Origin: Halorubrum californiense DSM 19288
GTDB taxonomy: Archaea; Halobacteriota; Halobacteria; Halobacteriales; Haloferacaceae
Length of the DNA: 56,220 nucleotides
Assembly: GCF_000336875.1 (NCBI RefSeq)
Contig: NZ_AOJK01000009.1
Location: 74,731 to 130,950, forward strand
Direction: 5' to 3'
This document shows, piece after piece, positions 1 to 56,220 of this stretch (the first letter of the stretch is position 1; every line of letters starts with the position of its first letter). Below the pieces are notes generated by a model. It ran no database searches and had not been told where the DNA came from. It saw nothing but the letters and a program-made list of their open reading frames with translations. A program made the position numbers and the translations under genes.

Positions 1-437
1 CTCCCGACCAGTATTTCGAGTCGAGAGCGGTCGCCCCATTCGACGGTGTACGACGTGTTGCGAATGACGGTCTTGAGCTGACGACCGTCATTCTCGTTGC
101 CACGGAATCCCGGCGGTTCGGGGTGGTCAGTGACCGACGTGTTCGAGGCGTCGTGGTACTGCTCTTTCAATCGGAAGAACCCGCGCCACGCCTCGCTGTT
201 TTTGCGGATTACCTGTTGAGCAGTGGACGCGCCGAGAACGCCCTTGTACGTGCCTTCGAGGTGGCCCGTATCTACGCCCCACACGTCGCCTTCGAACCCA
301 TCTTCGTCGTTGTACCGCATGAGGCGCTGATAATTGACCTCGTTCCAGAGTGCGGCGGAAGCGTCCAACAGGTCCCGTAGCAGCCGCTCTCCGTCCTCGG
401 AAAGCGGACGTACTGCGAATGTGTTGGTACGCTTCAC
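1..437 (-). CDS. tnpB: IS200/IS605-family TnpB (IS1341-type), partial at window edge
   Basis: This is the N-terminal 145 or so codons of a TnpB-type RNA-guided nuclease of IS200/IS605 (IS1341-like) elements; the RuvC and zinc-ribbon parts lie beyond the left edge. The translation starts [20 protein letters not shown] and continues through [17 protein letters not shown] and [14 protein letters not shown], which I recognise as the N-terminal helical part of haloarchaeal TnpB. The start is GTG at 437-435; no ATG fits the family start. GC is lower than in the flanking chromosome. No tnpA is visible, so this may be a tnpB-only element or its tnpA lies outside. The family assignment is strong; whether the copy is intact cannot be seen. 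Confidence 0.85.
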
Positions 438-479
438 GACGATAGATTATTATACTTTTAGTCTTAAAGTCTTTTTGTC
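438..479. promoter_or_regulatory. AT-rich divergent promoter between tnpB and the small ORF
   Basis: These 42 bases separate two divergent starts and are strikingly AT-rich for this genome (tattatacttttagtcttaa at 449-468). TATA-like boxes can be read on both strands, so both genes are probably transcribed with very short leaders from this shared segment. This is inference from composition and spacing. Confidence 0.45.
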
Positions 480-611
480 ATGCGTCCAAACATAGATATT
501 TCACACACGCTCGGTGGTCGGATCAAAGACTACGCGGAAGCGAACGATCTGGGACTCTCAGAGGCATACACCGAAGTGCTAGAGGCAGGATTGGATGAAT
601 TGGAGAGTTGA
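480..611 (+). CDS. Small ribbon-helix-helix-like protein carried by the IS element
   Basis: A 43-residue ORF with an ATG start, divergent from tnpB and inside the element. The N-terminal segment NIDISHTLGGRIKDYAEAND could form the beta strand and first helix, and LGLSEAYTEVLEAGLDEL the second helix, of a CopG/Arc-type ribbon-helix-helix fold. Such proteins bind DNA as dimers. Its place next to the shared promoter makes autoregulation of the element, or control of tnpB, a reasonable guess. The fold is inferred from the residue pattern only. The ORF is short but has a clean start and stop and a position consistent with a real gene. Confidence 0.6.
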   Translation: MRPNIDISHTLGGRIKDYAEANDLGLSEAYTEVLEAGLDELES

Positions 612-665
612 ATATCCAGTAACAGTGTAGTTCGCCCATGTTACCGCAGTTGTCGGATTCACCCC

Positions 666-679
666 ACGGCTAAAGCCGT
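666..679. mobile_element. Terminal hairpin of the IS200/IS605-type element
   Basis: ACGGCT, an AA loop, then AGCCGT form a perfect 6-bp palindromic stem, preceded by a C run. IS200/IS605 elements end in short imperfect palindromes instead of terminal inverted repeats, and this form with 'ggctaaagcc' is familiar from IS1341-type elements. It lies on the 5' side of tnpB, so it should mark the left end, with the boundary close to position 680. The other end is outside the window. Confidence 0.6.
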
Positions 680-793
680 CGGATGGCCCTCGCGTCAACT
701 ACGGAGACCGAACTCCGGTGGTCGGCCCCGCGTTCGACGGGTGACACGCGTGTCCCCGCCCACGTTATAGGGGTCGAAGCCCAAATAGCGCGT

Positions 794-1825
794 ATGAATC
801 AACTCGTGAACGGCGAGTGGCGCACGGACACCTACGAGGCCACCGATGAGGAGGGAGCCTTCCAACGCGGCGAGACGACGTTCCGGAACTGGATCGCGGG
901 CAGCGACGTGCCGGACCACGTCGACGCGGAGCCGGACGAGCGCTTCCAGCCGGAGGCCGGCCGGTACCACCTGTACGTCTCGTACGCCTGCCCGTGGGCG
1001 CACCGCACGCTGCTCGCGCGGTCGCTGCTCGGCCTCGAAGACGCCATCGGCGTCTCGGTCGTCGACCCGTACCGCGGCGAAGACGGCTGGCAGTTCACCC
1101 CGGAGAAGGACGGCTGTACCCGCGATCACCTCCACGACAGCGACTATCTCCGGGAGCTGTACGTCGAGGACGACCCCGACGCCACCTGCCGGGTGACCGT
1201 GCCCGTGCTGTGGGACACCGAAGAGGAGACCGTCGTCAACAACGAATCGCGGGAGATCCTCCGGATGCTCTCGACCGCCTTCTCCGACCTCGGCAACGGC
1301 GTCTCGCTGCTCCCCGACGCGGACGACGACGCGACCGTCGCGGCCGTCGACGCGGTGATCACGGACATCTACGAGCCGATCAACAACGGCGTCTACCGCG
1401 CCGGCTTCGCCACCTCACAGAGCGCCTACGACGACGCGATCGACGACCTGTTCGACGCGCTCGACGGTTACGACGACCGGCTCGCCGATCAGCGCTACCT
1501 CGTCGGCGACTCCCTGACGGAGGCGGACATCTGTATGTTCACCACCCTGATCCGCTTCGATCAGGTGTACCACACCCACTTCATGTGCAACCGGAAGTTC
1601 ATCCACCAGTACGACAACCTCTGGCCGTACCTGCGCGACCTCTACCAGACCGAGGGGGTCACAGAGACGGTGAACATGGAACACATCAAGGAGCACTACT
1701 ACACCACGCACCCCGACGTGACCCCCTCGGGGATCATCGCGCGCGGCCCCGACCTCGACTTCGAGGCCACCCACGACCGCGACCGCCTCGGCGGCGAGGC
1801 GCCGACGCCCCACGCAGCCGACTGA
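794..1825 (+). CDS. Glutathione S-transferase family protein (glutathionyl-hydroquinone reductase-like, Xi class)
   Basis: A 343-residue GST of the YqjG/ECM4 group, which reduces S-thiolated hydroquinones using a thiol cofactor. The CPWA motif is in YVSYACPWAHRTLL (Cys66), followed by the thioredoxin-fold segment VPVLWDTEEETVVNNESREI and an all-helical C-terminal domain ending with the SGIIARGPDLDF segment. Length fits the family (about 320-350). I chose ATG 794 because the family begins near MNQLVNGEWRTD; the open frame extends to 683 but that part is unlike the family and abuts the IS end. Haloarchaea use gamma-glutamylcysteine rather than glutathione, so the real thiol partner is uncertain. 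The IS element sits just upstream and may have altered its promoter. Confidence 0.85.
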   Translation: MNQLVNGEWRTDTYEATDEEGAFQRGETTFRNWIAGSDVPDHVDAEPDERFQPEAGRYHLYVSYACPWAHRTLLARSLLGLEDAIGVSVVDPYRGEDGWQFTPEKDGCTRDHLHDSDYLRELYVEDDPDATCRVTVPVLWDTEEETVVNNESREILRMLSTAFSDLGNGVSLLPDADDDATVAAVDAVITDIYEPINNGVYRAGFATSQSAYDDAIDDLFDALDGYDDRLADQRYLVGDSLTEADICMFTTLIRFDQVYHTHFMCNRKFIHQYDNLWPYLRDLYQTEGVTETVNMEHIKEHYYTTHPDVTPSGIIARGPDLDFEATHDRDRLGGEAPTPHAAD

Positions 1826-1872
1826 GCGGGAGCGGCTTCGCCCGACTGCGGCTCTTTTCGAAGTGACTTCGC

Positions 1873-1995
1873 GGTGGCGCGCCGCCGAGCGGCCGCCACC
1901 GGCGGCCGCGAGGTGTCCGCGAGGGAGCGGTGAGCGCCCGGCGGGCGCGAACCGCGAGGCTGGGGAGGAACGAGGTGCCGTGCGGCGCAGTGTCG
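1873..1995 (-). repeat. Partial copy (A) of the dispersed structured repeat
   Basis: This intergenic stretch matches the second half of the larger repeat at 6928-7194, read on the minus strand. It shares the 'cctccccagcctcgcggttcgcg' type core and two hairpins. One pairs 1889-1897 with 1901-1909 (9 bp, 3-nt loop). The other is a nested stem, 1927-1931 with 1951-1955 enclosing 1934-1939 with 1943-1948. The first half of the repeat is missing. It lies between two convergent genes. Confidence 0.7.
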
Positions 1996-2106
1996 GCGAT
2001 CGATCGCCGGCCCGACCGCTCGACTGAGCGCGAATCGCGACGACGAAACGGAGAAACGGAGAACGCTGAAACGCAGACGGACGGCAACGGACCGCGCTCG
2101 GCCCGT

Positions 2107-3168
2107 CTACCCTTCCATCCCGCCGAACGAGAGGCCGTCCTCGACGGAGCGCTGCGCCGCGAAGTAGACGATCGCGACCGGCAGCGCGAACAGGTTCGCG
2201 AACGCCGCGAAGCGCGTCCACGGCGTCGAGAACCGGCCCTCGGTCGCGATGTTGTACAGCTCAACCGAGAGCGGGTAGTTCTCGGGGCGCAGCAGCGTCT
2301 GCGCGATGATGAACTCGTTCCACCCGGCGAGCCAGACGAAGATGAGCACGACGGCGAGCCCCGGCTTCGTCAGCGGGAGGATCACCTCCCGGATCGTCTC
2401 CAAGAAGCTCGCGCCGTCGACCATCGCCGCCTCCTCGTAGGAGACGGGGATGTTGTCCATGTACGTCTTCAGCAGCCACGTGTTGAACGGGATCGCCCCC
2501 GCGGCGTAGAACAGCCCGAGGACGAACAGGTTGTTCGTGAGTCCGTAGCTGCTGAACAGCGAGTACAGCGCCACGAGCGTCGCGATCGACAGCCCGGCGC
2601 CGATCTGGGTGAAGAGGACGTAGCCGTAAAGGATGCGCTTGCGGCCCACGAACCGCCGGCGCGAGAACGCGTACGCCGCCGGGACGATCATCCCGAACCC
2701 GGCCGCGAGCGTCACGCTGACGATGTAGAGGCTGTTGAACACCGCGCCGGGACCGGTCTCGGTGCCGGCCCAGCGGAAGCTCACCAGCCCGCCGCTCCCG
2801 CCGAGGACGAGCTGGGGATACCCCCAGTCGCCCTCGACGAAGAAGAAGTCGGACTCGAACACCACCCACCGGTACGCGCCGAGGTTGTACGTCGACGGGT
2901 CCGGGAAGATGCCGCTGGTGGTGAACAGCCGCGTCCCCTCCGCCAGCGAGGCGGCGAAGATCCAGAACAGCGGGAACAGCAGCACCAACACCATCGCGAG
3001 TCCGAACAGCGTCATCAGGACGCTCTTCGCCACGTCCCACGGGGTGCGTTTGCCCGTCCGGAGGTCGTAGATCGCCCGCCGGACGGTGAGGACGAACCGC
3101 TTCGGAGCGGTCGCGAACGCGACCAACTTGGCGGCGACGAGCGCCGCGAACGAGCGGATCACGCTCAT
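2107..3168 (-). CDS. Carbohydrate ABC transporter permease (MalG-like, CUT1)
   Basis: A 353-residue inner permease. Six or so hydrophobic segments are visible, starting with VLMTLFGLAMVLVLLFPLFW after an N-terminal cytoplasmic stretch of about 45 residues. The cytoplasmic EAA loop is clear: EEAAMVDGASFLETIREVIL, followed by PLTKPG, which docks to the ATPase. The protein is longer than MalG (about 290) because of the N-terminal extension and a periplasmic-side insertion around residues 100-135 (GDWGYPQLVLGGSG). The gene overlaps the upstream permease by 4 bp (ATGA), so the two are translationally coupled. It is the last gene of the minus-strand transporter operon. The substrate cannot be told from sequence. 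Confidence 0.9.
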   Translation of the reverse strand: MSVIRSFAALVAAKLVAFATAPKRFVLTVRRAIYDLRTGKRTPWDVAKSVLMTLFGLAMVLVLLFPLFWIFAASLAEGTRLFTTSGIFPDPSTYNLGAYRWVVFESDFFFVEGDWGYPQLVLGGSGGLVSFRWAGTETGPGAVFNSLYIVSVTLAAGFGMIVPAAYAFSRRRFVGRKRILYGYVLFTQIGAGLSIATLVALYSLFSSYGLTNNLFVLGLFYAAGAIPFNTWLLKTYMDNIPVSYEEAAMVDGASFLETIREVILPLTKPGLAVVLIFVWLAGWNEFIIAQTLLRPENYPLSVELYNIATEGRFSTPWTRFAAFANLFALPVAIVYFAAQRSVEDGLSFGGMEG

Positions 3169-4160
3169 TCCTCACCCACCCCCTCCGCGAGGCCGCCGTA
3201 GCGCACGGCGACGAGCATGAACAGCCCGACGAAGGCGATGGCGACGATGAGGATCGCCGCGGAGAGCCCGAACTCGTTGAAGCTGATCGCTTCGCGGTAG
3301 CCGTACACGATTATCAGCTCGTTCTGTCTGGCCGGCCCGCCCTGGTTGAACACCCACGGGATCAGGAACTGCTGGAACGACGTCGCGGCCGTGAGGATCG
3401 AGGCGAACAGCACCGGCCCCTTGATCGCCGGAAGGGTGACCGTCCGGAACCGCTGGAGCCACCCGGCGCCGTCGACCATCGCGGCCTCGTGGAGCGACTT
3501 GGGAACGTCCTGTAGGGCGCTCACGATGATGATCACCATGAACGGGTACGCGAGCCACACCTCCGTGGTGACGTACGCGAAGAACGCCTCCCAGCGGCCG
3601 CTGAGGAAGCCGATCGGCACGTCGAACAGCAGCGCTTGCGGCGCCGACAGCGCCGACATGAACTCGTTGTAGCGGCCGAGCAGCGTGTTGAACACGCCGA
3701 ACCGGGCGTCGCTGAACATCCCGCGCCAGACGGTGATCGTGAAGATGCCGGGGAACCCCAGCGGGACGATCACCGCGGCGCGCATGTAGCGTTTCCCGAC
3801 GACCCGCGCGTGGTTCAACAGGAGCGCGATGCCGACGGCGACGAACACCTTGACCACGAGCGAGACGGCGACGAACAGCCACGTCGTCGACATCGACGTC
3901 CAGAACTGCGGGTCGCCCAAGAGCTGGACGTAGTTCGCGAGCCCGATCAGTTCGGCGCCGCCGCCGATCACCGAGCCGGCGAACGTCGCGTCGGTCAGCG
4001 AGATGTAGAACAGATAGACGATCGGGTACAGCATGAAACTCGAAAAGAGGACCACGCCGGGGATGACGAGCAGCAGCCCCCAGTCGCGACCGGTGAACGG
4101 CAGCGCTGACCGGAGCTTCGAGAGCCCGTCTCTGCCGACGTCGAGTTGTGAAGAGGCCAT
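3165..4160 (-). CDS. Carbohydrate ABC transporter permease (MalF-like, CUT1)
   Basis: A 331-residue permease with an N-terminal segment LLLVIPGVVLFSSFMLYPIV and five further hydrophobic spans. The EAA loop reads HEAAMVDGAGWLQRFRTVTL then PAIKGP. It pairs with the MalG-like permease immediately downstream (4-bp overlap), and both should form the transmembrane channel of a CUT1 importer. Only 21 bp separate it from the binding-protein gene, consistent with one transcript from the promoter near 5495. MalF of enteric bacteria is longer; this compact form is usual in archaea. Confidence 0.9.
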   Translation of the reverse strand: MASSQLDVGRDGLSKLRSALPFTGRDWGLLLVIPGVVLFSSFMLYPIVYLFYISLTDATFAGSVIGGGAELIGLANYVQLLGDPQFWTSMSTTWLFVAVSLVVKVFVAVGIALLLNHARVVGKRYMRAAVIVPLGFPGIFTITVWRGMFSDARFGVFNTLLGRYNEFMSALSAPQALLFDVPIGFLSGRWEAFFAYVTTEVWLAYPFMVIIIVSALQDVPKSLHEAAMVDGAGWLQRFRTVTLPAIKGPVLFASILTAATSFQQFLIPWVFNQGGPARQNELIIVYGYREAISFNEFGLSAAILIVAIAFVGLFMLVAVRYGGLAEGVGEE

Positions 4161-4181
4161 GATGGCTGGTGGAGAGGCTGC

Positions 4182-5471
4182 CTACTGGTTCTCCCGGATT
4201 TCCGATGCGGCCTGATCGAGGGCCGGACCGCTCTCCTGGTTGCCGTTGAAGACGCGGGTCAGCGCCTCGGTCAGCGGCGTCCAGACGGCGTTCATGTTCG
4301 GGTGGGTCGGGATGGGGACGCCGTGGTCGACCTGCTGGGCGAACGCCTGAACGTCTTCGGAGAGGTCGCCGTCCTCCACGACCGACGAGAGGACGGGGAT
4401 GTACCCCTGCTCCTCGGCGTTGGTCGCGATGACGTCCTCGTTCGTGGTGTACCACTCGGCCAGCCCCGTCGCGGCGTCGACCGTCGACTGGTCGGCGTCG
4501 GACAGCATCGCGCTGAAGTAGAACGTCTGGATCCCCGAGTACGTCCGGGGGTTGTTGCCGTCGACGGTCGGCAGCGTCGTGACGCCGAGGTTCTCGATCT
4601 CGCTCTGGAGGTTTGCAATCTCCCACGGGCCGTTGATCGCGAACGGCGCGGCGCCGTCGGCGAACGCGACGATCTGCGACTCGTAGCCGGGGTCGGCCGG
4701 CACGTAGTCGAACAGCTGTTCGAGCGCGTCCATCCCCTGCTTACACTCGTCGCTGTCGAGGGCGGTCTCGAGGCTCTCGGTGTCGAAGATGTCGCCGCCG
4801 TACGCCTGAATGAACCCGCTGACGAAGTAGGGGTCCGTCACGGGGTACGAGAGACCGTACTCGCCGTTCTCGGGGTTGTGGTACTCGTCCATCACCGAGA
4901 GCAGCTCCTCGAACGTCTCGGGCGGCTCGTCGACCATGTCCTCGTTGTAGAACAGCGTGACCGTCTCCGAGGCGAACGGAAGCCCGTGGAGCGCGCCGTC
5001 GAACTGGACCGCCTCCTGGGCGGTCTCGGTGAACACGTCGAGCGAGGTGTCGACGTCGTCGCTCGCGTCGTAGAGGAACGGCGGCTCTTCGCGGACCGCG
5101 AACCGGCCGATCCAGTCGTGCGCCCAGATCCACGAGTCGGGACCCTCTCCCGACGGGATGGCGGTCTCGAGCTGCTGGTCGAGTTCGCCGCCCGGCTCGT
5201 TCTTCTCGATCGTGTTGGGGCTCTCGGACTCGTACTGGTCGATGTACGAGGACAGGGCCTCGTCCTCGCCGTCGGAGAGGTCCGTCCACACCGTCGCGGT
5301 TCCGCCGCTGTTGCCACCGTCACCGCCGTCGCTCCCGTCGCTCCCGTCGCTGCCGTCACCGCCATCGCCGCCGTCGCCGCCGTCGCCGCCGGTGCTGATA
5401 CAGCCCGCGAGTCCCGCGAGCGCAGTCGTTCCCCCCATCGCCTTGAGCAGCGTTCTACGTTTCTCGGTCAT
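4182..5471 (-). CDS. Sugar-type ABC transporter substrate-binding lipoprotein (MalE-like)
   Basis: A 429-residue extracytoplasmic binding protein. The N-terminus EKRRTLLKAMGGTTALAGLAGC combines a twin-arginine-like signal with a lipobox (LAGC), as in haloarchaeal Tat lipoproteins. It is followed by a flexible linker of repeated GDG, GDS and SDG units (about residues 28-55). The rest resembles MalE: TVTLFYNEDMVDEPPETFEE is the classic hinge-region signature, and IPTHPNMNAVWTPLTEAL ends the C-lobe. It delivers a sugar or sugar-like ligand to the permeases encoded downstream. The ATG at 5471 lies about 25 bp from an AT-rich TATA box (5491-5500), suggesting a leaderless mRNA. Confidence 0.9.
   Translation of the reverse strand: MTEKRRTLLKAMGGTTALAGLAGCISTGGDGGDGGDGGDGSDGSDGSDGGDGGNSGGTATVWTDLSDGEDEALSSYIDQYESESPNTIEKNEPGGELDQQLETAIPSGEGPDSWIWAHDWIGRFAVREEPPFLYDASDDVDTSLDVFTETAQEAVQFDGALHGLPFASETVTLFYNEDMVDEPPETFEELLSVMDEYHNPENGEYGLSYPVTDPYFVSGFIQAYGGDIFDTESLETALDSDECKQGMDALEQLFDYVPADPGYESQIVAFADGAAPFAINGPWEIANLQSEIENLGVTTLPTVDGNNPRTYSGIQTFYFSAMLSDADQSTVDAATGLAEWYTTNEDVIATNAEEQGYIPVLSSVVEDGDLSEDVQAFAQQVDHGVPIPTHPNMNAVWTPLTEALTRVFNGNQESGPALDQAASEIRENQ
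5321..5393. repeat. In-frame microsatellite in the binding-protein linker
   Basis: On the plus strand this is a run of imperfect 6- and 9-base units (ccgtcg, ccgtcgctc, ccgccgtcg) encoding the Gly-Asp-Gly/Gly-Ser-Asp linker behind the lipidated cysteine. The unit length is always a multiple of three, so copy number can change without a frameshift. Confidence 0.7.
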
Positions 5472-5490
5472 GTGTCCAGAACAAATGATG

Positions 5491-5500
5491 AATTATATTT
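5491..5500 (-). promoter_or_regulatory. TATA box of the ABC transporter operon
   Basis: The minus strand reads AAATATAATT here. Its centre is about 25 bp upstream of the binding-protein ATG (5471), the spacing expected for a haloarchaeal promoter driving a leaderless transcript. Confidence 0.6.
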
Positions 5501-5530
5501 TCATACGTTTAGTGTTTGGGGTACGTCCCG

Positions 5531-5546
5531 ATCGATCCGGATCGAT
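5531..5546. promoter_or_regulatory. 16-bp perfect palindrome, candidate operator
   Basis: ATCGATCC followed by GGATCGAT is a perfect 16-bp palindrome in the 205-bp region between the divergent transporter units. It lies about 35 bp upstream of the minus-strand TATA box and about 100 bp upstream of the plus-strand one. A symmetric site shared by both promoters would suit a dimeric sugar-responsive regulator. No protein has been shown to bind it. Confidence 0.45.
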
Positions 5547-5676
5547 ATGCGTCGACTGTGAAGATCGACGATCGACTCAGCCGGCGGAGTGTTGCCAATA
5601 TTTGAGAAGAGATTCTTCACCATATATCAGAAAAACAGCAAAGAACTCATAAGCCAGCGGACCGGTCTTCAGGGAA

Positions 5677-6810
5677 ATGGCACGCGTCGCGCTCGACACG
5701 CTCCGGAAGGAGTTCGACAGAGGGACCATCGTCGCCGTCGACGACTTGGACCTAGAGATCGACGACGGGGAGTTCGTGACCGTGGTCGGGCCGTCGGGCT
5801 GCGGGAAGACCACCACGCTCCGGATGGTCGCGGGGCTCGAAGAGCCCACGTCGGGCACCGTCAGCTTCGACGACGAGGACGTCACCGACATCCACGCGAA
5901 GGAGCGCCCGGTCGCGATGGTGTTCCAGAACTACGCGCTGTACCCGCACAAGACGGTCCGCGAGAACATGGCGTTCGGGCTCAAGATGAGCACCGACATG
6001 ACGACGGAGGAGCGCCACGAGCGCGTCCGCGAGATGGCGGAGATGATGGGCATCGAGGACCTCCTCGACGACAAGCCCGACGAGCTCTCCGGCGGGCAGA
6101 AGCAGCGGGTCGCGCTCGGCCGCGCCATCGCCCGCGAGCCCGAGGTGTTCCTCTTCGACGAGCCGCTCTCGAACCTCGACGCGAAGCTCCGAACCGAGAT
6201 GCGCGCGGAGATCCAGAAGCTCCAGAAGGAGTTCGGCGTCACCGCGATGTACGTCACCCACGATCAGGAGGAGGCGATGACGATGGGCGACCGCCTCGCC
6301 ATCCTGAACGACGGGGAGCTCCAGCAGGTCGGCGAACCCACCGAGGTGTACCAGAACCCGGTGAACGAGTTCGTCGCCGGCTTCATCGGCTCGCCGTCGA
6401 TGAACTTCCTCGACGTCGACGCAGAGACCGACGGGACGACGGCGACGATCCGCGACGAGTCGTCGGGGCTCGCGTTCTCGCTCAGCCGCGACTACGTCGC
6501 CGGCCACGACCTCGAAAGCGGCCCGTACACGCTCGGGATCCGCCCCGAGAACATCGGGATCGTCGAGGACCCGACCGGCGAGGAGACGCTCACCGCGACC
6601 GTCGAGGTCGTCGAGCCGATCGGCTCCGACAACTACGTCCACCTCGACGTGAACGACGACTTCCTGGCGCGGGCGCCCGCCGACGTTCAGCCCGAGGCCG
6701 GCGATCAGGTCGGCGTCGTCTTCGAGGAGCCGGACCTCCACCTGTTCGACGCCGAGACCGGCGAGGACGTGTTCCTCACCGACGAGGAGATCGCGGCCGC
6801 GGTCGCTTAA
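5677..6810 (+). CDS. ABC transporter ATP-binding protein (MalK/UgpC-like)
   Basis: A 377-residue ATPase. Walker A is VVGPSGCGKTTTLRM, the Q-loop is MVFQNYALYP, the signature is ELSGGQKQRVALGRAIA and Walker B is VFLFDEPLSNLDAKLR; a switch His follows in YVTHDQEEAM. The C-terminal third (from about residue 240) is the TOBE-type regulatory domain with LGIRPENIGI. This is the energy unit for the two CUT1 permeases encoded divergently on the minus strand. In most bacteria malK is not divergent from its permeases in this way. A TATA-like element (ctcataag, about 5646-5653) lies about 27 bp before the ATG, so the transcript is probably leaderless. Confidence 0.92.
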   Translation: MARVALDTLRKEFDRGTIVAVDDLDLEIDDGEFVTVVGPSGCGKTTTLRMVAGLEEPTSGTVSFDDEDVTDIHAKERPVAMVFQNYALYPHKTVRENMAFGLKMSTDMTTEERHERVREMAEMMGIEDLLDDKPDELSGGQKQRVALGRAIAREPEVFLFDEPLSNLDAKLRTEMRAEIQKLQKEFGVTAMYVTHDQEEAMTMGDRLAILNDGELQQVGEPTEVYQNPVNEFVAGFIGSPSMNFLDVDAETDGTTATIRDESSGLAFSLSRDYVAGHDLESGPYTLGIRPENIGIVEDPTGEETLTATVEVVEPIGSDNYVHLDVNDDFLARAPADVQPEAGDQVGVVFEEPDLHLFDAETGEDVFLTDEEIAAAVA

Positions 6811-6927
6811 CGAGAGTCGATTTTCGGAGACGGCACAGACGTGTGAACCGATCGTTCGTACTTTCTCTCTGAATCGGAGGCGGATTCGCGGCGCCGTTCT
6901 GTTCGACCGGAAGCCACTGCTACCGCA

Positions 6928-7194
6928 GAGAACACCGCCAAAGCCCCAGCCGCGCTCGACTCCCACAGCTCGCTGCGCTCCTCAGTCGTTCGCTCCGCTC
7001 ACTCCTTGCGGTGCTTGCGTCGCTGGGGTTCGCCGACCGCGGCTGCCCCTTTGAGTCCCGCCCCGCACCGCAACCGCAGCCTCACGCCTCCCCAACCTCG
7101 CGGTTCGCGCTCTCCGAGCGCTCACCGCGTCCCTCGCGCGTGCGACATCGCGCCCTGCGGGCGCTCGTCGGCACGCGCCGCCGCAGTTCGGTCA
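6928..7194 (+). repeat. Dispersed structured repeat, copy B
   Basis: About 267 bp between the ABC ATPase gene and mutL, closely related to 23449-23707 and, inverted, to 53971-54236. The order is: 'aacaccgccaaagccccagc', a long inverted repeat (6948-6954 with 7038-7044), 'gcccctttgagtcc', a nested stem (7099-7104 with 7124-7129 around 7107-7112 with 7116-7121), and a terminal stem (7136-7143 with 7171-7178) enclosing a hairpin (7150-7155 with 7159-7164). No coding frame is kept between copies. Confidence 0.8.
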
Positions 7195-7278
7195 GAAGTA
7201 GCGGCCTCTGAGAGCCCCCGCCCTGCTGCCACCGCCGACAACGGCTTGAAGTGCGCGCTCGTCAGACGGAGCGTACGA

Positions 7279-9639
7279 ATGGAGCCGCCAGACATCGAGC
7301 GGTTGGACGAGCGGACCGTCCAGCGGATCGCGGCCGGCGAGGTCGTCGAGCGCCCCGCGAGCGTCGTGAAGGAGTTGGTCGAGAACAGCCTCGACGCGGG
7401 CGCGAGCCGCGTGGCGGTGTCGGTCGAGTCCGGCGGCACCGAGGGGATCCGCGTCCGCGACGACGGCGTGGGCATCCCCGCGGACCAGCTGGAGGCGGCC
7501 GTCGCGGAGCACGCCACCTCGAAGATCGGCGACATCGAGGACCTCGACCGCGGCGTCGCCACGCTCGGGTTCCGCGGCGAGGCGCTGTACACCGTCGGCG
7601 CCGTCTCCCGGCTCACCGTCCGCTCGCGCCCCCCGGACGCCGAGGCCGGCGCGGAGATCACCGTCGCGGGCGGCGACGTGGGCGAGGTCCGCCCCGCGGG
7701 CTGCCCGGCGGGCACGACCGTCGAGGTCGACGACCTCTTCTACAACACGCCCGCCCGCGAGAAGTTCCTCAAGCGGACCGCCACGGAGTTCGACCACGTG
7801 AACACGGTCTTGACCGGCTACGCGCTGGCGAACCCCGACGTCGCCGTCTCGCTGGAACACGACGGCCGCGAGACGTTCGCGACCGAGGGGAACGGCGACC
7901 TCCGCTCGGCCGTCCTCGCGGTCTACGGCCGCGAGGTGGCCGAGTCGATGATCGACGTCGACTGGACGCCCGAAAGAAAGGAAGACGCGGACGGATCGGC
8001 CGACGACGACGCCCCCGTCAAGCGGGTCACGGGGCTGGTCTCGCACCCGGAGACGGCGCGCTCGACCCGCGACTACCTCTCGACGTACGTCAACGGCCGG
8101 TACGTCACCGCGAGCGCGCTCCGCGAGGCGACCCTCGACGCCTACGGCGGCCAGTTGGCCCCCGACCGCTACCCCTTCGCGGTCCTCTTCGTCGAGGTCC
8201 CGGCCGGCGACGTCGACGTGAACGTCCACCCGCGCAAGCTGGAGGTGCGCTTCGACGAGGAGCCGGCGGTCCGGGAGGCGGTCGAGACCGCCGTCGAGGA
8301 GGCCTTGCTCGACCACGGCCTGATCCGCTCGACGGCGCCCCGCGGCCAGTCGGCCCCCGACCAGACCCCGGTCGACCCCGAGACGCCCGACACCGAGGCC
8401 GTCGGCGGCGCGAACGCGGACCACGAGCGCGCCGCGCGAGAGGGACGCGGCCGCGCAGCCTCCGGAAACTCGTCGGACGCCGGGGGCGACGCCGGCGCGG
8501 CGCAGACCGACGATGCCGACGACTCCGGGACACCGACCGAACTGGACCCCTCGGACGACGCGGCGTGGGCGGTCGACGGTCTGGACGGCGGGGACGCGGC
8601 CGGGGGCGGATCGGCCGACGACCGGACGGGACGGGGACTCGGCGACGCGGACGGCGACGCCCGCCCCTCGCCGCGGAACTGGCAGGACGGCTCCGGGGAA
8701 CGGGACGGCGATCCCCCGACGGGGGCCGACGACGACCTGAGCGGAGTCGACGACGCCGCGGAGACGCTGGCGGACGCGGTCGACCGCGACGCCGACACCT
8801 CGGACGCCGACATCCCGACGAGCGCACCCTCGGCCGAGGACGGACCGACTCGGGGCGAGGTGTCGGTCGATGGGGACGCGTCGACCGACGTGGACGCGCC
8901 GGCCCCGAGCGAAACGGAGTCCGACGACAACGACGACACGGCGCGGCGGAGTTCCCGAGTGCGCCCCGCGACGCGCCAACGAACCCTCGACGGCGACGGG
9001 ACGGAGAGCGAGCGCGAGTTCGACTCGCTGCCCTCGCTGCGGCTGCTCGGACAGCTCCACGAGACGTACGTCGTCGCCGAGGCGCCCGACGGGCTCGTGC
9101 TGATCGACCAACACGCGGCCGACGAGCGCGTGAACTACGAGCGGCTGAAGGCGGTCTTCGCGGACGGCGCGGACGCGCAGGCGCTTGCGGAGCCGGTCCG
9201 CATCGAGCTGACCGCCCGCGAGGCGGCGCTGTTCGAGGAGTTCGTCGACGACCTGGCCGAAATCGGGTTCCGGGCCGAGCGCGCGGGCGACCGCGAGGTC
9301 GCGGTGACGGCGGTCCCGGCCGTCTTCGACGCCGCGCTCGATCCGGACCTCCTCCGCGACGTGCTCTCCGCGCTGGTCGACGACGCCGCCGCGGGCGACG
9401 AGCCGGTCGCGGACGTCGTCGACGAGCTGCTCGCCGACCTCGCCTGCTACCCCTCAGTCACGGGGAACACGTCGCTGACCGAGGGGCGGGTCGTCGACCT
9501 CCTCGACCGCCTCGACGCCTGCGAGAACCCCTACGCCTGTCCGCACGGCCGCCCGGTCGTGATCCGGCTCGACCGCGACGAGATCGGGTCGCGGTTCGAG
9601 CGCGACTACCCCGGACACGGGGGCCGGCGGGCGGAGTGA
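7279..9639 (+). CDS. mutL: DNA mismatch repair protein MutL
   Basis: A 786-residue MutL. The N-terminal GHKL ATPase shows motif I (KELVENSLDAGASRV), motif II (DDGVGI) and motif III (ATLGFRGEAL); the ribosomal S5-like fold ends near residue 345 with DVNVHPRKLEVRF. A long acidic low-complexity linker (about 350-575) precedes the C-terminal dimerisation domain. That domain carries the nicking-endonuclease signature DQHA-x2-E-x4-E at residues 610-621 (DQHAADERVNYE), so it should nick the discontinuous strand in mismatch repair. ATG 7279 fits the family start (EPPDIERLDERTVQRIAAGE); the longer open frame upstream is repeat DNA. No mutS is next to it in this window, although the two are often neighbours in haloarchaea. 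Confidence 0.95.
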   Translation: MEPPDIERLDERTVQRIAAGEVVERPASVVKELVENSLDAGASRVAVSVESGGTEGIRVRDDGVGIPADQLEAAVAEHATSKIGDIEDLDRGVATLGFRGEALYTVGAVSRLTVRSRPPDAEAGAEITVAGGDVGEVRPAGCPAGTTVEVDDLFYNTPAREKFLKRTATEFDHVNTVLTGYALANPDVAVSLEHDGRETFATEGNGDLRSAVLAVYGREVAESMIDVDWTPERKEDADGSADDDAPVKRVTGLVSHPETARSTRDYLSTYVNGRYVTASALREATLDAYGGQLAPDRYPFAVLFVEVPAGDVDVNVHPRKLEVRFDEEPAVREAVETAVEEALLDHGLIRSTAPRGQSAPDQTPVDPETPDTEAVGGANADHERAAREGRGRAASGNSSDAGGDAGAAQTDDADDSGTPTELDPSDDAAWAVDGLDGGDAAGGGSADDRTGRGLGDADGDARPSPRNWQDGSGERDGDPPTGADDDLSGVDDAAETLADAVDRDADTSDADIPTSAPSAEDGPTRGEVSVDGDASTDVDAPAPSETESDDNDDTARRSSRVRPATRQRTLDGDGTESEREFDSLPSLRLLGQLHETYVVAEAPDGLVLIDQHAADERVNYERLKAVFADGADAQALAEPVRIELTAREAALFEEFVDDLAEIGFRAERAGDREVAVTAVPAVFDAALDPDLLRDVLSALVDDAAAGDEPVADVVDELLADLACYPSVTGNTSLTEGRVVDLLDRLDACENPYACPHGRPVVIRLDRDEIGSRFERDYPGHGGRRAE

Positions 9640-9711
9640 GTCCGCGGCGAAAGCCTCCCTCCGTCGACCGCAGAGAGGTACGTTTTAGGCGACCGCGGTC
9701 GACCCGCGTCC

Positions 9712-10872
9712 ATGGAACGCGTAGCGATCGTCGGCGCGTCGATGACCCGGTTCGGGCAGCGCGACGCCTGGGTGCGGGAGCTGCTGGCGGAGGCGGGCGC
9801 GGCCGCGCTCGACGACGCCGGCGTCGACGGCGACGACCTCGACCACCTGTACGTCTCGAACATGGCCAGCGGCGAGTTCGAGGGCCAGACCGGCGTCCCG
9901 AACGCGCTCGCCCACGACCTGGCGGCCCAGCCCGCCTACACGGCCCGGATCGACCAGACCTCCTCGTCGGGCGGCGCGGGCGTGTACGCGGCGTGGCAGT
10001 CGGTCGCCTCCGGCGCGAGCGACCTCACGATGCTCGTCGGCGGCGAGAAGATGACTCACCGGACCACGTCGGAGGCGACCGACGTGATCGCCTCGCTCAC
10101 CCACCCGGTCGAGTACAAGCAGGGCGTCACGCTCCCCTCGTTCGCGGGGCTCACCGCGCGCCTGTACCTCGACGAGTACGACGCGCCCCGCGAGAGCCTC
10201 GGGAAGGTCGCGGTGAAGAATCACGAGAACGGCGTGGACAACCCCCACGCGCAGTTCCGGAAGGAGGTCGACCTCGACACGGTCCTCGACTCGCCGATCG
10301 TCGCCGACCCGCTCCGACTGTACGACTTCTGCCCGATCACGGACGGCTCGGCGGCGCTCGTGTTCTGTCCGGAGTCGGTCGCCGAGGAGTACGCGCCCGA
10401 CGGGAACTACGCCGTTATCTCGGGGATCGGCGGCGCGACCGACACCCACGTCGTCCACGAGCGCGCGGACCCGACGACGATGGGCGGCGTCGTCGACTCC
10501 TCTGACATCGCCTACGAGATGGCCGGTATCGGCCCGGACGACGTCGACGTGGCCGAACTCCACGACATGTTCACCATCCTAGAGTTCCTCCAGAGCGAGG
10601 ACCTCGGCTTCTTCGAGAAGGGCGAGGGGTGGAAGGCCGTCGAGGAGGGCGTCACCGACCGCGACGGCGACCTCCCGATCAACACCTCCGGCGGCCTCAA
10701 GTCGAAGGGGCACCCGCTCGGGGCCAGCGGCGTCGCGCAGGTGTACGAGATATTCAAGCAGGTCACGGGCGACGCCGGGCCGCGGCAGGTCGAGGCCGAC
10801 ACGGGCCTCGCCTGTAACGTCGGCGGGTTCGGGAACTGCGTGACCACCACCATCCTGGAGGGAAGCCAATGA
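9712..10872 (+). CDS. Thiolase-family protein lacking the usual catalytic cysteine
   Basis: A 386-residue SCP-x/thiolase-like protein of the archaeal type that pairs with an OB-fold partner. It begins ERVAIVGASMTRFGQRD and ends with the thiolase C-terminal motifs KSKGHPLGASG (His) and ACNVGGFGNC. The nucleophile region reads RIDQTSSSGGAGVYAAWQ, where family members have a Cys in a V-E-x-x-C-A-S-G context, so Ser84 stands at the acylated Cys position. It may be a non-canonical acyltransferase, or a scaffold that channels intermediates. It overlaps the next gene by 4 bp (ATGA). The family is certain; classical thiolase activity is doubtful. Confidence 0.85.
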   Translation: MERVAIVGASMTRFGQRDAWVRELLAEAGAAALDDAGVDGDDLDHLYVSNMASGEFEGQTGVPNALAHDLAAQPAYTARIDQTSSSGGAGVYAAWQSVASGASDLTMLVGGEKMTHRTTSEATDVIASLTHPVEYKQGVTLPSFAGLTARLYLDEYDAPRESLGKVAVKNHENGVDNPHAQFRKEVDLDTVLDSPIVADPLRLYDFCPITDGSAALVFCPESVAEEYAPDGNYAVISGIGGATDTHVVHERADPTTMGGVVDSSDIAYEMAGIGPDDVDVAELHDMFTILEFLQSEDLGFFEKGEGWKAVEEGVTDRDGDLPINTSGGLKSKGHPLGASGVAQVYEIFKQVTGDAGPRQVEADTGLACNVGGFGNCVTTTILEGSQ

Positions 10873-11363
10873 GCGACCACGAGAGCGACGACGCGACCGG
10901 AAGCGACGAGCAGGAGGGCGGCAACGGCGACGAACCGACCTTCGAGGCGGCGGAGTACGCGGACGGCACCGTCACGCACCCGCCCCACACCGTGAGCCCG
11001 AACGGCGCCGAGCGCGTCGGGACGGTCGACCTCCGGGAGCGCGAGGGCCGGGTCGTCACGTGGACGACCTCGACCGCGACGCCGCCGGGCGTCCGCGAGC
11101 CGAACACCCTCGCGATCGTCGAGTTCGAGATGGGCGACGACTACGACGGGCCGCCGGTACGCGCGCTCGGCCAGATCGCCGAGCGCGGCGAGCCGGGGGG
11201 CTCCGGGGGCGCCGCGGACGCCGACGGCGGCGAGCAGTTCGACGTCGACATCGGCGACCGCGTCGAGCCGGTGTACGCGGACGAACTCCGCGAGCCGGGC
11301 GCCGGCATCCGCGAGCCCGAGAGTCAGGACTGGGACGGTTTCCGGTTCCGGCCGGTCAAGTAG
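10869..11363 (+). CDS. OB-fold (DUF35-type) partner of the thiolase, zinc ribbon degenerate
   Basis: A 164-residue protein whose start overlaps the thiolase stop, an arrangement typical of DUF35 OB-fold acyl-CoA partners. Those normally carry a rubredoxin-like zinc ribbon (Cys pairs) before the OB fold. Here the matching segment reads HPPHTVSPNGAERVGTVDL, with no cysteines, and there is no Cys anywhere in the protein. The OB-like part follows (GRVVTWTTSTATPPGV, then LAIVEFEMGDDYDGPPVRAL, then DIGDRVEPVY). About 35 N-terminal residues are acidic and disordered. The assignment rests on context and the residue pattern, and seems solid given the coupling. Confidence 0.7.
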   Translation: MSDHESDDATGSDEQEGGNGDEPTFEAAEYADGTVTHPPHTVSPNGAERVGTVDLREREGRVVTWTTSTATPPGVREPNTLAIVEFEMGDDYDGPPVRALGQIAERGEPGGSGGAADADGGEQFDVDIGDRVEPVYADELREPGAGIREPESQDWDGFRFRPVK

Positions 11364-11396
11364 TCCGCCCACTGCGCCAGTCTCGTTTTCGCCCGA

Positions 11397-11975
11397 TCAG
11401 GCCCTGAACCGCGACGCGCCGGAGTCGGTGAGCGGGCCGAGCCGCTCCTCGTGGATCCCGTCAAGCGTGTACACGTCTGGGCGGTAGCGGATCTCCTCGG
11501 TCACGCCGTGAACGTCCCGCAGCCGACGCCGGACGCGGTCGACGTCCTCCCGGTCGAAGTAGTTGGGCGTGAACACCAGCACGGCGTAGTCGGTCTCGCC
11601 GAACGCCTCGCGGCCGGCGGCGGTCGTGACCTTCGCGTCCCAGAGCCGCTCGGCCGCAACGTCCTCGACCACCGCCTCCCAGAGGTCGTCCACCCTCTCC
11701 GGCGGGCGCTCGACGAGCCACTTCCCGCTCAGGTAGGTGGTCTCCAGCGCGAGCCGGTCGACGTCGCGGACGGTCTCGGGGTCGGCCGGGAGCGACTCGG
11801 CCGCCTCCGCGTCGACCGCCGGGCGGTCGGCCTCGGCCGTCGCGGCCGGCCGCGTCACGCCGTGTTCCCGGAAGTAGCCGTCGCGGGCCTGTCGCGGGAA
11901 CCCGGTCATGTGCTTGACCCGGAGCCAGCGCCGCTCCGGTTCGTCGATGGCGGTGGGCGAGCGGTCGGTGACCAT
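11397..11975 (-). CDS. DUF1917 (Bles03-like) protein, haloarchaeal form
   Basis: A 192-residue protein. The C-terminal half resembles the DUF1917/Bles03 family: TTYLSGKWLVERPPERVDDL, then LWDAKVTTAAGREAF, then YAVLVFTPNYFDREDVDRV, and IRYRPDVYTLDGI. NCBI has labelled some members 'putative phosphothreonine lyase domain-containing', but no lyase activity is established for them to my knowledge. I chose ATG 11975 because residues upstream in the same frame belong to the intergenic gap. It converges on the OB-fold gene, 33 bp apart. No operon partner is seen; the next minus-strand gene upstream ends at 12065, leaving room for its own promoter. Confidence 0.6.
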   Translation of the reverse strand: MVTDRSPTAIDEPERRWLRVKHMTGFPRQARDGYFREHGVTRPAATAEADRPAVDAEAAESLPADPETVRDVDRLALETTYLSGKWLVERPPERVDDLWEAVVEDVAAERLWDAKVTTAAGREAFGETDYAVLVFTPNYFDREDVDRVRRRLRDVHGVTEEIRYRPDVYTLDGIHEERLGPLTDSGASRFRA

Positions 11976-12064
11976 GGTTACGGTTCCGCGTCGCGGGACA
12001 AAACGGTCTCGACGGGCGGAGCGGCAGAGTCGGTAAGAGCGCGGCGGGGCGCCGTCCACGGCCA

Positions 12065-12838
12065 TTAGACCCGTCGGTAGTCCCCGAGTCGCGTGCCGTC
12101 GAGCAGGTAGGCGTCCGCGGCGGGCAGCGCGGCGGGGAGGTACGGCGCGAGGAACGACTGGCCGTCGACGTTCACCCACGTGCCCCCCGAGCGCTCGTTG
12201 AACGCGGGGAAGACGATCAGTTCGGGGGGATCGCCCGCCCGGGTGGGAGTCTCGCCGGTCTCGGTGAACGCCGCGGGGTCGAGTTCCCCCCGGAGCCACG
12301 CGCGCTCGACGCGCGAGCCGCCGACCGCGTCCTCCAGCCGCACCTGCGGGTGTTCGTGGCCGGTACAGATCACGTCGGCCTCAACGAGCGCGGGGTCGGG
12401 CCAAGTGTGGCCGTGACAGACCGCGACGGCGGACGCCGAGCCCTCGCCAAGCCTCCCGCCCGCCGGCCCGATCACGTCGAGGTCGTCGGCGAACGCCTCG
12501 GCGACGCCCGCGTCGTGGTTCCCCTCGACGAGCGTCATCGGGACGCGGTCGGTGACGGCGCGGATCAACGTCTCCAGCTCCGCGCGCTCGTCGCCGTCCG
12601 GCGCGCCGATCCGGTGCGCGAGGTCGCCGAGGACGACGAGCCGGTCGGCGTCGGTCTCGGCGATAAGGCCGCAGAGGCGCTCGCGGCGCTCGTCGGCCCG
12701 GGAGTCAACTTCGACGCCGCGCTCGTAGCGCAGGCCGACCTCGATGCCGGCGTGGACGTCGGCGACGAGCAGCGCGCGCTCGCCGCCGAGGTCGGCCACG
12801 GCCGCCGGCTCGCCGGCGACCGGCTCGACACGCGCCAT
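12065..12838 (-). CDS. rpe: RPA-associated calcineurin-like phosphoesterase (Rpe)
   Basis: A 257-residue metallophosphoesterase. Metal-ligand motifs are visible: DVHAG (first), VVLGDLAHR (second), VEGNHD (third), then CHGHTW and CTGHEHPQV for the remaining histidines. The gene starts inside the stop of the upstream RPA-associated gene (TGATG, one shared base), so it is translationally coupled. In Haloferax the same trio (RPA, RPA-associated OB protein, phosphoesterase) is one operon, which supports a role in single-stranded-DNA metabolism, although the substrate is unknown. I chose ATG 12838 over an upstream extension because of this coupling and the MARVEPV start. Confidence 0.85.
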   Translation of the reverse strand: MARVEPVAGEPAAVADLGGERALLVADVHAGIEVGLRYERGVEVDSRADERRERLCGLIAETDADRLVVLGDLAHRIGAPDGDERAELETLIRAVTDRVPMTLVEGNHDAGVAEAFADDLDVIGPAGGRLGEGSASAVAVCHGHTWPDPALVEADVICTGHEHPQVRLEDAVGGSRVERAWLRGELDPAAFTETGETPTRAGDPPELIVFPAFNERSGGTWVNVDGQSFLAPYLPAALPAADAYLLDGTRLGDYRRV

Positions 12839-14493
12839 CAGATCGGCTTGAGCAGCCCGTCGCCGGGCTCGTAGCACTGCCCGCTCATCAGCGCGTCCTG
12901 GATGGCGTCCTCGACCGCGCCCGGCTCGGCGCCGTGGTCGTCGGCGACGCGCTCGACGACCGCCTCGCGGGGCGCGCCGTCGCCGTCGTCGAGGTCCCCC
13001 ATCGCCGCGACCGCCGCGGCTTCGAGGTCGACGTCGTCGGCGTCTCCGTCGGCGTCGGCCGCAGTCTCCTCGTCGCCATCGTCGTCGGTCGCGGATTCAA
13101 TGTCGTCGGTCTCCTCGCTCTCGGACGCGGCCGCGTCGTCCGCAGCCGCTCCGGGCTCGTCGACCGGCTCCTCGGCGATCTCCTCCGGATCGGGCACGTC
13201 GATGTCGGCCTCGCCCGGCTCGTCGACCTCGGTCCCGGTCGCGAAGTCGGTGCCGAACTCGGACTCGATCTCCTCGCGCTCCTCGTCGTCGAGCTGGTAC
13301 ATGTCGTCGGCGTCCGGGTCGAGGTCCGCGGTCGCGTCGCCCTCGGCGTCGAGGTCGTCGATCGCGTCGTCCTCGCCCCCGCCGGCGTCGAAGTCACCGA
13401 GACCGCCGTCGTCGGACGTGTCGCTGTCGTCGGCCGCGGCGTCGTCGGTCGCGGCGTCGTCGGTCGCGGCGTCGTCGGTCGGCTCGGTGGAGTCGTCCGC
13501 ATCGGCGAGCGATTCGGCGTCGGCGGTCGCGGTCGGCTCCGATTCCGCCGCCTCACCCTCGGTGGAGTCGTCGGATCCGGCGACCTCCGTCTCGGCCGCG
13601 TCGTCGAACGACGAATCGGCACCAGTGGTCGCTCCCGAATCGGCGACCGACCCCGCCTCCGCGGTCGGTTCGGCGTCGTCCTCACCGGCAGACGATTCCG
13701 GTTCGGCGCCGGCGTCCTCGTCCGCGTCTCCGTCACCCTCCACCGTCGCCGCCGGCTCCGCAATCGTCACGTCGGTTTCGGGGAGCGGGCCGATCGCGGT
13801 CGCATCTCCCTCGTCCGGCGCGAGGTCGAGCGACCGGACCTCGTCGCGGTCGCCCGCGATCATCTCCAGCGCGTCGACCGCGAGCCGGCGGACCGCCTCG
13901 GCGTAGGCCGCGGTGGTGCCGTAGTGGTCGAGCGCCTTCGGGATCCCGGCCGCGAGCGGGGCCGGCGCGCCGCCGGCCTCCAGCGCCGCACGGAGGTCGT
14001 CGCCGCGGAGGTCGGCGTCGAGCGCCTGCTCGAACACCGCGAGGCGGTCGAGCGTCGCCTCGGCGGCGGAGACCACCCAGCGGTCGCGGGTGTCGGCGTC
14101 GACCTCGTTGAGGCTCTCCGGGCGGACCGAGGTGAACACGCGGTCGGAGTCCTCGGGCTCGAAGGTGCGCGCCTTCCCGGTGAGCGCGACGAACGCCGGC
14201 GGCTCGGCGCGTTCGAGGAACGTCTGCGCCTCCGGCTGGTACTGCCCCGCGTAGGTGACGAACGCCCCGGAGGGGTCGACGACCCGGCCGCGGCGCGTCT
14301 CGTCGTTCACGCGCTCGACCTCGGTGAGCACGCCGGCGGTGAACAGGCGGTTCACCCGCGCGCCGGTCGGGGTGACGACGTAGTTCGGGGCGCGCTCCTC
14401 ATCGCTCTCGGAGTAGGAGAGGGAAGCGTCGTCGAACTCGGCCGCGAACACGCGGTAGGCGACCTCCCGCGCGCCCGGCCCGTCGTCGCTCAT
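12838..14493 (-). CDS. rpap1: RPA-associated protein (Rpap1-like)
   Basis: A 551-residue partner of the haloarchaeal single-strand-binding protein. The N-terminal 210 or so residues (GAREVAYRVFAAEFDDASLS, then YVVTPTGARVNRLFTAGVLT, then EPPAFVALTGKARTFEP) form the conserved OB-containing part. Next comes an extremely acidic low-complexity region (about 225-480) of DDAAT, EPTA and DADDS repeats. The C-terminus (about 485-551) looks like a small winged helix: REAVVERVADDHGAEPGAVE and SGQCYEPGDGLLKPI. It overlaps the upstream rpa gene by 4 bp and the downstream phosphoesterase by one base. The acidic linker is longer than I would expect, but the frame stays open throughout. Confidence 0.82.
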   Translation of the reverse strand: MSDDGPGAREVAYRVFAAEFDDASLSYSESDEERAPNYVVTPTGARVNRLFTAGVLTEVERVNDETRRGRVVDPSGAFVTYAGQYQPEAQTFLERAEPPAFVALTGKARTFEPEDSDRVFTSVRPESLNEVDADTRDRWVVSAAEATLDRLAVFEQALDADLRGDDLRAALEAGGAPAPLAAGIPKALDHYGTTAAYAEAVRRLAVDALEMIAGDRDEVRSLDLAPDEGDATAIGPLPETDVTIAEPAATVEGDGDADEDAGAEPESSAGEDDAEPTAEAGSVADSGATTGADSSFDDAAETEVAGSDDSTEGEAAESEPTATADAESLADADDSTEPTDDAATDDAATDDAAADDSDTSDDGGLGDFDAGGGEDDAIDDLDAEGDATADLDPDADDMYQLDDEEREEIESEFGTDFATGTEVDEPGEADIDVPDPEEIAEEPVDEPGAAADDAAASESEETDDIESATDDDGDEETAADADGDADDVDLEAAAVAAMGDLDDGDGAPREAVVERVADDHGAEPGAVEDAIQDALMSGQCYEPGDGLLKPI

Positions 14494-15764
14494 TCGCCCA
14501 CCTCCGCGAGCGCGGCGCGGGCGTGGTCGGCCGGGTCGTCGTCGGCGAGTTCGAACTCGACCGCGTCGAGGGTGGCACCGTAGTCGTCGACCGAGAGGTT
14601 CCCGCGGACGCGGTAGGCGCGCCCGACGAGCGAGTCGGCGATGTCGTCGGCGACGACCGCCTTGTCCATCGCGTCCTTCGCCGCCGCGAGCGCGTCGTCG
14701 AGCCCGCCGCCGTACACCTCGGCGGTGAGTTCGTCGTCGAGGACGACCGTGACCGTGTCGGTGCCGTCGTCGAGGATGGCCTTCACCCGCAGGTCGTCCT
14801 CGCCGTCCACGTCCCCGTGGCTCCGACACTGGCCGTTCTGGACGACGCGGCCACACTCCGGACAGCGCTCGATGAGCCCGGAGCCGTCACGGACCTCCAA
14901 CACGTTGCCGACGACCTCGACGTCGAACATCCCGCCGGAGCCGACCGCGTCGGCGACCGAGAGCCGCGGAGCGTCCTCCGCGACCTCGACGGGGTCGGGG
15001 AGCGGCGTCACCGTCGAGAACTCGGTGAGGTTGATCGAGGGGACGCCGCGGAACTCCCGGACGTACACGTCCTCGATCCGGAGGTCGGCGCCGGCCTCGA
15101 TCTCGGAGCGCGGCTGCCAGTCGGTGAACGGCAGCTTCGCCGTCTCGTCGCCGACGACGCCCTCTAAGATCTCCGTCTCGCCGTCGCGCCCGGAGATGGT
15201 CTTCTCGTCGACCTCCAGCACGCGGACCTCCACGTTGCGGCCGCGGTCGCCCGCGGCGATGTCGACGAGGCTGCGGTCGCCGCCGACTTCGCGGTCGACC
15301 TCGACCGCCTCGTCGGCGATGGCGACCGTCGTGGAGTCGTTGAGGTTCAGCTCCGGCTCCCCCTCCCACTCGCGGACGCCGGCGTTGCCGATCGTCAGCG
15401 AGTCGCCCGGCTCGAAGCCGAAGTCCTGCCACGCGGTGTAGGAGATGACGCCGGTCTCGTCGGCGATCTCTCCCTCCCGGATCGTGAGGTCGTCGCCCTG
15501 GTAGCGGATCGTGCGCGTCCCCTGCGTCAGCACGCGGACGGTGACCGTCACGCCGTCGTGGTCGGTCGTGATCTCGCCCACGTCGACGGCGTCGGGCGTG
15601 GGCGACGACCCGCCGCCACCGCCGCCGTGCTTCCGGCGGACGCTCTGTTTCGCCTCGTCGATGGGGACGCTGTACTCCAGCAAGTTCTCCAGGTCGGCTT
15701 TGACCTCCTCTTTGTCGACGCCGAGGTCGGAGGCGAGCTCCTCGGCATGGCTGTTGACGTCCAT
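14490..15764 (-). CDS. rpa1: Replication protein A (single-stranded DNA-binding protein, Rpa1-like)
   Basis: A 424-residue RPA with several OB folds. A short N-terminal helical domain (NSHAEELASDLGVDKEEVKA) is followed by a glycine linker with GGGGGG. OB folds then start near residues 68 (VTVTVRVLTQGTRTIRYQG), 180 (RNVEVRVLEVDEKTISGRDG) and 285 (MFDVEVVGNVLEVRDG). The third contains a zinc-finger-like CPECG...CRSH motif. It coats single-stranded DNA during replication and repair. It is first in the rpa-rpap-rpe operon. The layout matches Haloferax rpa1, although paralogue numbering is by analogy. Confidence 0.88.
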   Translation of the reverse strand: MDVNSHAEELASDLGVDKEEVKADLENLLEYSVPIDEAKQSVRRKHGGGGGGSSPTPDAVDVGEITTDHDGVTVTVRVLTQGTRTIRYQGDDLTIREGEIADETGVISYTAWQDFGFEPGDSLTIGNAGVREWEGEPELNLNDSTTVAIADEAVEVDREVGGDRSLVDIAAGDRGRNVEVRVLEVDEKTISGRDGETEILEGVVGDETAKLPFTDWQPRSEIEAGADLRIEDVYVREFRGVPSINLTEFSTVTPLPDPVEVAEDAPRLSVADAVGSGGMFDVEVVGNVLEVRDGSGLIERCPECGRVVQNGQCRSHGDVDGEDDLRVKAILDDGTDTVTVVLDDELTAEVYGGGLDDALAAAKDAMDKAVVADDIADSLVGRAYRVRGNLSVDDYGATLDAVEFELADDDPADHARAALAEVGE

Positions 15765-15871
15765 CGGAGCGAGGTTCGGCGCCGCCGCACAAAAGGATTC
15801 ACCACCGTTTCGGAGACCGGACGCGGCGCGCCGCCGGTAGGGCTAAACGGCCCCCGGTCGCATGAGGCCAC

Positions 15872-16195
15872 ATGGACGACACCGAGATCAATGTCGACGC
15901 GCGGATCGCCGAGGACCGCACGGTCATCGACGTGACGGGCACGCGGGACGTCGCGGTCGTCGTGCGGTCCGAGGGCGGCGAGCGGATCTACCTCCCGCCC
16001 GAGGGGTTCGACGACCCGGTCGGGGGGTCGCCGTACACCTCGCCGTATCAGGGCGCCGGCGCGGGCGGCGAGGAGAGCCCGTACGGCGGGACGACCGGCA
16101 GCACGCGCGGCGTGATGGAGACCGCGGACGGCTTCCGGGTCACGCACCCGGAGCCGGTGAGCGAGTTCGACGTGTTCCGAGGCGCCGGGGACTGA
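15872..16195 (+). CDS. Conserved haloarchaeal protein of unknown function (107 aa)
   Basis: A small acidic protein divergent from the RPA operon. The N-terminal half reads as beta strands (INVDARIAEDRTVIDVTG, VAVVVRSEGGERIYLPPEGF), the middle is a Gly/Ser/Tyr-rich flexible stretch (SPYTSPYQGAGAGG), and the end is TADGFRVTHPEPVSEFDVFR. There are no cysteines and no membrane segment. The ATG lies 107 bp from the rpa start. I do not recognise the family; the strand pattern hints at a small beta-sandwich. Coding is supported by acidic composition and codon use like its neighbours. Confidence 0.6.
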   Translation: MDDTEINVDARIAEDRTVIDVTGTRDVAVVVRSEGGERIYLPPEGFDDPVGGSPYTSPYQGAGAGGEESPYGGTTGSTRGVMETADGFRVTHPEPVSEFDVFRGAGD

Positions 16196-16228
16196 AGGAA
16201 GGCCTCGGGAAGAAGGGGTTCGGACGCG

Positions 16229-17275
16229 TTACGCGACGTCTTCGTACACGGCGAGCGTGTCCTCGGCGACGTCCAGCCACTCGCGGCGCTCGTACTCCGG
16301 CGGCTCCTCGCGGTCGAGCGCCTCGATGAGCCCGTCGACGATCGATTCGGAGTCGACAGTGACCTCCAAGAGACAGCCGTCAGGGAGTACCTCCGCGACG
16401 CCCGCCGGGGTCGCGACGACCTGCGTGCCCGCCTCCAGCGCCTCGGTGATCGTGATCCCGAACGGCTCCGCGTAGGAGGGCGAGACGAACGCGTCCGAGG
16501 CGGCGTAGTAGTCGCCCAGTTCGGCCTCGGGGACGTACCCGACGAACTCGACGCGGTCGTCGATGCCGAGCAGCTCGGCGAACCGCTTCAGCTGCTCGGT
16601 CTGGTGGCCCGACCCGCCGACGACGAGCGTCACGTCGCGGCCGCGCAGCTTCTTGGTCGCGTACAGGAGGTGCGAGATCCCCTTCTGGTCGGTGTGGCGG
16701 CCGACGAAGAACAGCATCTCGCCGTCGATGTCCAGATCCGCGCGCACGTCCTTGCCCGAGAACTTCGGCGTCGAGAACCCGTTGTACACGACCCGCGAGT
16801 CCGCGTCGTACAGCTCTCGGATGTCCTCGCGGACGATTTCGCTGACCGCGATGTTCGTGTCGGCGGCGTTCGCGAGCCGGCGCTCGGTCTCGACCTCGCG
16901 GCTCGGCGGGTCGATGTTGCGGTCGCTCGCCAGCGAGTGGAACGAGGAGACCCACGTGGCGTCGGACTCGCGGGCGGCGGCGCGGCCGGGCCCGTAGCCG
17001 AACCAGTCGTGCGTGTGGATCACGTCGTAGTCGGGCGCGAGCTCGGCGAAGCGGTCGGAGAGCTGTCCGACGCGCGCCGCGACGTCGCCCTCGCCGGTCT
17101 CGACGGGTTCGAGCCCCGGCTCGTCGTCGGGCGCGAACTCCGCCGGCAACACCAGCGTGGCGTCGACGCCGAGTTCGTCGCGCAACCCGGTGAACAGTTC
17201 TCCCACGTGGACGTCGAGCCCGCCGGTGATGTTCGGCGGGAACCCCCACCCCAGCATGAGTACGCTCGGCGGCAT
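16229..17275 (-). CDS. GT4-family glycosyltransferase
   Basis: A 348-residue GT-B glycosyltransferase. The N-terminal domain opens PPSVLMLGWGFPPNITGGLD with the glycine-rich acceptor loop, then has DVIHTHDWFGYGPGR. The C-terminal domain has MLFFVGRHTDQKGISHLL (sugar-nucleotide domain start) and the E-x7-E motif in EPFGITITEALEAG. It probably transfers a hexose from a nucleotide-sugar to a glycan or small molecule; the WGFPP-x-GG start resembles glycogen-synthase-like GT4 enzymes. It stands alone between genes of unrelated function, so pathway context is absent. Confidence 0.82.
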   Translation of the reverse strand: MPPSVLMLGWGFPPNITGGLDVHVGELFTGLRDELGVDATLVLPAEFAPDDEPGLEPVETGEGDVAARVGQLSDRFAELAPDYDVIHTHDWFGYGPGRAAARESDATWVSSFHSLASDRNIDPPSREVETERRLANAADTNIAVSEIVREDIRELYDADSRVVYNGFSTPKFSGKDVRADLDIDGEMLFFVGRHTDQKGISHLLYATKKLRGRDVTLVVGGSGHQTEQLKRFAELLGIDDRVEFVGYVPEAELGDYYAASDAFVSPSYAEPFGITITEALEAGTQVVATPAGVAEVLPDGCLLEVTVDSESIVDGLIEALDREEPPEYERREWLDVAEDTLAVYEDVA

Positions 17276-17385
17276 ACACCACCGTTTCGGGAGTCGGCAC
17301 TTAGGTATGCCCCTCGTGGCGCGCGGCGGAGCGAGGCGGGAGGGGGCGGAGAGGATCGGAGAGCGGAGAAGGGAGTCGGACCGCG

Positions 17386-17664
17386 TCAGGCCGCGCGGAC
17401 CGCGTCGCGCAGCGCGTCGGTGCGGTCGGTGATCGACTCGGCGGCATCCCCGAGCACGTCGAGCGGGTCGCCCTCCTCGGCCTTGACGGTGAGGACGGGC
17501 TCGGTCTGGCCCCCGGACTGCTCGGGGTTCATGTCGTAGGTCGCGGCCGCGACATCGTCCGACTCCAGCAGGGCGCCCTTCAGCACGTTCATGAACGTGT
17601 GGTCCTCGCCCGCGATCTCGATGTGGAGTTCCGTGTCGGTCTTCTCGATGACCCGCAGTTCCAT
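17386..17664 (-). CDS. rpoL: DNA-directed RNA polymerase subunit L
   Basis: A 92-residue RpoL (homologue of Rpb11/AC19). The family core is clear: [20 protein letters not shown], then [17 protein letters not shown], the alpha-like dimerisation fold that pairs with RpoD. The C-terminal helix ([20 protein letters not shown]) completes it. Length is normal. A TATA-like element sits about 30 bp upstream on the minus strand (around 17694). Being single and leader-poor is usual for this gene in haloarchaea. Confidence 0.93.
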
Positions 17665-17777
17665 ACCCGAGAGGTCGGGCGAGCGGCGTTTCAAGCTTTC
17701 GTCTCCCGGATCTCGCCGGATGCGGACGGGTCGCACGCGACCCGAAAGCGTATGCCGCCCGCTCCGGTGGCCGCCGT

Positions 17778-18356
17778 ATGGAGATCCGACGCCTCCCGCC
17801 CGACGAGGGCGCCCTCCGCCGCTACACGACGGAGCTGTGGCTCCCCTACCACCGCGACCTCGCGGCCGCGGCGGAGAGTCACGCGCTCGCCGACCGACCG
17901 GACGAGGAGCTGATCGACGCGGAGACCGAGTTCCGGCTCGACCTGCTCCGCGAGAATCCGGACCGGCGCCTGTGGGTCGTCGCGGTCGATCCGGAGGCCG
18001 GTCCGGACGAGACCGACCCCGCGACCCTCGACCCCGCCGACCACGCGCCCGTCGGCGCTCCCGACCCGGACCGCGACCTCGCGGCGTTCGTCTCGACAAG
18101 CGTCGACGCGTGCCCCGAGGTGTTCGACCGCCCGGACCGGCTCGTCGTCGGCGACATCTACGTGGGCGAATCGTACCGCGGCACCGGACTCGCGGATCGG
18201 CTGATCGAACGGGCGGTCGTCGACGCGCGCGAGCAGGACTGCGGCGAACTCCGACTTGACGTCGACGTCGACAACGAGCGCGCGGTGGCCTTCTACGAGA
18301 AGCGCGGCTTCGAGACGTACCGTCGACAGCTGATTGCGACCGTCTCGGGGGTGTGA
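17778..18356 (+). CDS. GNAT-family N-acetyltransferase
   Basis: A 192-residue GNAT protein. The acetyl-CoA pyrophosphate loop (motif A) is [19 protein letters not shown], with R-x-x-G-x-G/A spacing. Motif B follows with [20 protein letters not shown]. An acidic insertion (about residues 60-100) breaks the N-terminal part. The substrate, protein or small molecule, cannot be told. It is divergent from rpoL with about 113 bp between starts. Confidence 0.85.
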
Positions 18357-18442
18357 CGCCGGGGGGCGTGTGGGACGGGCCGCCGGCGCGACCGCTACGC
18401 GGTCGATAAACGCAAAACGGGTCGCGTCGGTCGGACGAGCCG

Positions 18443-19090
18443 TTACTCGTCGGCGTCGACCGCGACTTCGTCGGCGTCGACGTCGACGGACGCCTCCTCC
18501 TCGGCGGCGACCTCGCGCGGACGCGCTTCGAGGGTCAGCTTCTGGACCTCGACGCGGCGCAGCGGGTAGATCTCCTTGGCGTCGCCGTAGATGGCCGACG
18601 AGAGGTTCCCGTCGACGATGGCGTCGACGAACGCCTCGAAGGTGCGCTCCTCGGCGGCCGCGTGGACCTTGTCGATCATGACGCGGCGGATCGCCTTCTC
18701 CTGCGAGCGGTCCGCCTTCTTCGTCGTCAGCGCGACGGGCTGGACGCGGATGCGGTAGTCGTCCGTCGTCAGCACCGTGATCGACGCCTCGACCTTCGAG
18801 GCGCCGCGGCGGACGAGCGAGCGCAGGTAATCGCGCGTCAGCTCGTACTTGATGAACTCGGTGTACGCCGAGTCGCTGCCGACGTCGGTGATCTTGAACG
18901 TCAGCTTCGTGTTGTTCGCGTTGGAGTCGCCCGTCAGCTCGTCGAGCGTCGTCGTGATCGTGCGGCCGACGACCTGCTGGGGTTCCTCGGCGAGCGTCTC
19001 GCCGAGCTCCTGTCGGTCGAACTGTTCGGGCGCCAGCACGGTGTACCAGCGCTTCTGTTCTCTGCTCTTGGATACGGATCGTTCGCTCAT
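18443..19090 (-). CDS. rps3ae: Ribosomal protein eS1 (S3Ae)
   Basis: A 215-residue small-subunit protein specific to archaea and eukaryotes. It opens [16 protein letters not shown] and includes [38 protein letters not shown] and the basic stretch [20 protein letters not shown]. It is the last gene of the uS15/RecJ-like/Pcc1/eS1 operon and overlaps pcc1 by 4 bp. The acidic C-terminal tail ([14 protein letters not shown]) is a haloarchaeal adaptation. Confidence 0.95.
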
Positions 19091-19446
19091 GTGTCGGTGT
19101 GTGTGTCGGTGTCGGTCGTCTGCGGTTCGTCTTCGGAGTCGAGCGTGGAGTCGGCGTTCGCGGCGGCAGCGGCGTCCACGGAGTCGGCGGCGTGGTCGCG
19201 TGCGCGCTCGATGACGCGATCGGCGACGCGCAGGTTCACGAGGTGGTCGTCCAGCGTCGACTGGAGCCCGCCGGTCGTCGGTCGCGCGACGGTACAGGCG
19301 ACGATGTCGCCGTCGACGCGCGTGCGCATCGAGTCGGTCTCGTCCGGCCCGAGCGCGGCCGCGACGGTCGCGGGGTCGGCGTGTTCGGTGCGGACCGTCG
19401 CGGTCCGGTCGGCGTCGTCGCCGGCCGGCTCGGGAGCGTCGACCAT
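19087..19446 (-). CDS. pcc1: KEOPS complex subunit Pcc1
   Basis: A 119-residue protein in the position that Pcc1 takes in haloarchaea, between the RecJ-like gene and eS1. Pcc1 dimerises and organises the KEOPS complex, which makes the t6A modification at tRNA position 37. The recognisable part is ATVRTEHADPATVAAALGPD, DIVACTVARPTTGGLQSTLD, then DHLVNLRVADRVIERA. N- and C-terminal tails are acidic. ATG 19446 lies one base past the stop of the RecJ-like gene, and the stop overlaps the eS1 start. Confidence 0.8.
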   Translation of the reverse strand: MVDAPEPAGDDADRTATVRTEHADPATVAAALGPDETDSMRTRVDGDIVACTVARPTTGGLQSTLDDHLVNLRVADRVIERARDHAADSVDAAAAANADSTLDSEDEPQTTDTDTHTDT

Positions 19447-19447
19447 C

Positions 19448-20677
19448 TCAGATCGCCTCCCGGAGCGCGGCGAGCGCCGCCGTGATGTCGGATTCACCGG
19501 GGCCGTCGGGCTCGACGGCGATCCCGCCGCGGGCGGGGGTCCCCCAGCCGTCGCCGCCGACCTCGCCGGCGGCGGTCCGGCAGGCGTCGCCGAGGCGGAC
19601 GGGGTCGGCGGCCGCGTCGCCGGCTGCGCGGCCGCCATCGACGGCCGCGGCCGCGAGCCGGCCCGCGCCCTCGTCGAGCGCGACCGCGACGGGCTCCGGC
19701 GACCGGAAGTCCCGGACAATCCGGGCGACCGTCGGCAGGACCGTCGCGGACGCGTCGACGCGGGCGACGACGCAGCCGTCGTACCGGCCGACCGTCGCGT
19801 CGTCGAGCGCGCGGTGCGCCGCCAGTCCGTGGCGGTGCCAGGCGTCGAGCGCGGCCGTCCGGAGCGACGGGTCGGGGTCGCTCGCGAGCGCGAGCGCGAC
19901 GCCCGTCCCGGGCGCCTCCCGAGCGAGCGCGTCGAGCACGTCGGCGTAGCCGCCGACCGTCTCGAACGGGCCGTCAGTCGCGTACGGGCGGAGCGCGCGC
20001 TCGACCGCCGCGGCCGAGCGCTCGCTCGCGTCGTCGCCGTCGACCGCGTCGACCGCGACCAGCGACGCGAAGCGCCGCCGGTCGTCCGAGTCGGGGTCGG
20101 CCGGCAGTCCCAGCGGGGCGAGCGCGTCTCGCGCGCCCTCAGGGTCGCCCGAGTACGGCGTCCGAGCGAGCGTCGAGGCCGCGAGGGCCTCGGGCCGCGA
20201 GGGCGCGGCCTCGGCGCCGTCGTCGCCGCCCGAAACGGGAAGCGCGACGCCGGGTCGCCGCTCGACGCGGCCGGCGCGTTCCGCGGCGTCGAGCGCGTCG
20301 CCCGAGCCGTCGGCGCCGGGGATCGACCCGGCCGCGACGACGCCGGCGAGCGCGACCACGGGGTCGGGCTCGACGCCGAGCGCGCGGGCGACCGCGTAGG
20401 CCGCCGTGCTGACCGGCCGTCCCTCGGCGTGGATCGCGTGCGGGCCGCGGTCGACGCCGACGGCCACCGCGACGCCGTCGTCGACGTCGTCGGGGACCGG
20501 GTCGGGATCGACGCGCGCCTGGAACGGCGTGCCCGTCGCTCGGAGCGCTCGCGCGAGCAGCCCGGCGGCTGCCAGCGCGTCGCCGTCGTCGGTCGCGACG
20601 AGCCGGACGAACGGCGCGTCTGCGAGGACGCCGGCGAGCGCGTCGGGGGCGGGCGTGGCGGACGTCGCTTCGGTCAT
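19448..20677 (-). CDS. RecJ-like/Cdc45-like DHH-superfamily protein with lost catalytic motifs
   Basis: A 409-residue protein in the ribosomal uS15-eS1 operon, the usual place of an archaeal RecJ/Cdc45-like gene. The fold is suggested by RLVATDDGDALAAAGLLARA near the N-terminus, where active RecJ has its metal-binding D-x-D-G motif, and by a C-terminal DHHA1-like part (RYDGCVVARVDASATVLP, then IVRDFRSPEPVAVALDEG). The DHH box itself is replaced (VAVAVGVDRGPHAIH). It is therefore probably not a nuclease but a replication-associated scaffold, as Cdc45 is. It starts 39 bp after the uS15 stop and ends one base before pcc1. Confidence 0.72.
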   Translation of the reverse strand: MTEATSATPAPDALAGVLADAPFVRLVATDDGDALAAAGLLARALRATGTPFQARVDPDPVPDDVDDGVAVAVGVDRGPHAIHAEGRPVSTAAYAVARALGVEPDPVVALAGVVAAGSIPGADGSGDALDAAERAGRVERRPGVALPVSGGDDGAEAAPSRPEALAASTLARTPYSGDPEGARDALAPLGLPADPDSDDRRRFASLVAVDAVDGDDASERSAAAVERALRPYATDGPFETVGGYADVLDALAREAPGTGVALALASDPDPSLRTAALDAWHRHGLAAHRALDDATVGRYDGCVVARVDASATVLPTVARIVRDFRSPEPVAVALDEGAGRLAAAAVDGGRAAGDAAADPVRLGDACRTAAGEVGGDGWGTPARGGIAVEPDGPGESDITAALAALREAI

Positions 20678-20716
20678 GGGTTGGGTCTCGTGGGCAACTG
20701 TCGCCGCGGGAGCCGC

Positions 20717-21184
20717 TTACTCCTCGAGGTACTCGACGGCGTTCTCGTAGGTGTACGTGAACTCCTCGTCGATCTCGTCGCCGCGGTAGTAGTTCGCGAG
20801 GCGGCGGATCTTCGACTCCGTGTTCTGGAGCGCGCGCTTGTTCTGGTGGTCCTGCCCGTTCTCCTCCATGTGCTCGCGCAGGCGGATCGCCTGCGACATG
20901 AGGTTGCGGAGGTCTTCCGGGATGTCGGCGCCGGCGTCGTGGTCTTCGAGGATCTCGGTGACCTTCTTGCCGGTCGCCAGCTTCACGTCGGGGACCGGGA
21001 CGCCCTTGACGCCCTCGTCGCGCAGTTTGAGGCCGATGACGCTTGGGTCGTGGCCCTGCTCCGCCAGTTCGACGACGCGGGACTCGATGTCCTCGGCGTC
21101 GACGTCGCTCCACTCCGGGGTCTCGTCCGTCGCCGGTTTGTCCGAACCGGACGAACCGCGACGGCGCGTGTGCATTCGTGCCAT
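20717..21184 (-). CDS. rps15: Ribosomal protein uS15
   Basis: A 155-residue archaeal uS15. It opens ARMHTRRRGSSGSDKP, typical of the archaeal/eukaryotic form with an N-terminal extension; the core has IESRVVELAEQGHDPSVIGL, and the rRNA-binding part reads QNKRALQNTESKIRRLANYY. First gene of a four-gene operon. The leader upstream carries an 11-bp hairpin (21244-21270). The ATG at 21184 follows the family start MAR(M/L)H. Confidence 0.95.
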   Translation of the reverse strand: MARMHTRRRGSSGSDKPATDETPEWSDVDAEDIESRVVELAEQGHDPSVIGLKLRDEGVKGVPVPDVKLATGKKVTEILEDHDAGADIPEDLRNLMSQAIRLREHMEENGQDHQNKRALQNTESKIRRLANYYRGDEIDEEFTYTYENAVEYLEE

Positions 21185-21538
21185 TGTCTGTGAGTTGGAA
21201 CGGCACAACCGCAACGTGACCGCGACTCCGCGCGGCGCGGCTACGGATCGCTCGCGGGACGAGCGATCCGACCGGCCGATCCGCGCGAGCGGACCGCCCG
21301 ACCGCGACGCCGGAGGCGTCGGCGCACTGCTACATTCCCAAGCCGCGGGCGAAAGAGCCCCGGCGAGTCGGATCTGCAGCTGTGCTGTTCCCGTGTGAGG
21401 GGTCGCCGTCGGGGTTCTTAAGCGTGTTCTTGTCCCGCGGCGAGGCGGCTCCGTCGGGGGAGCCCGGCCGATCTGTCTGACGGAGCGGACACGGGGATTT
21501 AGGTGGGCCGTCGGTCTGCGGAGGGATGTGACCGACAA
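21185..21538. promoter_or_regulatory. Divergent intergenic region: uS15 leader and NhaC promoter
   Basis: 354 bp without a gene. On the minus strand a TATA-like 'cttaag' (about 21417-21423) would give a uS15 leader of about 200 nt, unusually long for haloarchaea. On the plus strand 'gatttagg' (about 21495-21502) sits about 35 bp before the NhaC ATG. The leader contains the hairpin at 21244-21270 and further GC-rich inverted repeats such as cgacgccggaggcgtcg (about 21304-21320). No ORF or tRNA is seen. Confidence 0.5.
21244..21270 (-). promoter_or_regulatory. 11-bp hairpin in the uS15 leader
   Basis: CGGATCGCTCG (21244-21254) pairs perfectly with CGAGCGATCCG (21260-21270) across a 5-nt loop. 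It lies 60 bp upstream of the uS15 ATG within the presumed leader RNA. Ribosomal-protein leaders often carry protein-binding hairpins for feedback control; that role is inferred here. Confidence 0.5.
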
Positions 21539-23104
21539 ATGACCGAAACGAGAGACGCGGCTCCGCCGGCGACCGACGGCGGGGAACCGCCCGACGGAAG
21601 CGAGTTCGGCGTCGGTGATCAAGACAGCGACGGCCCGCGGATCGAGTTCCGCGGGGGGAAGTGGGCGAGTACGGTCCCGCTCGTCTTTTTCATCGCGTGG
21701 GCGATCTTCCAGAGCGGCGTCCTCGGCATCGGCGACACCAACGGCCTCGTCGTCGGCGCCCTGATCGGGACGACCCTCGGGATGTTCCTCGTCCGCGGCG
21801 ACTGGAAGGCGTACGCGGACACTATCTTCGAGGGGATGACCCAGCGCGTGGCCGCGACGGCCATCGTCGCGTGGCTGTGGGCCGGGATGTTCGCCGAGAC
21901 GCTCCAAGTCGGCGGCTTCGTCGGCGGGCTGATCTTCGCGGCCGACGCGCTCAACGTCGGCGCGACGACGTTCCCCGCGGCCGCGTTCATCCTCTGTGGC
22001 CTCCTCGCGACCGGCATCGGGACGGGGTACGGCGCGACCGTCGCGTTCGTCACCCTGTTCTTCCCGGCCGGCGTCCTGATCGGCGCGAACCCCGTCCTGC
22101 TGTTCGCCGCGATCCTGTCGGGCGCCGTCTTCGGCGACAACCTCGCGCCCGTCAGCGACACGACGATCGTGAGCGCGGTGACCCAAGACGCGGACATCGG
22201 CGGCGTCGTCGCCTCGCGGTTCAAGTACGCGATCTCGGCGGCGATCCCGGCGTTCGCCGCGTACCTGATCGCCGGCTCCGTCATGTCCGGCGTGGAGCTG
22301 GAGGGCGCCGTCGCGCTCCGCGAGTCCGCGAACGCGCTCGGGCTCGTCCACCTGCTCTCGATGGGGATCGTCATCCTCACCGCGGTGGCCGGCCGCCACA
22401 TCGTCGAGGCGATCTCGTGGGGCCTGCTCGTGGCGATCGGCTTCAACCTCCTGTTCGGGTTATCGAGCGCGAGCGACATCGTCGCGTTCACCGTCACGGA
22501 GGCCGGGGCGCTCTCCGGCCTGCCGGTCGTCGTGGTCGGCGAGACCGCCGGGGTCGGCGGGAGCCTCTACGCCGGCGCGGTCGGCTTCTTCCCGCTCATC
22601 GTCCTCACGCTGCTCATCGTCGCGATGGCGCAGATCATGATCCGCGGCGGCGGCTTCGAGGCGATCCAGACGTTCCTCCTCGACCGCGTCGCGACGACGG
22701 TCCGCCGGGCCGAGCTGACGATGGTCCTCGGCACCGCGGCGATCAACGGGATGATCACGATCAACACGGCGGCCGAGATCGCGATCGCCCCGTACGTCGC
22801 CCGCATCGGCGAGAAGTTCAACATCAACGGCTACCGTCGCGCGAACATCCTCGACGCCAACACCTCCGCGCTTGGCTACATCTTCCCGTGGGCGGGCGGC
22901 GTGCTGGTCGGCTACCAGGTGATGGTCGGCCCCGACGGCCTCGGCGCCGAGTACGGCCCCGAGATGATCGTCAATCCGATCGAGGTCGTCCCGTACGTGT
23001 TCCACGGCTGGTTCCTCGTGGCGATTTTCATACTCGCCGCGATCACCGGCTTCGGGCGAGAGTACATTCCCGACCGCGTCTCCGAGGAGGTGTCGCGCGC
23101 ATGA
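21539..23104 (+). CDS. nhaC: Na+/H+ antiporter NhaC family protein
   Basis: A 521-residue polytopic membrane protein with about 11-12 hydrophobic spans after a 40-residue acidic N-terminus. Family features are LSGAVFGDNLAPVSDTTIVS in the middle, a hallmark of NhaC-type antiporters, and SALGYIFPWAGGVLVGYQVM near the end. It should exchange Na+ for H+ across the cytoplasmic membrane and help keep internal Na+ low. ATG 21539 is chosen because the longer frame reaches into the promoter. It overlaps the next small gene by 4 bp. Confidence 0.88.
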   Translation: MTETRDAAPPATDGGEPPDGSEFGVGDQDSDGPRIEFRGGKWASTVPLVFFIAWAIFQSGVLGIGDTNGLVVGALIGTTLGMFLVRGDWKAYADTIFEGMTQRVAATAIVAWLWAGMFAETLQVGGFVGGLIFAADALNVGATTFPAAAFILCGLLATGIGTGYGATVAFVTLFFPAGVLIGANPVLLFAAILSGAVFGDNLAPVSDTTIVSAVTQDADIGGVVASRFKYAISAAIPAFAAYLIAGSVMSGVELEGAVALRESANALGLVHLLSMGIVILTAVAGRHIVEAISWGLLVAIGFNLLFGLSSASDIVAFTVTEAGALSGLPVVVVGETAGVGGSLYAGAVGFFPLIVLTLLIVAMAQIMIRGGGFEAIQTFLLDRVATTVRRAELTMVLGTAAINGMITINTAAEIAIAPYVARIGEKFNINGYRRANILDANTSALGYIFPWAGGVLVGYQVMVGPDGLGAEYGPEMIVNPIEVVPYVFHGWFLVAIFILAAITGFGREYIPDRVSEEVSRA

Positions 23105-23373
23105 GCGCCTTCGAGAAGTTCCTCGCCGGCTGGTCGTTCCGGGGATCGAAGCCGGACTACGCGGCCGGCGACGTGATCGAGGTGATGGTGACCGGGGAGG
23201 GAGACCGAAGCGGCGAGGTCGTGGCCCGCATCGGCGACTCGACGCTCCGGATCGAGGGCGCACCGGAAGACGCGCTCAACACTCGGATCATCGTCGACGT
23301 GGAGTCGTGGGACGACGCGACCCACACCGGGAGGGCGACCTACCGGAAGACGGTGGGCGAGAGCGCATTTTAA
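23101..23373 (+). CDS. Small haloarchaeal protein coupled to NhaC (possible TRAM-like fold)
   Basis: A 90-residue protein whose ATG overlaps the antiporter stop (ATGA). After FEKFLAGWSFRGSKPDYAAG it has a beta-rich stretch: DVIEVMVTGEGDRSGEVVAR, IGDSTLRIEGAPED, RIIVDVESWDDATHTGRATY. The spacing of strands and glycines recalls TRAM/OB-like RNA-binding domains, but this is only a visual impression. It has no Cys and no membrane span. Strict translational coupling suggests it belongs functionally with, or is at least co-expressed with, the antiporter. Confidence 0.65.
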   Translation: MSAFEKFLAGWSFRGSKPDYAAGDVIEVMVTGEGDRSGEVVARIGDSTLRIEGAPEDALNTRIIVDVESWDDATHTGRATYRKTVGESAF

Positions 23374-23448
23374 ATAGCGTCGAGAGATTCGGATTTTTGT
23401 TTTTTTGCTCCCGCTGTTCGGTGATGGGTAATCGACAACAGGACTGCG

Positions 23449-23707
23449 AACACCGCCAAAGCCCCAGCCGCGAGGACTCGGTGCGCTCGCTGCGCTCCTC
23501 ATTCGTTCGCTCCGCTCACTCACTGCGGTGCTTGCGTCGCGCGCCGTCGTCCTCGCGGCTGCCCCTTTGAGTCCCGCCCCGCACAGCACCGCGACCGCAC
23601 CTCAGACCTCCCCAACCTCGCGGTTCGCGCTCTTCGAGCGCTCACCGCGTCCCTCGCGCGTGCTGACTCGCGGGCCTGCGGCCCGCTCGCAGGCACGCGC
23701 CACCGCG
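23449..23707 (+). repeat. Dispersed structured repeat, copy C
   Basis: About 259 bp between the NhaC operon and the PHP gene, in the same orientation as copy B. Stems: 23466-23477 with 23549-23560 (12 bp, agccgcgaggac / gtcctcgcggct); the nested stem 23619-23624 with 23644-23649 around 23627-23632 with 23636-23641; and the terminal stem 23656-23663 with 23693-23700 enclosing 23670-23676 with 23680-23686. The rest of the gap 23374-23791 holds a T-rich stretch (23393-23406) just after the operon, which may be its terminator, and the PHP promoter. Confidence 0.8.
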
Positions 23708-23791
23708 AGTGACCGTTTAAGTGTCACATCGCCGTATCGTGGTTCAACCGCCGCGGATCGACGGGAACCGGCGCGGACCGGGGCGCTTTTT

Positions 23792-24499
23792 ATGACCACG
23801 CTCAAATCGACGGACGTGCTATCGGTCGAGCTACACGCGCACTCCGCGCTGTCGTACGACGGGCGCGACCCGGTCGACCTCCTCTTGGAGCAGGCGGCCG
23901 GGGTCGGGCTCGACGCGCTCGCCGTCACCGACCACGACGAGATCGACGCCAGCATCGAGGCGGCCGAGAAGGCCCCCGACTACGGCCTCGTCGGCATCGT
24001 CGGCATGGAGGTGACCTCGGCGGTCGGACACGTCCTCGGGTTCGGCATCGAGGAGCGCGTCGAGAGCGGCCTCCCCTTCGACGAGACGCTCGACCGGATC
24101 CGCGATCAGGGGGGGATCGCGGTCGTCCCCCACCCCTTCCAGAAGTCCCGCCACGGCGTCGCCGCGCACATCAGCGACGAGCAGTTGGCGAGCGCCGACG
24201 CCCTCGAAGTGTACAACTCCCGGCTGTTCACCGGGCGCTCGAACCGACAGGCCGAGAAGTTCGCCGTCCGCAACGGCCTCCCGATGACCGCCGGCAGCGA
24301 CGCCCACATTTCCGAGATGGTCGGGCAGGCGGTGACGGAGGTCGGCGCCGACGAGCGCTCCGCGGCCGCGATCCTCGACGGCATCAAGGACGGCCGGACC
24401 AGCGTCGTCGGCAAGCGCACCCCGTGGCGGATCTCGCTCAAGCAGTTCGGCGGGGGCGCCAAGCGCCGCGCGCTCCGCGCGCTCGACGCCCTCCGGTGA
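23792..24499 (+). CDS. PHP-domain metal-dependent phosphoesterase
   Basis: A 235-residue PHP protein (TrpH-like). Metal-ligand motifs are in order: ELHAHSALSYDGRDP, LAVTDHDEID, GMEVTS, VVPHPFQKSRHG and MTAGSDAHISEMVG. It is a single-domain enzyme of about normal length. Members act on phosphoesters of nucleotides or oligonucleotides, or are of unknown substrate. The start ATG 23792 directly follows a T-rich segment; the frame is open much further upstream, but there it is repeat sequence. It is followed almost without gap by the AsnB-like gene (a GTG of that gene would overlap its stop). Confidence 0.85.
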   Translation: MTTLKSTDVLSVELHAHSALSYDGRDPVDLLLEQAAGVGLDALAVTDHDEIDASIEAAEKAPDYGLVGIVGMEVTSAVGHVLGFGIEERVESGLPFDETLDRIRDQGGIAVVPHPFQKSRHGVAAHISDEQLASADALEVYNSRLFTGRSNRQAEKFAVRNGLPMTAGSDAHISEMVGQAVTEVGADERSAAAILDGIKDGRTSVVGKRTPWRISLKQFGGGAKRRALRALDALR

Positions 24500-24504
24500 C
24501 CGCG

Positions 24505-25746
24505 ATGAGTGGTCCCGATCCGTCCGATCTGCGCGGCGCCGCCGCGGACCGCGTCCGCGCCGCGCTCCGCGACGCCGCCCCCCTTCCCGGCGGGCGCGGC
24601 TTCGCCGGTCTGTTGGCCGATCCGCCGAGTCCAGACTCGCCGAGTCCGGACCCACGAAACCGTGACGGGTCGGACCGCGACGAGCCGGTCCTCGTCCGCG
24701 ACGCCCTCGGCCGGCAGCCGCTGTTCGTCGAGCGCGAGGCGCTCGACCCCGAGACCGACCGGCGGCCGACGGACCCCGACGCGTGGGCCTTCGACCGCGG
24801 CGCACTCGCCGATCCGGCGTCGGTCCCGGCCGGAAGCGTCGTGTCGGCGGCCGGAACCGAGCGCGTCTGGCGGCTCCCTGATCTCGGCCCGACCGCGGAC
24901 CGGGAGGCCGCGCTGTCGACGGTCGACGGCGCGGTGAGCGGAGCGCTCGCCGACCTCTCCGCAGAGGCTGAAGCGGACGACCTCGCGGTCGCCTTCTCCG
25001 GCGGCGTCGACTCCGGGCTCGTCGCGGCCGCCGTCCCGGAGGCCCCCTGTTACGTCGCCGGCTTCGAGGGGAGCCACGACGTCGCCGCCGCGCGCAACGC
25101 CGCGAACGCGATGGAGCGCGACCTGCGGGTCGTCGAAATCACGCACGACGACCTCAGACGCGCCGTCCGCGCGGTCGCGGCCGCGACCGGTCGCCGGAAT
25201 CCGATGGACGTCGCCATCGCGGTGCCGCTGTTCCTGACGGCCGAGGCGGCCGCCGCGGACGGGTTCGACCGGCTCGCGGTCGGGCAGGGCGCCGACGAGC
25301 TGTTCGGCGGCTACAGCAAGGTCGTCGACCCGGCGGAGGACCCCCGCGTCGAGGCCGACACCGTCCGCGGGGCACGCACCGAGACCGTCCGCACGCTGCC
25401 GGACCAACTGGAGCGGGACGTCCTCGCGCTCCGGACCACCGGCGTCGAACCGGTGACGCCGCTGCTCGACGACCGGGTCGTCGCCGCCGCGCTGGCGCTC
25501 CCCGACGACCTCCTCGTCGCCGGCGACGAGCGGAAGGTCGCGCTCCGTCGGGTCGCGACCGAGCGCGTGCCAGAATCGGTCCACGCCGCGGACAAGAAGG
25601 CGGTCCAGTACGGCACGTACGTCTCGCGCGAACTCGATCGGCTCGCCCGGCAGGCGGGCTACAAGCGGCGCATGGACGACCACGTCGGACAGTACGTCGA
25701 GGCGCTGTGCGCCGAGGAAAAACCGGCCGGTGAGGGCCGGATCTGA
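24505..25746 (+). CDS. Asparagine-synthase-like ATP pyrophosphatase without the glutaminase cysteine
   Basis: A 413-residue protein with an AsnB-type synthetase domain. The PP-loop is LAVAFSGGVDSGLVAAAVPE (about residue 170); RLAVGQGADELFGGYSKVVD and DERKVALRRVATERVPESVH match the AsnB C-terminal domain. The N-terminal 150 residues look like a shrunken class II amidotransferase domain (VLVRDALGRQPLFVEREAL) but do not begin Met-Cys-Gly, so there is no Cys2 nucleophile. It should therefore adenylate a carboxylate and use ammonia or another amine. ATG 24505 or the in-frame GTG 24496 (overlapping the PHP stop) may be the start. True asparagine synthesis is not assured. Confidence 0.75.
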   Translation: MSGPDPSDLRGAAADRVRAALRDAAPLPGGRGFAGLLADPPSPDSPSPDPRNRDGSDRDEPVLVRDALGRQPLFVEREALDPETDRRPTDPDAWAFDRGALADPASVPAGSVVSAAGTERVWRLPDLGPTADREAALSTVDGAVSGALADLSAEAEADDLAVAFSGGVDSGLVAAAVPEAPCYVAGFEGSHDVAAARNAANAMERDLRVVEITHDDLRRAVRAVAAATGRRNPMDVAIAVPLFLTAEAAAADGFDRLAVGQGADELFGGYSKVVDPAEDPRVEADTVRGARTETVRTLPDQLERDVLALRTTGVEPVTPLLDDRVVAAALALPDDLLVAGDERKVALRRVATERVPESVHAADKKAVQYGTYVSRELDRLARQAGYKRRMDDHVGQYVEALCAEEKPAGEGRI

Positions 25747-26008
25747 CCAAGTCGCCGCGTGGAGTACCAGTCCTGCGGCCGACGCCCGATCGGTCGGGCG
25801 TCTGTTCAGAGATCGGCGGGACAGGTATAAAATACGGACAGTAGCGACAAATATGACACCCTCACGGGCGAGATAGAAAACGATCGTCCGCAGATTGGGT
25901 TGATTATTGTCGGATCGCCGCGTCGAGAACACGCTTTGCCGGGGAAAGTTCACGTACTTCCGGCGGAAAAGCGCCGATTTCGGGCCTGCGGAGCCGTCCG
26001 CGCGCGCG
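25747..26008. other. Convergent gap with an unexplained TATA-like box
   Basis: 262 bp between converging genes. A good TATA-like sequence (ggtataaaatac, 25824-25835) is followed by AT-richer DNA than the neighbours, with no ORF above 7 codons right downstream. It may drive a small RNA, or simply be an AT-rich terminator region. I see no tRNA-like fold. Confidence 0.35.
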
Positions 26009-26689
26009 TCAGCGGACCAGATACGGGTCGCTACCGGCGACGAACCGTCCGAGGTCGCTCTCGCGTCGGAAGTCGGTCGAGCGCAGCTCCCCGAGCGAGT
26101 CGACGAGCCGGTCGGCGTCGCCGTCGGTCCAGTCGGCCGGGTCCTTGATCGGGACGACGAGCCAACCCGCGCCGAGCAGCTCCTCGCCGTGGAGCCCGTC
26201 CATGTCGACCTCGGTCTTCCAAGCCCGTGCGGTGTAGTTCTCCAGGACGTGTTCGGTCGCCCGCGCCCCCACCGGGAGCAGCACGTGGGCCGCGATGGCG
26301 CGGAGCTCGGCGTCGAAGAACCGCTCCATGTCGTCGTAGGCGGCGTCGTCCGGCGACCCCTCGCTCTCGCACATGTGGAGGTACGAGAGGAACGTCCGGT
26401 CGGTCCGGACTGGATCGACCGCCGTCGGGTCGCCGTCGCTCGCGACGCCGTCGGGGGCGACGCCGTCGGCGAGCCCCGCGATCAGTCCGGCCTCCGAGAG
26501 CGCCGACAGGAACGCGGGCGACCACGCCTCTCCGGTAAAGGGAACGCCCGCCGCGGTCCCGCCGTGGACGCCGGGGTAATCGCCGACGACGTGGAAGTCG
26601 GCGTTGGCGTCGCCGTAGCCGGGGACGAACGACGGGCAGTCGGGACGCATCCCGAAGGGGTTCCGGATCCGGTCCGTGACGTTCTTCAC
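26009..26689 (-). CDS. Uracil-DNA glycosylase superfamily protein
   Basis: A 226-residue protein. The N-terminal part has CPSFVPGYGDANADFHVVGD and then YPGVHGGTAAGVPFTGEAW, which parallels UDG motif A and the G-x-PF-x-G loop. LLPVGARATEHVLENYTARA parallels the motif around the second beta strand. The [4Fe-4S] cysteines of family 4 enzymes are not evident; only a few Cys are present. It may remove uracil or a related lesion, or may be a UDG-fold protein of other role. ATG 26689; upstream is an intergenic region of 359 bp. Confidence 0.68.
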   Translation of the reverse strand: MKNVTDRIRNPFGMRPDCPSFVPGYGDANADFHVVGDYPGVHGGTAAGVPFTGEAWSPAFLSALSEAGLIAGLADGVAPDGVASDGDPTAVDPVRTDRTFLSYLHMCESEGSPDDAAYDDMERFFDAELRAIAAHVLLPVGARATEHVLENYTARAWKTEVDMDGLHGEELLGAGWLVVPIKDPADWTDGDADRLVDSLGELRSTDFRRESDLGRFVAGSDPYLVR

Positions 26690-27048
26690 GCGACACGGTA
26701 GGTGCGCATTCGGTTAAATCCCGTTCGGTCCGGGACGACCCGGTCCGCATCCGGTTCGACGTGTCGCGCCGGGCCCGCCGGACAGGTCGCTCCGCACCCG
26801 CCAGACGGGTCCCACCGCGCCGCCCCAGAGACACTGATGCGAGGCGCACGAGTCCCCATAGATTCTCGTAAGTTATGGGAATAAACGCCGTCCGACCGGC
26901 TTGGGATACGCGTCGATCGGCCCGGAGCGGCGGTAGTTTCAGTATCGTTAATTAATGACCGGAAACCGCAAGACAGCGGCGGATCGAGCGGGGCGCCGGG
27001 CACGGAAGATATTTATATTCCCCTCCGTTGGGGTGTGACAGAAGTTCA
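26690..27048. promoter_or_regulatory. Divergent intergenic region with promoter and a small inverted repeat
   Basis: 359 bp without a visible gene. It contains an inverted repeat cccata (26855-26860) / tatggg (26874-26879), an AT-rich patch (gttaattaatg, about 26946-26956) and a TATA box (atttatat, 27011-27018) about 31 bp upstream of the small ORF start at 27049. No tRNA or rRNA feature is seen. Confidence 0.5.
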
Positions 27049-27216
27049 ATGTTCGACCGCATCCGTACCGCGGCCCTCTTCGGGCTGCACCAAGCGACCG
27101 TCGCCGTCGGTATCTCGCTGTTCCCGATGGCCGTCTTCGCGCGTCAGCGCCTCGGTATCAACGTCCCCGTCGGCCGGCTCGTCGAGACCACCACCGAGGC
27201 CGTCGACGAGGAGTGA
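27049..27216 (+). CDS. Small haloarchaeal membrane-associated protein (55 aa)
   Basis: A 55-residue protein with an N-terminal basic start (MFDRIRTAALFGL), one hydrophobic span (ATVAVGISLFPMAVFA), then RQRLGINVPVGRLVETTTEA and an acidic tail. The TATA box at 27011-27018 fits a leaderless or nearly leaderless mRNA from the ATG at 27049. Size, composition and promoter support a real gene. Function unknown; it probably sits in the membrane with its C-terminus in the cytoplasm. Confidence 0.65.
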   Translation: MFDRIRTAALFGLHQATVAVGISLFPMAVFARQRLGINVPVGRLVETTTEAVDEE

Positions 27217-27443
27217 TCGCGCGCCAGCAGTAGCTCGTTCTCCGTGGCCGACCCGACGCCGAGCGGCCGCGAGACCGTTCTCCGAAATCCGCGATCCCGC
27301 ACCGCTCTCCTCGCACCTGTCGTGCCCCCGCAGCGCTCGCTTCGAGGCCCACCGTGATCCGGCGTCCCCCGCCTCAGTCGGCCGGTCGCGGTTCGGCGAC
27401 GGATAGGCCCGTCGGAACCGGTCGGCGGCCCCCGAAGGGTTGC

Positions 27444-27449
27444 CTTTAT
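27444..27449 (+). promoter_or_regulatory. TATA box of psmB
   Basis: CTTTAT lies about 29 bp upstream of the PsmB ATG (27476), preceded by G-rich sequence. The spacing predicts a leaderless transcript. The rest of the 27217-27475 gap shows no other feature. Confidence 0.5.
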
Positions 27450-27475
27450 CAGCGCGCCGAGCCAACGAACGCTTA

Positions 27476-28207
27476 ATGCGAACACCGACTGGCGACCTCT
27501 CCGACGGGCCGGCCGCCGACCTGGGCCGCGACCAGCCTGTCTTCGGACCGGAACTCGGCGAGTTCGAACACAGCGAGCGCCGCGCCGCGAAGGCGGAGGG
27601 CGACGGCGAGATGAAGACCGGAACCACCACCGTCGGTATCAAGGCCGACGACGGCGTCGTGATGGCGACCGACATGCGCGCCTCCCTCGGCGGCATGGTC
27701 TCCTCGAAGGACGTCCAGAAGGTCGAGGAGATCCACCCCCGGGGCGCCCTGACCATCGCGGGCTCCGTCTCGGCGGCACAGAACCTCATCTCGACGCTCC
27801 GCGCCGAGACGAGCCTCTACGAGGCCCGTCGCGGCAAGGACATGTCGATGGAGGCGCTGTCGACCCTGACGGGGAACCTCCTCCGCTCCGGGGCGTTCTA
27901 CATCGTCCAGCCGATCCTGGGCGGCGTCGACGACGAGGGCGCGCACATCTACTCCATCGACGCCCTCGGCGGCACGACCGAGGAGGAGTACACCGTCACC
28001 GGCTCCGGGTCGCAGTACGCGCTCGGTGTCTTAGAACAGGAGTACGACGACGACGTCACCATCGACGAGGCGAAGAACATCGCCGCGAAGGCGATCCAGT
28101 CCGCGGTCGAGCGCGACCTCGCCTCCGGCAACGGAATCAACGTCGCGGTCGTCACCGACGACGGCGTCGACATCACCCGGTACAAGGACTTCGACGACCT
28201 GCTGTAG
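27476..28207 (+). CDS. psmB: Proteasome subunit beta
   Basis: A 243-residue proteasome beta subunit with a 49-residue propeptide. The processing site is in MKTGTTTVGI, between Gly49 and Thr50, so Thr50 becomes the N-terminal nucleophile. Other active-site residues lie in KADDGVVMATDMRAS (Asp) and SSKDVQKVEEI (Lys). The GSGSQYALGVLEQEY segment is the conserved Ser/Asp/Ser area. It forms the catalytic inner rings of the 20S core with alpha subunits encoded elsewhere. Confidence 0.95.
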   Translation: MRTPTGDLSDGPAADLGRDQPVFGPELGEFEHSERRAAKAEGDGEMKTGTTTVGIKADDGVVMATDMRASLGGMVSSKDVQKVEEIHPRGALTIAGSVSAAQNLISTLRAETSLYEARRGKDMSMEALSTLTGNLLRSGAFYIVQPILGGVDDEGAHIYSIDALGGTTEEEYTVTGSGSQYALGVLEQEYDDDVTIDEAKNIAAKAIQSAVERDLASGNGINVAVVTDDGVDITRYKDFDDLL

Positions 28208-28309
28208 ACGCGTTCCGACGCTCCCCCCGCGACGGCGTTTTCTCGCGACGACTCGACTTCATACCGGCTGGTTCGTCCCTCCACCGACCGGTTCGTCCGC
28301 CGATCTATC

Positions 28310-29050
28310 TCACCGACGCAGCCCCGGCGGCGCCTGAATCCCGTCGCCCCAGTAGAACCGCGGGCCGAGGAGGAGGTAGCCGGAAGAGAGGAACAGCAGC
28401 GCGAACGCGAACCCCTCGCCGATCCACGCGGGGAGCGCGCTCGTCGCCATGTGGCCGGCGGGTGTGAGGATCACCGCCGCCTGTACGACGCCCATCACGA
28501 GCGCGTCCTGCGCGTGGAGGTCGGGGTACGTGACGGTCGACCCCATGAGCAGCGCGAACGCCGTCGTCGCCGCGACGAGGAGGAGCGGGGCGGTGTAGCC
28601 GGCGATGACGGCGGCCGCGAGCACCGTCGCCGCCAGCGTGGTCGGGACGCCGACCGTCTCGCGGGCGCCGTCCTCGTCGACCGTGTAGAGGCCGAGCCGG
28701 GCGACCGCGGCGGCGACGAACAGCGCGCCCGCGCCGACGCCGGCGCCGACGAGGACGGGATCCGTCGCGAACGAGCGGCCGTCGCGGACGACCGCCGCCA
28801 CGAGCGCGGCGGGCGCGACGCCGAAGGACGCGACATCGGCCAGCGAGTCGAGGTACGGCCCGGCTGGCGTCGACCCGCGGTGGCGGGCGACGACGCCGTC
28901 GAGCCCGTCCGCGACCGCGGCGAGGAGGACGAGTCGGGCCGCGAGCGCGACGTCGACCGTCGCGGCGACGACGGCGAGGAAGCCGACGGCGGCGTTGGCC
29001 ACGGTCACCGCGTCCGCGAGCCCGAGCCGCCGAGCGAACCGCAGAGGCAT
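28310..29050 (-). CDS. pssA: CDP-alcohol phosphatidyltransferase, probable archaetidylserine synthase
   Basis: A 246-residue integral membrane enzyme with about 7-8 hydrophobic spans. The catalytic motif is DGLDGVVARHRGSTPAGPYL followed by DSLAD, with the spacing usual for archaeal members (D-G-x2-A-R-x7-G-x3-D-x3-D). The sequence right after, VASFGVAPAALVA, is typical of serine-transferring enzymes (PssA type). In Haloferax such an enzyme, together with a decarboxylase, supplies the lipid used when archaeosortase ArtA substrates are anchored. The start ATG 29050 excludes a long upstream frame with no similarity. Confidence 0.8.
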   Translation of the reverse strand: MPLRFARRLGLADAVTVANAAVGFLAVVAATVDVALAARLVLLAAVADGLDGVVARHRGSTPAGPYLDSLADVASFGVAPAALVAAVVRDGRSFATDPVLVGAGVGAGALFVAAAVARLGLYTVDEDGARETVGVPTTLAATVLAAAVIAGYTAPLLLVAATTAFALLMGSTVTYPDLHAQDALVMGVVQAAVILTPAGHMATSALPAWIGEGFAFALLFLSSGYLLLGPRFYWGDGIQAPPGLRR

Positions 29051-29142
29051 ACCGTATCGGTCGACGAGCCGGGTTTTAGGGCTTGTTATCTCGTCGACCG
29101 CGGGCGAACCGCCGGCCTCGAAGTGCGGGTTCGCGCCGGGGG

Positions 29143-30201
29143 TCAGGGTACGTACCAGATGCCGCGCCCGAAGTCGAGCCACTCGCCGACGACGACGTGC
29201 GGCATCGCGATGACGCAGACGAAGATGGTGTAGAAGGCGACGGCCCCGGACAGGAGCGTGCCGCCGGCCAGCGGGTTCGGCGCGACGGTCCACAGGGCGG
29301 CCGCGACGCTCGCCGTGACCAGCGCGCCGACGACGAGGACCCCCCACGCGACGACGAGCGAGACGCCCTCGGTCCGGTCCGGCTGTTCCCGCTCGACGAC
29401 CATGCTCCGCGCCGACTGCCGGAGCGAGTACCACAGCGGGAAGTAGAGCCCGATTGCGACCACGACAGGCACCAGCGCGAAGTACGCGACGAGCAGCAAC
29501 GTCTCCGCGGCGTCGAGGAGCCACGACCGACTCACGCCGCCGGTCGAGCGCAGGCTGGTCGCGAGGCCGCCGCCGAGGTGCGCGAGCACCGCCAGTCCGA
29601 ACGCGCCGCCCAGCACGGTGGTGAACCCCTCGGGGTTCGAGGCGGCCGGCCCGGCCAACTGGCCGTCGAAGACGCCCAGCATGATGCCGGTGAAGCCGTA
29701 GAAGGTGTCCGTCCAGAAGACGGCGGGGACGACCATCACGGCCCCGCCGCGGACCAGCGCGGCCAGCGCGCGTTGCGGTCTGGTCGCGAGGTGGTCCGTC
29801 CCGACCAGCGCGTCCATTACGCGGAGGTCGCCGTGCCCCCCCTTCGCGACCGCCGTGCCGAAGGAGAGCGCGAGCGCTGGCAGCGGGGCGACGACGAACA
29901 GCGCCACGAACGAGGCGACGAAGCCGAGGTACAGCGCCACGTAGCGCGCGCCGAACGGGAGCCCCCGCCTGCGGAGGTTCGAGAAGTGTTCGTATCCCCC
30001 GTGCGGGAGGTTCAGCGCGACCATCCCGACGAGGTACGCGATCATCTGGGTCCGGAGCGACAGGTCGGTGCCGGCCGCGGACAGCGCGCCGGACCCGACC
30101 GCGAGCAGGAGCAACGCCGCGCGCGACGCGCCGATTACCGTCCGTTCCGGTTCACCGAGGAGCTGCCGCACCGGACTCGCCGTCGACGTCGACATGGGCA
30201 T
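29143..30201 (-). CDS. blh: Brp/Blh-family beta-carotene 15,15'-dioxygenase
   Basis: A 352-residue membrane enzyme with about 8-9 hydrophobic spans that splits beta-carotene into two retinal molecules. Family motifs with likely iron-binding histidines are MVALNLPHGGYEHFSN, VAKGGHGDLRVMDAL, YFPLWYSLRQSARSM and VCVIAMPHVVVGEWLD. It supplies the chromophore for the archaerhodopsin encoded about 1.4 kb away on the other strand; linkage of brp/blh with opsin and bat is known from Halobacterium. A TATA-like 'gaatataaaag' (minus strand, about 30248-30258) lies upstream. A second in-frame ATG at 30195 is an alternative start. Confidence 0.9.
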   Translation of the reverse strand: MPMSTSTASPVRQLLGEPERTVIGASRAALLLLAVGSGALSAAGTDLSLRTQMIAYLVGMVALNLPHGGYEHFSNLRRRGLPFGARYVALYLGFVASFVALFVVAPLPALALSFGTAVAKGGHGDLRVMDALVGTDHLATRPQRALAALVRGGAVMVVPAVFWTDTFYGFTGIMLGVFDGQLAGPAASNPEGFTTVLGGAFGLAVLAHLGGGLATSLRSTGGVSRSWLLDAAETLLLVAYFALVPVVVAIGLYFPLWYSLRQSARSMVVEREQPDRTEGVSLVVAWGVLVVGALVTASVAAALWTVAPNPLAGGTLLSGAVAFYTIFVCVIAMPHVVVGEWLDFGRGIWYVP

Positions 30202-30325
30202 TAATAGGGGCGTTACGGGGTTAGGACCTCGTTGCCATAATTCGGGCTTTTATATTCTCGGCTCTGCGAGGGCGTTATTTCTATACATATTGTAGCTGAA
30301 ACAGCCGGTCGGTCAAGAGTACATG

Positions 30326-30943
30326 TTAATTGAGGGTGGAAATCAGTTCAGTCTGTGTAGTGAGTTCGACCCGAGAGCCGGTAAGCGAGCGTGCCGACAG
30401 CCGAGCTTCGAGTTCGATCACCTCATTCTCAGACTCAGTCGTCTCGAAAACCGTGTGTAGCAACCCGAGCCGTCCAGCGGTCGTTCCTGTCCGATACGCG
30501 TATCGGCGCTTCGAACGACTTGACCCCTCGGTTTCCCAAGGCGACCTCCACGTCGAACCGTAGACTGTCGCCGTCCCACGACTCAGTGATGTCCTCACGT
30601 CACCGGATGTCACGAGTTCGACGGTGACGTCTGCCCAAAGTCCGTCCCGTCGTATCGCCCAGACGACCGCTACTTCCGTCTTTTGAACATTCGATCGGTG
30701 GGGGGTTGAGATTCCGAGAATCGCGCCATCGTACTCGACCGTGGTAACAACATGTTCGAGGGAATCAATCTGCTCACCATCCTTGCGGACAACGGTACTG
30801 TCGCCGTCTCGTTCGAGGTCAAGCTTAGATGAGCCATACAGAGTCGTACCGACGATCGCACCACCGCCGCCGAGTGCGCCGAGTCCGCCGAGACCGATTA
30901 TCTCGCGCCGATTCATTTGTAATCGATTACCGACATCGTTCAT
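30326..30943 (-). CDS. Unknown secreted or membrane-anchored protein, low GC
   Basis: A 205-residue protein. The N-terminus has MNRREIIGLGGLGALGGGGA, a twin-arginine-like start with a glycine-rich hydrophobic stretch (IVGTTLYG), so it is probably exported or anchored. The remainder is beta-rich: VVTTVEYDGAILGISTPHRS, VAVVWAIRRDGLWADVTVEL and GSTWRSPWETEGSSRSKRRY. GC and acidic content are clearly lower than in neighbours, suggesting recent transfer into the opsin cluster. Start could be ATG 30943 or the internal ATG 30916 that begins MNRRE; the latter suits a signal peptide better. I do not recognise the family. Confidence 0.6.
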   Translation of the reverse strand: MNDVGNRLQMNRREIIGLGGLGALGGGGAIVGTTLYGSSKLDLERDGDSTVVRKDGEQIDSLEHVVTTVEYDGAILGISTPHRSNVQKTEVAVVWAIRRDGLWADVTVELVTSGDVRTSLSRGTATVYGSTWRSPWETEGSSRSKRRYAYRTGTTAGRLGLLHTVFETTESENEVIELEARLSARSLTGSRVELTTQTELISTLN

Positions 30944-31080
30944 AAGGCTCTTTTGACGAACAGAGTCTCGACAACTACCTCAGCTGTACTGACCACAACC
31001 GGTTCAGAACGGAGGGGTTCACCGACCCGAGTTTCCGTTTGGCGACGCGCTGAGAGGAGAGTGAGGAGTTCGGAGCCGAC

Positions 31081-31461
31081 TCAGTACGTGTGGATCACTT
31101 CGCCGCAGCGCGTACACTCGATCGTGTCCGAGCGGAACAGCCGCTCTTTCTTCTCGGTGGGGCCGTTACACTCGGGGCAGACGCCGAGGTTCCGGCCGTC
31201 CGCCACGCGCGCGGACAGGTCGAGGAACTGTCCCTCGAGCGTCTCGATCTGCTCGGACTGCTCCTCGACGACCGACCGGAGCTCCTCGATTGTCTCGTCG
31301 CGCTCCTCGACCGCCTCGGACAGGTCCTCGATGCGCCGTTCGTACTCGTCTATCGCCTCGACGTCGATGGTGACGTCGTCGGTCGCCGCCGCTTCGGCCT
31401 CTCTCTCCTCGGTGGTCTCGGTGGTCGATTCCGCCTCCGCTTCGGTGTCGTCGTCGGCCAT
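31081..31461 (-). CDS. Coiled-coil zinc-ribbon protein divergent from the opsin gene
   Basis: A 126-residue protein in three parts: an acidic disordered N-terminus (about 1-35), a coiled coil (about 37-85; EYERRIEDLSEAVEERDETI then EELRSVVEEQSEQIETLEGQ) and a C-terminal zinc ribbon. The ribbon is GVCPECNGPTEKKERL, then ECTRCGEVIHTY, with two CxxC pairs. The start ATG 31461 is taken over an upstream GTG (31470). It shares a 177-bp divergent promoter region with archaerhodopsin. A small zinc-finger regulator (Brz) is known near bop in Halobacterium, but this protein is twice as long and I cannot claim they are the same. Confidence 0.75.
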   Translation of the reverse strand: MADDDTEAEAESTTETTEEREAEAAATDDVTIDVEAIDEYERRIEDLSEAVEERDETIEELRSVVEEQSEQIETLEGQFLDLSARVADGRNLGVCPECNGPTEKKERLFRSDTIECTRCGEVIHTY

Positions 31462-31582
31462 GTGACACACCTAGAGCCAGAGACCCATTACTTTCGGGCC
31501 GACAACGTCTCCCCGAGACTCGGTTCGGCGACGACGATCGGCCTCGATCCGGCCCCGAGATCGACCGTCCGCGAACGCCGAT

Positions 31583-31597
31583 ACCTGACTGGGTTGG
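31583..31597 (+). promoter_or_regulatory. Bat-type upstream activator sequence of the opsin promoter
   Basis: ACCTGACTGGGTTGG resembles the Halobacterium bop UAS (ACC...TT-G type), though it is one base longer in the centre. It ends 15 bp upstream of the TATA box and, if transcription starts about 2 nt before the ATG as in bop, covers about -54 to -40, the same place as in Halobacterium. A bat-type activator gene is present in the same cluster. Confidence 0.65.
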
Positions 31598-31611
31598 CAT
31601 CGATCTGAATA

Positions 31612-31620
31612 GAATATATA
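31612..31620 (+). promoter_or_regulatory. TATA box of the archaerhodopsin gene
   Basis: GAATATATA centred about 23 bp upstream of the ATG (31639). The spacing implies a transcript with a leader of only a few nucleotides, as for the classical bop mRNA. Confidence 0.6.
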
Positions 31621-31638
31621 CTGTATCAAGAAGTGGGT

Positions 31639-32421
31639 ATGGACCCGATAGCGCTAACGGCAGGCGTCGGATACGACCTGCTCGGGGGCGACCGCCCCGA
31701 GACACTTTGGTTGGGTATCGGAACGTTACTAATGCTCATCGGGACCTTCTACTTCATCGTCAAAGGATGGGGGGTCACTGACAAGGAGGCCCGTGAGTAT
31801 TACGCAATCACGATCCTCGTGCCGGGGATCGCATCGGCAGCGTACCTGTCGATGTTCTTCGGTATCGGCGCATCGGACGTCGTAGTCGGAGAGGAGACGC
31901 TCCGCATCTACTACGCGCGGTACGCGGACTGGCTGTTCACCACGCCGCTGCTGCTGCTCGACCTCGCGCTGCTGGCGAAGGTCGACCGCGTGAGCATCGG
32001 GACGCTCATCGGCGTCGACGCGCTGATGATCGTCACCGGTCTCATCGGCGCGCTCTCGCAGCAGCCGGTCGCGCGGTACACGTGGTGGCTGTTCAGCACG
32101 ATCTGTATGATCGTCGTGCTGTACTTCCTCGCCACGAGCCTCCGCAGCGCGGCGAAAGAGCGCGGCCCCGAGGTCGCGAGCACCTTTAACACCCTCACGG
32201 CGTTGGTGTTGATCCTCTGGACGGCCTACCCGATCCTGTGGATCATCGGCACTGAGGGCGCCGGCGTCGTCGGCCTCGGCGTCGAGACCCTGCTGTTCAT
32301 GGTTCTCGACGTGACGGCCAAGGTCGGCTTCGGCTTCATCCTGCTCCGCAGCCGCGCCATCCTCGGCGACACCGAGGCTCCGGAGCCCTCCGCGGGCGCC
32401 GAGGCCTCCGCCGCCGACTGA
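31639..32421 (+). CDS. bop: Archaerhodopsin (light-driven proton pump, bacteriorhodopsin family)
   Basis: A 260-residue seven-helix retinal protein, very like Halorubrum archaerhodopsins. It opens [17 protein letters not shown] and ends [15 protein letters not shown]. All pump residues are present, with an offset of 12 from bacteriorhodopsin: Arg94, Asp97 (acceptor, =85), Asp108 (donor, =96), Glu206 and Glu216 (release, =194/204), Asp224 (=212) and Lys228 (Schiff base, =216). It is therefore an outward proton pump, not a halorhodopsin or sensory rhodopsin. ATG 31639 gives the known N-terminus; an in-frame GTG two codons upstream is less likely. Expression is probably controlled by Bat through the UAS at 31583-31597. 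Confidence 0.97.
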
Positions 32422-32485
32422 TCGGCGGATCCGCTCGACGCAATCGAACAGCACGGTTCAACCGTCTCCACCCTTCATTTTCACC

Positions 32486-32710
32486 ATGACCGACACAACC
32501 ACCGAACAGCCGCCAGCGTTGAACACGCGGTCCGTCGTCGGGCTGGGAGCGTGCGCCGCGGTCGCGCTCGTCGGAATATTCCTGATCCCGACGCTACAGG
32601 GGCCGAGCGGCGGACTCAACGTGCGGTTCTGGACGATGGCGGCGCTGGAGCTGCTCGCCATGGGCGGCGTCGTCTACTTCGTCCTCAACCTCCACGAGGA
32701 GCCGAGCTAG
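32486..32710 (+). CDS. Small two-helix membrane protein downstream of archaerhodopsin
   Basis: A 74-residue protein starting 65 bp after the opsin stop, on the same strand. After a polar start (TDTTTEQPPALNTRS) come two hydrophobic spans: VVGLGACAAVALVGIFLIP and FWTMAALELLAMGGVVYFVL, joined by a short polar loop (TLQGPSGGLNVR). The tail is LNLHEEPS. It could be co-transcribed with the opsin and act as a small membrane partner, but no function is known. Its last 4 bases overlap the convergent AAA ATPase gene. Confidence 0.7.
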   Translation: MTDTTTEQPPALNTRSVVGLGACAAVALVGIFLIPTLQGPSGGLNVRFWTMAALELLAMGGVVYFVLNLHEEPS

Positions 32711-34764
32711 GACGGTTCGGCGTCGCCCTTCCCGTCGCGGGTCGAGGGCGACGTCTCGGCCAGCGCGCGCTCGAAGTGATCGCGCCCGACGACAGCCTCT
32801 GCGGGCGGACCGTCGTCGACGATCGCGTCCTCGATCGCGAGCAGCCCGGCCTCCCGGACCAGCGCCGCGATGTCGCCGCCGCTGTACCCGGCGGCCCGGT
32901 CGGCGACGGAGTCGAGGTCGACGCCGGACGCCACCGGCATCTCCCGGGCGTGGATCCGCAGGATCTCGCGGCGCGCCTCGCGGTCCGGGAGCGGCGTCTC
33001 GACTGCCTTCTCGATCCGGCCCGGACGGAGGAGCGCCTCGTCGATGCTCTCCGGGCGGTTCGTCGCCGCGATGACGGCGACGTCGGTGAGCGGCTCCAGC
33101 CCGTCGAGTTCGGTCAGCAGTTGGGACACCACGCGCTCGCCGGCGCCCGTGTCGTCGCCCCGGCGCTTCGGCGAGATGGCGTCGACCTCGTCGAAGAAGA
33201 CCACCGCCGGCGCGTTCTCGCGCGCCGTGGCGAACAGGTCCCGGACCGCCTTCTCCGACTCGCCGACGTACTTGTCGAGCAGTTCGGGCCCGTTCACCGG
33301 GATGAAGTTCGCGTCGCTGAGGCTCGCCGCGGCGCGCGCGAGCAGCGTCTTCCCGGTCCCCGGCGGCCCGTACAGCAGCACGCCGGAGGGCGGTTCGATC
33401 CCCAGCGCCGCGAAGCGGTCCGCGTACTCCAGCGGCCAGTACACCGCGCGCACCAGTTCGCGCTTGGCGTCGTCGAGCCCGCCGACCTCGTCCCAGCCGA
33501 CGGCGGGGAACTCGACGGTGACCTCGCGGAGCCCGCTGGGCTCGACGTCGTCGAGCGCGGCCTCGAAGTCCGCCATCCGGATCGCGGCCCGGCCGTCGCG
33601 GCCGACCGCCCGCTCCAGCGCGGCGTCCGTGAGGACGCCCAGATCGGCGAACACGTAGCCGTTGAGCCGCGCGGCGATCGCCTCAAGGTCGACGTCCATC
33701 GCGAGCGGCGCGCCCGCGCAGAGCGCTTCGAGCGCAGTCGCACGCTCCGCCGCCGTCAGGGGCTCGACCTCGACCTCGCGGTCGAACCGACCGCCGCGGC
33801 GCAGCGCCGACGGCACCCCGCTCGGGTCGGTCGTCACACCGATCACGACCGTCCGGTCGCCCGCGCGGAGTTCGTCGACCGTCGACCGGAAGCGGTCCGC
33901 CAGCGCGGAGCCGCCGTCGTCGGCCCCGAGCGCCTCGAAGTCGTCAAGGAGAACCACGGTGGGCTCCCCCGTCGGGACGGCCTCGACGACTTGGTCGAGC
34001 CGGTCCGACCGGTCGCTCGCCCGCTCGCCCCGGAGCCGGGCCGCGGAGGCGCGGACGAGCGTCGCGTCGGTCGCGGCCGCGACGGCCTCGACGAGCGTCG
34101 TCTTCCCCGATCCGCGCGGCCCGTGGAGGAGCAGCCCGAGCGTCGGGGACCCCGCGGACTCGAAGGTCTCGGCCGCGTCGAAGCGAGTCGCGACCGCGTC
34201 GCGGAGGCGATCGAACGTCGCCGTCGGGACGAAGCCGTCGCCGGTCCCGACGCCGTCTGGGCGCTCTGCGACGACGTCCGGGTCGCCCGCGTCGGCGACG
34301 GTGATCTCGGTCTCGTCGCCGACGACCGCCGGCGACGAGGGGGCCACGTCCCGCACGTCGAACCGGAGGGTGAGCGCCCCCCCGAGGCGCGTGACCTCGA
34401 CCGCGTCGCCGACGGCGACGACCCGCCTGTCGAGCCGGCGGCGGATCGCGTCCTCGCTCCGCTCCAAGTCGACCGACTGGCGGAGCCGCAGCGTGACCGA
34501 CGACGCGACCGGGAGGGCCGACGGCGCCACGGTGGCGGTCTCGCTCGGGTCGAGTCCGGCGGTCCGGCGAAGCCGCTCGGGCAGGAAGACGGCCCGCGCC
34601 CCGTCGTCGACCGCGACGACCGGGGCGGCGACGCGCCGTGCCCCCTCGACGGTCACCGAGTCGCCGAGGCCGATCCCGAGGTCGTCGAGAACGGCTTCGG
34701 GGAGGCCGACGCGGTCCCCGGGGACCGACGTGGGAGGCTCCCGGACGGGGATGCGCACGCTCAT
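32707..34764 (-). CDS. Tandem AAA+ ATPase (Cdc48/VCP-like)
   Basis: A 685-residue protein with a VCP-N-like beta domain (about 1-165; starts SVRIPVREPPTSVPGDRVGL) and two AAA modules. Module 1 (about 205-400) has Walker A LLHGPRGSGKTTLVEA but Walker B VVLLDDFEAL, with Asp where the catalytic Glu normally stands. Module 2 (about 425-670) is canonical: LLYGPPGTGKTLLARAAA, VVFFDEVDAISPKRRGDD, IAATNRPESIDEALLRPGRI. So D2 likely hydrolyses ATP and D1 is structural or slow. Cdc48-type proteins unfold substrates or remodel complexes. It lies between archaerhodopsin and bat. ATG 34764 is preceded by non-coding repeats. Confidence 0.85.
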   Translation of the reverse strand: MSVRIPVREPPTSVPGDRVGLPEAVLDDLGIGLGDSVTVEGARRVAAPVVAVDDGARAVFLPERLRRTAGLDPSETATVAPSALPVASSVTLRLRQSVDLERSEDAIRRRLDRRVVAVGDAVEVTRLGGALTLRFDVRDVAPSSPAVVGDETEITVADAGDPDVVAERPDGVGTGDGFVPTATFDRLRDAVATRFDAAETFESAGSPTLGLLLHGPRGSGKTTLVEAVAAATDATLVRASAARLRGERASDRSDRLDQVVEAVPTGEPTVVLLDDFEALGADDGGSALADRFRSTVDELRAGDRTVVIGVTTDPSGVPSALRRGGRFDREVEVEPLTAAERATALEALCAGAPLAMDVDLEAIAARLNGYVFADLGVLTDAALERAVGRDGRAAIRMADFEAALDDVEPSGLREVTVEFPAVGWDEVGGLDDAKRELVRAVYWPLEYADRFAALGIEPPSGVLLYGPPGTGKTLLARAAASLSDANFIPVNGPELLDKYVGESEKAVRDLFATARENAPAVVFFDEVDAISPKRRGDDTGAGERVVSQLLTELDGLEPLTDVAVIAATNRPESIDEALLRPGRIEKAVETPLPDREARREILRIHAREMPVASGVDLDSVADRAAGYSGGDIAALVREAGLLAIEDAIVDDGPPAEAVVGRDHFERALAETSPSTRDGKGDAEPS

Positions 34765-34868
34765 GTTCCGCGGGCCCGCTCGCTGGGCGACTCCTCGGCG
34801 GCGACGGTCGACACCATACGTCCGTTCCACGCCGGGCGAGCGCAAAGTAACCGGGCCTAACTGGACAG

Positions 34869-34936
34869 CCACGGTCCGGCGGCTCCCACGGTCTGGGGGT
34901 TCCCACGGTCCGGGGATTCCCGGAGTCTGGCGTCCC
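34869..34936. repeat. 17-bp tandem repeat between the AAA gene and bat
   Basis: Four consecutive 17-base units: ccacggtccggcggctc, ccacggtctgggggttc, ccacggtccggggattc and the degenerate ccggagtctggcgtccc. They lie in the 259-bp divergent region, about 88-155 bp upstream of the bat ATG. Regularly spaced copies suggest a cooperative protein-binding array, or a mini-satellite. Confidence 0.65.
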
Positions 34937-35023
34937 CCTCCCCTGTCGGCCGGTCGAACACCGACGAATCGGCTGCTCGGAACGCAGGCAACCATTAACC
35001 CCTATCGGTGCGAACGGGCTATC

Positions 35024-37027
35024 ATGGCGAATGCTCGGGCGCTCCTCGTTCACCCGGAGGAAGGGAGCGAACGGATAGAGACGGCGCTCGACGCCGCCGG
35101 GTTCGAGGTGACGCGCACGGACACGGCGTCGTCCGCTGTCGCGAAGGCGATGACCGGCGAGTACGACTGCGTCGTCAGCGAGTACGCCCTGGCCGGCGAC
35201 GACGGGGTGGCCCTCGCGACCGCGATCGAGGAGTCCGACGCGGGCGTCCCCGTCGTGATGTTCACCGAGACGGACGAGGAGGGCGTCCCGGAGGCCGCCT
35301 TCGAGAACGGCGTCGACAGGTTCCTCCAGAAGAACGGGTCGGCGTCGATCGAGCGGCTCGTCTCCGACGTCTCGACGGTCTCTTCGGGAGTGCCGACCTC
35401 GGAGCCGCGACAGGACGTGTCCGACCACGAGCCGTCCGCGCCGGAGGTGCGGCGCGCGGTTGAGGACGCTCCGATCGGGATCAGCATCAGCGACCCGGAC
35501 CTCTCGGATTACCCCCTCGTGTACGTCAACGACGCGTGGGGGGAACACACCGGCTACCCGGTCGAGGAGGCGCTCGGCCGGAACCCCAGATTCCTCCAAG
35601 GCCCGGAGACGGCCCCGGAGACCGTCGAAGAAGTCGGAGAGGCGATCGCGAACGAGGAGGAGGTGACCGTCGAGATCCGGAACTACCGGCGCGACGGGAC
35701 GCCCTTCTGGAACGAGCTGACGGTCGCGCCGATATACGACGAGGCGGGCGATCTGGCTCACTACGTCGGCTTCCAGAACGACATCAGCGACCGGAAGGAG
35801 GCGGAGCGGCTGGCCGAGGAGCGCGCCGAGAAGCTCGCGACCGAGCGGCGCTCGCTCGATCGGGTACTCGGTCGGGTGAACGGACTCTTGAGCGAGATCA
35901 GTCGCATCCTCGTCGAGAACCGGGACCCGAGCGTCATCCCGGAGCGCGTGTGCGAGGTCGTCGCCGGCGAGCCGGGGTACGCCGGCGGCTGGATCGGGGA
36001 GGTCTCGTCGGCGACCGGGCGCCTCGAGATCCGCGCCGCGAGCGGCGTGTCGGTCGACGCCGGCGCGTCGTTCGACGTCGACGAGACGCCGACCGAGGTC
36101 CGAGAGGCGATCGAGACCGAGGAGCTCCGCGGCGGCTCGATAGAGAACGCGGCGGACGGGCCGCTCGAACCGTCGGCGGTCGGCGGTCGGCGGCTGCTCG
36201 TCGTCCCGCTCACCTACGGGGAGCGGCGGTACGGCCTCCTCGGGATCTACGGCAGCGGGGCAGATGTCCTCGACCGCCGCGAGCGGCGAGTGTGCGAGTC
36301 CGTCGGAAAGATGATCGCGAACGGGCTCCACTCGCTCGAGACGACGAAGATACTCACGACCGACCGCGTCGTGGAGCTCGTCGTCGAGATCCGCGATCCG
36401 ACCGCGTCGCTCGCGCGGATCGCCGACGCGGTCGGGGAGCCGGTCGAACACCTCGGGACGACGCGGCTCGACGACGACGCCTGCGAGCTGTACTTCCGGG
36501 TCGACGGCGAGGGCGTGAGCCTCGACGAGCTCGCGGCGCGCTCCTTGGTCGAGTCGATGCGGACAGTCTCGGAGACGAACGACGGCGTCAGCTTCGCCGT
36601 CACGATCACCGAGTCGCCGCCGTTCACGCAGCTGGCCGACCACGGCGTCGTCGTCGCCGAGGCGACCGCCACGGCGGACGGGGCGACCCTGACGATCGAG
36701 GCGCCGCCGGAACACGACGTCCGGTCGATCCTCGACGTGTTCCGCGCGGAGTACGAGGGCGTCGAGCTCCGGTCGCGCGTCGAGCGCGAGAGCCGGGACC
36801 GCACCGTCGCGGAGTTCGCCGCCGCGGTCGACGAGCGGCTCACCGAGCGGCAGCGCGCCGCCCTGAAGACCGCCGAGCTGAACGGGTACTTCGAGTGGCC
36901 GCGGCCGGTCGACGGCTCGGAGATCGCGGCGCAGATGGGGATCACCCGACAGACGTTCCACCAGCACCTCCGCGCGGCCGAGCGGAAGCTGGTCGAGGCG
37001 TACGTCGACCCGCGGCCGAGCGAATGA
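35024..37027 (+). CDS. bat: Bat-type bacterio-opsin activator (receiver-like, PAS/LOV-like, GAF, HTH)
   Basis: A 667-residue regulator. Order: receiver-like domain (about 1-115; EYDCVVSEYALAGDDGV has Glu where the phosphorylated Asp normally is), PAS/LOV-like domain (about 140-260; ALGRNPRFLQGPETAP then EIRNYRRDGTPFWNELTVAP), GAF domain (about 285-435) and C-terminal HTH_10 (LTERQRAALKTAELNGYFEW, then EIAAQMGITRQTFHQHLRAA). The LOV photo-adduct Cys position is Pro188, so flavin-Cys photochemistry is not expected. In Halobacterium, Bat activates bop and brp under light and low oxygen. It lies 2.6 kb from the opsin. ATG 35024 follows a TATA-like 'attaacc' region. Confidence 0.88.
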   Translation: MANARALLVHPEEGSERIETALDAAGFEVTRTDTASSAVAKAMTGEYDCVVSEYALAGDDGVALATAIEESDAGVPVVMFTETDEEGVPEAAFENGVDRFLQKNGSASIERLVSDVSTVSSGVPTSEPRQDVSDHEPSAPEVRRAVEDAPIGISISDPDLSDYPLVYVNDAWGEHTGYPVEEALGRNPRFLQGPETAPETVEEVGEAIANEEEVTVEIRNYRRDGTPFWNELTVAPIYDEAGDLAHYVGFQNDISDRKEAERLAEERAEKLATERRSLDRVLGRVNGLLSEISRILVENRDPSVIPERVCEVVAGEPGYAGGWIGEVSSATGRLEIRAASGVSVDAGASFDVDETPTEVREAIETEELRGGSIENAADGPLEPSAVGGRRLLVVPLTYGERRYGLLGIYGSGADVLDRRERRVCESVGKMIANGLHSLETTKILTTDRVVELVVEIRDPTASLARIADAVGEPVEHLGTTRLDDDACELYFRVDGEGVSLDELAARSLVESMRTVSETNDGVSFAVTITESPPFTQLADHGVVVAEATATADGATLTIEAPPEHDVRSILDVFRAEYEGVELRSRVERESRDRTVAEFAAAVDERLTERQRAALKTAELNGYFEWPRPVDGSEIAAQMGITRQTFHQHLRAAERKLVEAYVDPRPSE

Positions 37028-37064
37028 GTCGGGAGCGCGCCGCGACCCTCGAACGGGGCGGCCA

Positions 37065-37541
37065 ATGACCGACGAGGAGTCGGACGCGGAGGCGATGGCG
37101 GACCCGTTCGCCGCGAGCGACACGATGGTCGTCGCGGCCGATCCGGAGGCCCTGTTCGCGTTCCTCGACGACCCGGCGAACCACGCGGCGATCACGCCCG
37201 GGATCACGGACGTGAGAGACGTCGAACCGCTGGAGAACGGTGGGAAGCGGCTCTCGTACACCTACCGGATGGCAGGGGTCGGGATCGACGGCGAGATCGT
37301 CCAGACCGTCCACGAGCCGCCCGAGCGCCACGCCTTCGAGCTCCGCGGCCGCCTCACCGGCACCATCGACCTCCGGATCGCGCCCGTCGACGGGGGAACG
37401 GAGCTGACGTACGCCGCGACGTACGACCTGCCGGAGAACGCGCTCACGAGGGCCGGCGCGCCCGCGATCCGCCGGTTCAACGAGCGGCAGCTCCGGGCGG
37501 CGCTGGAGAACGTCGCGGCGGAGTTCGACGCGGACTCGTAG
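37065..37541 (+). CDS. SRPBCC (START-like/CoxG) domain protein
   Basis: A 158-residue protein with the helix-grip fold pattern: FAASDTMVVAADPEALFAFL, then DDPANHAAITPGITDVRDVE, GKRLSYTYRMAGVGIDGEIV and GGTELTYAATYDLPENAL, ending with a long helix FNERQLRAALENVAAEF. Such proteins bind hydrophobic ligands or act in coenzyme Q or CO-dehydrogenase-related steps; here no partner is nearby. It begins 37 bp after bat and may be read from the same transcript. Confidence 0.78.
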   Translation: MTDEESDAEAMADPFAASDTMVVAADPEALFAFLDDPANHAAITPGITDVRDVEPLENGGKRLSYTYRMAGVGIDGEIVQTVHEPPERHAFELRGRLTGTIDLRIAPVDGGTELTYAATYDLPENALTRAGAPAIRRFNERQLRAALENVAAEFDADS

Positions 37542-37676
37542 CGAGTTCTCGTCGGCTCGTCGCGACGTTCTCGTCGGCCGCCTCGAGACCGGACGGCGGC
37601 GAGTCGACGGGAGACGGCACAGCGATTCGGGGGCGGCGGGCGAACTATTAAGCGTGCGATGACCCAAACGAGAGGT

Positions 37677-38813
37677 ATGGATCCAATCACCCTCCAATCC
37701 GGGCTCGGTCTCGGGCTCGTGGGCGTCGGCCTGCTCGCGCTCCTGCTCGTGATCGTCACGCTCTGGCAGTCGTTCGAGATCGTCGACGCCTACGAGAAGA
37801 AGACGCTCACCGTCTTCGGCGAGTACCGCAAGCTGCTCGAACCGGGCATCAACCTCATCCCGCCGTTCGTCTCCCGCACGTACCCGTTCGACATGCGGAC
37901 CCAGACGCTCGACGTCCCCCGCCAGGAGGCGATCACGCGGGACAACTCACCGGTGACCGCCGACGCCGTCGTCTACATCAAGGTGATGGACGCGAAGAAG
38001 GCGTTCCTGGAGGTCGACGACTACAAGAAGGCCGTCTCGAACCTCGCGCAGACCACCCTCCGGGCGGTCCTCGGCGACATGGAACTCGACGACACGCTGA
38101 ACAAGCGGCAGGAGATCAACGCGAAGATCCGAAAAGAGCTGGACGAGCCGACCGACGAGTGGGGGATCCGCGTCGAGAGCGTCGAGGTCCGCGAGGTCAA
38201 CCCCTCGAAGGACGTCCAGCAGGCGATGGAGCAGCAAACCTCCGCCGAGCGCCGCCGCCGCGCGATGATCCTCGAAGCGCAGGGGGAACGCCGCTCCGCG
38301 GTCGAGCAGGCCGAGGGTGACAAGCAGTCCAACATCATCCGCGCGCAGGGTGAAAAGCAGTCCCAGATCCTCGAAGCGCAGGGGGACGCCATCTCGACGG
38401 TCCTCCGCGCACGCTCCGCAGAGTCGATGGGCGAGCGCGCCATCATCGAGCGCGGCATGGAGACGCTCGAAGAGATCGGGAAGGGCGAGTCGACCACGTT
38501 CGTCCTCCCGCAGGAGCTCACCAGCCTCGTCGGCCGCTACGGCAAGGCCCTCTCCGGCTCCGACGTTCAGGAGATGGAGGGGCTCGACGGCAAGGAGTTC
38601 GACGCCGACACGCGGAAGATGCTCGGCCTCGACGACATCGACGAGATCCTCGGGCAGATCGAGGAGTCCGCGGAGATGAACGTCGAGGAGCTCGAGAAGG
38701 AGGCCGAGGCCGTGAAAGCGGGCGACGCCGGCGCGAGCATCCGGTCCGCGGACGAGGTCATCCAGGAGATGGACGACGAGGAGGCGCCCGCGGAAGTCGA
38801 GAAAGAGGAGTAG
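37677..38813 (+). CDS. SPFH/Band 7 (stomatin/prohibitin-like) membrane protein
   Basis: A 378-residue protein with one N-terminal membrane span (about 12-35, LGLGLVGVGLLALLLVIVTL). The SPFH domain (about 38-220) includes EYRKLLEPGINLIPPFVSRT, DVPRQEAITRDNSPVTADAV and TLRAVLGDMELDDTLNKRQE. A long coiled coil follows (QGERRSAVEQAEGDKQSNI). The C-terminus is acidic and disordered. These oligomers form membrane scaffolds and often regulate FtsH-type or other proteases. I prefer ATG 37677 because 'ctattaag' (about 37646-37653) is then placed for a leaderless mRNA; an in-frame ATG at 37659 would be too close. Confidence 0.88.
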   Translation: MDPITLQSGLGLGLVGVGLLALLLVIVTLWQSFEIVDAYEKKTLTVFGEYRKLLEPGINLIPPFVSRTYPFDMRTQTLDVPRQEAITRDNSPVTADAVVYIKVMDAKKAFLEVDDYKKAVSNLAQTTLRAVLGDMELDDTLNKRQEINAKIRKELDEPTDEWGIRVESVEVREVNPSKDVQQAMEQQTSAERRRRAMILEAQGERRSAVEQAEGDKQSNIIRAQGEKQSQILEAQGDAISTVLRARSAESMGERAIIERGMETLEEIGKGESTTFVLPQELTSLVGRYGKALSGSDVQEMEGLDGKEFDADTRKMLGLDDIDEILGQIEESAEMNVEELEKEAEAVKAGDAGASIRSADEVIQEMDDEEAPAEVEKEE

Positions 38814-38905
38814 ATCGGCGCGAAGCGCCGTCGAGACCGCGGTTTTTTGTCGTGGACGGATATTCCGAGCGAAGTGTTTTTGTCGGGGCGTAAACTAGTA
38901 CGGCC

Positions 38906-39514
38906 GTGACAGAGGGGTTCGACGGACAGAAACGCGAGACGCTCCGCCGGTTCGCCGCCGTCGGAGCGGCCGCGCCGTTCGTGGGAACCGCGAGCGCCGA
39001 CGACGCCGACGACGAGAACGAGACGCGGGAGGCGATCCGCGGCTACGTGCCGACGACCCCCGGCGCGCACTTCTCGAAGCTCCGCGACGACCTCCGCCTC
39101 GGCACCGGCGAGGCCCAGTACCACCTCCGGAAGCTGGAGGCGGCGGGCGCCATCGAGTCGGTGAAGGACGCCGACTACCGGCGCTTCTTCCCCGCCGGCC
39201 GGTTCGACGAGACGGACAAGCGGGCGCTCGGCTACCTCCGTCGGGAGACGCCGCGCGGGATGATCCTCACGCTGTTGCGCGACCCCGACGCGACCGGCGC
39301 CGACCTCGCGAGCGCCCTCGGCGTCTCGCGGCCGACGATAAGCGCCGCCGCCGCCGATTTGGAGCGTGCCGGCCTCCTCGACCGGACCGACGGCTACGCG
39401 CTGACCGAGCCGGAGCGGCTGCTCACGCTCGTCGTTCGCTACGCGGACTCCTTCGACGCCGAGGCCGTCGCGTTCGCCGACGAGGCGGCGTCGCTGGTCG
39501 CGTACGACCCCTGA
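38906..39514 (+). CDS. Winged-helix protein with two HTH modules and a signal-like N-terminus
   Basis: A 202-residue protein with a GTG start. Residues about 45-90 (AIRGYVPTTPGAHFSKLRDD, LGTGEAQYHLRKLEAAGAIE) and about 110-165 (ETPRGMILTLLRDPDATGAD, SALGVSRPTISAAAADLERA) are two winged helices, the pattern of archaeal transcription factors with paired HTH domains. The first 35 residues (LRRFAAVGAAAPFVGTASAD) look like a short signal peptide ending in A-S-A, which is odd for a DNA-binding protein. Either the N-terminus inserts into the membrane, or the true start is downstream. The gene follows the SPFH gene by 92 bp. Confidence 0.75.
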   Translation: MTEGFDGQKRETLRRFAAVGAAAPFVGTASADDADDENETREAIRGYVPTTPGAHFSKLRDDLRLGTGEAQYHLRKLEAAGAIESVKDADYRRFFPAGRFDETDKRALGYLRRETPRGMILTLLRDPDATGADLASALGVSRPTISAAAADLERAGLLDRTDGYALTEPERLLTLVVRYADSFDAEAVAFADEAASLVAYDP

Positions 39515-39535
39515 GTCCGAGCGCGACGGCGGCCG

Positions 39536-39790
39536 TCAGGCCGTGACCATCCACGTCGTCCCCGAGGAGTACCCCCATTTCTCGACGTCGACCTCGGTGG
39601 CGGCGTCGGCGACGGCGCTCATGTTCGCGCCGACCTCCTTCGCCGAGAGACCGAGGTCGTCGGCGATCAGCCGCGACTTGAAGTACGTTCGGTCGGCCGC
39701 GTTCTCGCGGAGGTACCGCAGGATCCGCGCCTGCTTCGCGGAGAGGCCGGTCGATTCGGCGGCGACCGCGTCCGGGTGGGCCGTGCTCAT
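39536..39790 (-). CDS. Small winged-helix-like protein (84 aa)
   Basis: An 84-residue haloarchaeal protein. LSAKQARILRYLRENAADRT and SRLIADDLGLSAKEVGANMS form a clear helix-turn-helix core, followed by a beta wing (TEVDVEKWGYSSGTTWMVTA). It is probably a DNA-binding regulator or a small wH adaptor. It converges on the upstream HTH gene with 21 bp between stops. The family is conserved in haloarchaea to my memory, but no function is known. Confidence 0.72.
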   Translation of the reverse strand: MSTAHPDAVAAESTGLSAKQARILRYLRENAADRTYFKSRLIADDLGLSAKEVGANMSAVADAATEVDVEKWGYSSGTTWMVTA

Positions 39791-39956
39791 ACGGGTACCA
39801 CGTCGTCACCCCGCATAAGGCGGTTGGTAGGTCGGATTAACACGTCGCTGTCGGGCGATTTTGTGCGTCATCGGGCCCGTGAGTACCGCCCCAAGACCCC
39901 GTTTGGGTACGGCCTTCGAACCGCGGCACCGGCGCACCGATCCCGCCGCGTCGGGG

Positions 39957-40523
39957 TCAGTACAGTTCGGTGACGAACGGACCGAGCGCCCCGCTCACGC
40001 CGGCCGCGAGCGCCTCGGCGCGGTCGACGCGGCCGTTCGTGAGCGCGCCCGCCGCGCCGCCGCGCTCCGCGACACCGTCGGTGCCGAGGCGGTCGTCCAT
40101 CACCGGGCCCAGCTCTTCCCCGTCGGCGATCCGGGCGGCGACGTCCGCGGGGAGCGCGAGGCTCGGCCCGGCGGCGCGGCCGACGCGGTCGCCGTCCGTC
40201 ACCGCCGCCCACATGATCAGGTAGAGTCCGTCGGTCCCGTCGAACCCCGCGACGCCGCCCTCGATCCCGACGCCGAGGTCGTACGTCGGCCCGGCCTCCG
40301 ACTCCGCCTTCAGGACGGCCGCGGCGCGGTTCTCGGCGCCCGCGACCGTCTCCGCGTGGCCGGTCGGCTGCTCGCTCACGCCGGAGTCGACGGGGACCGA
40401 TTCGATCGCGACGCCGGTCGGGTCGCCCGGGAGGTCGTCGTCAGCCGCCGCGCCGAGCGCCAGTTCGACCGCGCGCCGCTTCACCGGGTTGCCGCTGCCG
40501 ACGCCGACTCGGAGGGTCGTCAT
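39957..40523 (-). CDS. Inosine/xanthosine triphosphatase (DUF84/YjjX family)
   Basis: A 188-residue nucleotide-sanitising enzyme that hydrolyses ITP/XTP-type non-canonical nucleotides. It begins TTLRVGVGSGNPVKRRAVEL (the family's N-P-x-K motif), continues IESVPVDSGVSEQPTGHAET and YDLGVGIEGGVAGFDG, and ends with DRAEALAAGVSGALGPFV. Length is normal. The start overlaps the stop of the upstream B12-binding-like gene by 4 bp (ATGA), so the two are translationally coupled, although their roles appear unrelated. Confidence 0.85.
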   Translation of the reverse strand: MTTLRVGVGSGNPVKRRAVELALGAAADDDLPGDPTGVAIESVPVDSGVSEQPTGHAETVAGAENRAAAVLKAESEAGPTYDLGVGIEGGVAGFDGTDGLYLIMWAAVTDGDRVGRAAGPSLALPADVAARIADGEELGPVMDDRLGTDGVAERGGAAGALTNGRVDRAEALAAGVSGALGPFVTELY

Positions 40524-41317
40524 GGGCGGGCGTCGTCGCTCGCGGCCGAAAACGCCTCGGGATGGAGCAACCGCGCCAGCCGCTCGACCCCGTCGATCAG
40601 GGCGGGGCTCGGCTGGTTCAGGAGGTCGTCGTCGATCACGCTGACCGGGGCGTCGACCCAGTCGCGCTCGGCGACGGTCGCGGGGTCGACCCGGTCGCCG
40701 TGGCCGCAGACGTGGACGACGACGTGATCGGGGTCGGCCCGCTCGACGTCGGCGGAGTCGACCTCGCGGGACCGTTCGCCCGACTCGACGAAGGGGTAGC
40801 GCCCGCCCGCGGCGCGGACCGCGTCGGGGACCCAGTTGCCGGCCGCCATCGGGGGGTTGGACCACTCCTCGCAGTAGACGGTCGGTCGGGGGCGGTCGGC
40901 GACCGCGTCGGCGATCGCGTCGAGTCGGTCGCGGGCGTCGGCGGCGAGTCGCTCGCCCGCCTCGGGCCGCCCCACGTCGCTCCCGCGGGCCGCGAACCCG
41001 GCAACCGCGTCGTCGAGCGTCGCGGGCTCGCGGTGCGCGACGGCGAGACCGCGGTCGCGGCAGGCGTCGGCGAGGTCGCTCTGGAGCCCGTCGCTGGTGA
41101 GGACGACGTCGGGGTTGAGGCCGGCGACGCGGTCGAGGTCGGGGTTCAGCCAGCCGCCGACCGCGGGCAGGGAGTCGAAGCCGTGCGCCGATCCGGCGTC
41201 GGCGTCGTCCGAGAGGTCGCAGTGGGCGGTGACGCCGACGAGGCGGTCTGCGGCGTCGAGCGCGGCGATCGTCGCGGTCGCGCTCGGGGCGAGCGAGACG
41301 ACGCGGGGCGCGGACAT
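40520..41317 (-). CDS. BtuF-like cobalamin/iron-binding-fold protein, no signal peptide
   Basis: A 265-residue class III (helical-backbone) binding-protein fold: APRVVSLAPSATATIAALDA, RLVGVTAHCDLSDDADAG, VGGWLNPDLDRVAGLNPDVV, then RPTVYCEEWSNPPMAAGNWV and ADPDHVVVHVCGHGDRVD. Periplasmic BtuF proteins have signal peptides or lipoboxes; this one starts directly at the first beta strand, so it is predicted to be cytoplasmic. It may be a corrinoid-binding or salvage protein. It is coupled to the ITPase-like gene downstream. An upstream frame extension to 41479 has no family similarity. Confidence 0.78.
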   Translation of the reverse strand: MSAPRVVSLAPSATATIAALDAADRLVGVTAHCDLSDDADAGSAHGFDSLPAVGGWLNPDLDRVAGLNPDVVLTSDGLQSDLADACRDRGLAVAHREPATLDDAVAGFAARGSDVGRPEAGERLAADARDRLDAIADAVADRPRPTVYCEEWSNPPMAAGNWVPDAVRAAGGRYPFVESGERSREVDSADVERADPDHVVVHVCGHGDRVDPATVAERDWVDAPVSVIDDDLLNQPSPALIDGVERLARLLHPEAFSAASDDARP

Positions 41318-41563
41318 GGCGTTCGATCCGGGCGCGACCGTGTCAACGGTTTCGGTCCGGGCGGCGCGGCGGAGCAGTCGGGTTGAGCGCTGACGGGGTC
41401 GCCCGCGCGACGCCGCCGATCCGGAGATCGCCAAAAACACGTGATAGATCGTGTCCTTTTGTCGAGATTCGAGCGACACGTTCCGGTCGTTTTAAGTTGT
41501 GTTCCGCCGACGGTAAACCAAGATCGCTCTCGGGCAGTTTCAGTTTCCGGGGGCAACCGAGCT

Positions 41564-42538
41564 ATGAGTGAACGAATACACACACGGGAGAGTCGCTCCC
41601 GAACGGAGACGAACGAGGAGGAATCGGAGGGTACTGACGAGACGCTGAGCTGCCCGGAGTGCGGCGGGCACGTCATCAACGACGAGGAACACGGCGAGAC
41701 GGTCTGCAGCGACTGCGGGCTCGTCGTCGAGGCCGACTCGGTCGACCGCGGGCCGGAGTGGCGCGCGTTCGACTCCCGCGAGAAGGACGAGAAGAGCCGC
41801 GTCGGCGCCCCGACCACGAACACGATGCACGACAAGGGGCTCTCGACGAACATCGACTGGCGCGACAAGGACGCGTACGGCCGGTCGCTCGGCGCGCGAC
41901 AGCGCCAGAAGATGCAGCGGCTCCGCAAGTGGAACGAGCGGTTCCGCACCCGCGACTCCAAGGAGCGCAACCTGAAGCAGGCGCTCGGCGAGATCGACCG
42001 CATGGCGTCGGCCCAGGGGCTCCCGGACAACGTCCGCGAGACCGCCTCCGTCATCTACCGCCGCGCGCTCGACGAGGACCTCCTCCCCGGCCGCTCCATC
42101 GAGGGCGTCTCCACATCCTGCGTGTACGCCGCCGCCCGGATGGCCGGCGTCCCGCGCAGCCTCGACGAGATCGCCGACGTCTCCCGCGTCGAGAAGGCCG
42201 AGATCGCCCGGACGTACCGCTACGTCGTCCGCGAACTGAAGCTCGAAGTGAAGCCGGCGGACCCCGAGCAGTACGTCCCCCGGTTCGCCTCCGACCTAGA
42301 GCTCTCAGAGGAGTCCGAGATGCGCGCGAAGAGCCTCCTGCGCAACGCCAAGGAGAAGGGCGTCCACTCCGGCAAGTCGCCGGTGGGCCTCGCCGCGGCC
42401 GCCGTCTACGCCGCCGCCCTGCTCACCAACGAGAAGACGACGCAGGCCGCCGTCAGCGAGGTCGCGGACATCTCCGAGGTCACCATTCGGAACCGGTACC
42501 ACGAGCTGCTGGAGGCCGAGGACGGCCTCGTCGCCTGA
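41564..42538 (+). CDS. tfb: Transcription initiation factor TFB
   Basis: A 324-residue TFIIB homologue. The zinc ribbon is LSCPECGGHVINDEEHGETV with the second pair CSDCG; the B-reader/linker is SVDRGPEWRAFDSREKDEKS. Two cyclin repeats follow (about 125-215, LKQALGEIDRMASAQGLPDN; about 220-315, PQYVPRF region and SPVGLAAAAVYAAALLTNEK). A recognition-helix sequence for BRE is EVTIRNRYHELLEAEDG. Haloarchaea carry several TFBs and this appears to be a full-length general type. A TATA-like 'gttttaagt' lies about 41489-41497, giving a leader of about 45 nt. Confidence 0.95.
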   Translation: MSERIHTRESRSRTETNEEESEGTDETLSCPECGGHVINDEEHGETVCSDCGLVVEADSVDRGPEWRAFDSREKDEKSRVGAPTTNTMHDKGLSTNIDWRDKDAYGRSLGARQRQKMQRLRKWNERFRTRDSKERNLKQALGEIDRMASAQGLPDNVRETASVIYRRALDEDLLPGRSIEGVSTSCVYAAARMAGVPRSLDEIADVSRVEKAEIARTYRYVVRELKLEVKPADPEQYVPRFASDLELSEESEMRAKSLLRNAKEKGVHSGKSPVGLAAAAVYAAALLTNEKTTQAAVSEVADISEVTIRNRYHELLEAEDGLVA

Positions 42539-42658
42539 CTCACCCGACTCGCTTCTCCGCCCCCGACTCGCTTCTTCGCGCCTGACTCACCCGACCCGAT
42601 TCTTCCCGCTCTCCCCCAGACGCACACACCTAAGTTCTCGCCCGCGGAACGCCCGCGT

Positions 42659-43366
42659 ATGTTCGAGGAGTTCGTTCTCGCCGCGAGCACGGCCGACCTC
42701 TCGGAGGAGCCGCGCGCCCGCGAGCACGCCGACGCCGTGGAGTTCCGGCTGGACCTCGCCCGCGACCCGCTCGACCAGCTGGCGAGCTACGACGGCGACC
42801 TCCCGCTCATCGTCACGAACCGGGCGTCGTGGGAGGGCGGCGAGGCCGACGGGATCGGTCGGTACGACGCGCTCTCGACGGCGATCGGTGACGACGCGGT
42901 CGCCGCGATCGACGTCGAACTCGCCGCGCTGCGCGGGACGCACCCGGACTCCGCGGAGGAGTCGCACGCGACCGCGCTGCGCGATGCGGCCCGCGAGGCG
43001 GGCGTCGACGTGATCGCGTCCGTCCACGACTTCGAGTCGACACCGGAACTCGCGGCGCTGGTCGAGCTGCTCGCCGACGCCGCGGGCGAGGGCGACGTCG
43101 GGAAGCTGGCGACGACCGCGACCGCACCGGCGGACGCGCTCGCGATGATCGAGGCGACCCACGAGGCGACCGCGGCGGGCCACCGCGTCGCGACGATGTG
43201 TATGGGCGAGCCGGGGCGACACACCCGCGCGGTCACCCCGGTGTATGGGTCGAAGATCGGCTACGCGCCCGTCGATCCCGCGAACGCGACCGCGCCCGGG
43301 CAGTACCCGCTCGCGACGCTCCGAGAGCTCGTCGACGGGCTACAAGACGACAGATCCGACGCGTAG
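42659..43366 (+). CDS. aroD: 3-dehydroquinate dehydratase, type I
   Basis: A 235-residue type I enzyme of the shikimate pathway; it dehydrates 3-dehydroquinate through a Schiff base. Motifs are DAVEFRLDLARDPLDQL (substrate), VIASVHDFESTPE (general-base His), GDVGKLATTATAP (Schiff-base Lys), VATMCMGEPGRHTRA and YGSKIGYAPVDPANATAPGQ. Length is normal for archaeal forms. It stands alone, 120 bp after tfb, and its ATG follows 'cacacctaagttc', which may serve as a TATA region. Confidence 0.92.
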   Translation: MFEEFVLAASTADLSEEPRAREHADAVEFRLDLARDPLDQLASYDGDLPLIVTNRASWEGGEADGIGRYDALSTAIGDDAVAAIDVELAALRGTHPDSAEESHATALRDAAREAGVDVIASVHDFESTPELAALVELLADAAGEGDVGKLATTATAPADALAMIEATHEATAAGHRVATMCMGEPGRHTRAVTPVYGSKIGYAPVDPANATAPGQYPLATLRELVDGLQDDRSDA

Positions 43367-43448
43367 CGGCGGCGAGTCGGCGATTCGGTCGGAGCTGATC
43401 GATCGAAACGGACTTTTTTGCCGTTCGCCGTCGAATCGCGACGGTGAG

Positions 43449-43637
43449 ATGGCCCTCATCGAATCGGATCAGTCGTCTCTAGTCTCCGCGTTCGGCCTCT
43501 TGATCGCCCTCGTCGCGGTCGTCGGGACCCGCTTCCTCGGGTGGGAGTGGGGCTCCGGCCGGCTCGTCCCGACTCTGATCGGGGTCACGGTCGCCGGGGT
43601 CGCGGTCGTGATCGTCGCCGGACGCCTGCTGGATTGA
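43449..43637 (+). CDS. Small two-helix membrane protein (62 aa)
   Basis: A 62-residue protein with two hydrophobic spans, SAFGLLIALVAVVGTRFLG and LVPTLIGVTVAGVAVVIVAG, joined by a short Trp/Gly loop (WEWGSGR). It starts MALIESDQSS. A T-rich patch (gacttttttgcc, about 43411-43422) lies about 30 bp upstream and may be the promoter. Such miniature proteins are common in haloarchaea; I do not know the family. Confidence 0.65.
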   Translation: MALIESDQSSLVSAFGLLIALVAVVGTRFLGWEWGSGRLVPTLIGVTVAGVAVVIVAGRLLD

Positions 43638-43667
43638 ACGCTTCGGGTCGCCGACCCGTTCGAGTCT

Positions 43668-43710
43668 GTCGCCAGCCTTCGGCCCGCCCAACCGGTCGCC
43701 AGCCTTCGGC
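43668..43710. repeat. Short direct repeat, two copies
   Basis: GTCGCCAGCCTTCGGC occurs at 43668-43683 and again at 43695-43710, with a 27-bp period, in the gap between the small membrane protein and the rhomboid gene. Two copies only; no array. Confidence 0.7.
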
Positions 43711-43786
43711 TCGTCGCGTCGTCGCGTGTCCGACCCGATCGTCGCGGAGCCAAACCGCTTTACCACCGCCCGCGTAAGTGTCGGCA

Positions 43787-44764
43787 ATGGCGACGTGCGA
43801 CGTGTGCGGGGAGTACGAGAACCTCCCGTACCAGTGTAAGCGGTGCGGCCAGACGTTCTGCGCCGAGCACCGACTGCCCGAGAACCACGACTGCCCGGGC
43901 CTCGCCGAGTGGGACGACCCCGGCGGCGTCTTCGACAGCGGCTTCGACGAGAGCGTCGAGAGCGGGGCGGCGGGCGGCGGCGGTGACCGCGCCGGCGGCG
44001 CCTCCGCGGGGATCGTCGGTCGGATCAAGCGTCGGATCGACCGCGAGACGGGAACTGGCGGGTTCGTGAGCTTCTTCCGCAACAACGCGACGTACGCCCT
44101 GCTGTTGGCGATGTGGGTCACGTTCGTCGCGCAGTTAGCGGTGCTGTACTTCGGCGGGCAGCCCCTCCACAACACGCTGTTCGTGCTCCAGTCGAACGAA
44201 CTCACGAACGTGTGGACGTGGGTGACGTCGGTGTTCTCGCACTCTCCGGGAGTGCTGTACCACATCATCGGCAACAGCATCGTCATCCTGTTCTTCGGCC
44301 CCCTCGTCGAGCGCGCGGTGGGGTCGAAGCGGTTCGTCGGGTTCTTCCTCCTCTCGGGGATCCTCGCCGGCCTCGGCCACGTCCTGTTCGCGATCGCGAC
44401 CGGGGCGCCGCCGACCGGCGTCCTCGGCGCCAGCGGCGCCGGCTTCGCGATCCTCGGCGTCCTCACGGTCTGGCGGCCGAACATGCAGGTCCTCCTCTTC
44501 TTCGTCATCCCGATGAAGATCAAGTACCTCACGTGGGGGATCGCGCTCGTCTCGGCGGTCCTCGTCGTCCAGAGCGTCATGGCCGGCGGCGCGGGCAGCG
44601 CGGGCGGCATCGCGCACCTCGCGCACCTGATCGGCTTCGCCATCGGCCTCGCGTTCGGCAAGCGCAACGAGGGGCTCGCGCGCTCCGCGGGCGGCGCGGG
44701 CGGCGTCTCGATGGGCGGCGCGCGCGGCCCGCGCGGTCCGGGCGGTCCCGGCGGGCGGCTCTGA
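43787..44764 (+). CDS. AN1 zinc-finger/rhomboid intramembrane serine protease fusion
   Basis: A 325-residue protein. Residues 1-40 are an AN1-type zinc finger (CDVCGEYENLPYQCKRC, then FCAEHRLPENHDC). After a glycine-rich linker come about six membrane spans of a rhomboid protease. The catalytic pair is Ser216 in GVLGASGAGFAILG and His280 in HLAHLIGFAIG. It cleaves membrane-bound substrates within the bilayer; AN1-rhomboid fusions are known in haloarchaea. Its C-terminus is a Gly/Pro-Arg tail (GGARGPRGPGGPGG). The start is ATG 43787 (a GTG three codons earlier is less likely). The stop overlaps the endonuclease V start. Confidence 0.9.
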   Translation: MATCDVCGEYENLPYQCKRCGQTFCAEHRLPENHDCPGLAEWDDPGGVFDSGFDESVESGAAGGGGDRAGGASAGIVGRIKRRIDRETGTGGFVSFFRNNATYALLLAMWVTFVAQLAVLYFGGQPLHNTLFVLQSNELTNVWTWVTSVFSHSPGVLYHIIGNSIVILFFGPLVERAVGSKRFVGFFLLSGILAGLGHVLFAIATGAPPTGVLGASGAGFAILGVLTVWRPNMQVLLFFVIPMKIKYLTWGIALVSAVLVVQSVMAGGAGSAGGIAHLAHLIGFAIGLAFGKRNEGLARSAGGAGGVSMGGARGPRGPGGPGGRL

Positions 44765-45627
44765 TGGACCTCGCGCGGCCCGACCTCCGACCGGACCCGT
44801 CGCTGTCGCGCGCGGAGATGGAATCCCTCCAGCGCGAGATCGCGGCGGCCGCGACGTTCGCCGACGACCACGCGCTCGACCCGGATAGCGTCGCGGTCGG
44901 CGAGGCCGCTTCGCTCGCCGACGGGCTCCCGCCGGCGCGGTCGGATGCGGTCGCGAACGAGACCCTCCCCGGAACCGGCGGTGCGGGAGACGAGTCCGAG
45001 GCACCCACCGTCGTCGGCGTCGATCAGGCGTTCCTCACCGACCGCGACGACGGTCGCCCCGACGCCGCCGTCTCCGCCGCGGTCGCGCTCCGCGGCGGGA
45101 GCGTGATCGAATACGCGAGCGCGACGACGCCGCTGTCGATCCCGTACATTCCGGGGCTGCTCGCGTTCCGGGAGGGCGACCCGATACTGGCCGCGCTCGA
45201 CGCGCTCGACGCCGACCCCGACCTGCTCGTCTGTGACGGCTCCGGGCGGATCCACTACCGGGAGGCCGGGCTGGCGACGCACGTCGGCGTCCTCCGCGAC
45301 GTGCCGAGCGTCGGCGTCGCGAAGCGCCTCCTCTGCGGCGAACCGGACGAGTCGACGGACGAGCGGCCCGAAGGGTGGCGGACCCCGATCTGCGCCGACG
45401 ACGCGGTGACCACCGCCGAGCCGGGGACCGTCATCGGCCACGCGTTCCAGTCGCGCCAGTACCCGAACAGGAAGCGCGTGAACCCGCTGTACGTGAGTCC
45501 CGGGCACCGCGTGTCCGCGGAGACCGCCGTCGACCTCGTCGCGGCGCTGTGCGCGGGCTACAAGCTCCCCGAGACGACGCGGCTCGCGGACGCGCACGCG
45601 GAGCGGGCGAAGGGTGACGCGGCGTGA
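44764..45627 (+). CDS. nfi: Endonuclease V
   Basis: A 287-residue EndoV that cuts DNA or RNA near deoxyinosine/inosine. Motifs: TVVGVDQAFLTD (first Asp), IEYASATTPLSIPYIPGLLA (wedge P-Y-I-P-G), LLVCDGSGRIHYREAGLATH (Asp; H-x-R-x-x-G region) and VGVAKRLLCGEP. The C-terminal part has PNRKRVNPLYVSPGHRVSAE. It is longer than bacterial EndoV (about 225) because of an acidic N-terminal region (about 40-80). The ATG shares one base with the rhomboid stop (TGATG), so the two are coupled. Confidence 0.92.
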   Translation: MDLARPDLRPDPSLSRAEMESLQREIAAAATFADDHALDPDSVAVGEAASLADGLPPARSDAVANETLPGTGGAGDESEAPTVVGVDQAFLTDRDDGRPDAAVSAAVALRGGSVIEYASATTPLSIPYIPGLLAFREGDPILAALDALDADPDLLVCDGSGRIHYREAGLATHVGVLRDVPSVGVAKRLLCGEPDESTDERPEGWRTPICADDAVTTAEPGTVIGHAFQSRQYPNRKRVNPLYVSPGHRVSAETAVDLVAALCAGYKLPETTRLADAHAERAKGDAA

Positions 45628-45691
45628 GACCGGGACGGGGGGTGCGACCGGGCCGCTCCGGACGAACCGGCCGACTGAACCGCCGCCAGAG

Positions 45692-45712
45692 CCGTGACAG
45701 TAGTTGTCACGG
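45692..45712. promoter_or_regulatory. Inverted repeat next to a promoter, candidate operator
   Basis: CCGTGACA (45692-45699), 5-nt spacer GTAGT, and TGTCACGG (45705-45712) form a perfect 8-bp inverted repeat. It lies immediately upstream of a TATA-like 'gtttttagac' (about 45718-45727) for the gene at 45751, a typical place for an activator or repressor. It could also fold as a hairpin 65 bp after nfi. Confidence 0.5.
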
Positions 45713-45750
45713 TAGTCGGTTTTTAGACGGTCGACCGCGAACGCGAACTC

Positions 45751-46023
45751 ATGGGAGACGACGACGCGGAGAGTCCGATGTCGGCCGAGGAGTTCCGGTC
45801 GCTGACCGACGGGCTGGTGCGACAGAGTTCGGGCGGGGGGACGACCGTCTACAAGAACGCCGCGGGCGTCGGCTGTCCGAACCCCGACTGCGACCGCGGG
45901 GTCTTCCAGACGCTGTTCGTCAGCGACCACGGCTGGCAGCAGATCGGCGCGACCCGCGACGGGATCGACCTCTGTCTCGTCAACACGGAGTCGAAGCGGC
46001 TCGTCTTCATCCACGACGAGTAG
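45751..46023 (+). CDS. Small haloarchaeal protein with a Cys-x4-Cys motif
   Basis: A 90-residue protein. Central VGCPNPDCDRGVFQTLFVSD suggests a small metal-binding knuckle, followed by HGWQQIGATRDGIDLCLVNT and SKRLVFIHDE. It resembles a haloarchaeal family whose members carry 'CP-x-C' and end 'LLFTH/LVFIHDE', some annotated near flagella (archaellum) clusters; the likeness is from memory and weak. Starts ATG 45751, just after the inverted repeat and TATA-like box. An internal ATG at 45778 is possible. Function unknown. Confidence 0.6.
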   Translation: MGDDDAESPMSAEEFRSLTDGLVRQSSGGGTTVYKNAAGVGCPNPDCDRGVFQTLFVSDHGWQQIGATRDGIDLCLVNTESKRLVFIHDE

Positions 46024-46038
46024 CGTGGTGACGGGACA

Positions 46039-46323
46039 GTGACCGACGAGTTCGATCCGCTCGCGGCGCTCCACGAGCACCTCGCGGCCACCGAAGAGCG
46101 CCCCGTGGAGCGCGAGGCCGGCTGGCGGCTCGGCGAGGCGCAGGCGCTGGCCGCGGAGATCGCCGGCGGCGGGGTCGACGAGGAAGTCGCCGTCCGACGG
46201 GCGGGCGAGATCCGAACACTGCTCGCGGAGGTCGACCGGACCGGCGACGCCGAGGCCGACGACCACGTCGCCGCTGCGCGGGAGCTCGCGAACCGGATCG
46301 CGACTCGGGCGGACGGCGGGTAA
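46039..46323 (+). CDS. Small all-helical protein (94 aa), GTG start
   Basis: A 94-residue acidic protein beginning GTG 46039, 16 bp after the previous stop and probably in the same transcript. It reads as three helices: DPLAALHEHLAATEERPVER, RLGEAQALAAEIAGGGVDEE and DDHVAAARELANRIATRADG. No cysteine, no membrane segment. It may be a partner of the preceding Cys-containing protein. Family not recognised. Confidence 0.55.
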   Translation: MTDEFDPLAALHEHLAATEERPVEREAGWRLGEAQALAAEIAGGGVDEEVAVRRAGEIRTLLAEVDRTGDAEADDHVAAARELANRIATRADGG

Positions 46324-46403
46324 CCGCCGACGTCAGCACAGGAGCGCGTCTCAGCTTCGGGACGGATGCCCCCGACGGCCGGTCGTTCGAGACGAGCGGC
46401 GCC

Positions 46404-47696
46404 TCAGTCGTCCGCGGCGGGTTCCGCCCCGGGGTCGGCGGCGCACCGGTTCGGACCCAGCTCTAACTCGATCGCCGCGGTCTCGTCCGGTGGCGACTCG
46501 ACGCCGCGGTTCGCCGCGATGACGGCCTCGTAGTTCGGCGGTTTCTCCGGCAGCGTCGCCGTGATCCGCTCCACGAACGCCGCTCTGTCGAGGCCGAGCA
46601 CGCCGAGCCCCCGGCGCGCCGCGCCCACCGTCGTCGTCACCGGCTCGCCGGGCACGACGTCGCCGGTCGTCCCGTCGCTCGCGACCGCGAAGTGACCGGG
46701 ACAGACGACCACGTCGTCGGGCTCCGCGAGCAGCGTCCCGTGGAGCGAGTCGTACAGCTGCGTCGCGCCGCGTTCCGCGCCGCCGGCGTCCGACGTGTCG
46801 CCCGCGTCCCCGTCGCCGTCTCCGAACTGCAGCTCCGTGCGGCCGACGCTGTCGGTGAACAGCGTGTCCCCGGTGAGGACCGCCGACCGACCGACCAAGT
46901 AACTCGCCATGTCGGATGTGTGCCCCGGCGTCGCGATCGACTTCAGGTCGACGCCCCCGACGTCGAGCGTCTCGTTGCGTTCGATCGGGTCGAACTTGTA
47001 GGCCACGTCGCGCTCGGCGGCCGCGGCCGGGAGGAAGTACGGGACGCCCAGGTCGTCCGCGAGCGCCCGGCCGCCCGAGAGGTGGTCGGCGTGGACGTGC
47101 GTGTCGAGGACGGCCGCGATCGACGCGTCACGCTCGGCGGCGGCCTCGACCCACTCGTCGGCGTGTCGTGAGACGTCGATGGCGACCGCGACGCGGTCGG
47201 AGTTGGAAGAATCAGGAAGCTCGTGATCCGCGTCGCTCGCCTCGCGTCCGCCGACCACGAGGTACCCGAGACACCCCTTCGCGCGGCGCTGGACCTGAAC
47301 GATGTCGAGCGGCGGGGCGGCGCCGGAGCTTCCGGGCGCGTCGGGGAGCGGCACGGGGGTTCGGTCGTACACCGCTGACCAGCCGCGCATCCCGTCGCCG
47401 ACGACGGTCACGTCCTCGTACCCGGCCGCGTCGAGTTCGGCGGCGAAGTCGCCCGAGGCCTTCCCCTTCGCGCAGAGCGTGACCACGCTGTCGTCGGGAG
47501 AGAGGCCGGTCTCTCGCTCGAAGTCGTCGACGTCGAACTCGTGGAACGGCTTGTAGAAGTAGTGGATCGCGTCCGCCACGCGCCAGCCCGCGAAGCTCTC
47601 CTCGGGTCGCGTGTCGACCACGGCGAAGGAGCGCTCGCCGCGCCGACGCGCGTCGATCATGTCGCGGAACTCGTCGGCGGATATCGTCTTGGGCAT
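46404..47696 (-). CDS. Rhodanese/metallo-beta-lactamase fusion (persulfide dioxygenase-like)
   Basis: A 430-residue protein. The N-terminal rhodanese domain (1-120) has the sulfur-carrying Cys75 in VVTLCAKGKASGDFAAELDA. The MBL domain (about 130-375) has metal motifs LDTHVHADHLSGG, ATPGHTSDMASYL and LTGDTLFTDSVGRTE, the last very like ETHE1 persulfide dioxygenases, with iron rather than two zinc ions expected. It probably oxidises persulfides formed in sulfur metabolism, with the rhodanese part passing on sulfur. An acidic insertion (about 310-330) is haloarchaeal. The large open frame upstream of ATG 47696 is not supported. Confidence 0.85.
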   Translation of the reverse strand: MPKTISADEFRDMIDARRRGERSFAVVDTRPEESFAGWRVADAIHYFYKPFHEFDVDDFERETGLSPDDSVVTLCAKGKASGDFAAELDAAGYEDVTVVGDGMRGWSAVYDRTPVPLPDAPGSSGAAPPLDIVQVQRRAKGCLGYLVVGGREASDADHELPDSSNSDRVAVAIDVSRHADEWVEAAAERDASIAAVLDTHVHADHLSGGRALADDLGVPYFLPAAAAERDVAYKFDPIERNETLDVGGVDLKSIATPGHTSDMASYLVGRSAVLTGDTLFTDSVGRTELQFGDGDGDAGDTSDAGGAERGATQLYDSLHGTLLAEPDDVVVCPGHFAVASDGTTGDVVPGEPVTTTVGAARRGLGVLGLDRAAFVERITATLPEKPPNYEAVIAANRGVESPPDETAAIELELGPNRCAADPGAEPAADD

Positions 47697-47807
47697 GGTA
47701 CTCCCATCGTGCCGCGGGATCAAAAGCGCTGTCGCCGGCGAGGGCGGGAAGCGAAGCGAGCGAGCGCGATGAAGAGGTTTTATTCGGACCGCCCGGCGAG
47801 CGGGCGT

Positions 47808-48575
47808 ATGGTCGAGGCGTTCGCGGTCGCCAGCGGGAAGGGCGGCACGGGGAAGACGACGAGCACGCTCGCGCTCGGGATGGCGCTCGCGGCCGACCAC
47901 GACGTGACCGTCGTGGACGCCGACACCGGGATGGCGAACCTCCTCTTTCACGCCGGGCTCGACGACGCGGCGGTCACCCTCCACGACCTGCTCGTCGAGG
48001 AGACCGCAACGGACGTCGACGAGGCGGTTTACGAGCGGTTCGGGCTCTCGGTCGTCCCCTGTGGCACCTCGCTCGCGGGCTTCGAGGCCGCGGAACCGGA
48101 GCGCCTCCGCGACGTGGTGGCGGAGCTGGCGCGCGACACCGACGTGCTCCTGCTCGACTCGCCCGCCGCGCTGGGCTCGAAGTCGGCCGTCCTGCCGGTC
48201 GTGCTCGCGGACCGCGTCGTGGTCGTCGTCGAGCCGACCATCCCCGCGCTCTCGGACGGCCTGAAGGTTCAGGAGTACGCCCGTTCGTACGGCACCGAGA
48301 CGGCGGGCGTGCTGTTCAACAAGGTCCGAGACGAGGCCGACGACGTCGCCGCGCAGGCGGAGCGCCACTTCGGCGGGCCAGTCCTCGCGAACGTCCCCGA
48401 GAGCGACGCCGTCCGGGCGGCGCGCCGGGCCGGCGAGCCCCTGCTCGCGCACGCTCCGGAGAGCGAGGCCGCCGCGCGCTACCGCCGGGCCGCCGACCGG
48501 CTCGACGTGCGCGACGGCGACGGCGACGCGGTCGCCGACCGCTTCCGCAGCGCGGTCGTCCCCGACACGCCATGA
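47808..48575 (+). CDS. MinD/ParA-family ATPase
   Basis: A 255-residue P-loop ATPase with the deviant Walker A motif FAVASGKGGTGKTTSTLALG, VTVVDADTGMANLLFHAGLD and Walker B-like DVLLLDSPAALGSKSAVLPV. It belongs to the MinD group by the G-K-G-G-T-G-K start, but has no obvious C-terminal amphipathic membrane-targeting helix; the end is RSAVVPDTP. A TATA-like 'ggttttatt' (about 47776-47784) is 25 bp upstream of the ATG, suggesting a leaderless mRNA. It overlaps the next gene by 4 bp and begins a three-gene unit. It may position a polar or membrane complex. Confidence 0.82.
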   Translation: MVEAFAVASGKGGTGKTTSTLALGMALAADHDVTVVDADTGMANLLFHAGLDDAAVTLHDLLVEETATDVDEAVYERFGLSVVPCGTSLAGFEAAEPERLRDVVAELARDTDVLLLDSPAALGSKSAVLPVVLADRVVVVVEPTIPALSDGLKVQEYARSYGTETAGVLFNKVRDEADDVAAQAERHFGGPVLANVPESDAVRAARRAGEPLLAHAPESEAAARYRRAADRLDVRDGDGDAVADRFRSAVVPDTP

Positions 48576-49174
48576 GCGGGAGTCCGAAGGGCGACCGGGC
48601 CGAGGAGCCGCCGACCCTCACCATCCCGCGGGGGACCCTCCTGCGCTCCCGGGTGGTCTCCGACGTGGGGACGACGCTGTCGCGCGCGCTCGACCGCGAA
48701 CTCACCGGCTACGCGACGCTCGTCCCGCAGGAGACGCTGCTCCTGTCCGGCGAGGCCCGCGGCGTCATCACGTTCGACGACGGCGTTCCCGTGCTTGCGT
48801 ACAACACGGTGACGGACAGCGGCGGCCCGGACGCGCTCGCGGAGCTGGCGGTCCCCGGCCCCTACCGCGTCGAGCTGTACGCCGTCGACGCGAGCGGACT
48901 GGCGGCGGCCCACGAGGAGAGGGCGCTGCGCGTCGCGCCCGACGCGGCCGCGACCGAACTGGCCGACGACCCGGACCTGGCCGAACGGACCCGCGAGAGC
49001 GCACCCGAGGAGCGGTTGCGGGACGCCGACGACGAGGACGACGCCGTCGCCGCCTTCCTCGCGGACGAGGAGCGGATCGACGCGATCCGCGAGCAGGCGC
49101 GGTCGGAGGCCCGCGACCGCGCCGCCGAGTGGGGGATCGACGACGCCCTCGACGGGCCGGACGAGTTCGAGTGA
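48572..49174 (+). CDS. MinD-linked protein, second gene of the cassette (200 aa)
   Basis: A 200-residue protein coupled to the MinD-like ATPase (ATGA overlap). The first 110 residues are structured: PTLTIPRGTLLRSRVVSDVG, LDRELTGYATLVPQETLLLS, ARGVITFDDGVPVLAYNTV, DALAELAVPGPYRVELYAVD. The E-L-T-G-Y-A... G-x-I-x-F-D-D-G-x-P pattern recalls the DUF4388/PATAN-like modules used with signalling and ATPase partners, although I would not insist. The C-terminal half is acidic and helical (DEDDAVAAFLADEERIDAIR). Its stop overlaps the GTG start of the third gene. Confidence 0.65.
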   Translation: MSGSPKGDRAEEPPTLTIPRGTLLRSRVVSDVGTTLSRALDRELTGYATLVPQETLLLSGEARGVITFDDGVPVLAYNTVTDSGGPDALAELAVPGPYRVELYAVDASGLAAAHEERALRVAPDAAATELADDPDLAERTRESAPEERLRDADDEDDAVAAFLADEERIDAIREQARSEARDRAAEWGIDDALDGPDEFE

Positions 49175-50001
49175 GCGAGCGGCTCACCTGCGTCCGCCCG
49201 GCTCGATCCCGATTCGAGCCGCGGGGCGACGGGCCCGGACCGAACGGTTATCTCGCCTCGGGCCCTCAGATCGGTATCACGGTCCTTCGACTCCTGCGGC
49301 TGACGACGCCCGCCGACTTCGCCGCCTGGTACACCGCCGGCCGCGCGTACACGACCGGCGTCGCCGAGGGGATGGGCTTCGCCGGCGTCGACGAACTCGA
49401 CGCCGACCGGATCGCGCGTCGACTGCGAACGGCCCCCGACGAACTGACGCCCGCCGAGGCGCGCTCGGTCGCGGCGACGCTGCTCGCGGACGGCGCGTTC
49501 TCGGAGCCGTACTGCGAGTGGCTGCCGACCTGGTACGAACTCGCGCTGATCGCGCCGGTCCGGTACTGCGACTGGCGGCTGCGACGCGTCGCCGGGAGGG
49601 TCGCCGAGCGCGCGTCCGTGACCGCGACCGCGCCGCGGTTCTCGCGCCCCACCGACGTGCGGATCGACGGCGCGCCGGCGCTGTCGCGGGTCTCCGGCTT
49701 CCGCGAGCGGTTCCTCCTCGCGGACTCGCTGCTCCACTTGGAGTGGTTCGCCCACGTCGCCGCCGCCGACGGCATCGAGGTGCCCGACGGCCTCGTCGCC
49801 CGAACCCGCGAGGAGTCGCTGTCCTACTACGGCGGGGAGCGCGACCGTCTCTCGCCCGATGTCAGACGGTTCCAGCGCCACCTGTTCGCCGACGACCGCT
49901 GGGTCCGCCGGGTCGACGAGGCGTACGACCTCGATAGCGCCCTGTTCGGCCTCTGGGAGCGACTGCTGCGGGACGAGCGGCGGCGGCTCGGCGGCGACTG
50001 A
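49171..50001 (+). CDS. Third gene of the MinD-like cassette, unknown (276 aa)
   Basis: A 276-residue protein beginning at GTG 49171, which overlaps the preceding stop (GTGA); an internal start could be used. The core is helical: RLLRLTTPADFAAWYTAGRA, YTTGVAEGMGFAGVDELDAD, LTPAEARSVAATLLADGAF, YCEWLPTWYELALIAPVRY, ending with DEAYDLDSALFGLWERLLRD. It is rich in Trp/Tyr and lacks a signal peptide. I do not recognise the family. Strict coupling to the two upstream genes says that it works with the MinD-like ATPase. Confidence 0.65.
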   Translation: MSERLTCVRPARSRFEPRGDGPGPNGYLASGPQIGITVLRLLRLTTPADFAAWYTAGRAYTTGVAEGMGFAGVDELDADRIARRLRTAPDELTPAEARSVAATLLADGAFSEPYCEWLPTWYELALIAPVRYCDWRLRRVAGRVAERASVTATAPRFSRPTDVRIDGAPALSRVSGFRERFLLADSLLHLEWFAHVAAADGIEVPDGLVARTREESLSYYGGERDRLSPDVRRFQRHLFADDRWVRRVDEAYDLDSALFGLWERLLRDERRRLGGD

Positions 50002-50380
50002 TCCGGGGCGACAGTCGACCGAATCTGGGTGCGATCGACCGAGTCGCGGTGCGAGCCGACGGAAAAGGTGTTACAGACCCGGTAACAAGTTACAGGACCT
50101 AATCGCGAAACGAGAGGTAAGTATAGGCCGGCCGCTCCATTACTGAGTTGTACGAACCGCGTTTCGGTTCGCTGTCCCTGAGCTTCGGCCCTCGTTTTCG
50201 CTCGCGGCGCTCCCGTTGCGATTTCTGTTTCGTCCGCGTTCACGATGCGATCCACCCGTTACGCGTCTGGCTCTCGCACCCCCAAGCGGCGGTCACAACT
50301 CGTCGCCGAGTAATCTTTTATTCATCGTTGCGCTTGCCGGAAGCTTCATACGTCGGCTCGCGGATCCTCCGAGTACACGA
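50002..50380. promoter_or_regulatory. ppsA upstream region with repeats, a TrmB-like box and promoter
   Basis: 379 bp without a gene. It holds GTTACAG repeats at 50070-50095 (direct, and inverted GTTAC/GTAAC at 50070-50086), a TrmB-like box at 50297-50312 and a TATA-like 'atctttta' at 50313-50320, about 65 bp before the ppsA ATG. The ORFs that run through it have no codon bias of neighbours and are rejected. Confidence 0.55.
50297..50312 (+). promoter_or_regulatory. TrmB-like regulator box in the ppsA promoter
   Basis: AACT, 7 bases, GAGTA matches the Halobacterium TrmB site TACT-N7/8-GAGTA with a single change in the first base. It sits directly upstream of the TATA box (50313-50320), as expected for a gene that TrmB activates when glucose is low. 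ppsA is a gluconeogenic target in Halobacterium. Binding here is inferred. Confidence 0.55.
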
Positions 50381-52747
50381 ATGGCAGTACTCTTGCTGGA
50401 GGACGTCGACGCCGACGACGTCGGGACCGTCGGCGGAAAGGCCGCGTCGCTCGGCGAACTCATCGGTGCGGGGCTCCCGGTGCCGCCGGGATTCGCCGTC
50501 ACCGCGGGCACGTATCGGGCCTTCATCGAGGAGGCTGGGATCGACGACGAGCTGTTCGACGCGGTCGACGTCGACCCCGAGGACTCCGCGGCGCTCCGCG
50601 AGGCCGAGGCGCGCGCGGAGGAACTCATCCTCGAGACGCCGTTCCCCGAGGAAGTCCGCGAGGAAATTCTCGAACAGTACCGGTCGATGGCCGAGGACGG
50701 CGAGGAGGCGTTCGTCGCGGTGCGCTCGTCCGCGACCGCCGAGGACCTGCCCGACTCCTCGTTCGCCGGCCAGCAGGAAACGTTCCTCAACGTCCGCGAG
50801 GACGACCTCCTCCGGCGCGTGAAGGAGTGCTGGGCCTCGCTTTTCACCCAGCGCGCGATCTACTACCGACAGCAGCGGGGGTTCCCGCACGAGGACGTCG
50901 ACATCGCGGTCGTCGTCCAGCGGATGGTCGACGCCGATAAGTCCGGCGTGATGTTCACCAGCCACCCCTCGACGGGCGAGCCGCAGGTCACCATCGAGGC
51001 CGCGTGGGGGCTCGGCGAGGCGGTCGTCTCCGGCACCGTCTCCCCCGACAACTACGTGTACGACCGCGAGCGGGCCGAGGTCGACGCGGTCACCGTCGCG
51101 GACAAGAAGGTGGAGATGGTGAAGGACGCGGAGACCGGCGAGACGGTCCAGCTCGACGTCGACGAGGAGCGCCGGACCGAGCGAGTCCTCTCCGACGCGG
51201 AGATCGGCGACCTCGTCGCGCTCGGCGAGCGGGTCGAAGACCACTACGGCGCTCCCCAAGACGTCGAGTGGGCGATCTACGACGGCGAGATATACATGCT
51301 CCAGTCGCGGCCGATCACCACGATCCGCGAGGACGCCGGCGACGAGGCGGGCGCGAGCGGGGACTCCGCGGCCGGGGAGGGCGCCGGCGCGGCGACCGCC
51401 GACGGCGACGGCGGACCGACGGGGAGCGGCTCCAACCACGGGACGGCCGCGAACGGCGACGACGACGCGGACGTCCTCGTCGACGGGCTCGGCGCGAGCC
51501 CGGGGATCGTCTCCGGCGCCGTCCGGATCGTCCACAAGCTCGATCACCTCGATCAGGTCCAAGAGGGCGACGTGATGGTGACGGAGATGACGATGCCGGA
51601 CATGGTGCCGGCGATGAAGCGCGCTGCCGGCATCGTCACGGATGAGGGCGGGATGACGAGCCACGCGGCGATCATCTCTCGCGAACTCGGCGTGCCGGCG
51701 GTCGTCGGCGCCGGCAACGGGACACGGGTCCTCGAAGACGGCCAGCAGGTCACCCTCGACGGCGACAAGGGGACGATCCGGGCGGGCGAGTCGGCGTCGG
51801 CCGAGTCCGGCGAGGAGTTCGAGCCGGTGGAGGCCGCGCGGCCCGAAACCCCCGTCAAGCCGATGACGGCGACGGAGGTGAAGGTGAACGTCTCGATCCC
51901 GGAAGCCGGCGAGCGCGCCGCGGCGACGGGCGCCGACGGCGTCGGCCTGCTCCGGATCGAACACATGGTCCTCTCGCTCGGGAAGACTCCCGAGAAGTAC
52001 ATCGCCGACCACGGCGCCCGCGCGTATCAGGACGAGCTCATCGAGGGCGTGCGCCGCGTCGCCGACGAGTTCTACCCGCGGCCGGTCCGGGTGCGGACCA
52101 TCGACGCGCCCACCGACGAGTTCCGAGAGTTGGAGGGCGGCGGGGGCGAGCCGAACGAGCACAACCCGATGCTCGGCTGGCGCGGGATCCGCCGGAGCCT
52201 CGACAAGCCCGAGCCGTTCCGGCAGGAGCTGGCCGCGTTCGCGCGGCTCTACGACATGGGGTACGATAACCTGGAGGTGATGTTCCCGCTCGTCAACGAC
52301 GCGAAAGACATCGAGGGGATCACGGGCCACATGCGCGAGGCCGGGATCGACCCCGAGACCCACCGCTGGGGCGTGATGATCGAGACGCCCGCGAGCGCGC
52401 TCCAGATCGAGGAGCTGGCGAACGCCGGCATCGACTTCGCCTCCTTCGGTACCAACGACCTCACGCAGTACACGCTCGCGGTCGACCGCAACAACGAACA
52501 CGTCGCCGACCGGTTCGACGAGCTCCACCCCGCCGTGTTGCGGCTCATCGGCGACACCATCGAAACGTGCCGCGAGCTTGGCGTCGACACCAGCATCTGC
52601 GGGCAGGCGGGCTCGAAGCCCGAGATGGTCGAGTTCCTCGTCGAGAAGGGAGTCGCCTCCATCTCCGCGAACATCGACGCGGTCCGCGACGTCCAACACG
52701 AGGTCAAGCGGACCGAACAGCGCCTGCTGCTCGACTCGGTCCGCTGA
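50381..52747 (+). CDS. ppsA: Phosphoenolpyruvate synthase
   Basis: A 788-residue PEP synthase (pyruvate, water dikinase) making PEP from pyruvate and ATP for gluconeogenesis. The ATP-grasp domain (1-340) starts with VGTVGGKAASLGELIGAGLP and has VRSSATAEDLPDSSFAGQQE. A Gly/Ala/Asp linker of about 50 residues (about 325-365) leads to the phosphohistidine domain with His428 (GGMTSHAAIISRELGVPAVV). The PEP/pyruvate barrel ends with Cys740 in TSICGQAGSKPE. No intein is present. Start ATG 50381 is in keeping with the family; the upstream frame is not. Confidence 0.95.
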   Translation: MAVLLLEDVDADDVGTVGGKAASLGELIGAGLPVPPGFAVTAGTYRAFIEEAGIDDELFDAVDVDPEDSAALREAEARAEELILETPFPEEVREEILEQYRSMAEDGEEAFVAVRSSATAEDLPDSSFAGQQETFLNVREDDLLRRVKECWASLFTQRAIYYRQQRGFPHEDVDIAVVVQRMVDADKSGVMFTSHPSTGEPQVTIEAAWGLGEAVVSGTVSPDNYVYDRERAEVDAVTVADKKVEMVKDAETGETVQLDVDEERRTERVLSDAEIGDLVALGERVEDHYGAPQDVEWAIYDGEIYMLQSRPITTIREDAGDEAGASGDSAAGEGAGAATADGDGGPTGSGSNHGTAANGDDDADVLVDGLGASPGIVSGAVRIVHKLDHLDQVQEGDVMVTEMTMPDMVPAMKRAAGIVTDEGGMTSHAAIISRELGVPAVVGAGNGTRVLEDGQQVTLDGDKGTIRAGESASAESGEEFEPVEAARPETPVKPMTATEVKVNVSIPEAGERAAATGADGVGLLRIEHMVLSLGKTPEKYIADHGARAYQDELIEGVRRVADEFYPRPVRVRTIDAPTDEFRELEGGGGEPNEHNPMLGWRGIRRSLDKPEPFRQELAAFARLYDMGYDNLEVMFPLVNDAKDIEGITGHMREAGIDPETHRWGVMIETPASALQIEELANAGIDFASFGTNDLTQYTLAVDRNNEHVADRFDELHPAVLRLIGDTIETCRELGVDTSICGQAGSKPEMVEFLVEKGVASISANIDAVRDVQHEVKRTEQRLLLDSVR

Positions 52748-52824
52748 GGCCGGCCGCAGCGGCGTTTTCCCACCAGGGCCCAGAGCGGAACGGGTAAGAG
52801 CCGCCCCCGACAACGGACGGGCAG

Positions 52825-53919
52825 ATGCGACAGCCGGAACCGGAGCCGCAGTCGTTCGACCGGGTACTCTCCTCGATGTGCACCGAGCCGCACTCGGACG
52901 CCCGCGCGGCCGCCGAGCGGTTCCTCGCGACGAACCCCGGCGACCCCGCAACCTACGATGCGGTGGCGGACTTGGAGGCGCGCGCGGTCGAGGGGCTCGC
53001 GACGCTCGCGGATCACCCGGACCCGGAGAACGCCGCAGGGTACGTCACCTCCGGCGGCACCGAGGCGAACATCCAAGCGGTCCGGTCGGCGCGGAACCGA
53101 CACCGCGAGAGCGGCGGCACGCGCGGCGGGCCCGAGATCAACGTCGTCGCGCCCGAGAGCGCGCATTTCTCGTTCACTAAGGCGGCCGAGGTGCTCGGCG
53201 TCGAGCTCCGGACGGTCCCCCTCGACGACGACTACCGGGCGGATCCCAACGCCGTCGCGGCCGCCGTCGACGACGCGACCGCGCTCGTCGTCGGCGTCGC
53301 CGGCAGCACCGAGTACGGCCGGGTCGACCCGATCCCCGAGCTGGCAGCGATCGCGGAGGAAGCGGGAGCGCGGTTCCACGTCGACGCCGCATGGGGCGGG
53401 TTCGTCCTCCCGTTCACCGACCACGCGTGGTCGTTCGCCGACGCGCCGGTCGACACGCTGACGATCGACCCCCACAAGTTCGGGCAGGCGCCGGTCCCGG
53501 CGGGCGGGCTGTTGGCCCGCGAGGACGCCGCGCTCGACGCGCTCGCGATCGACACTCCGTACCTTGAGACGCGGTCGCAGGCGACGCTGACCGGGACCCG
53601 GAGCGGGGCCGGGGTCGCCGGCGCCGCCGCGGCGATGGACGCGCTGTGGCCCGACGGCTACCGCGAGGCCGCGGCGCGCGCGGCCGACGACGCGGACTGG
53701 CTCGCCGACCAACTCGCCGACCGCGGGTACGACGTCGTCGACCCCGAACTCCCGCTCGTCGCGGCCGACGTGCCCGAGCCGACGTTCGCCGCGCTCCGCG
53801 ACGCCGGGTGGAAGGTGTCGCGGACCGGAACCGGCGAGCTGCGCGTGGTGTGTATGCCGCACGTGACGCGTTCGGCGCTGCGGGCGTTCCTCGACGACCT
53901 CGACCGGATCCGGCGGTAG
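52825..53919 (+). CDS. mfnA: MfnA-family PLP-dependent decarboxylase (tyrosine/aspartate decarboxylase)
   Basis: A 364-residue group II PLP decarboxylase. It starts ...[20 protein letters not shown] and contains [19 protein letters not shown] (PLP phosphate), [18 protein letters not shown] and [15 protein letters not shown] (Asp). The PLP lysine is Lys218 in [17 protein letters not shown]. In methanogens MfnA makes tyramine; haloarchaea have no methanofuran, and such enzymes are believed to make beta-alanine from aspartate for coenzyme A. It follows ppsA by 77 bp, with no obvious pathway link. Confidence 0.88.
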
Positions 53920-53970
53920 GTCGCAGTCGAACACGCGACCGGGTGGCGACGCTTCCTTATAAATAGGTCA

Positions 53971-54236
53971 GGCGGTGGCGCGTGCCGGTGAGCGCCGCAT
54001 CGCGGCGCGAACTGCACGCGCGAGGGAGTCGCTGGCCCCGGAGCGAAGCGGAGGGTGCCAGCGACGAGGCTGGGGAGGCGTGAGGCAGCGGTGCTGTGCG
54101 GTCGGGGTAGGACTCAAAGGGGCAGCCGCGAGGGCGACGTAGGCGACGCAAGCACCGCAGGGAGCGAACGGAGTGAGCGACTGCGGAGCGCAGCGAGCGT
54201 ACGTCGCCCTCGCGGCTGGGGCTTTGGTGGTGTTGT
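53971..54236 (-). repeat. Dispersed structured repeat, copy D
   Basis: About 266 bp in the mfnA-halocyanin gap (53920-54344), inverted relative to copies B and C. Stems on the plus strand: terminal stem 53978-53985 with 54014-54021 enclosing 53992-53998 with 54002-54008; second stem 54028-54036 with 54057-54065 (9 bp); and a long perfect 18-bp inverted repeat 54124-54141 with 54200-54217 around a 58-nt loop. Just before it, 'ccttataaatagg' (53955-53967) looks like a TATA box, and the halocyanin promoter lies after it. Confidence 0.8.
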
Positions 54237-54344
54237 CCGTCGATCCGTACGTCACTCCGTATCGCCGAGCGGTCGGCTTCGAATCGACCTCGGCGTCGCG
54301 TTCGGATCAACATATTCACTACGGGTCACCACGAACCGCCCTGT

Positions 54345-54980
54345 ATGAGTTCGGACGACGTCTCTCGGCGCGCGTTCATGCGGACGGCCGGCGGTGCGGC
54401 GGCCGCCGCCGGCGCGGCGACGGCGACGGCGGGGACGGCGGCTGCACAGGAAGTGGAACCCGACTGGCCGAGCGCCGCCGTTGGGAACGTCGGGTCGTAC
54501 ACCGACGCCCGCGGCCAAGACTCGGTGACCATCTCGGTCGGCGCCGGCGACCAAGGGCTCGCGTTCGACCCGACGCTGGTGTGGGTCGACGAGGGGACGA
54601 CGATCACTTGGGAGTGGACCGGTAACGGCGGCAACCACAACGTCCAGACGGTCGACGGCGGCGGCCCGGCCAGCCTCGACAGCGGCAACCCCGTCGGCGA
54701 GGAGGGAGCCACCTACGAGTACGAGACGTCCGGCGAGGACGCCGGCATCACCCACTACCACTGCGTCCCCCACACCGCGGTGGGCATGCACGCCGGACTC
54801 GCCGTCGGCGGAGACATCGCCACCGTCGAGGTCGGCGGCGGCGGATCGGACGCGGTGTTCGTCCCGGACGCCGCCCGCGCGCTCGGCATCGCGACGTTCA
54901 TCGCGATGGTGAGCACGCTGGGGCTGGCGTTCGTCTTCATGAAGTACGGCGGCACGATCACCGGACAGGAACAGGCGTAG
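54345..54980 (+). CDS. Halocyanin-like blue copper protein, membrane-anchored
   Basis: A 211-residue type I copper protein. The Tat signal is SRRAFMRTAGGAAAAAGAAT with cleavage near AAAQ-EVEP. The cupredoxin domain has copper ligands His98 (GNGGNHNV), Cys140 and His143 (HYHCVPHTAVGMH) and Met148. Unlike classical halocyanins it ends with a C-terminal membrane span (IATFIAMVSTLGLAFVFMKY), so it is tethered outside the cytoplasmic membrane. It probably carries electrons between a cytochrome bc-type complex and a terminal oxidase. Its promoter (about 54309-54315, catattc) lies in the spacer behind repeat copy D. Confidence 0.88.
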   Translation: MSSDDVSRRAFMRTAGGAAAAAGAATATAGTAAAQEVEPDWPSAAVGNVGSYTDARGQDSVTISVGAGDQGLAFDPTLVWVDEGTTITWEWTGNGGNHNVQTVDGGGPASLDSGNPVGEEGATYEYETSGEDAGITHYHCVPHTAVGMHAGLAVGGDIATVEVGGGGSDAVFVPDAARALGIATFIAMVSTLGLAFVFMKYGGTITGQEQA

Positions 54981-55034
54981 CGGACGCCGCGCGGTCGCTC
55001 TCTCCTCGGGTTCTCCCTCGCCCGCAGCGGCTGG

Positions 55035-56084
55035 TCACTCCCCGTCGACGAGCTCCTCGTACAGCGCGACGTAGCGGTCGACGACCGCCTCGTGGTCGAA
55101 CGAGGCGAACTCGCGGTCGACTGCGCGTCGTTCGAGGTCGCCGACCGCGACGAACTCGTCGGCCAGCTCCGCCGGGCTCGTCACGAGCCGCCCGCGCTCG
55201 CGCCCCTCGACGAGCTCGTGAGCGCTGGAGTCCGCCTGATACTCGACGAGGGCGACGCAGCCGCACGCGACCGCCCACAACAGGTCGGTCGCGAACGTCT
55301 CCCACGTCGCCGTGGCGACCGCGACGTGCGTGCCCTTGAATATCGGAATCCGCTCCTCGGTCGGGAGGTCGCCGAGGAACTCGACACGATCGTCGATCCG
55401 GAGGTCGCTCGCGGTCGCCTCGATCTGGCCGCGCTCGGGGCCGTCGCCGATCACCGCCGCGGTCCAGTCGCGGCCGCGCAGCTCGGCGAGCCCGAGGAGG
55501 AACGTCTCGACGTTGGCGTGGCGGTCGAGCCGCCGCGAGTACACCGCGTCGAACCGGTCGTCGACGCTCGCGGCCTCGACGGCGTCGAAGTCGATGCTCT
55601 CGGGGAGGACGCGGACGTCCTCACCGTCGGCGCCGTGTTCGCGGACCCGGGTCTTCGTGGTCCGGGAGGGGGTCGCCACCGCGTCGGCGCGGCGCGCGAG
55701 CGGCCGGTACCACCGCCGGGCGTCGGCGGGGTGGTCGCGCCACCAGTCGACGACGACCGGCGCCCGCGAGAGCGAGCCCGCCACCGTGGCGGCGAGCGCG
55801 GGCGTCGGCGGGCTGTTGACCGCGTGGACGACGTCGGGCCCGACGCGACGGAGCGCGGCCGGGAGCTTCGCGGCGAAGGCGACGGGCGCGGGCTCGACGG
55901 TGACCGACCGGTACTCGATCCCGCCCTGCTTGAAGGCGTCGTGGTCCCCGCCCCACCAGCGCGCGCAGAGCCAGGTCACGTCGTGCCCGCGGTCGGCGAG
56001 CGCGCGGGCGGTCCGCAGGGTTCGCGTTCGCGCTGCGGTCTCCCCGTGTCCGGGGGCGAAAAGCGAGACGAACGCGACGCGCAT
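55035..56084 (-). CDS. Glycosyltransferase (GT4-like)
   Basis: A 349-residue GT-B protein. N-terminal: RVAFVSLFAPGHGETAARTR, VTWLCARWWGGDHDAF, GPDVVHAVNSPPTPALAAT. C-terminal: WTAAVIGDGPERGQIEATA, RVEFLGDLPTEERIPIFKGT, then TWETFATDLLWAVACGCVAL. The usual E-x7-E motif is only half kept (Glu, but no second acidic residue), so donor use may differ. It may act in S-layer/archaellin glycosylation or lipid sugar transfer. ATG 56084 fits a TATA-like 'ctttttacc' about 28 bp upstream (56106-56114); a longer start at 56120 would begin inside the promoter. Confidence 0.8.
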   Translation of the reverse strand: MRVAFVSLFAPGHGETAARTRTLRTARALADRGHDVTWLCARWWGGDHDAFKQGGIEYRSVTVEPAPVAFAAKLPAALRRVGPDVVHAVNSPPTPALAATVAGSLSRAPVVVDWWRDHPADARRWYRPLARRADAVATPSRTTKTRVREHGADGEDVRVLPESIDFDAVEAASVDDRFDAVYSRRLDRHANVETFLLGLAELRGRDWTAAVIGDGPERGQIEATASDLRIDDRVEFLGDLPTEERIPIFKGTHVAVATATWETFATDLLWAVACGCVALVEYQADSSAHELVEGRERGRLVTSPAELADEFVAVGDLERRAVDREFASFDHEAVVDRYVALYEELVDGE

Positions 56085-56178
56085 ACGCCGACCGGACGGG
56101 GGGCGCCGGTAAAAAGACACGGCATCCCGCGGAGGTCGCGTAAAGTTAGAGGATGAGGCGGACGATTTCTGAGTGTCT

Positions 56179-56220
56179 ATGACAGAATTCGACCGCCTCA
56201 GCGAACGTACTGCGTGGATC
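56179..56220 (+). CDS. Start of an unidentified gene, cut by the window edge
   Basis: An ATG at 56179 opens 14 codons (MTEFDRLSERTAWI) to the right edge, divergent from the glycosyltransferase. 'gcgtaaagttag' (about 56138-56149) could be its TATA region, about 30 bp upstream. Too little remains to identify the product. Confidence 0.45.
   Translation, partial: MTEFDRLSERTAWI

Follow-up and report, generated by a model that had tools for sequence, protein, structure and literature searches.

An old, dispersed family of structured intergenic repeats in the class Halobacteria

Introduction

When the hairpins of a short repeat differ from copy to copy and still pair, is the pairing kept by selection on an RNA, by selection on single-stranded DNA, or by mutation alone? 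The question is raised by four copies (A to D) of a repeat in a stretch of 56,220 nucleotides from Halorubrum californiense DSM 19288 (hereafter the window; contig NZ_AOJK01000009.1, positions 74,731 to 130,950). A sequence-only reading of the window had described the copies as one dispersed family of common layout, placed between genes and after a plus-strand gene, had taken the paired changes in their stems as the mark of selection for structure, and knew of no described function. We examined these claims in the window, in the genome that holds it (the own genome) and in collections of haloarchaeal and other genomes.

Layout of the element

Full-length alignment of the window copies gave identities of 85% (B/C), 78% (C/D) and 76% (B/D), with E≤2e-46 for these three and copy A as a partial member, and the hairpin stems quoted earlier are present as stated; together with the genome-wide core counts given below, this bears out the dispersed family with a shared layout. 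In what follows, the D strand is the plus strand for copies A and D but the minus strand for B and C, and the C strand is its complement. On the D strand, GCGGTGG is followed by hairpin H3 (outer stem GCGCGTGC/GCACGCGC), GAGGGA, hairpin H2, CGAGGYTGGGGAGGYGTGAGG and a G-rich linker, and then by hairpin H1 with GGGACTCAAAGGGGC...GGGGCTTTG and a terminus near GGTGTT (Table 1). The H1 core measures about 115-130 nt: one strand carries GGG-N-GGGACTSAAAGGGGC, a freely varying, mostly complementary stem comes next, and a conserved irregular distal arm (2-bp steps, tandem GA) leads to GGGGCTTTS. In copy C this core is a long, irregular hairpin: its stems vary, its internal loop is GGG/GGG, and 2-bp steps form a ladder together with tandem GA. 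The covariation of this hairpin, the largest of the element and the best evidence presented here, was missed by the sequence-only reading. H3 and H2 are exchangeable hairpins that precede H1 in Halorubrum-like genomes; in some other genera two H1 units separated by about 33 bp make up an inverted doublet.

Table 1. Features in the window, numbered from its first letter.
Feature	Position	Strand	Remarks
Copy A, partial	about 1871..1992	+	H3, H2 and CTGGGGAGG segment; without H1, no R1 match
Copy B, full	6928..7184	-	H1 at 6931-7060
mutL	7279-9639		MutL domains found; copy B lies upstream of mutL
S15-Halobacteria ribosomal protein leader	21324-21394	-	Rfam RF03143, 72 bits
Copy C, full	23449..23706	- (folding strand)	order H3 - H2 - linker - G-tracts/H1
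Copy C, H1 domain	23449..23576	-	R1 model match, E 6e-26
Copy C, three G-tracts	23562..23580	-	GGGG 23577-23580, GGG 23573-23575, GGGG 23562-23565
Copy C, fourth G-tract	23462-23465	-	on the opposite arm of H1
Copy C, H2 hairpin	23619..23649	-	exchangeable cassette
Copy C, H3 hairpin	23656..23700	-	outer stem GCGCGTGC/GCACGCGC, GA/GA flanks, variable inner stem
Copy D, full	53972..54237	+	opposite orientation; H1 at 54108-54234; TTATAAATA immediately beyond the H3 end

Copy number and distribution

We searched the own genome (3.68 Mb, 83 contigs) with an 18-base core, allowing up to 3 mismatches, and retrieved 95 matches, against 13 for a reversed control; the same core gave 197, 157 and 139 matches in the relatives G135, G100 and G145 (controls 8, 5 and 6). 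A profile search of the fetched loci yielded 123 distinct copies, 95 of them full. We built a covariance model of H1 (R1, whose E-values are rough) from 44 H1 sequences of the Halorubrum-like set (g1). In the window, copies B, C and D matched the H1 model at E≤8e-23, the next matches being the other strand of copy D (E 0.002) and then chance matches at E≥0.59. Scoring 40 of the 219 first-look candidates in the own genome gave at least 45 matches, and in the 3.0-Mb relative G135 all 150 scored candidates (of 8795 at first look) matched the H1 model at E≤4.1e-19; since every one of them did, 150 copies is a lower bound for that genome.

A covariance model, the check proposed in the earlier reading, recovers the family in Halorubrum and other haloarchaea: R1 matched 219 of 292 Halobacteria genomes and 62 of 77 genera (E≤1e-4), in families that include those labelled f1, f2, f3, f4, f6, f7, f8 and f10. 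This search used stricter filters and scored few candidates per genome, so the lack of a match at E≤1e-4 in 73 of the 292 genomes is no proof of absence. In a phylum-wide draw of 148 genomes, 17 had R1 matches, all of the same genus, family or order, and none of the listed "same phylum" genomes outside the order had one (111 matchless genomes were not listed individually). A pattern of the type found in other genera, run against a collection of 84,980 species, returned 81 stretches, all titled Halobacteria, from genera such as Haloarcula, Haloglomus, Halonotius, Haloparvum, Halobaculum, Natrinema and Natronococcus. The repeat is of long standing in the class Halobacteria, where its copies lie dispersed between genes.

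No Rfam family matched the element (6 loci, E≤1), and over the whole window Rfam reported the S15 leader only. We found no account of the family in a mostly open-access literature on haloarchaeal repeats, structured RNAs and quadruplexes and on the DNA mini-hairpin (PMC2841640 and PMC13155455, for example). The family is apparently undescribed so far, in line with the original remark on its function. The repeats seem to have caused breaks in assemblies, since six contigs of G000 (C10, C23, C26, C32, C33 and C58) end near a core match and N occurs inside copies at L060, L086, L095, L117 and L124.

Covariation of the paired arms

We skipped 16 of the 95 full copies before alignment and worked with two hand-chosen sets of length-filtered copies, A1 (44 of 70) and A2 (44 of 72); arms were counted in 74 of the 95 copies for H1 and in the 86 parsed copies for H3, the other 9 of the 95 not being parsed into H2 and H3. 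The RNAalifold consensus of H1 (A2, 44 copies) is one long hairpin of 34 pairs, 22 of which change on both sides. Its cells were paired in 98.2% of cases, compared with 27.7-43.4% when the structure was slid along the alignment, and it held 212 double-change cells against a shuffled mean of 58, with a covariation score of 0.417 against 0.149; the number of further pair types was not above the shuffles (231 of 500 reached the count). For H3 (A1), 96.9% of cells were paired, compared with at most 55.4% when slid, and double-change cells numbered 67 against 20.

We then compared column pairs with a tree-based null in a purpose-built test (FastTree tree, Fitch counts, G statistic with average-product correction). 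On A2, 5 of 8001 column pairs were significant, all five within the H1 structure. On A1, 4 of 5886 were significant, one within the structure and three outside it that represent linked H2 alleles, so that 1 of the 17 H3 structure pairs passed. When 261 distinct H1 sequences drawn from many genera were compared, 14 pairs out of 6786 were significant; ten of these belong to the 20 consensus pairs, one lies in an adjacent register, and three lie elsewhere and would fit further nested pairs. The basal H1 stem in other genera had 110 distinct 5' arms among 121 arm pairs and matched at 9.51 of 12 positions within copies versus 5.86 between copies; 74 of the 121 stems matched at 10 or more of the 12 positions, versus 0.6% between copies, so not all are perfect. 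The family therefore shows covariation above phylogenetic background, as is asked of a structured non-coding RNA. The statistics confirm that both arms change in ways that preserve the structure, and so support a constraint on folding.

Exchange of hairpins and history of the copies

The hairpins do not all bear on this constraint alike. At the site of copy C, a full element stands in the same intergenic place in 19 of 37 parsed genomes (13 of 50 loci unparsed), and at the site of copy B in 13 of 21 (9 of 30 unparsed); these are best or hand-picked loci and do not give a frequency. The remaining parsed genomes carry truncated copies or, at site C, an element-free spacer of 35-117 bp in nine genomes, none of which presents a clean empty site with a target duplication. 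Between orthologues, H2 or the tip of H3 can be replaced with most else alike (L126/L128, L148/L149, L114/L115). Double changes in H2 and H3 between species are largely cassette exchange, and ectopic gene conversion or template switching can swap a whole hairpin in one step. Because of these abrupt swaps and the single significant pair among 17 in H3, paired differences in H2 and H3 are weaker evidence for selection; that argument is carried by H1, where changes occur pair by pair between partners separated by as much as about 120 nt. The view that paired change reflects selection for structure thus stands as a constraint on folding, on the tests of H1 and H3, and is weakened for the H2 and H3 stems on which it had been based, whose double changes are largely cassette swaps.

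For the 63 full copies of the own genome, identity to the closest paralogue does not exceed 93.3% and has a median of 86%, so spread has been slow or old.

Several copies hold other sequences. Modules made of two perfect hairpins, each with a 3-nt loop and linked by CTGGCAG or a like sequence, are nested inside element loops at L022, L066, L076, L080, L087 and L088, and also at L131, L133, L139 and L161; they look like a smaller repeat family that targets hairpins. At L095, the H2 loop of the copy near 1516-1928 contains a long AT-richer insert, in a stretch with an N. At the copy C site, L126 (G095) and L127 (G135) contain an insertion with ends of the GGCTCTGTTGAAA / TTCAACAAA type whose cargo differs by species, the cargo in G135 including a second, oppositely oriented copy of the element. 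The AACACC side of the element often has decayed tandem units of about 57 bp, and the intergenic region of L158 (copy B site, G013) has five identical 63-bp tandem units made of the AACACC end and a TATA-like block.

Folding strand

The D strand is the folding strand (the minus strand for copy C). It folds better than its complement in 75 of 75 copies for H3+H2 and 71 of 73 for H1 with RNA parameters, and in 73 of 75 and 71 of 73 with DNA parameters. Isolated basal-stem mismatches on this strand are G.T rather than A.C at 30:1 in g1 and 33:11 in other genera (63:12 in total, related sequences included). GA stands on both sides of the inner H3 stem in 60 of 84 cases, 2-bp steps with GA/GA between them form a ladder in the distal half of H1, and GCGNAGC occurs 186 times on D versus 10 times on C in 95 copies. 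GNA accounts for 67 of the 117 triloops and TNC for 13; the 21 tetraloops include neither GNRA nor UNCG.

At the foot of H1, the bases of the GGG/GGG internal loop are unpaired and nearly the same in every copy (72-73 of 74). Two further G-tracts stand ahead of it, giving four tracts in all with the hairpin as one loop. Of 74 scored genus copies, 64 have three or more G in each of the four, and GGG-N-GGG precedes AAAGGGG in 116 of 136 copies from other genera with both flanks, a set selected in part by a pattern that contains tracts 2 and 3. The four conserved tracts make up a quadruplex motif, and the quadruplex itself is putative.

What kind of nucleic acid folds is less clear-cut. The share of G.T at stem positions is about 2.2-2.5%, versus 6 of 133 in the acceptor stems of 20 tRNAs from the same loci (G.T:A.C 6:0), a small comparison. 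GNA loops closed by G-C are described as extraordinarily stable DNA mini-hairpins, GCGAAGC having a Tm of 78 °C (PMC4686876). Weighing these findings, we judge the folded G-rich strand slightly more likely to be single-stranded DNA than RNA; the G.T excess as such is compatible with RNA at least as well as with DNA.

The element could instead be a multi-copy family of structured non-coding RNAs made from the D strand, by read-through or from promoters of its own, in which the G-tracts and H1 would belong to an RNA fold. The deep covariation, the many conserved unpaired bases and the G.T excess on D, which the tRNA acceptor stems share, speak for this, and a halite metatranscriptome study describes 22 conserved RNAs from between the genes of Halobacteria that have no function assigned, with which the element can be compared by description only (PMC7002113). 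Against it, the g1 copies have no TATA-like block at the distance expected of a promoter for D, the AT-rich block standing only 6-17 nt ahead of the D-strand start; the upstream gene runs in the D sense in only 26 of 50, 35 of 57, 15 of 28 and 41 of 89 cases; and the loops are mostly GNA triloops with no GNRA or UNCG tetraloop among those counted and no Rfam match on the element. We regard an RNA family as possible and, on balance, doubtful.

TATA-like AT-rich blocks flank the element on both sides (27 of 83 and 26 of 91, versus 1 of 83 and 3 of 91 control windows), and no exact duplication could be defined. In g1 a TATA consensus is centred 27 nt before the C-strand start (AACACC), TATA-like in 26 of 91 copies, and hints at transcription of the C strand. 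We rejected a C-strand RNA as the folded product: despite the TATA consensus, C is the poorer folder of the two strands and has mismatches of the wrong kind.

The strand asymmetry also bears on whether any function was selected. Template switching, palindrome correction and gene conversion could by themselves make hairpins perfect, and the whole-hairpin swaps and the nested perfect hairpins with 3-nt loops are what such mutation would leave behind. Symmetric correction would not, however, be expected to produce strand-asymmetric mismatches, loops and GA steps, nor to conserve unpaired G-tracts and core bases across families, and we hold a purely mutational origin to be very unlikely.

Genomic setting

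The intergenic placement noted in the window extends to the own genome, where gene calls, even weak ones, cover none of 84 copies; in further copy sets, with weak gene calls over the element set aside, there was likewise no copy in coding sequence and no class-wide rule of orientation. As had been observed, all four left neighbours of the window copies are plus-strand genes; each has Pfam domains. This is not a genome-wide rule: in the 77 own copies with genes called on both sides, weak calls over an element again set aside, the neighbours in C orientation were ++ 30, -- 16, +- 23 and -+ 8 times. Convergent pairs outnumber divergent ones in g1 (23:8 in the own genome; 13:5, 16:8 and 11:5 in further sets), and the order is reversed in other genera (16:31). 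A role as cis-regulator of neighbouring genes was rejected on this class-wide inconsistency of orientation.

We also looked for a linked protein partner by clustering 1008 locus frames, five clusters of which we inspected, and no dedicated-looking partner recurs. The recurrent frame families near the element (ABC transporters, kinases and dehydrogenases, named by eye) are ordinary large families, and some clusters also unite frames that read through the element. A plasmid or virus origin was discarded, as a Halorubrum-type DNA query matched 6 of 72,556 plasmids and 0 of 50,697 phages, and so was a replication-strand bias, as the 150 G135 copies show no strand clustering.

In two genomes of about 3.7 Mb, with 150 candidates scored per genome, 76 of 76 H1 matches fell on the 3.37-Mb contig of G142 and 42 of 43 on the 2.74-Mb contig of G105. 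The 150 copies of G135 are spaced at a median of 15.8 kb, a little more regularly than chance would place them (CV 0.86, one-sided P 0.035). Nearly exclusive placement on the main replicon in these two genomes, the slightly even spacing, neutrality of orientation and retention at orthologous sites would suit folded DNA that serves the host rather than itself, as a site of chromosome architecture or of repair and recombination (a nucleoid protein, polyploidy, a hotspot of gene conversion). The many genomes without a match, some of them possibly misses, and the frequent truncation or absence of orthologous copies make such a host-beneficial site unlikely in our judgement.

Relation to transposase genes

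By inspection the element has no terminal inverted repeats, its ends GCGGTGG... and ...GGTGTT not being mutually inverted. The genome G255 has no match to PF01797 (Y1_Tnp) or PF07282 and carries 67 H1 matches (E≤1e-8), and G045 has no PF01797 match, two PF07282 matches and 69 H1 matches (E≤1e-8); elsewhere, PF01797 matched four times in G000 and once in G135. As both genomes are rich in copies without PF01797, the element does not need IS200/IS605 genes. We found elements in 5 of 35 tnp loci (111 kb), all among the 15 loci of G135, and four of these (L367, L370, L373, L383), which occur in both orientations, precede a tnpB frame by 43, 108, 394 and 435 bp. This may be chance or a weak association, and none of the 14 tnpB loci of the own genome holds an element.

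A non-autonomous IS200/IS605 derivative (PATE), or a REP moved by a Y1 transposase, would have strand-specific hairpins of this kind, PATEs are known from Haloquadratum (PMC3119063), and the four elements upstream of tnpB could be its traces. The differing distances and orientations of these elements, the own-genome tnpB loci without one and the two copy-rich genomes count against such a derivative, which appears highly improbable. An origin from a known transposon or protein gene, named earlier as what would speak against a structured family, finds no support: none of the 84 own copies lies in a gene, and no fixed IS605-type end was seen in the 35 tnp loci; a looser link to tnpB may exist.

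Discussion

The reading that we favour, tentatively and short of calling it probable, is that of an extragenic element of ancient origin, REPIN/ERIC-like, which is recognised in the form of its folded G-rich strand. The recognised form would be that strand with its quadruplex and GNA mini-hairpins; the element would be non-autonomous, behave in the manner of REPINs or ERICs and be acted on by a host-encoded partner, not necessarily a Y1/RAYT transposase; hairpins would be traded among copies through ectopic gene conversion, and copies no longer able to fold would be lost. The high-potassium cytoplasm of haloarchaea would favour folding into a quadruplex plus GNA mini-hairpins, and their polyploidy would ease ectopic gene conversion. 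We count against this REPIN/ERIC-like reading the lack of recent spread, of a clean empty site with target duplication and of a partner gene among those sought, as well as the H3 result in the tree test, the imperfect basal stems and the C-strand TATA consensus. A more far-reaching picture, of chromosome-wide one-strand DNA folds in which a G-quadruplex surrounds a hairpin composed of tandem sheared GA steps and very stable GNA mini-hairpins, folds thanks to the potassium of the cytoplasm, is read by a dedicated protein of the host, swaps cassettes and is kept throughout Halobacteria, seems rather unlikely as a whole.

A structured element with at least 150 copies in some genomes, class-wide and with neither an Rfam family nor, among those we found, a paper that describes it, amounts to a large gap in haloarchaeal annotation. 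The family also offers ample natural variation with which to tell apart causes of covariation at the RNA level, at the DNA level and in mutation alone, and is useful both for asking if quadruplexes are of consequence where cytoplasmic potassium is molar and in the search for an archaeal counterpart of the REPIN/RAYT system.

Among known haloarchaeal repeats, the PATEs, MITEs and SMRs of Haloquadratum, as set out in PMC3119063, are transposase-free, and SMR-A inserts into palindromes. The present family likewise comes without a transposase, and its small nested hairpin modules recall SMR-A in palindromes; unlike PATEs, MITEs and SMRs, it shows no fixed IS605-type end in the tnp loci inspected, no terminal inverted repeats and no recent own-genome copies. 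Bacterial REPINs, which go with RAYT transposases, are portrayed in PMC3116915 as extragenic and many-copy, with tandem clusters and compensatory hairpin changes. The haloarchaeal element shares all of these traits, its many copies being able to form hairpins, and in some genera it also forms inverted doublets, the unit of a REPIN (19 with both flanking genes called; none in the g1 sets). It differs from REPINs and RAYTs in its far longer core, its exchangeable extra hairpins, its G-tract motif and the absence of a Y1_Tnp match in G045 and G255, and because the defining RAYT partner is absent from these two copy-rich genomes we do not file it as a REPIN. ERIC elements of enterobacteria are imperfect palindromes of about 127 bp that lie between genes and carry internal insertions at set places. 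By description, not by sequence, our family resembles them as a long imperfect palindrome, intergenic and with internal insertions, and it differs from them in being archaeal and class-wide.
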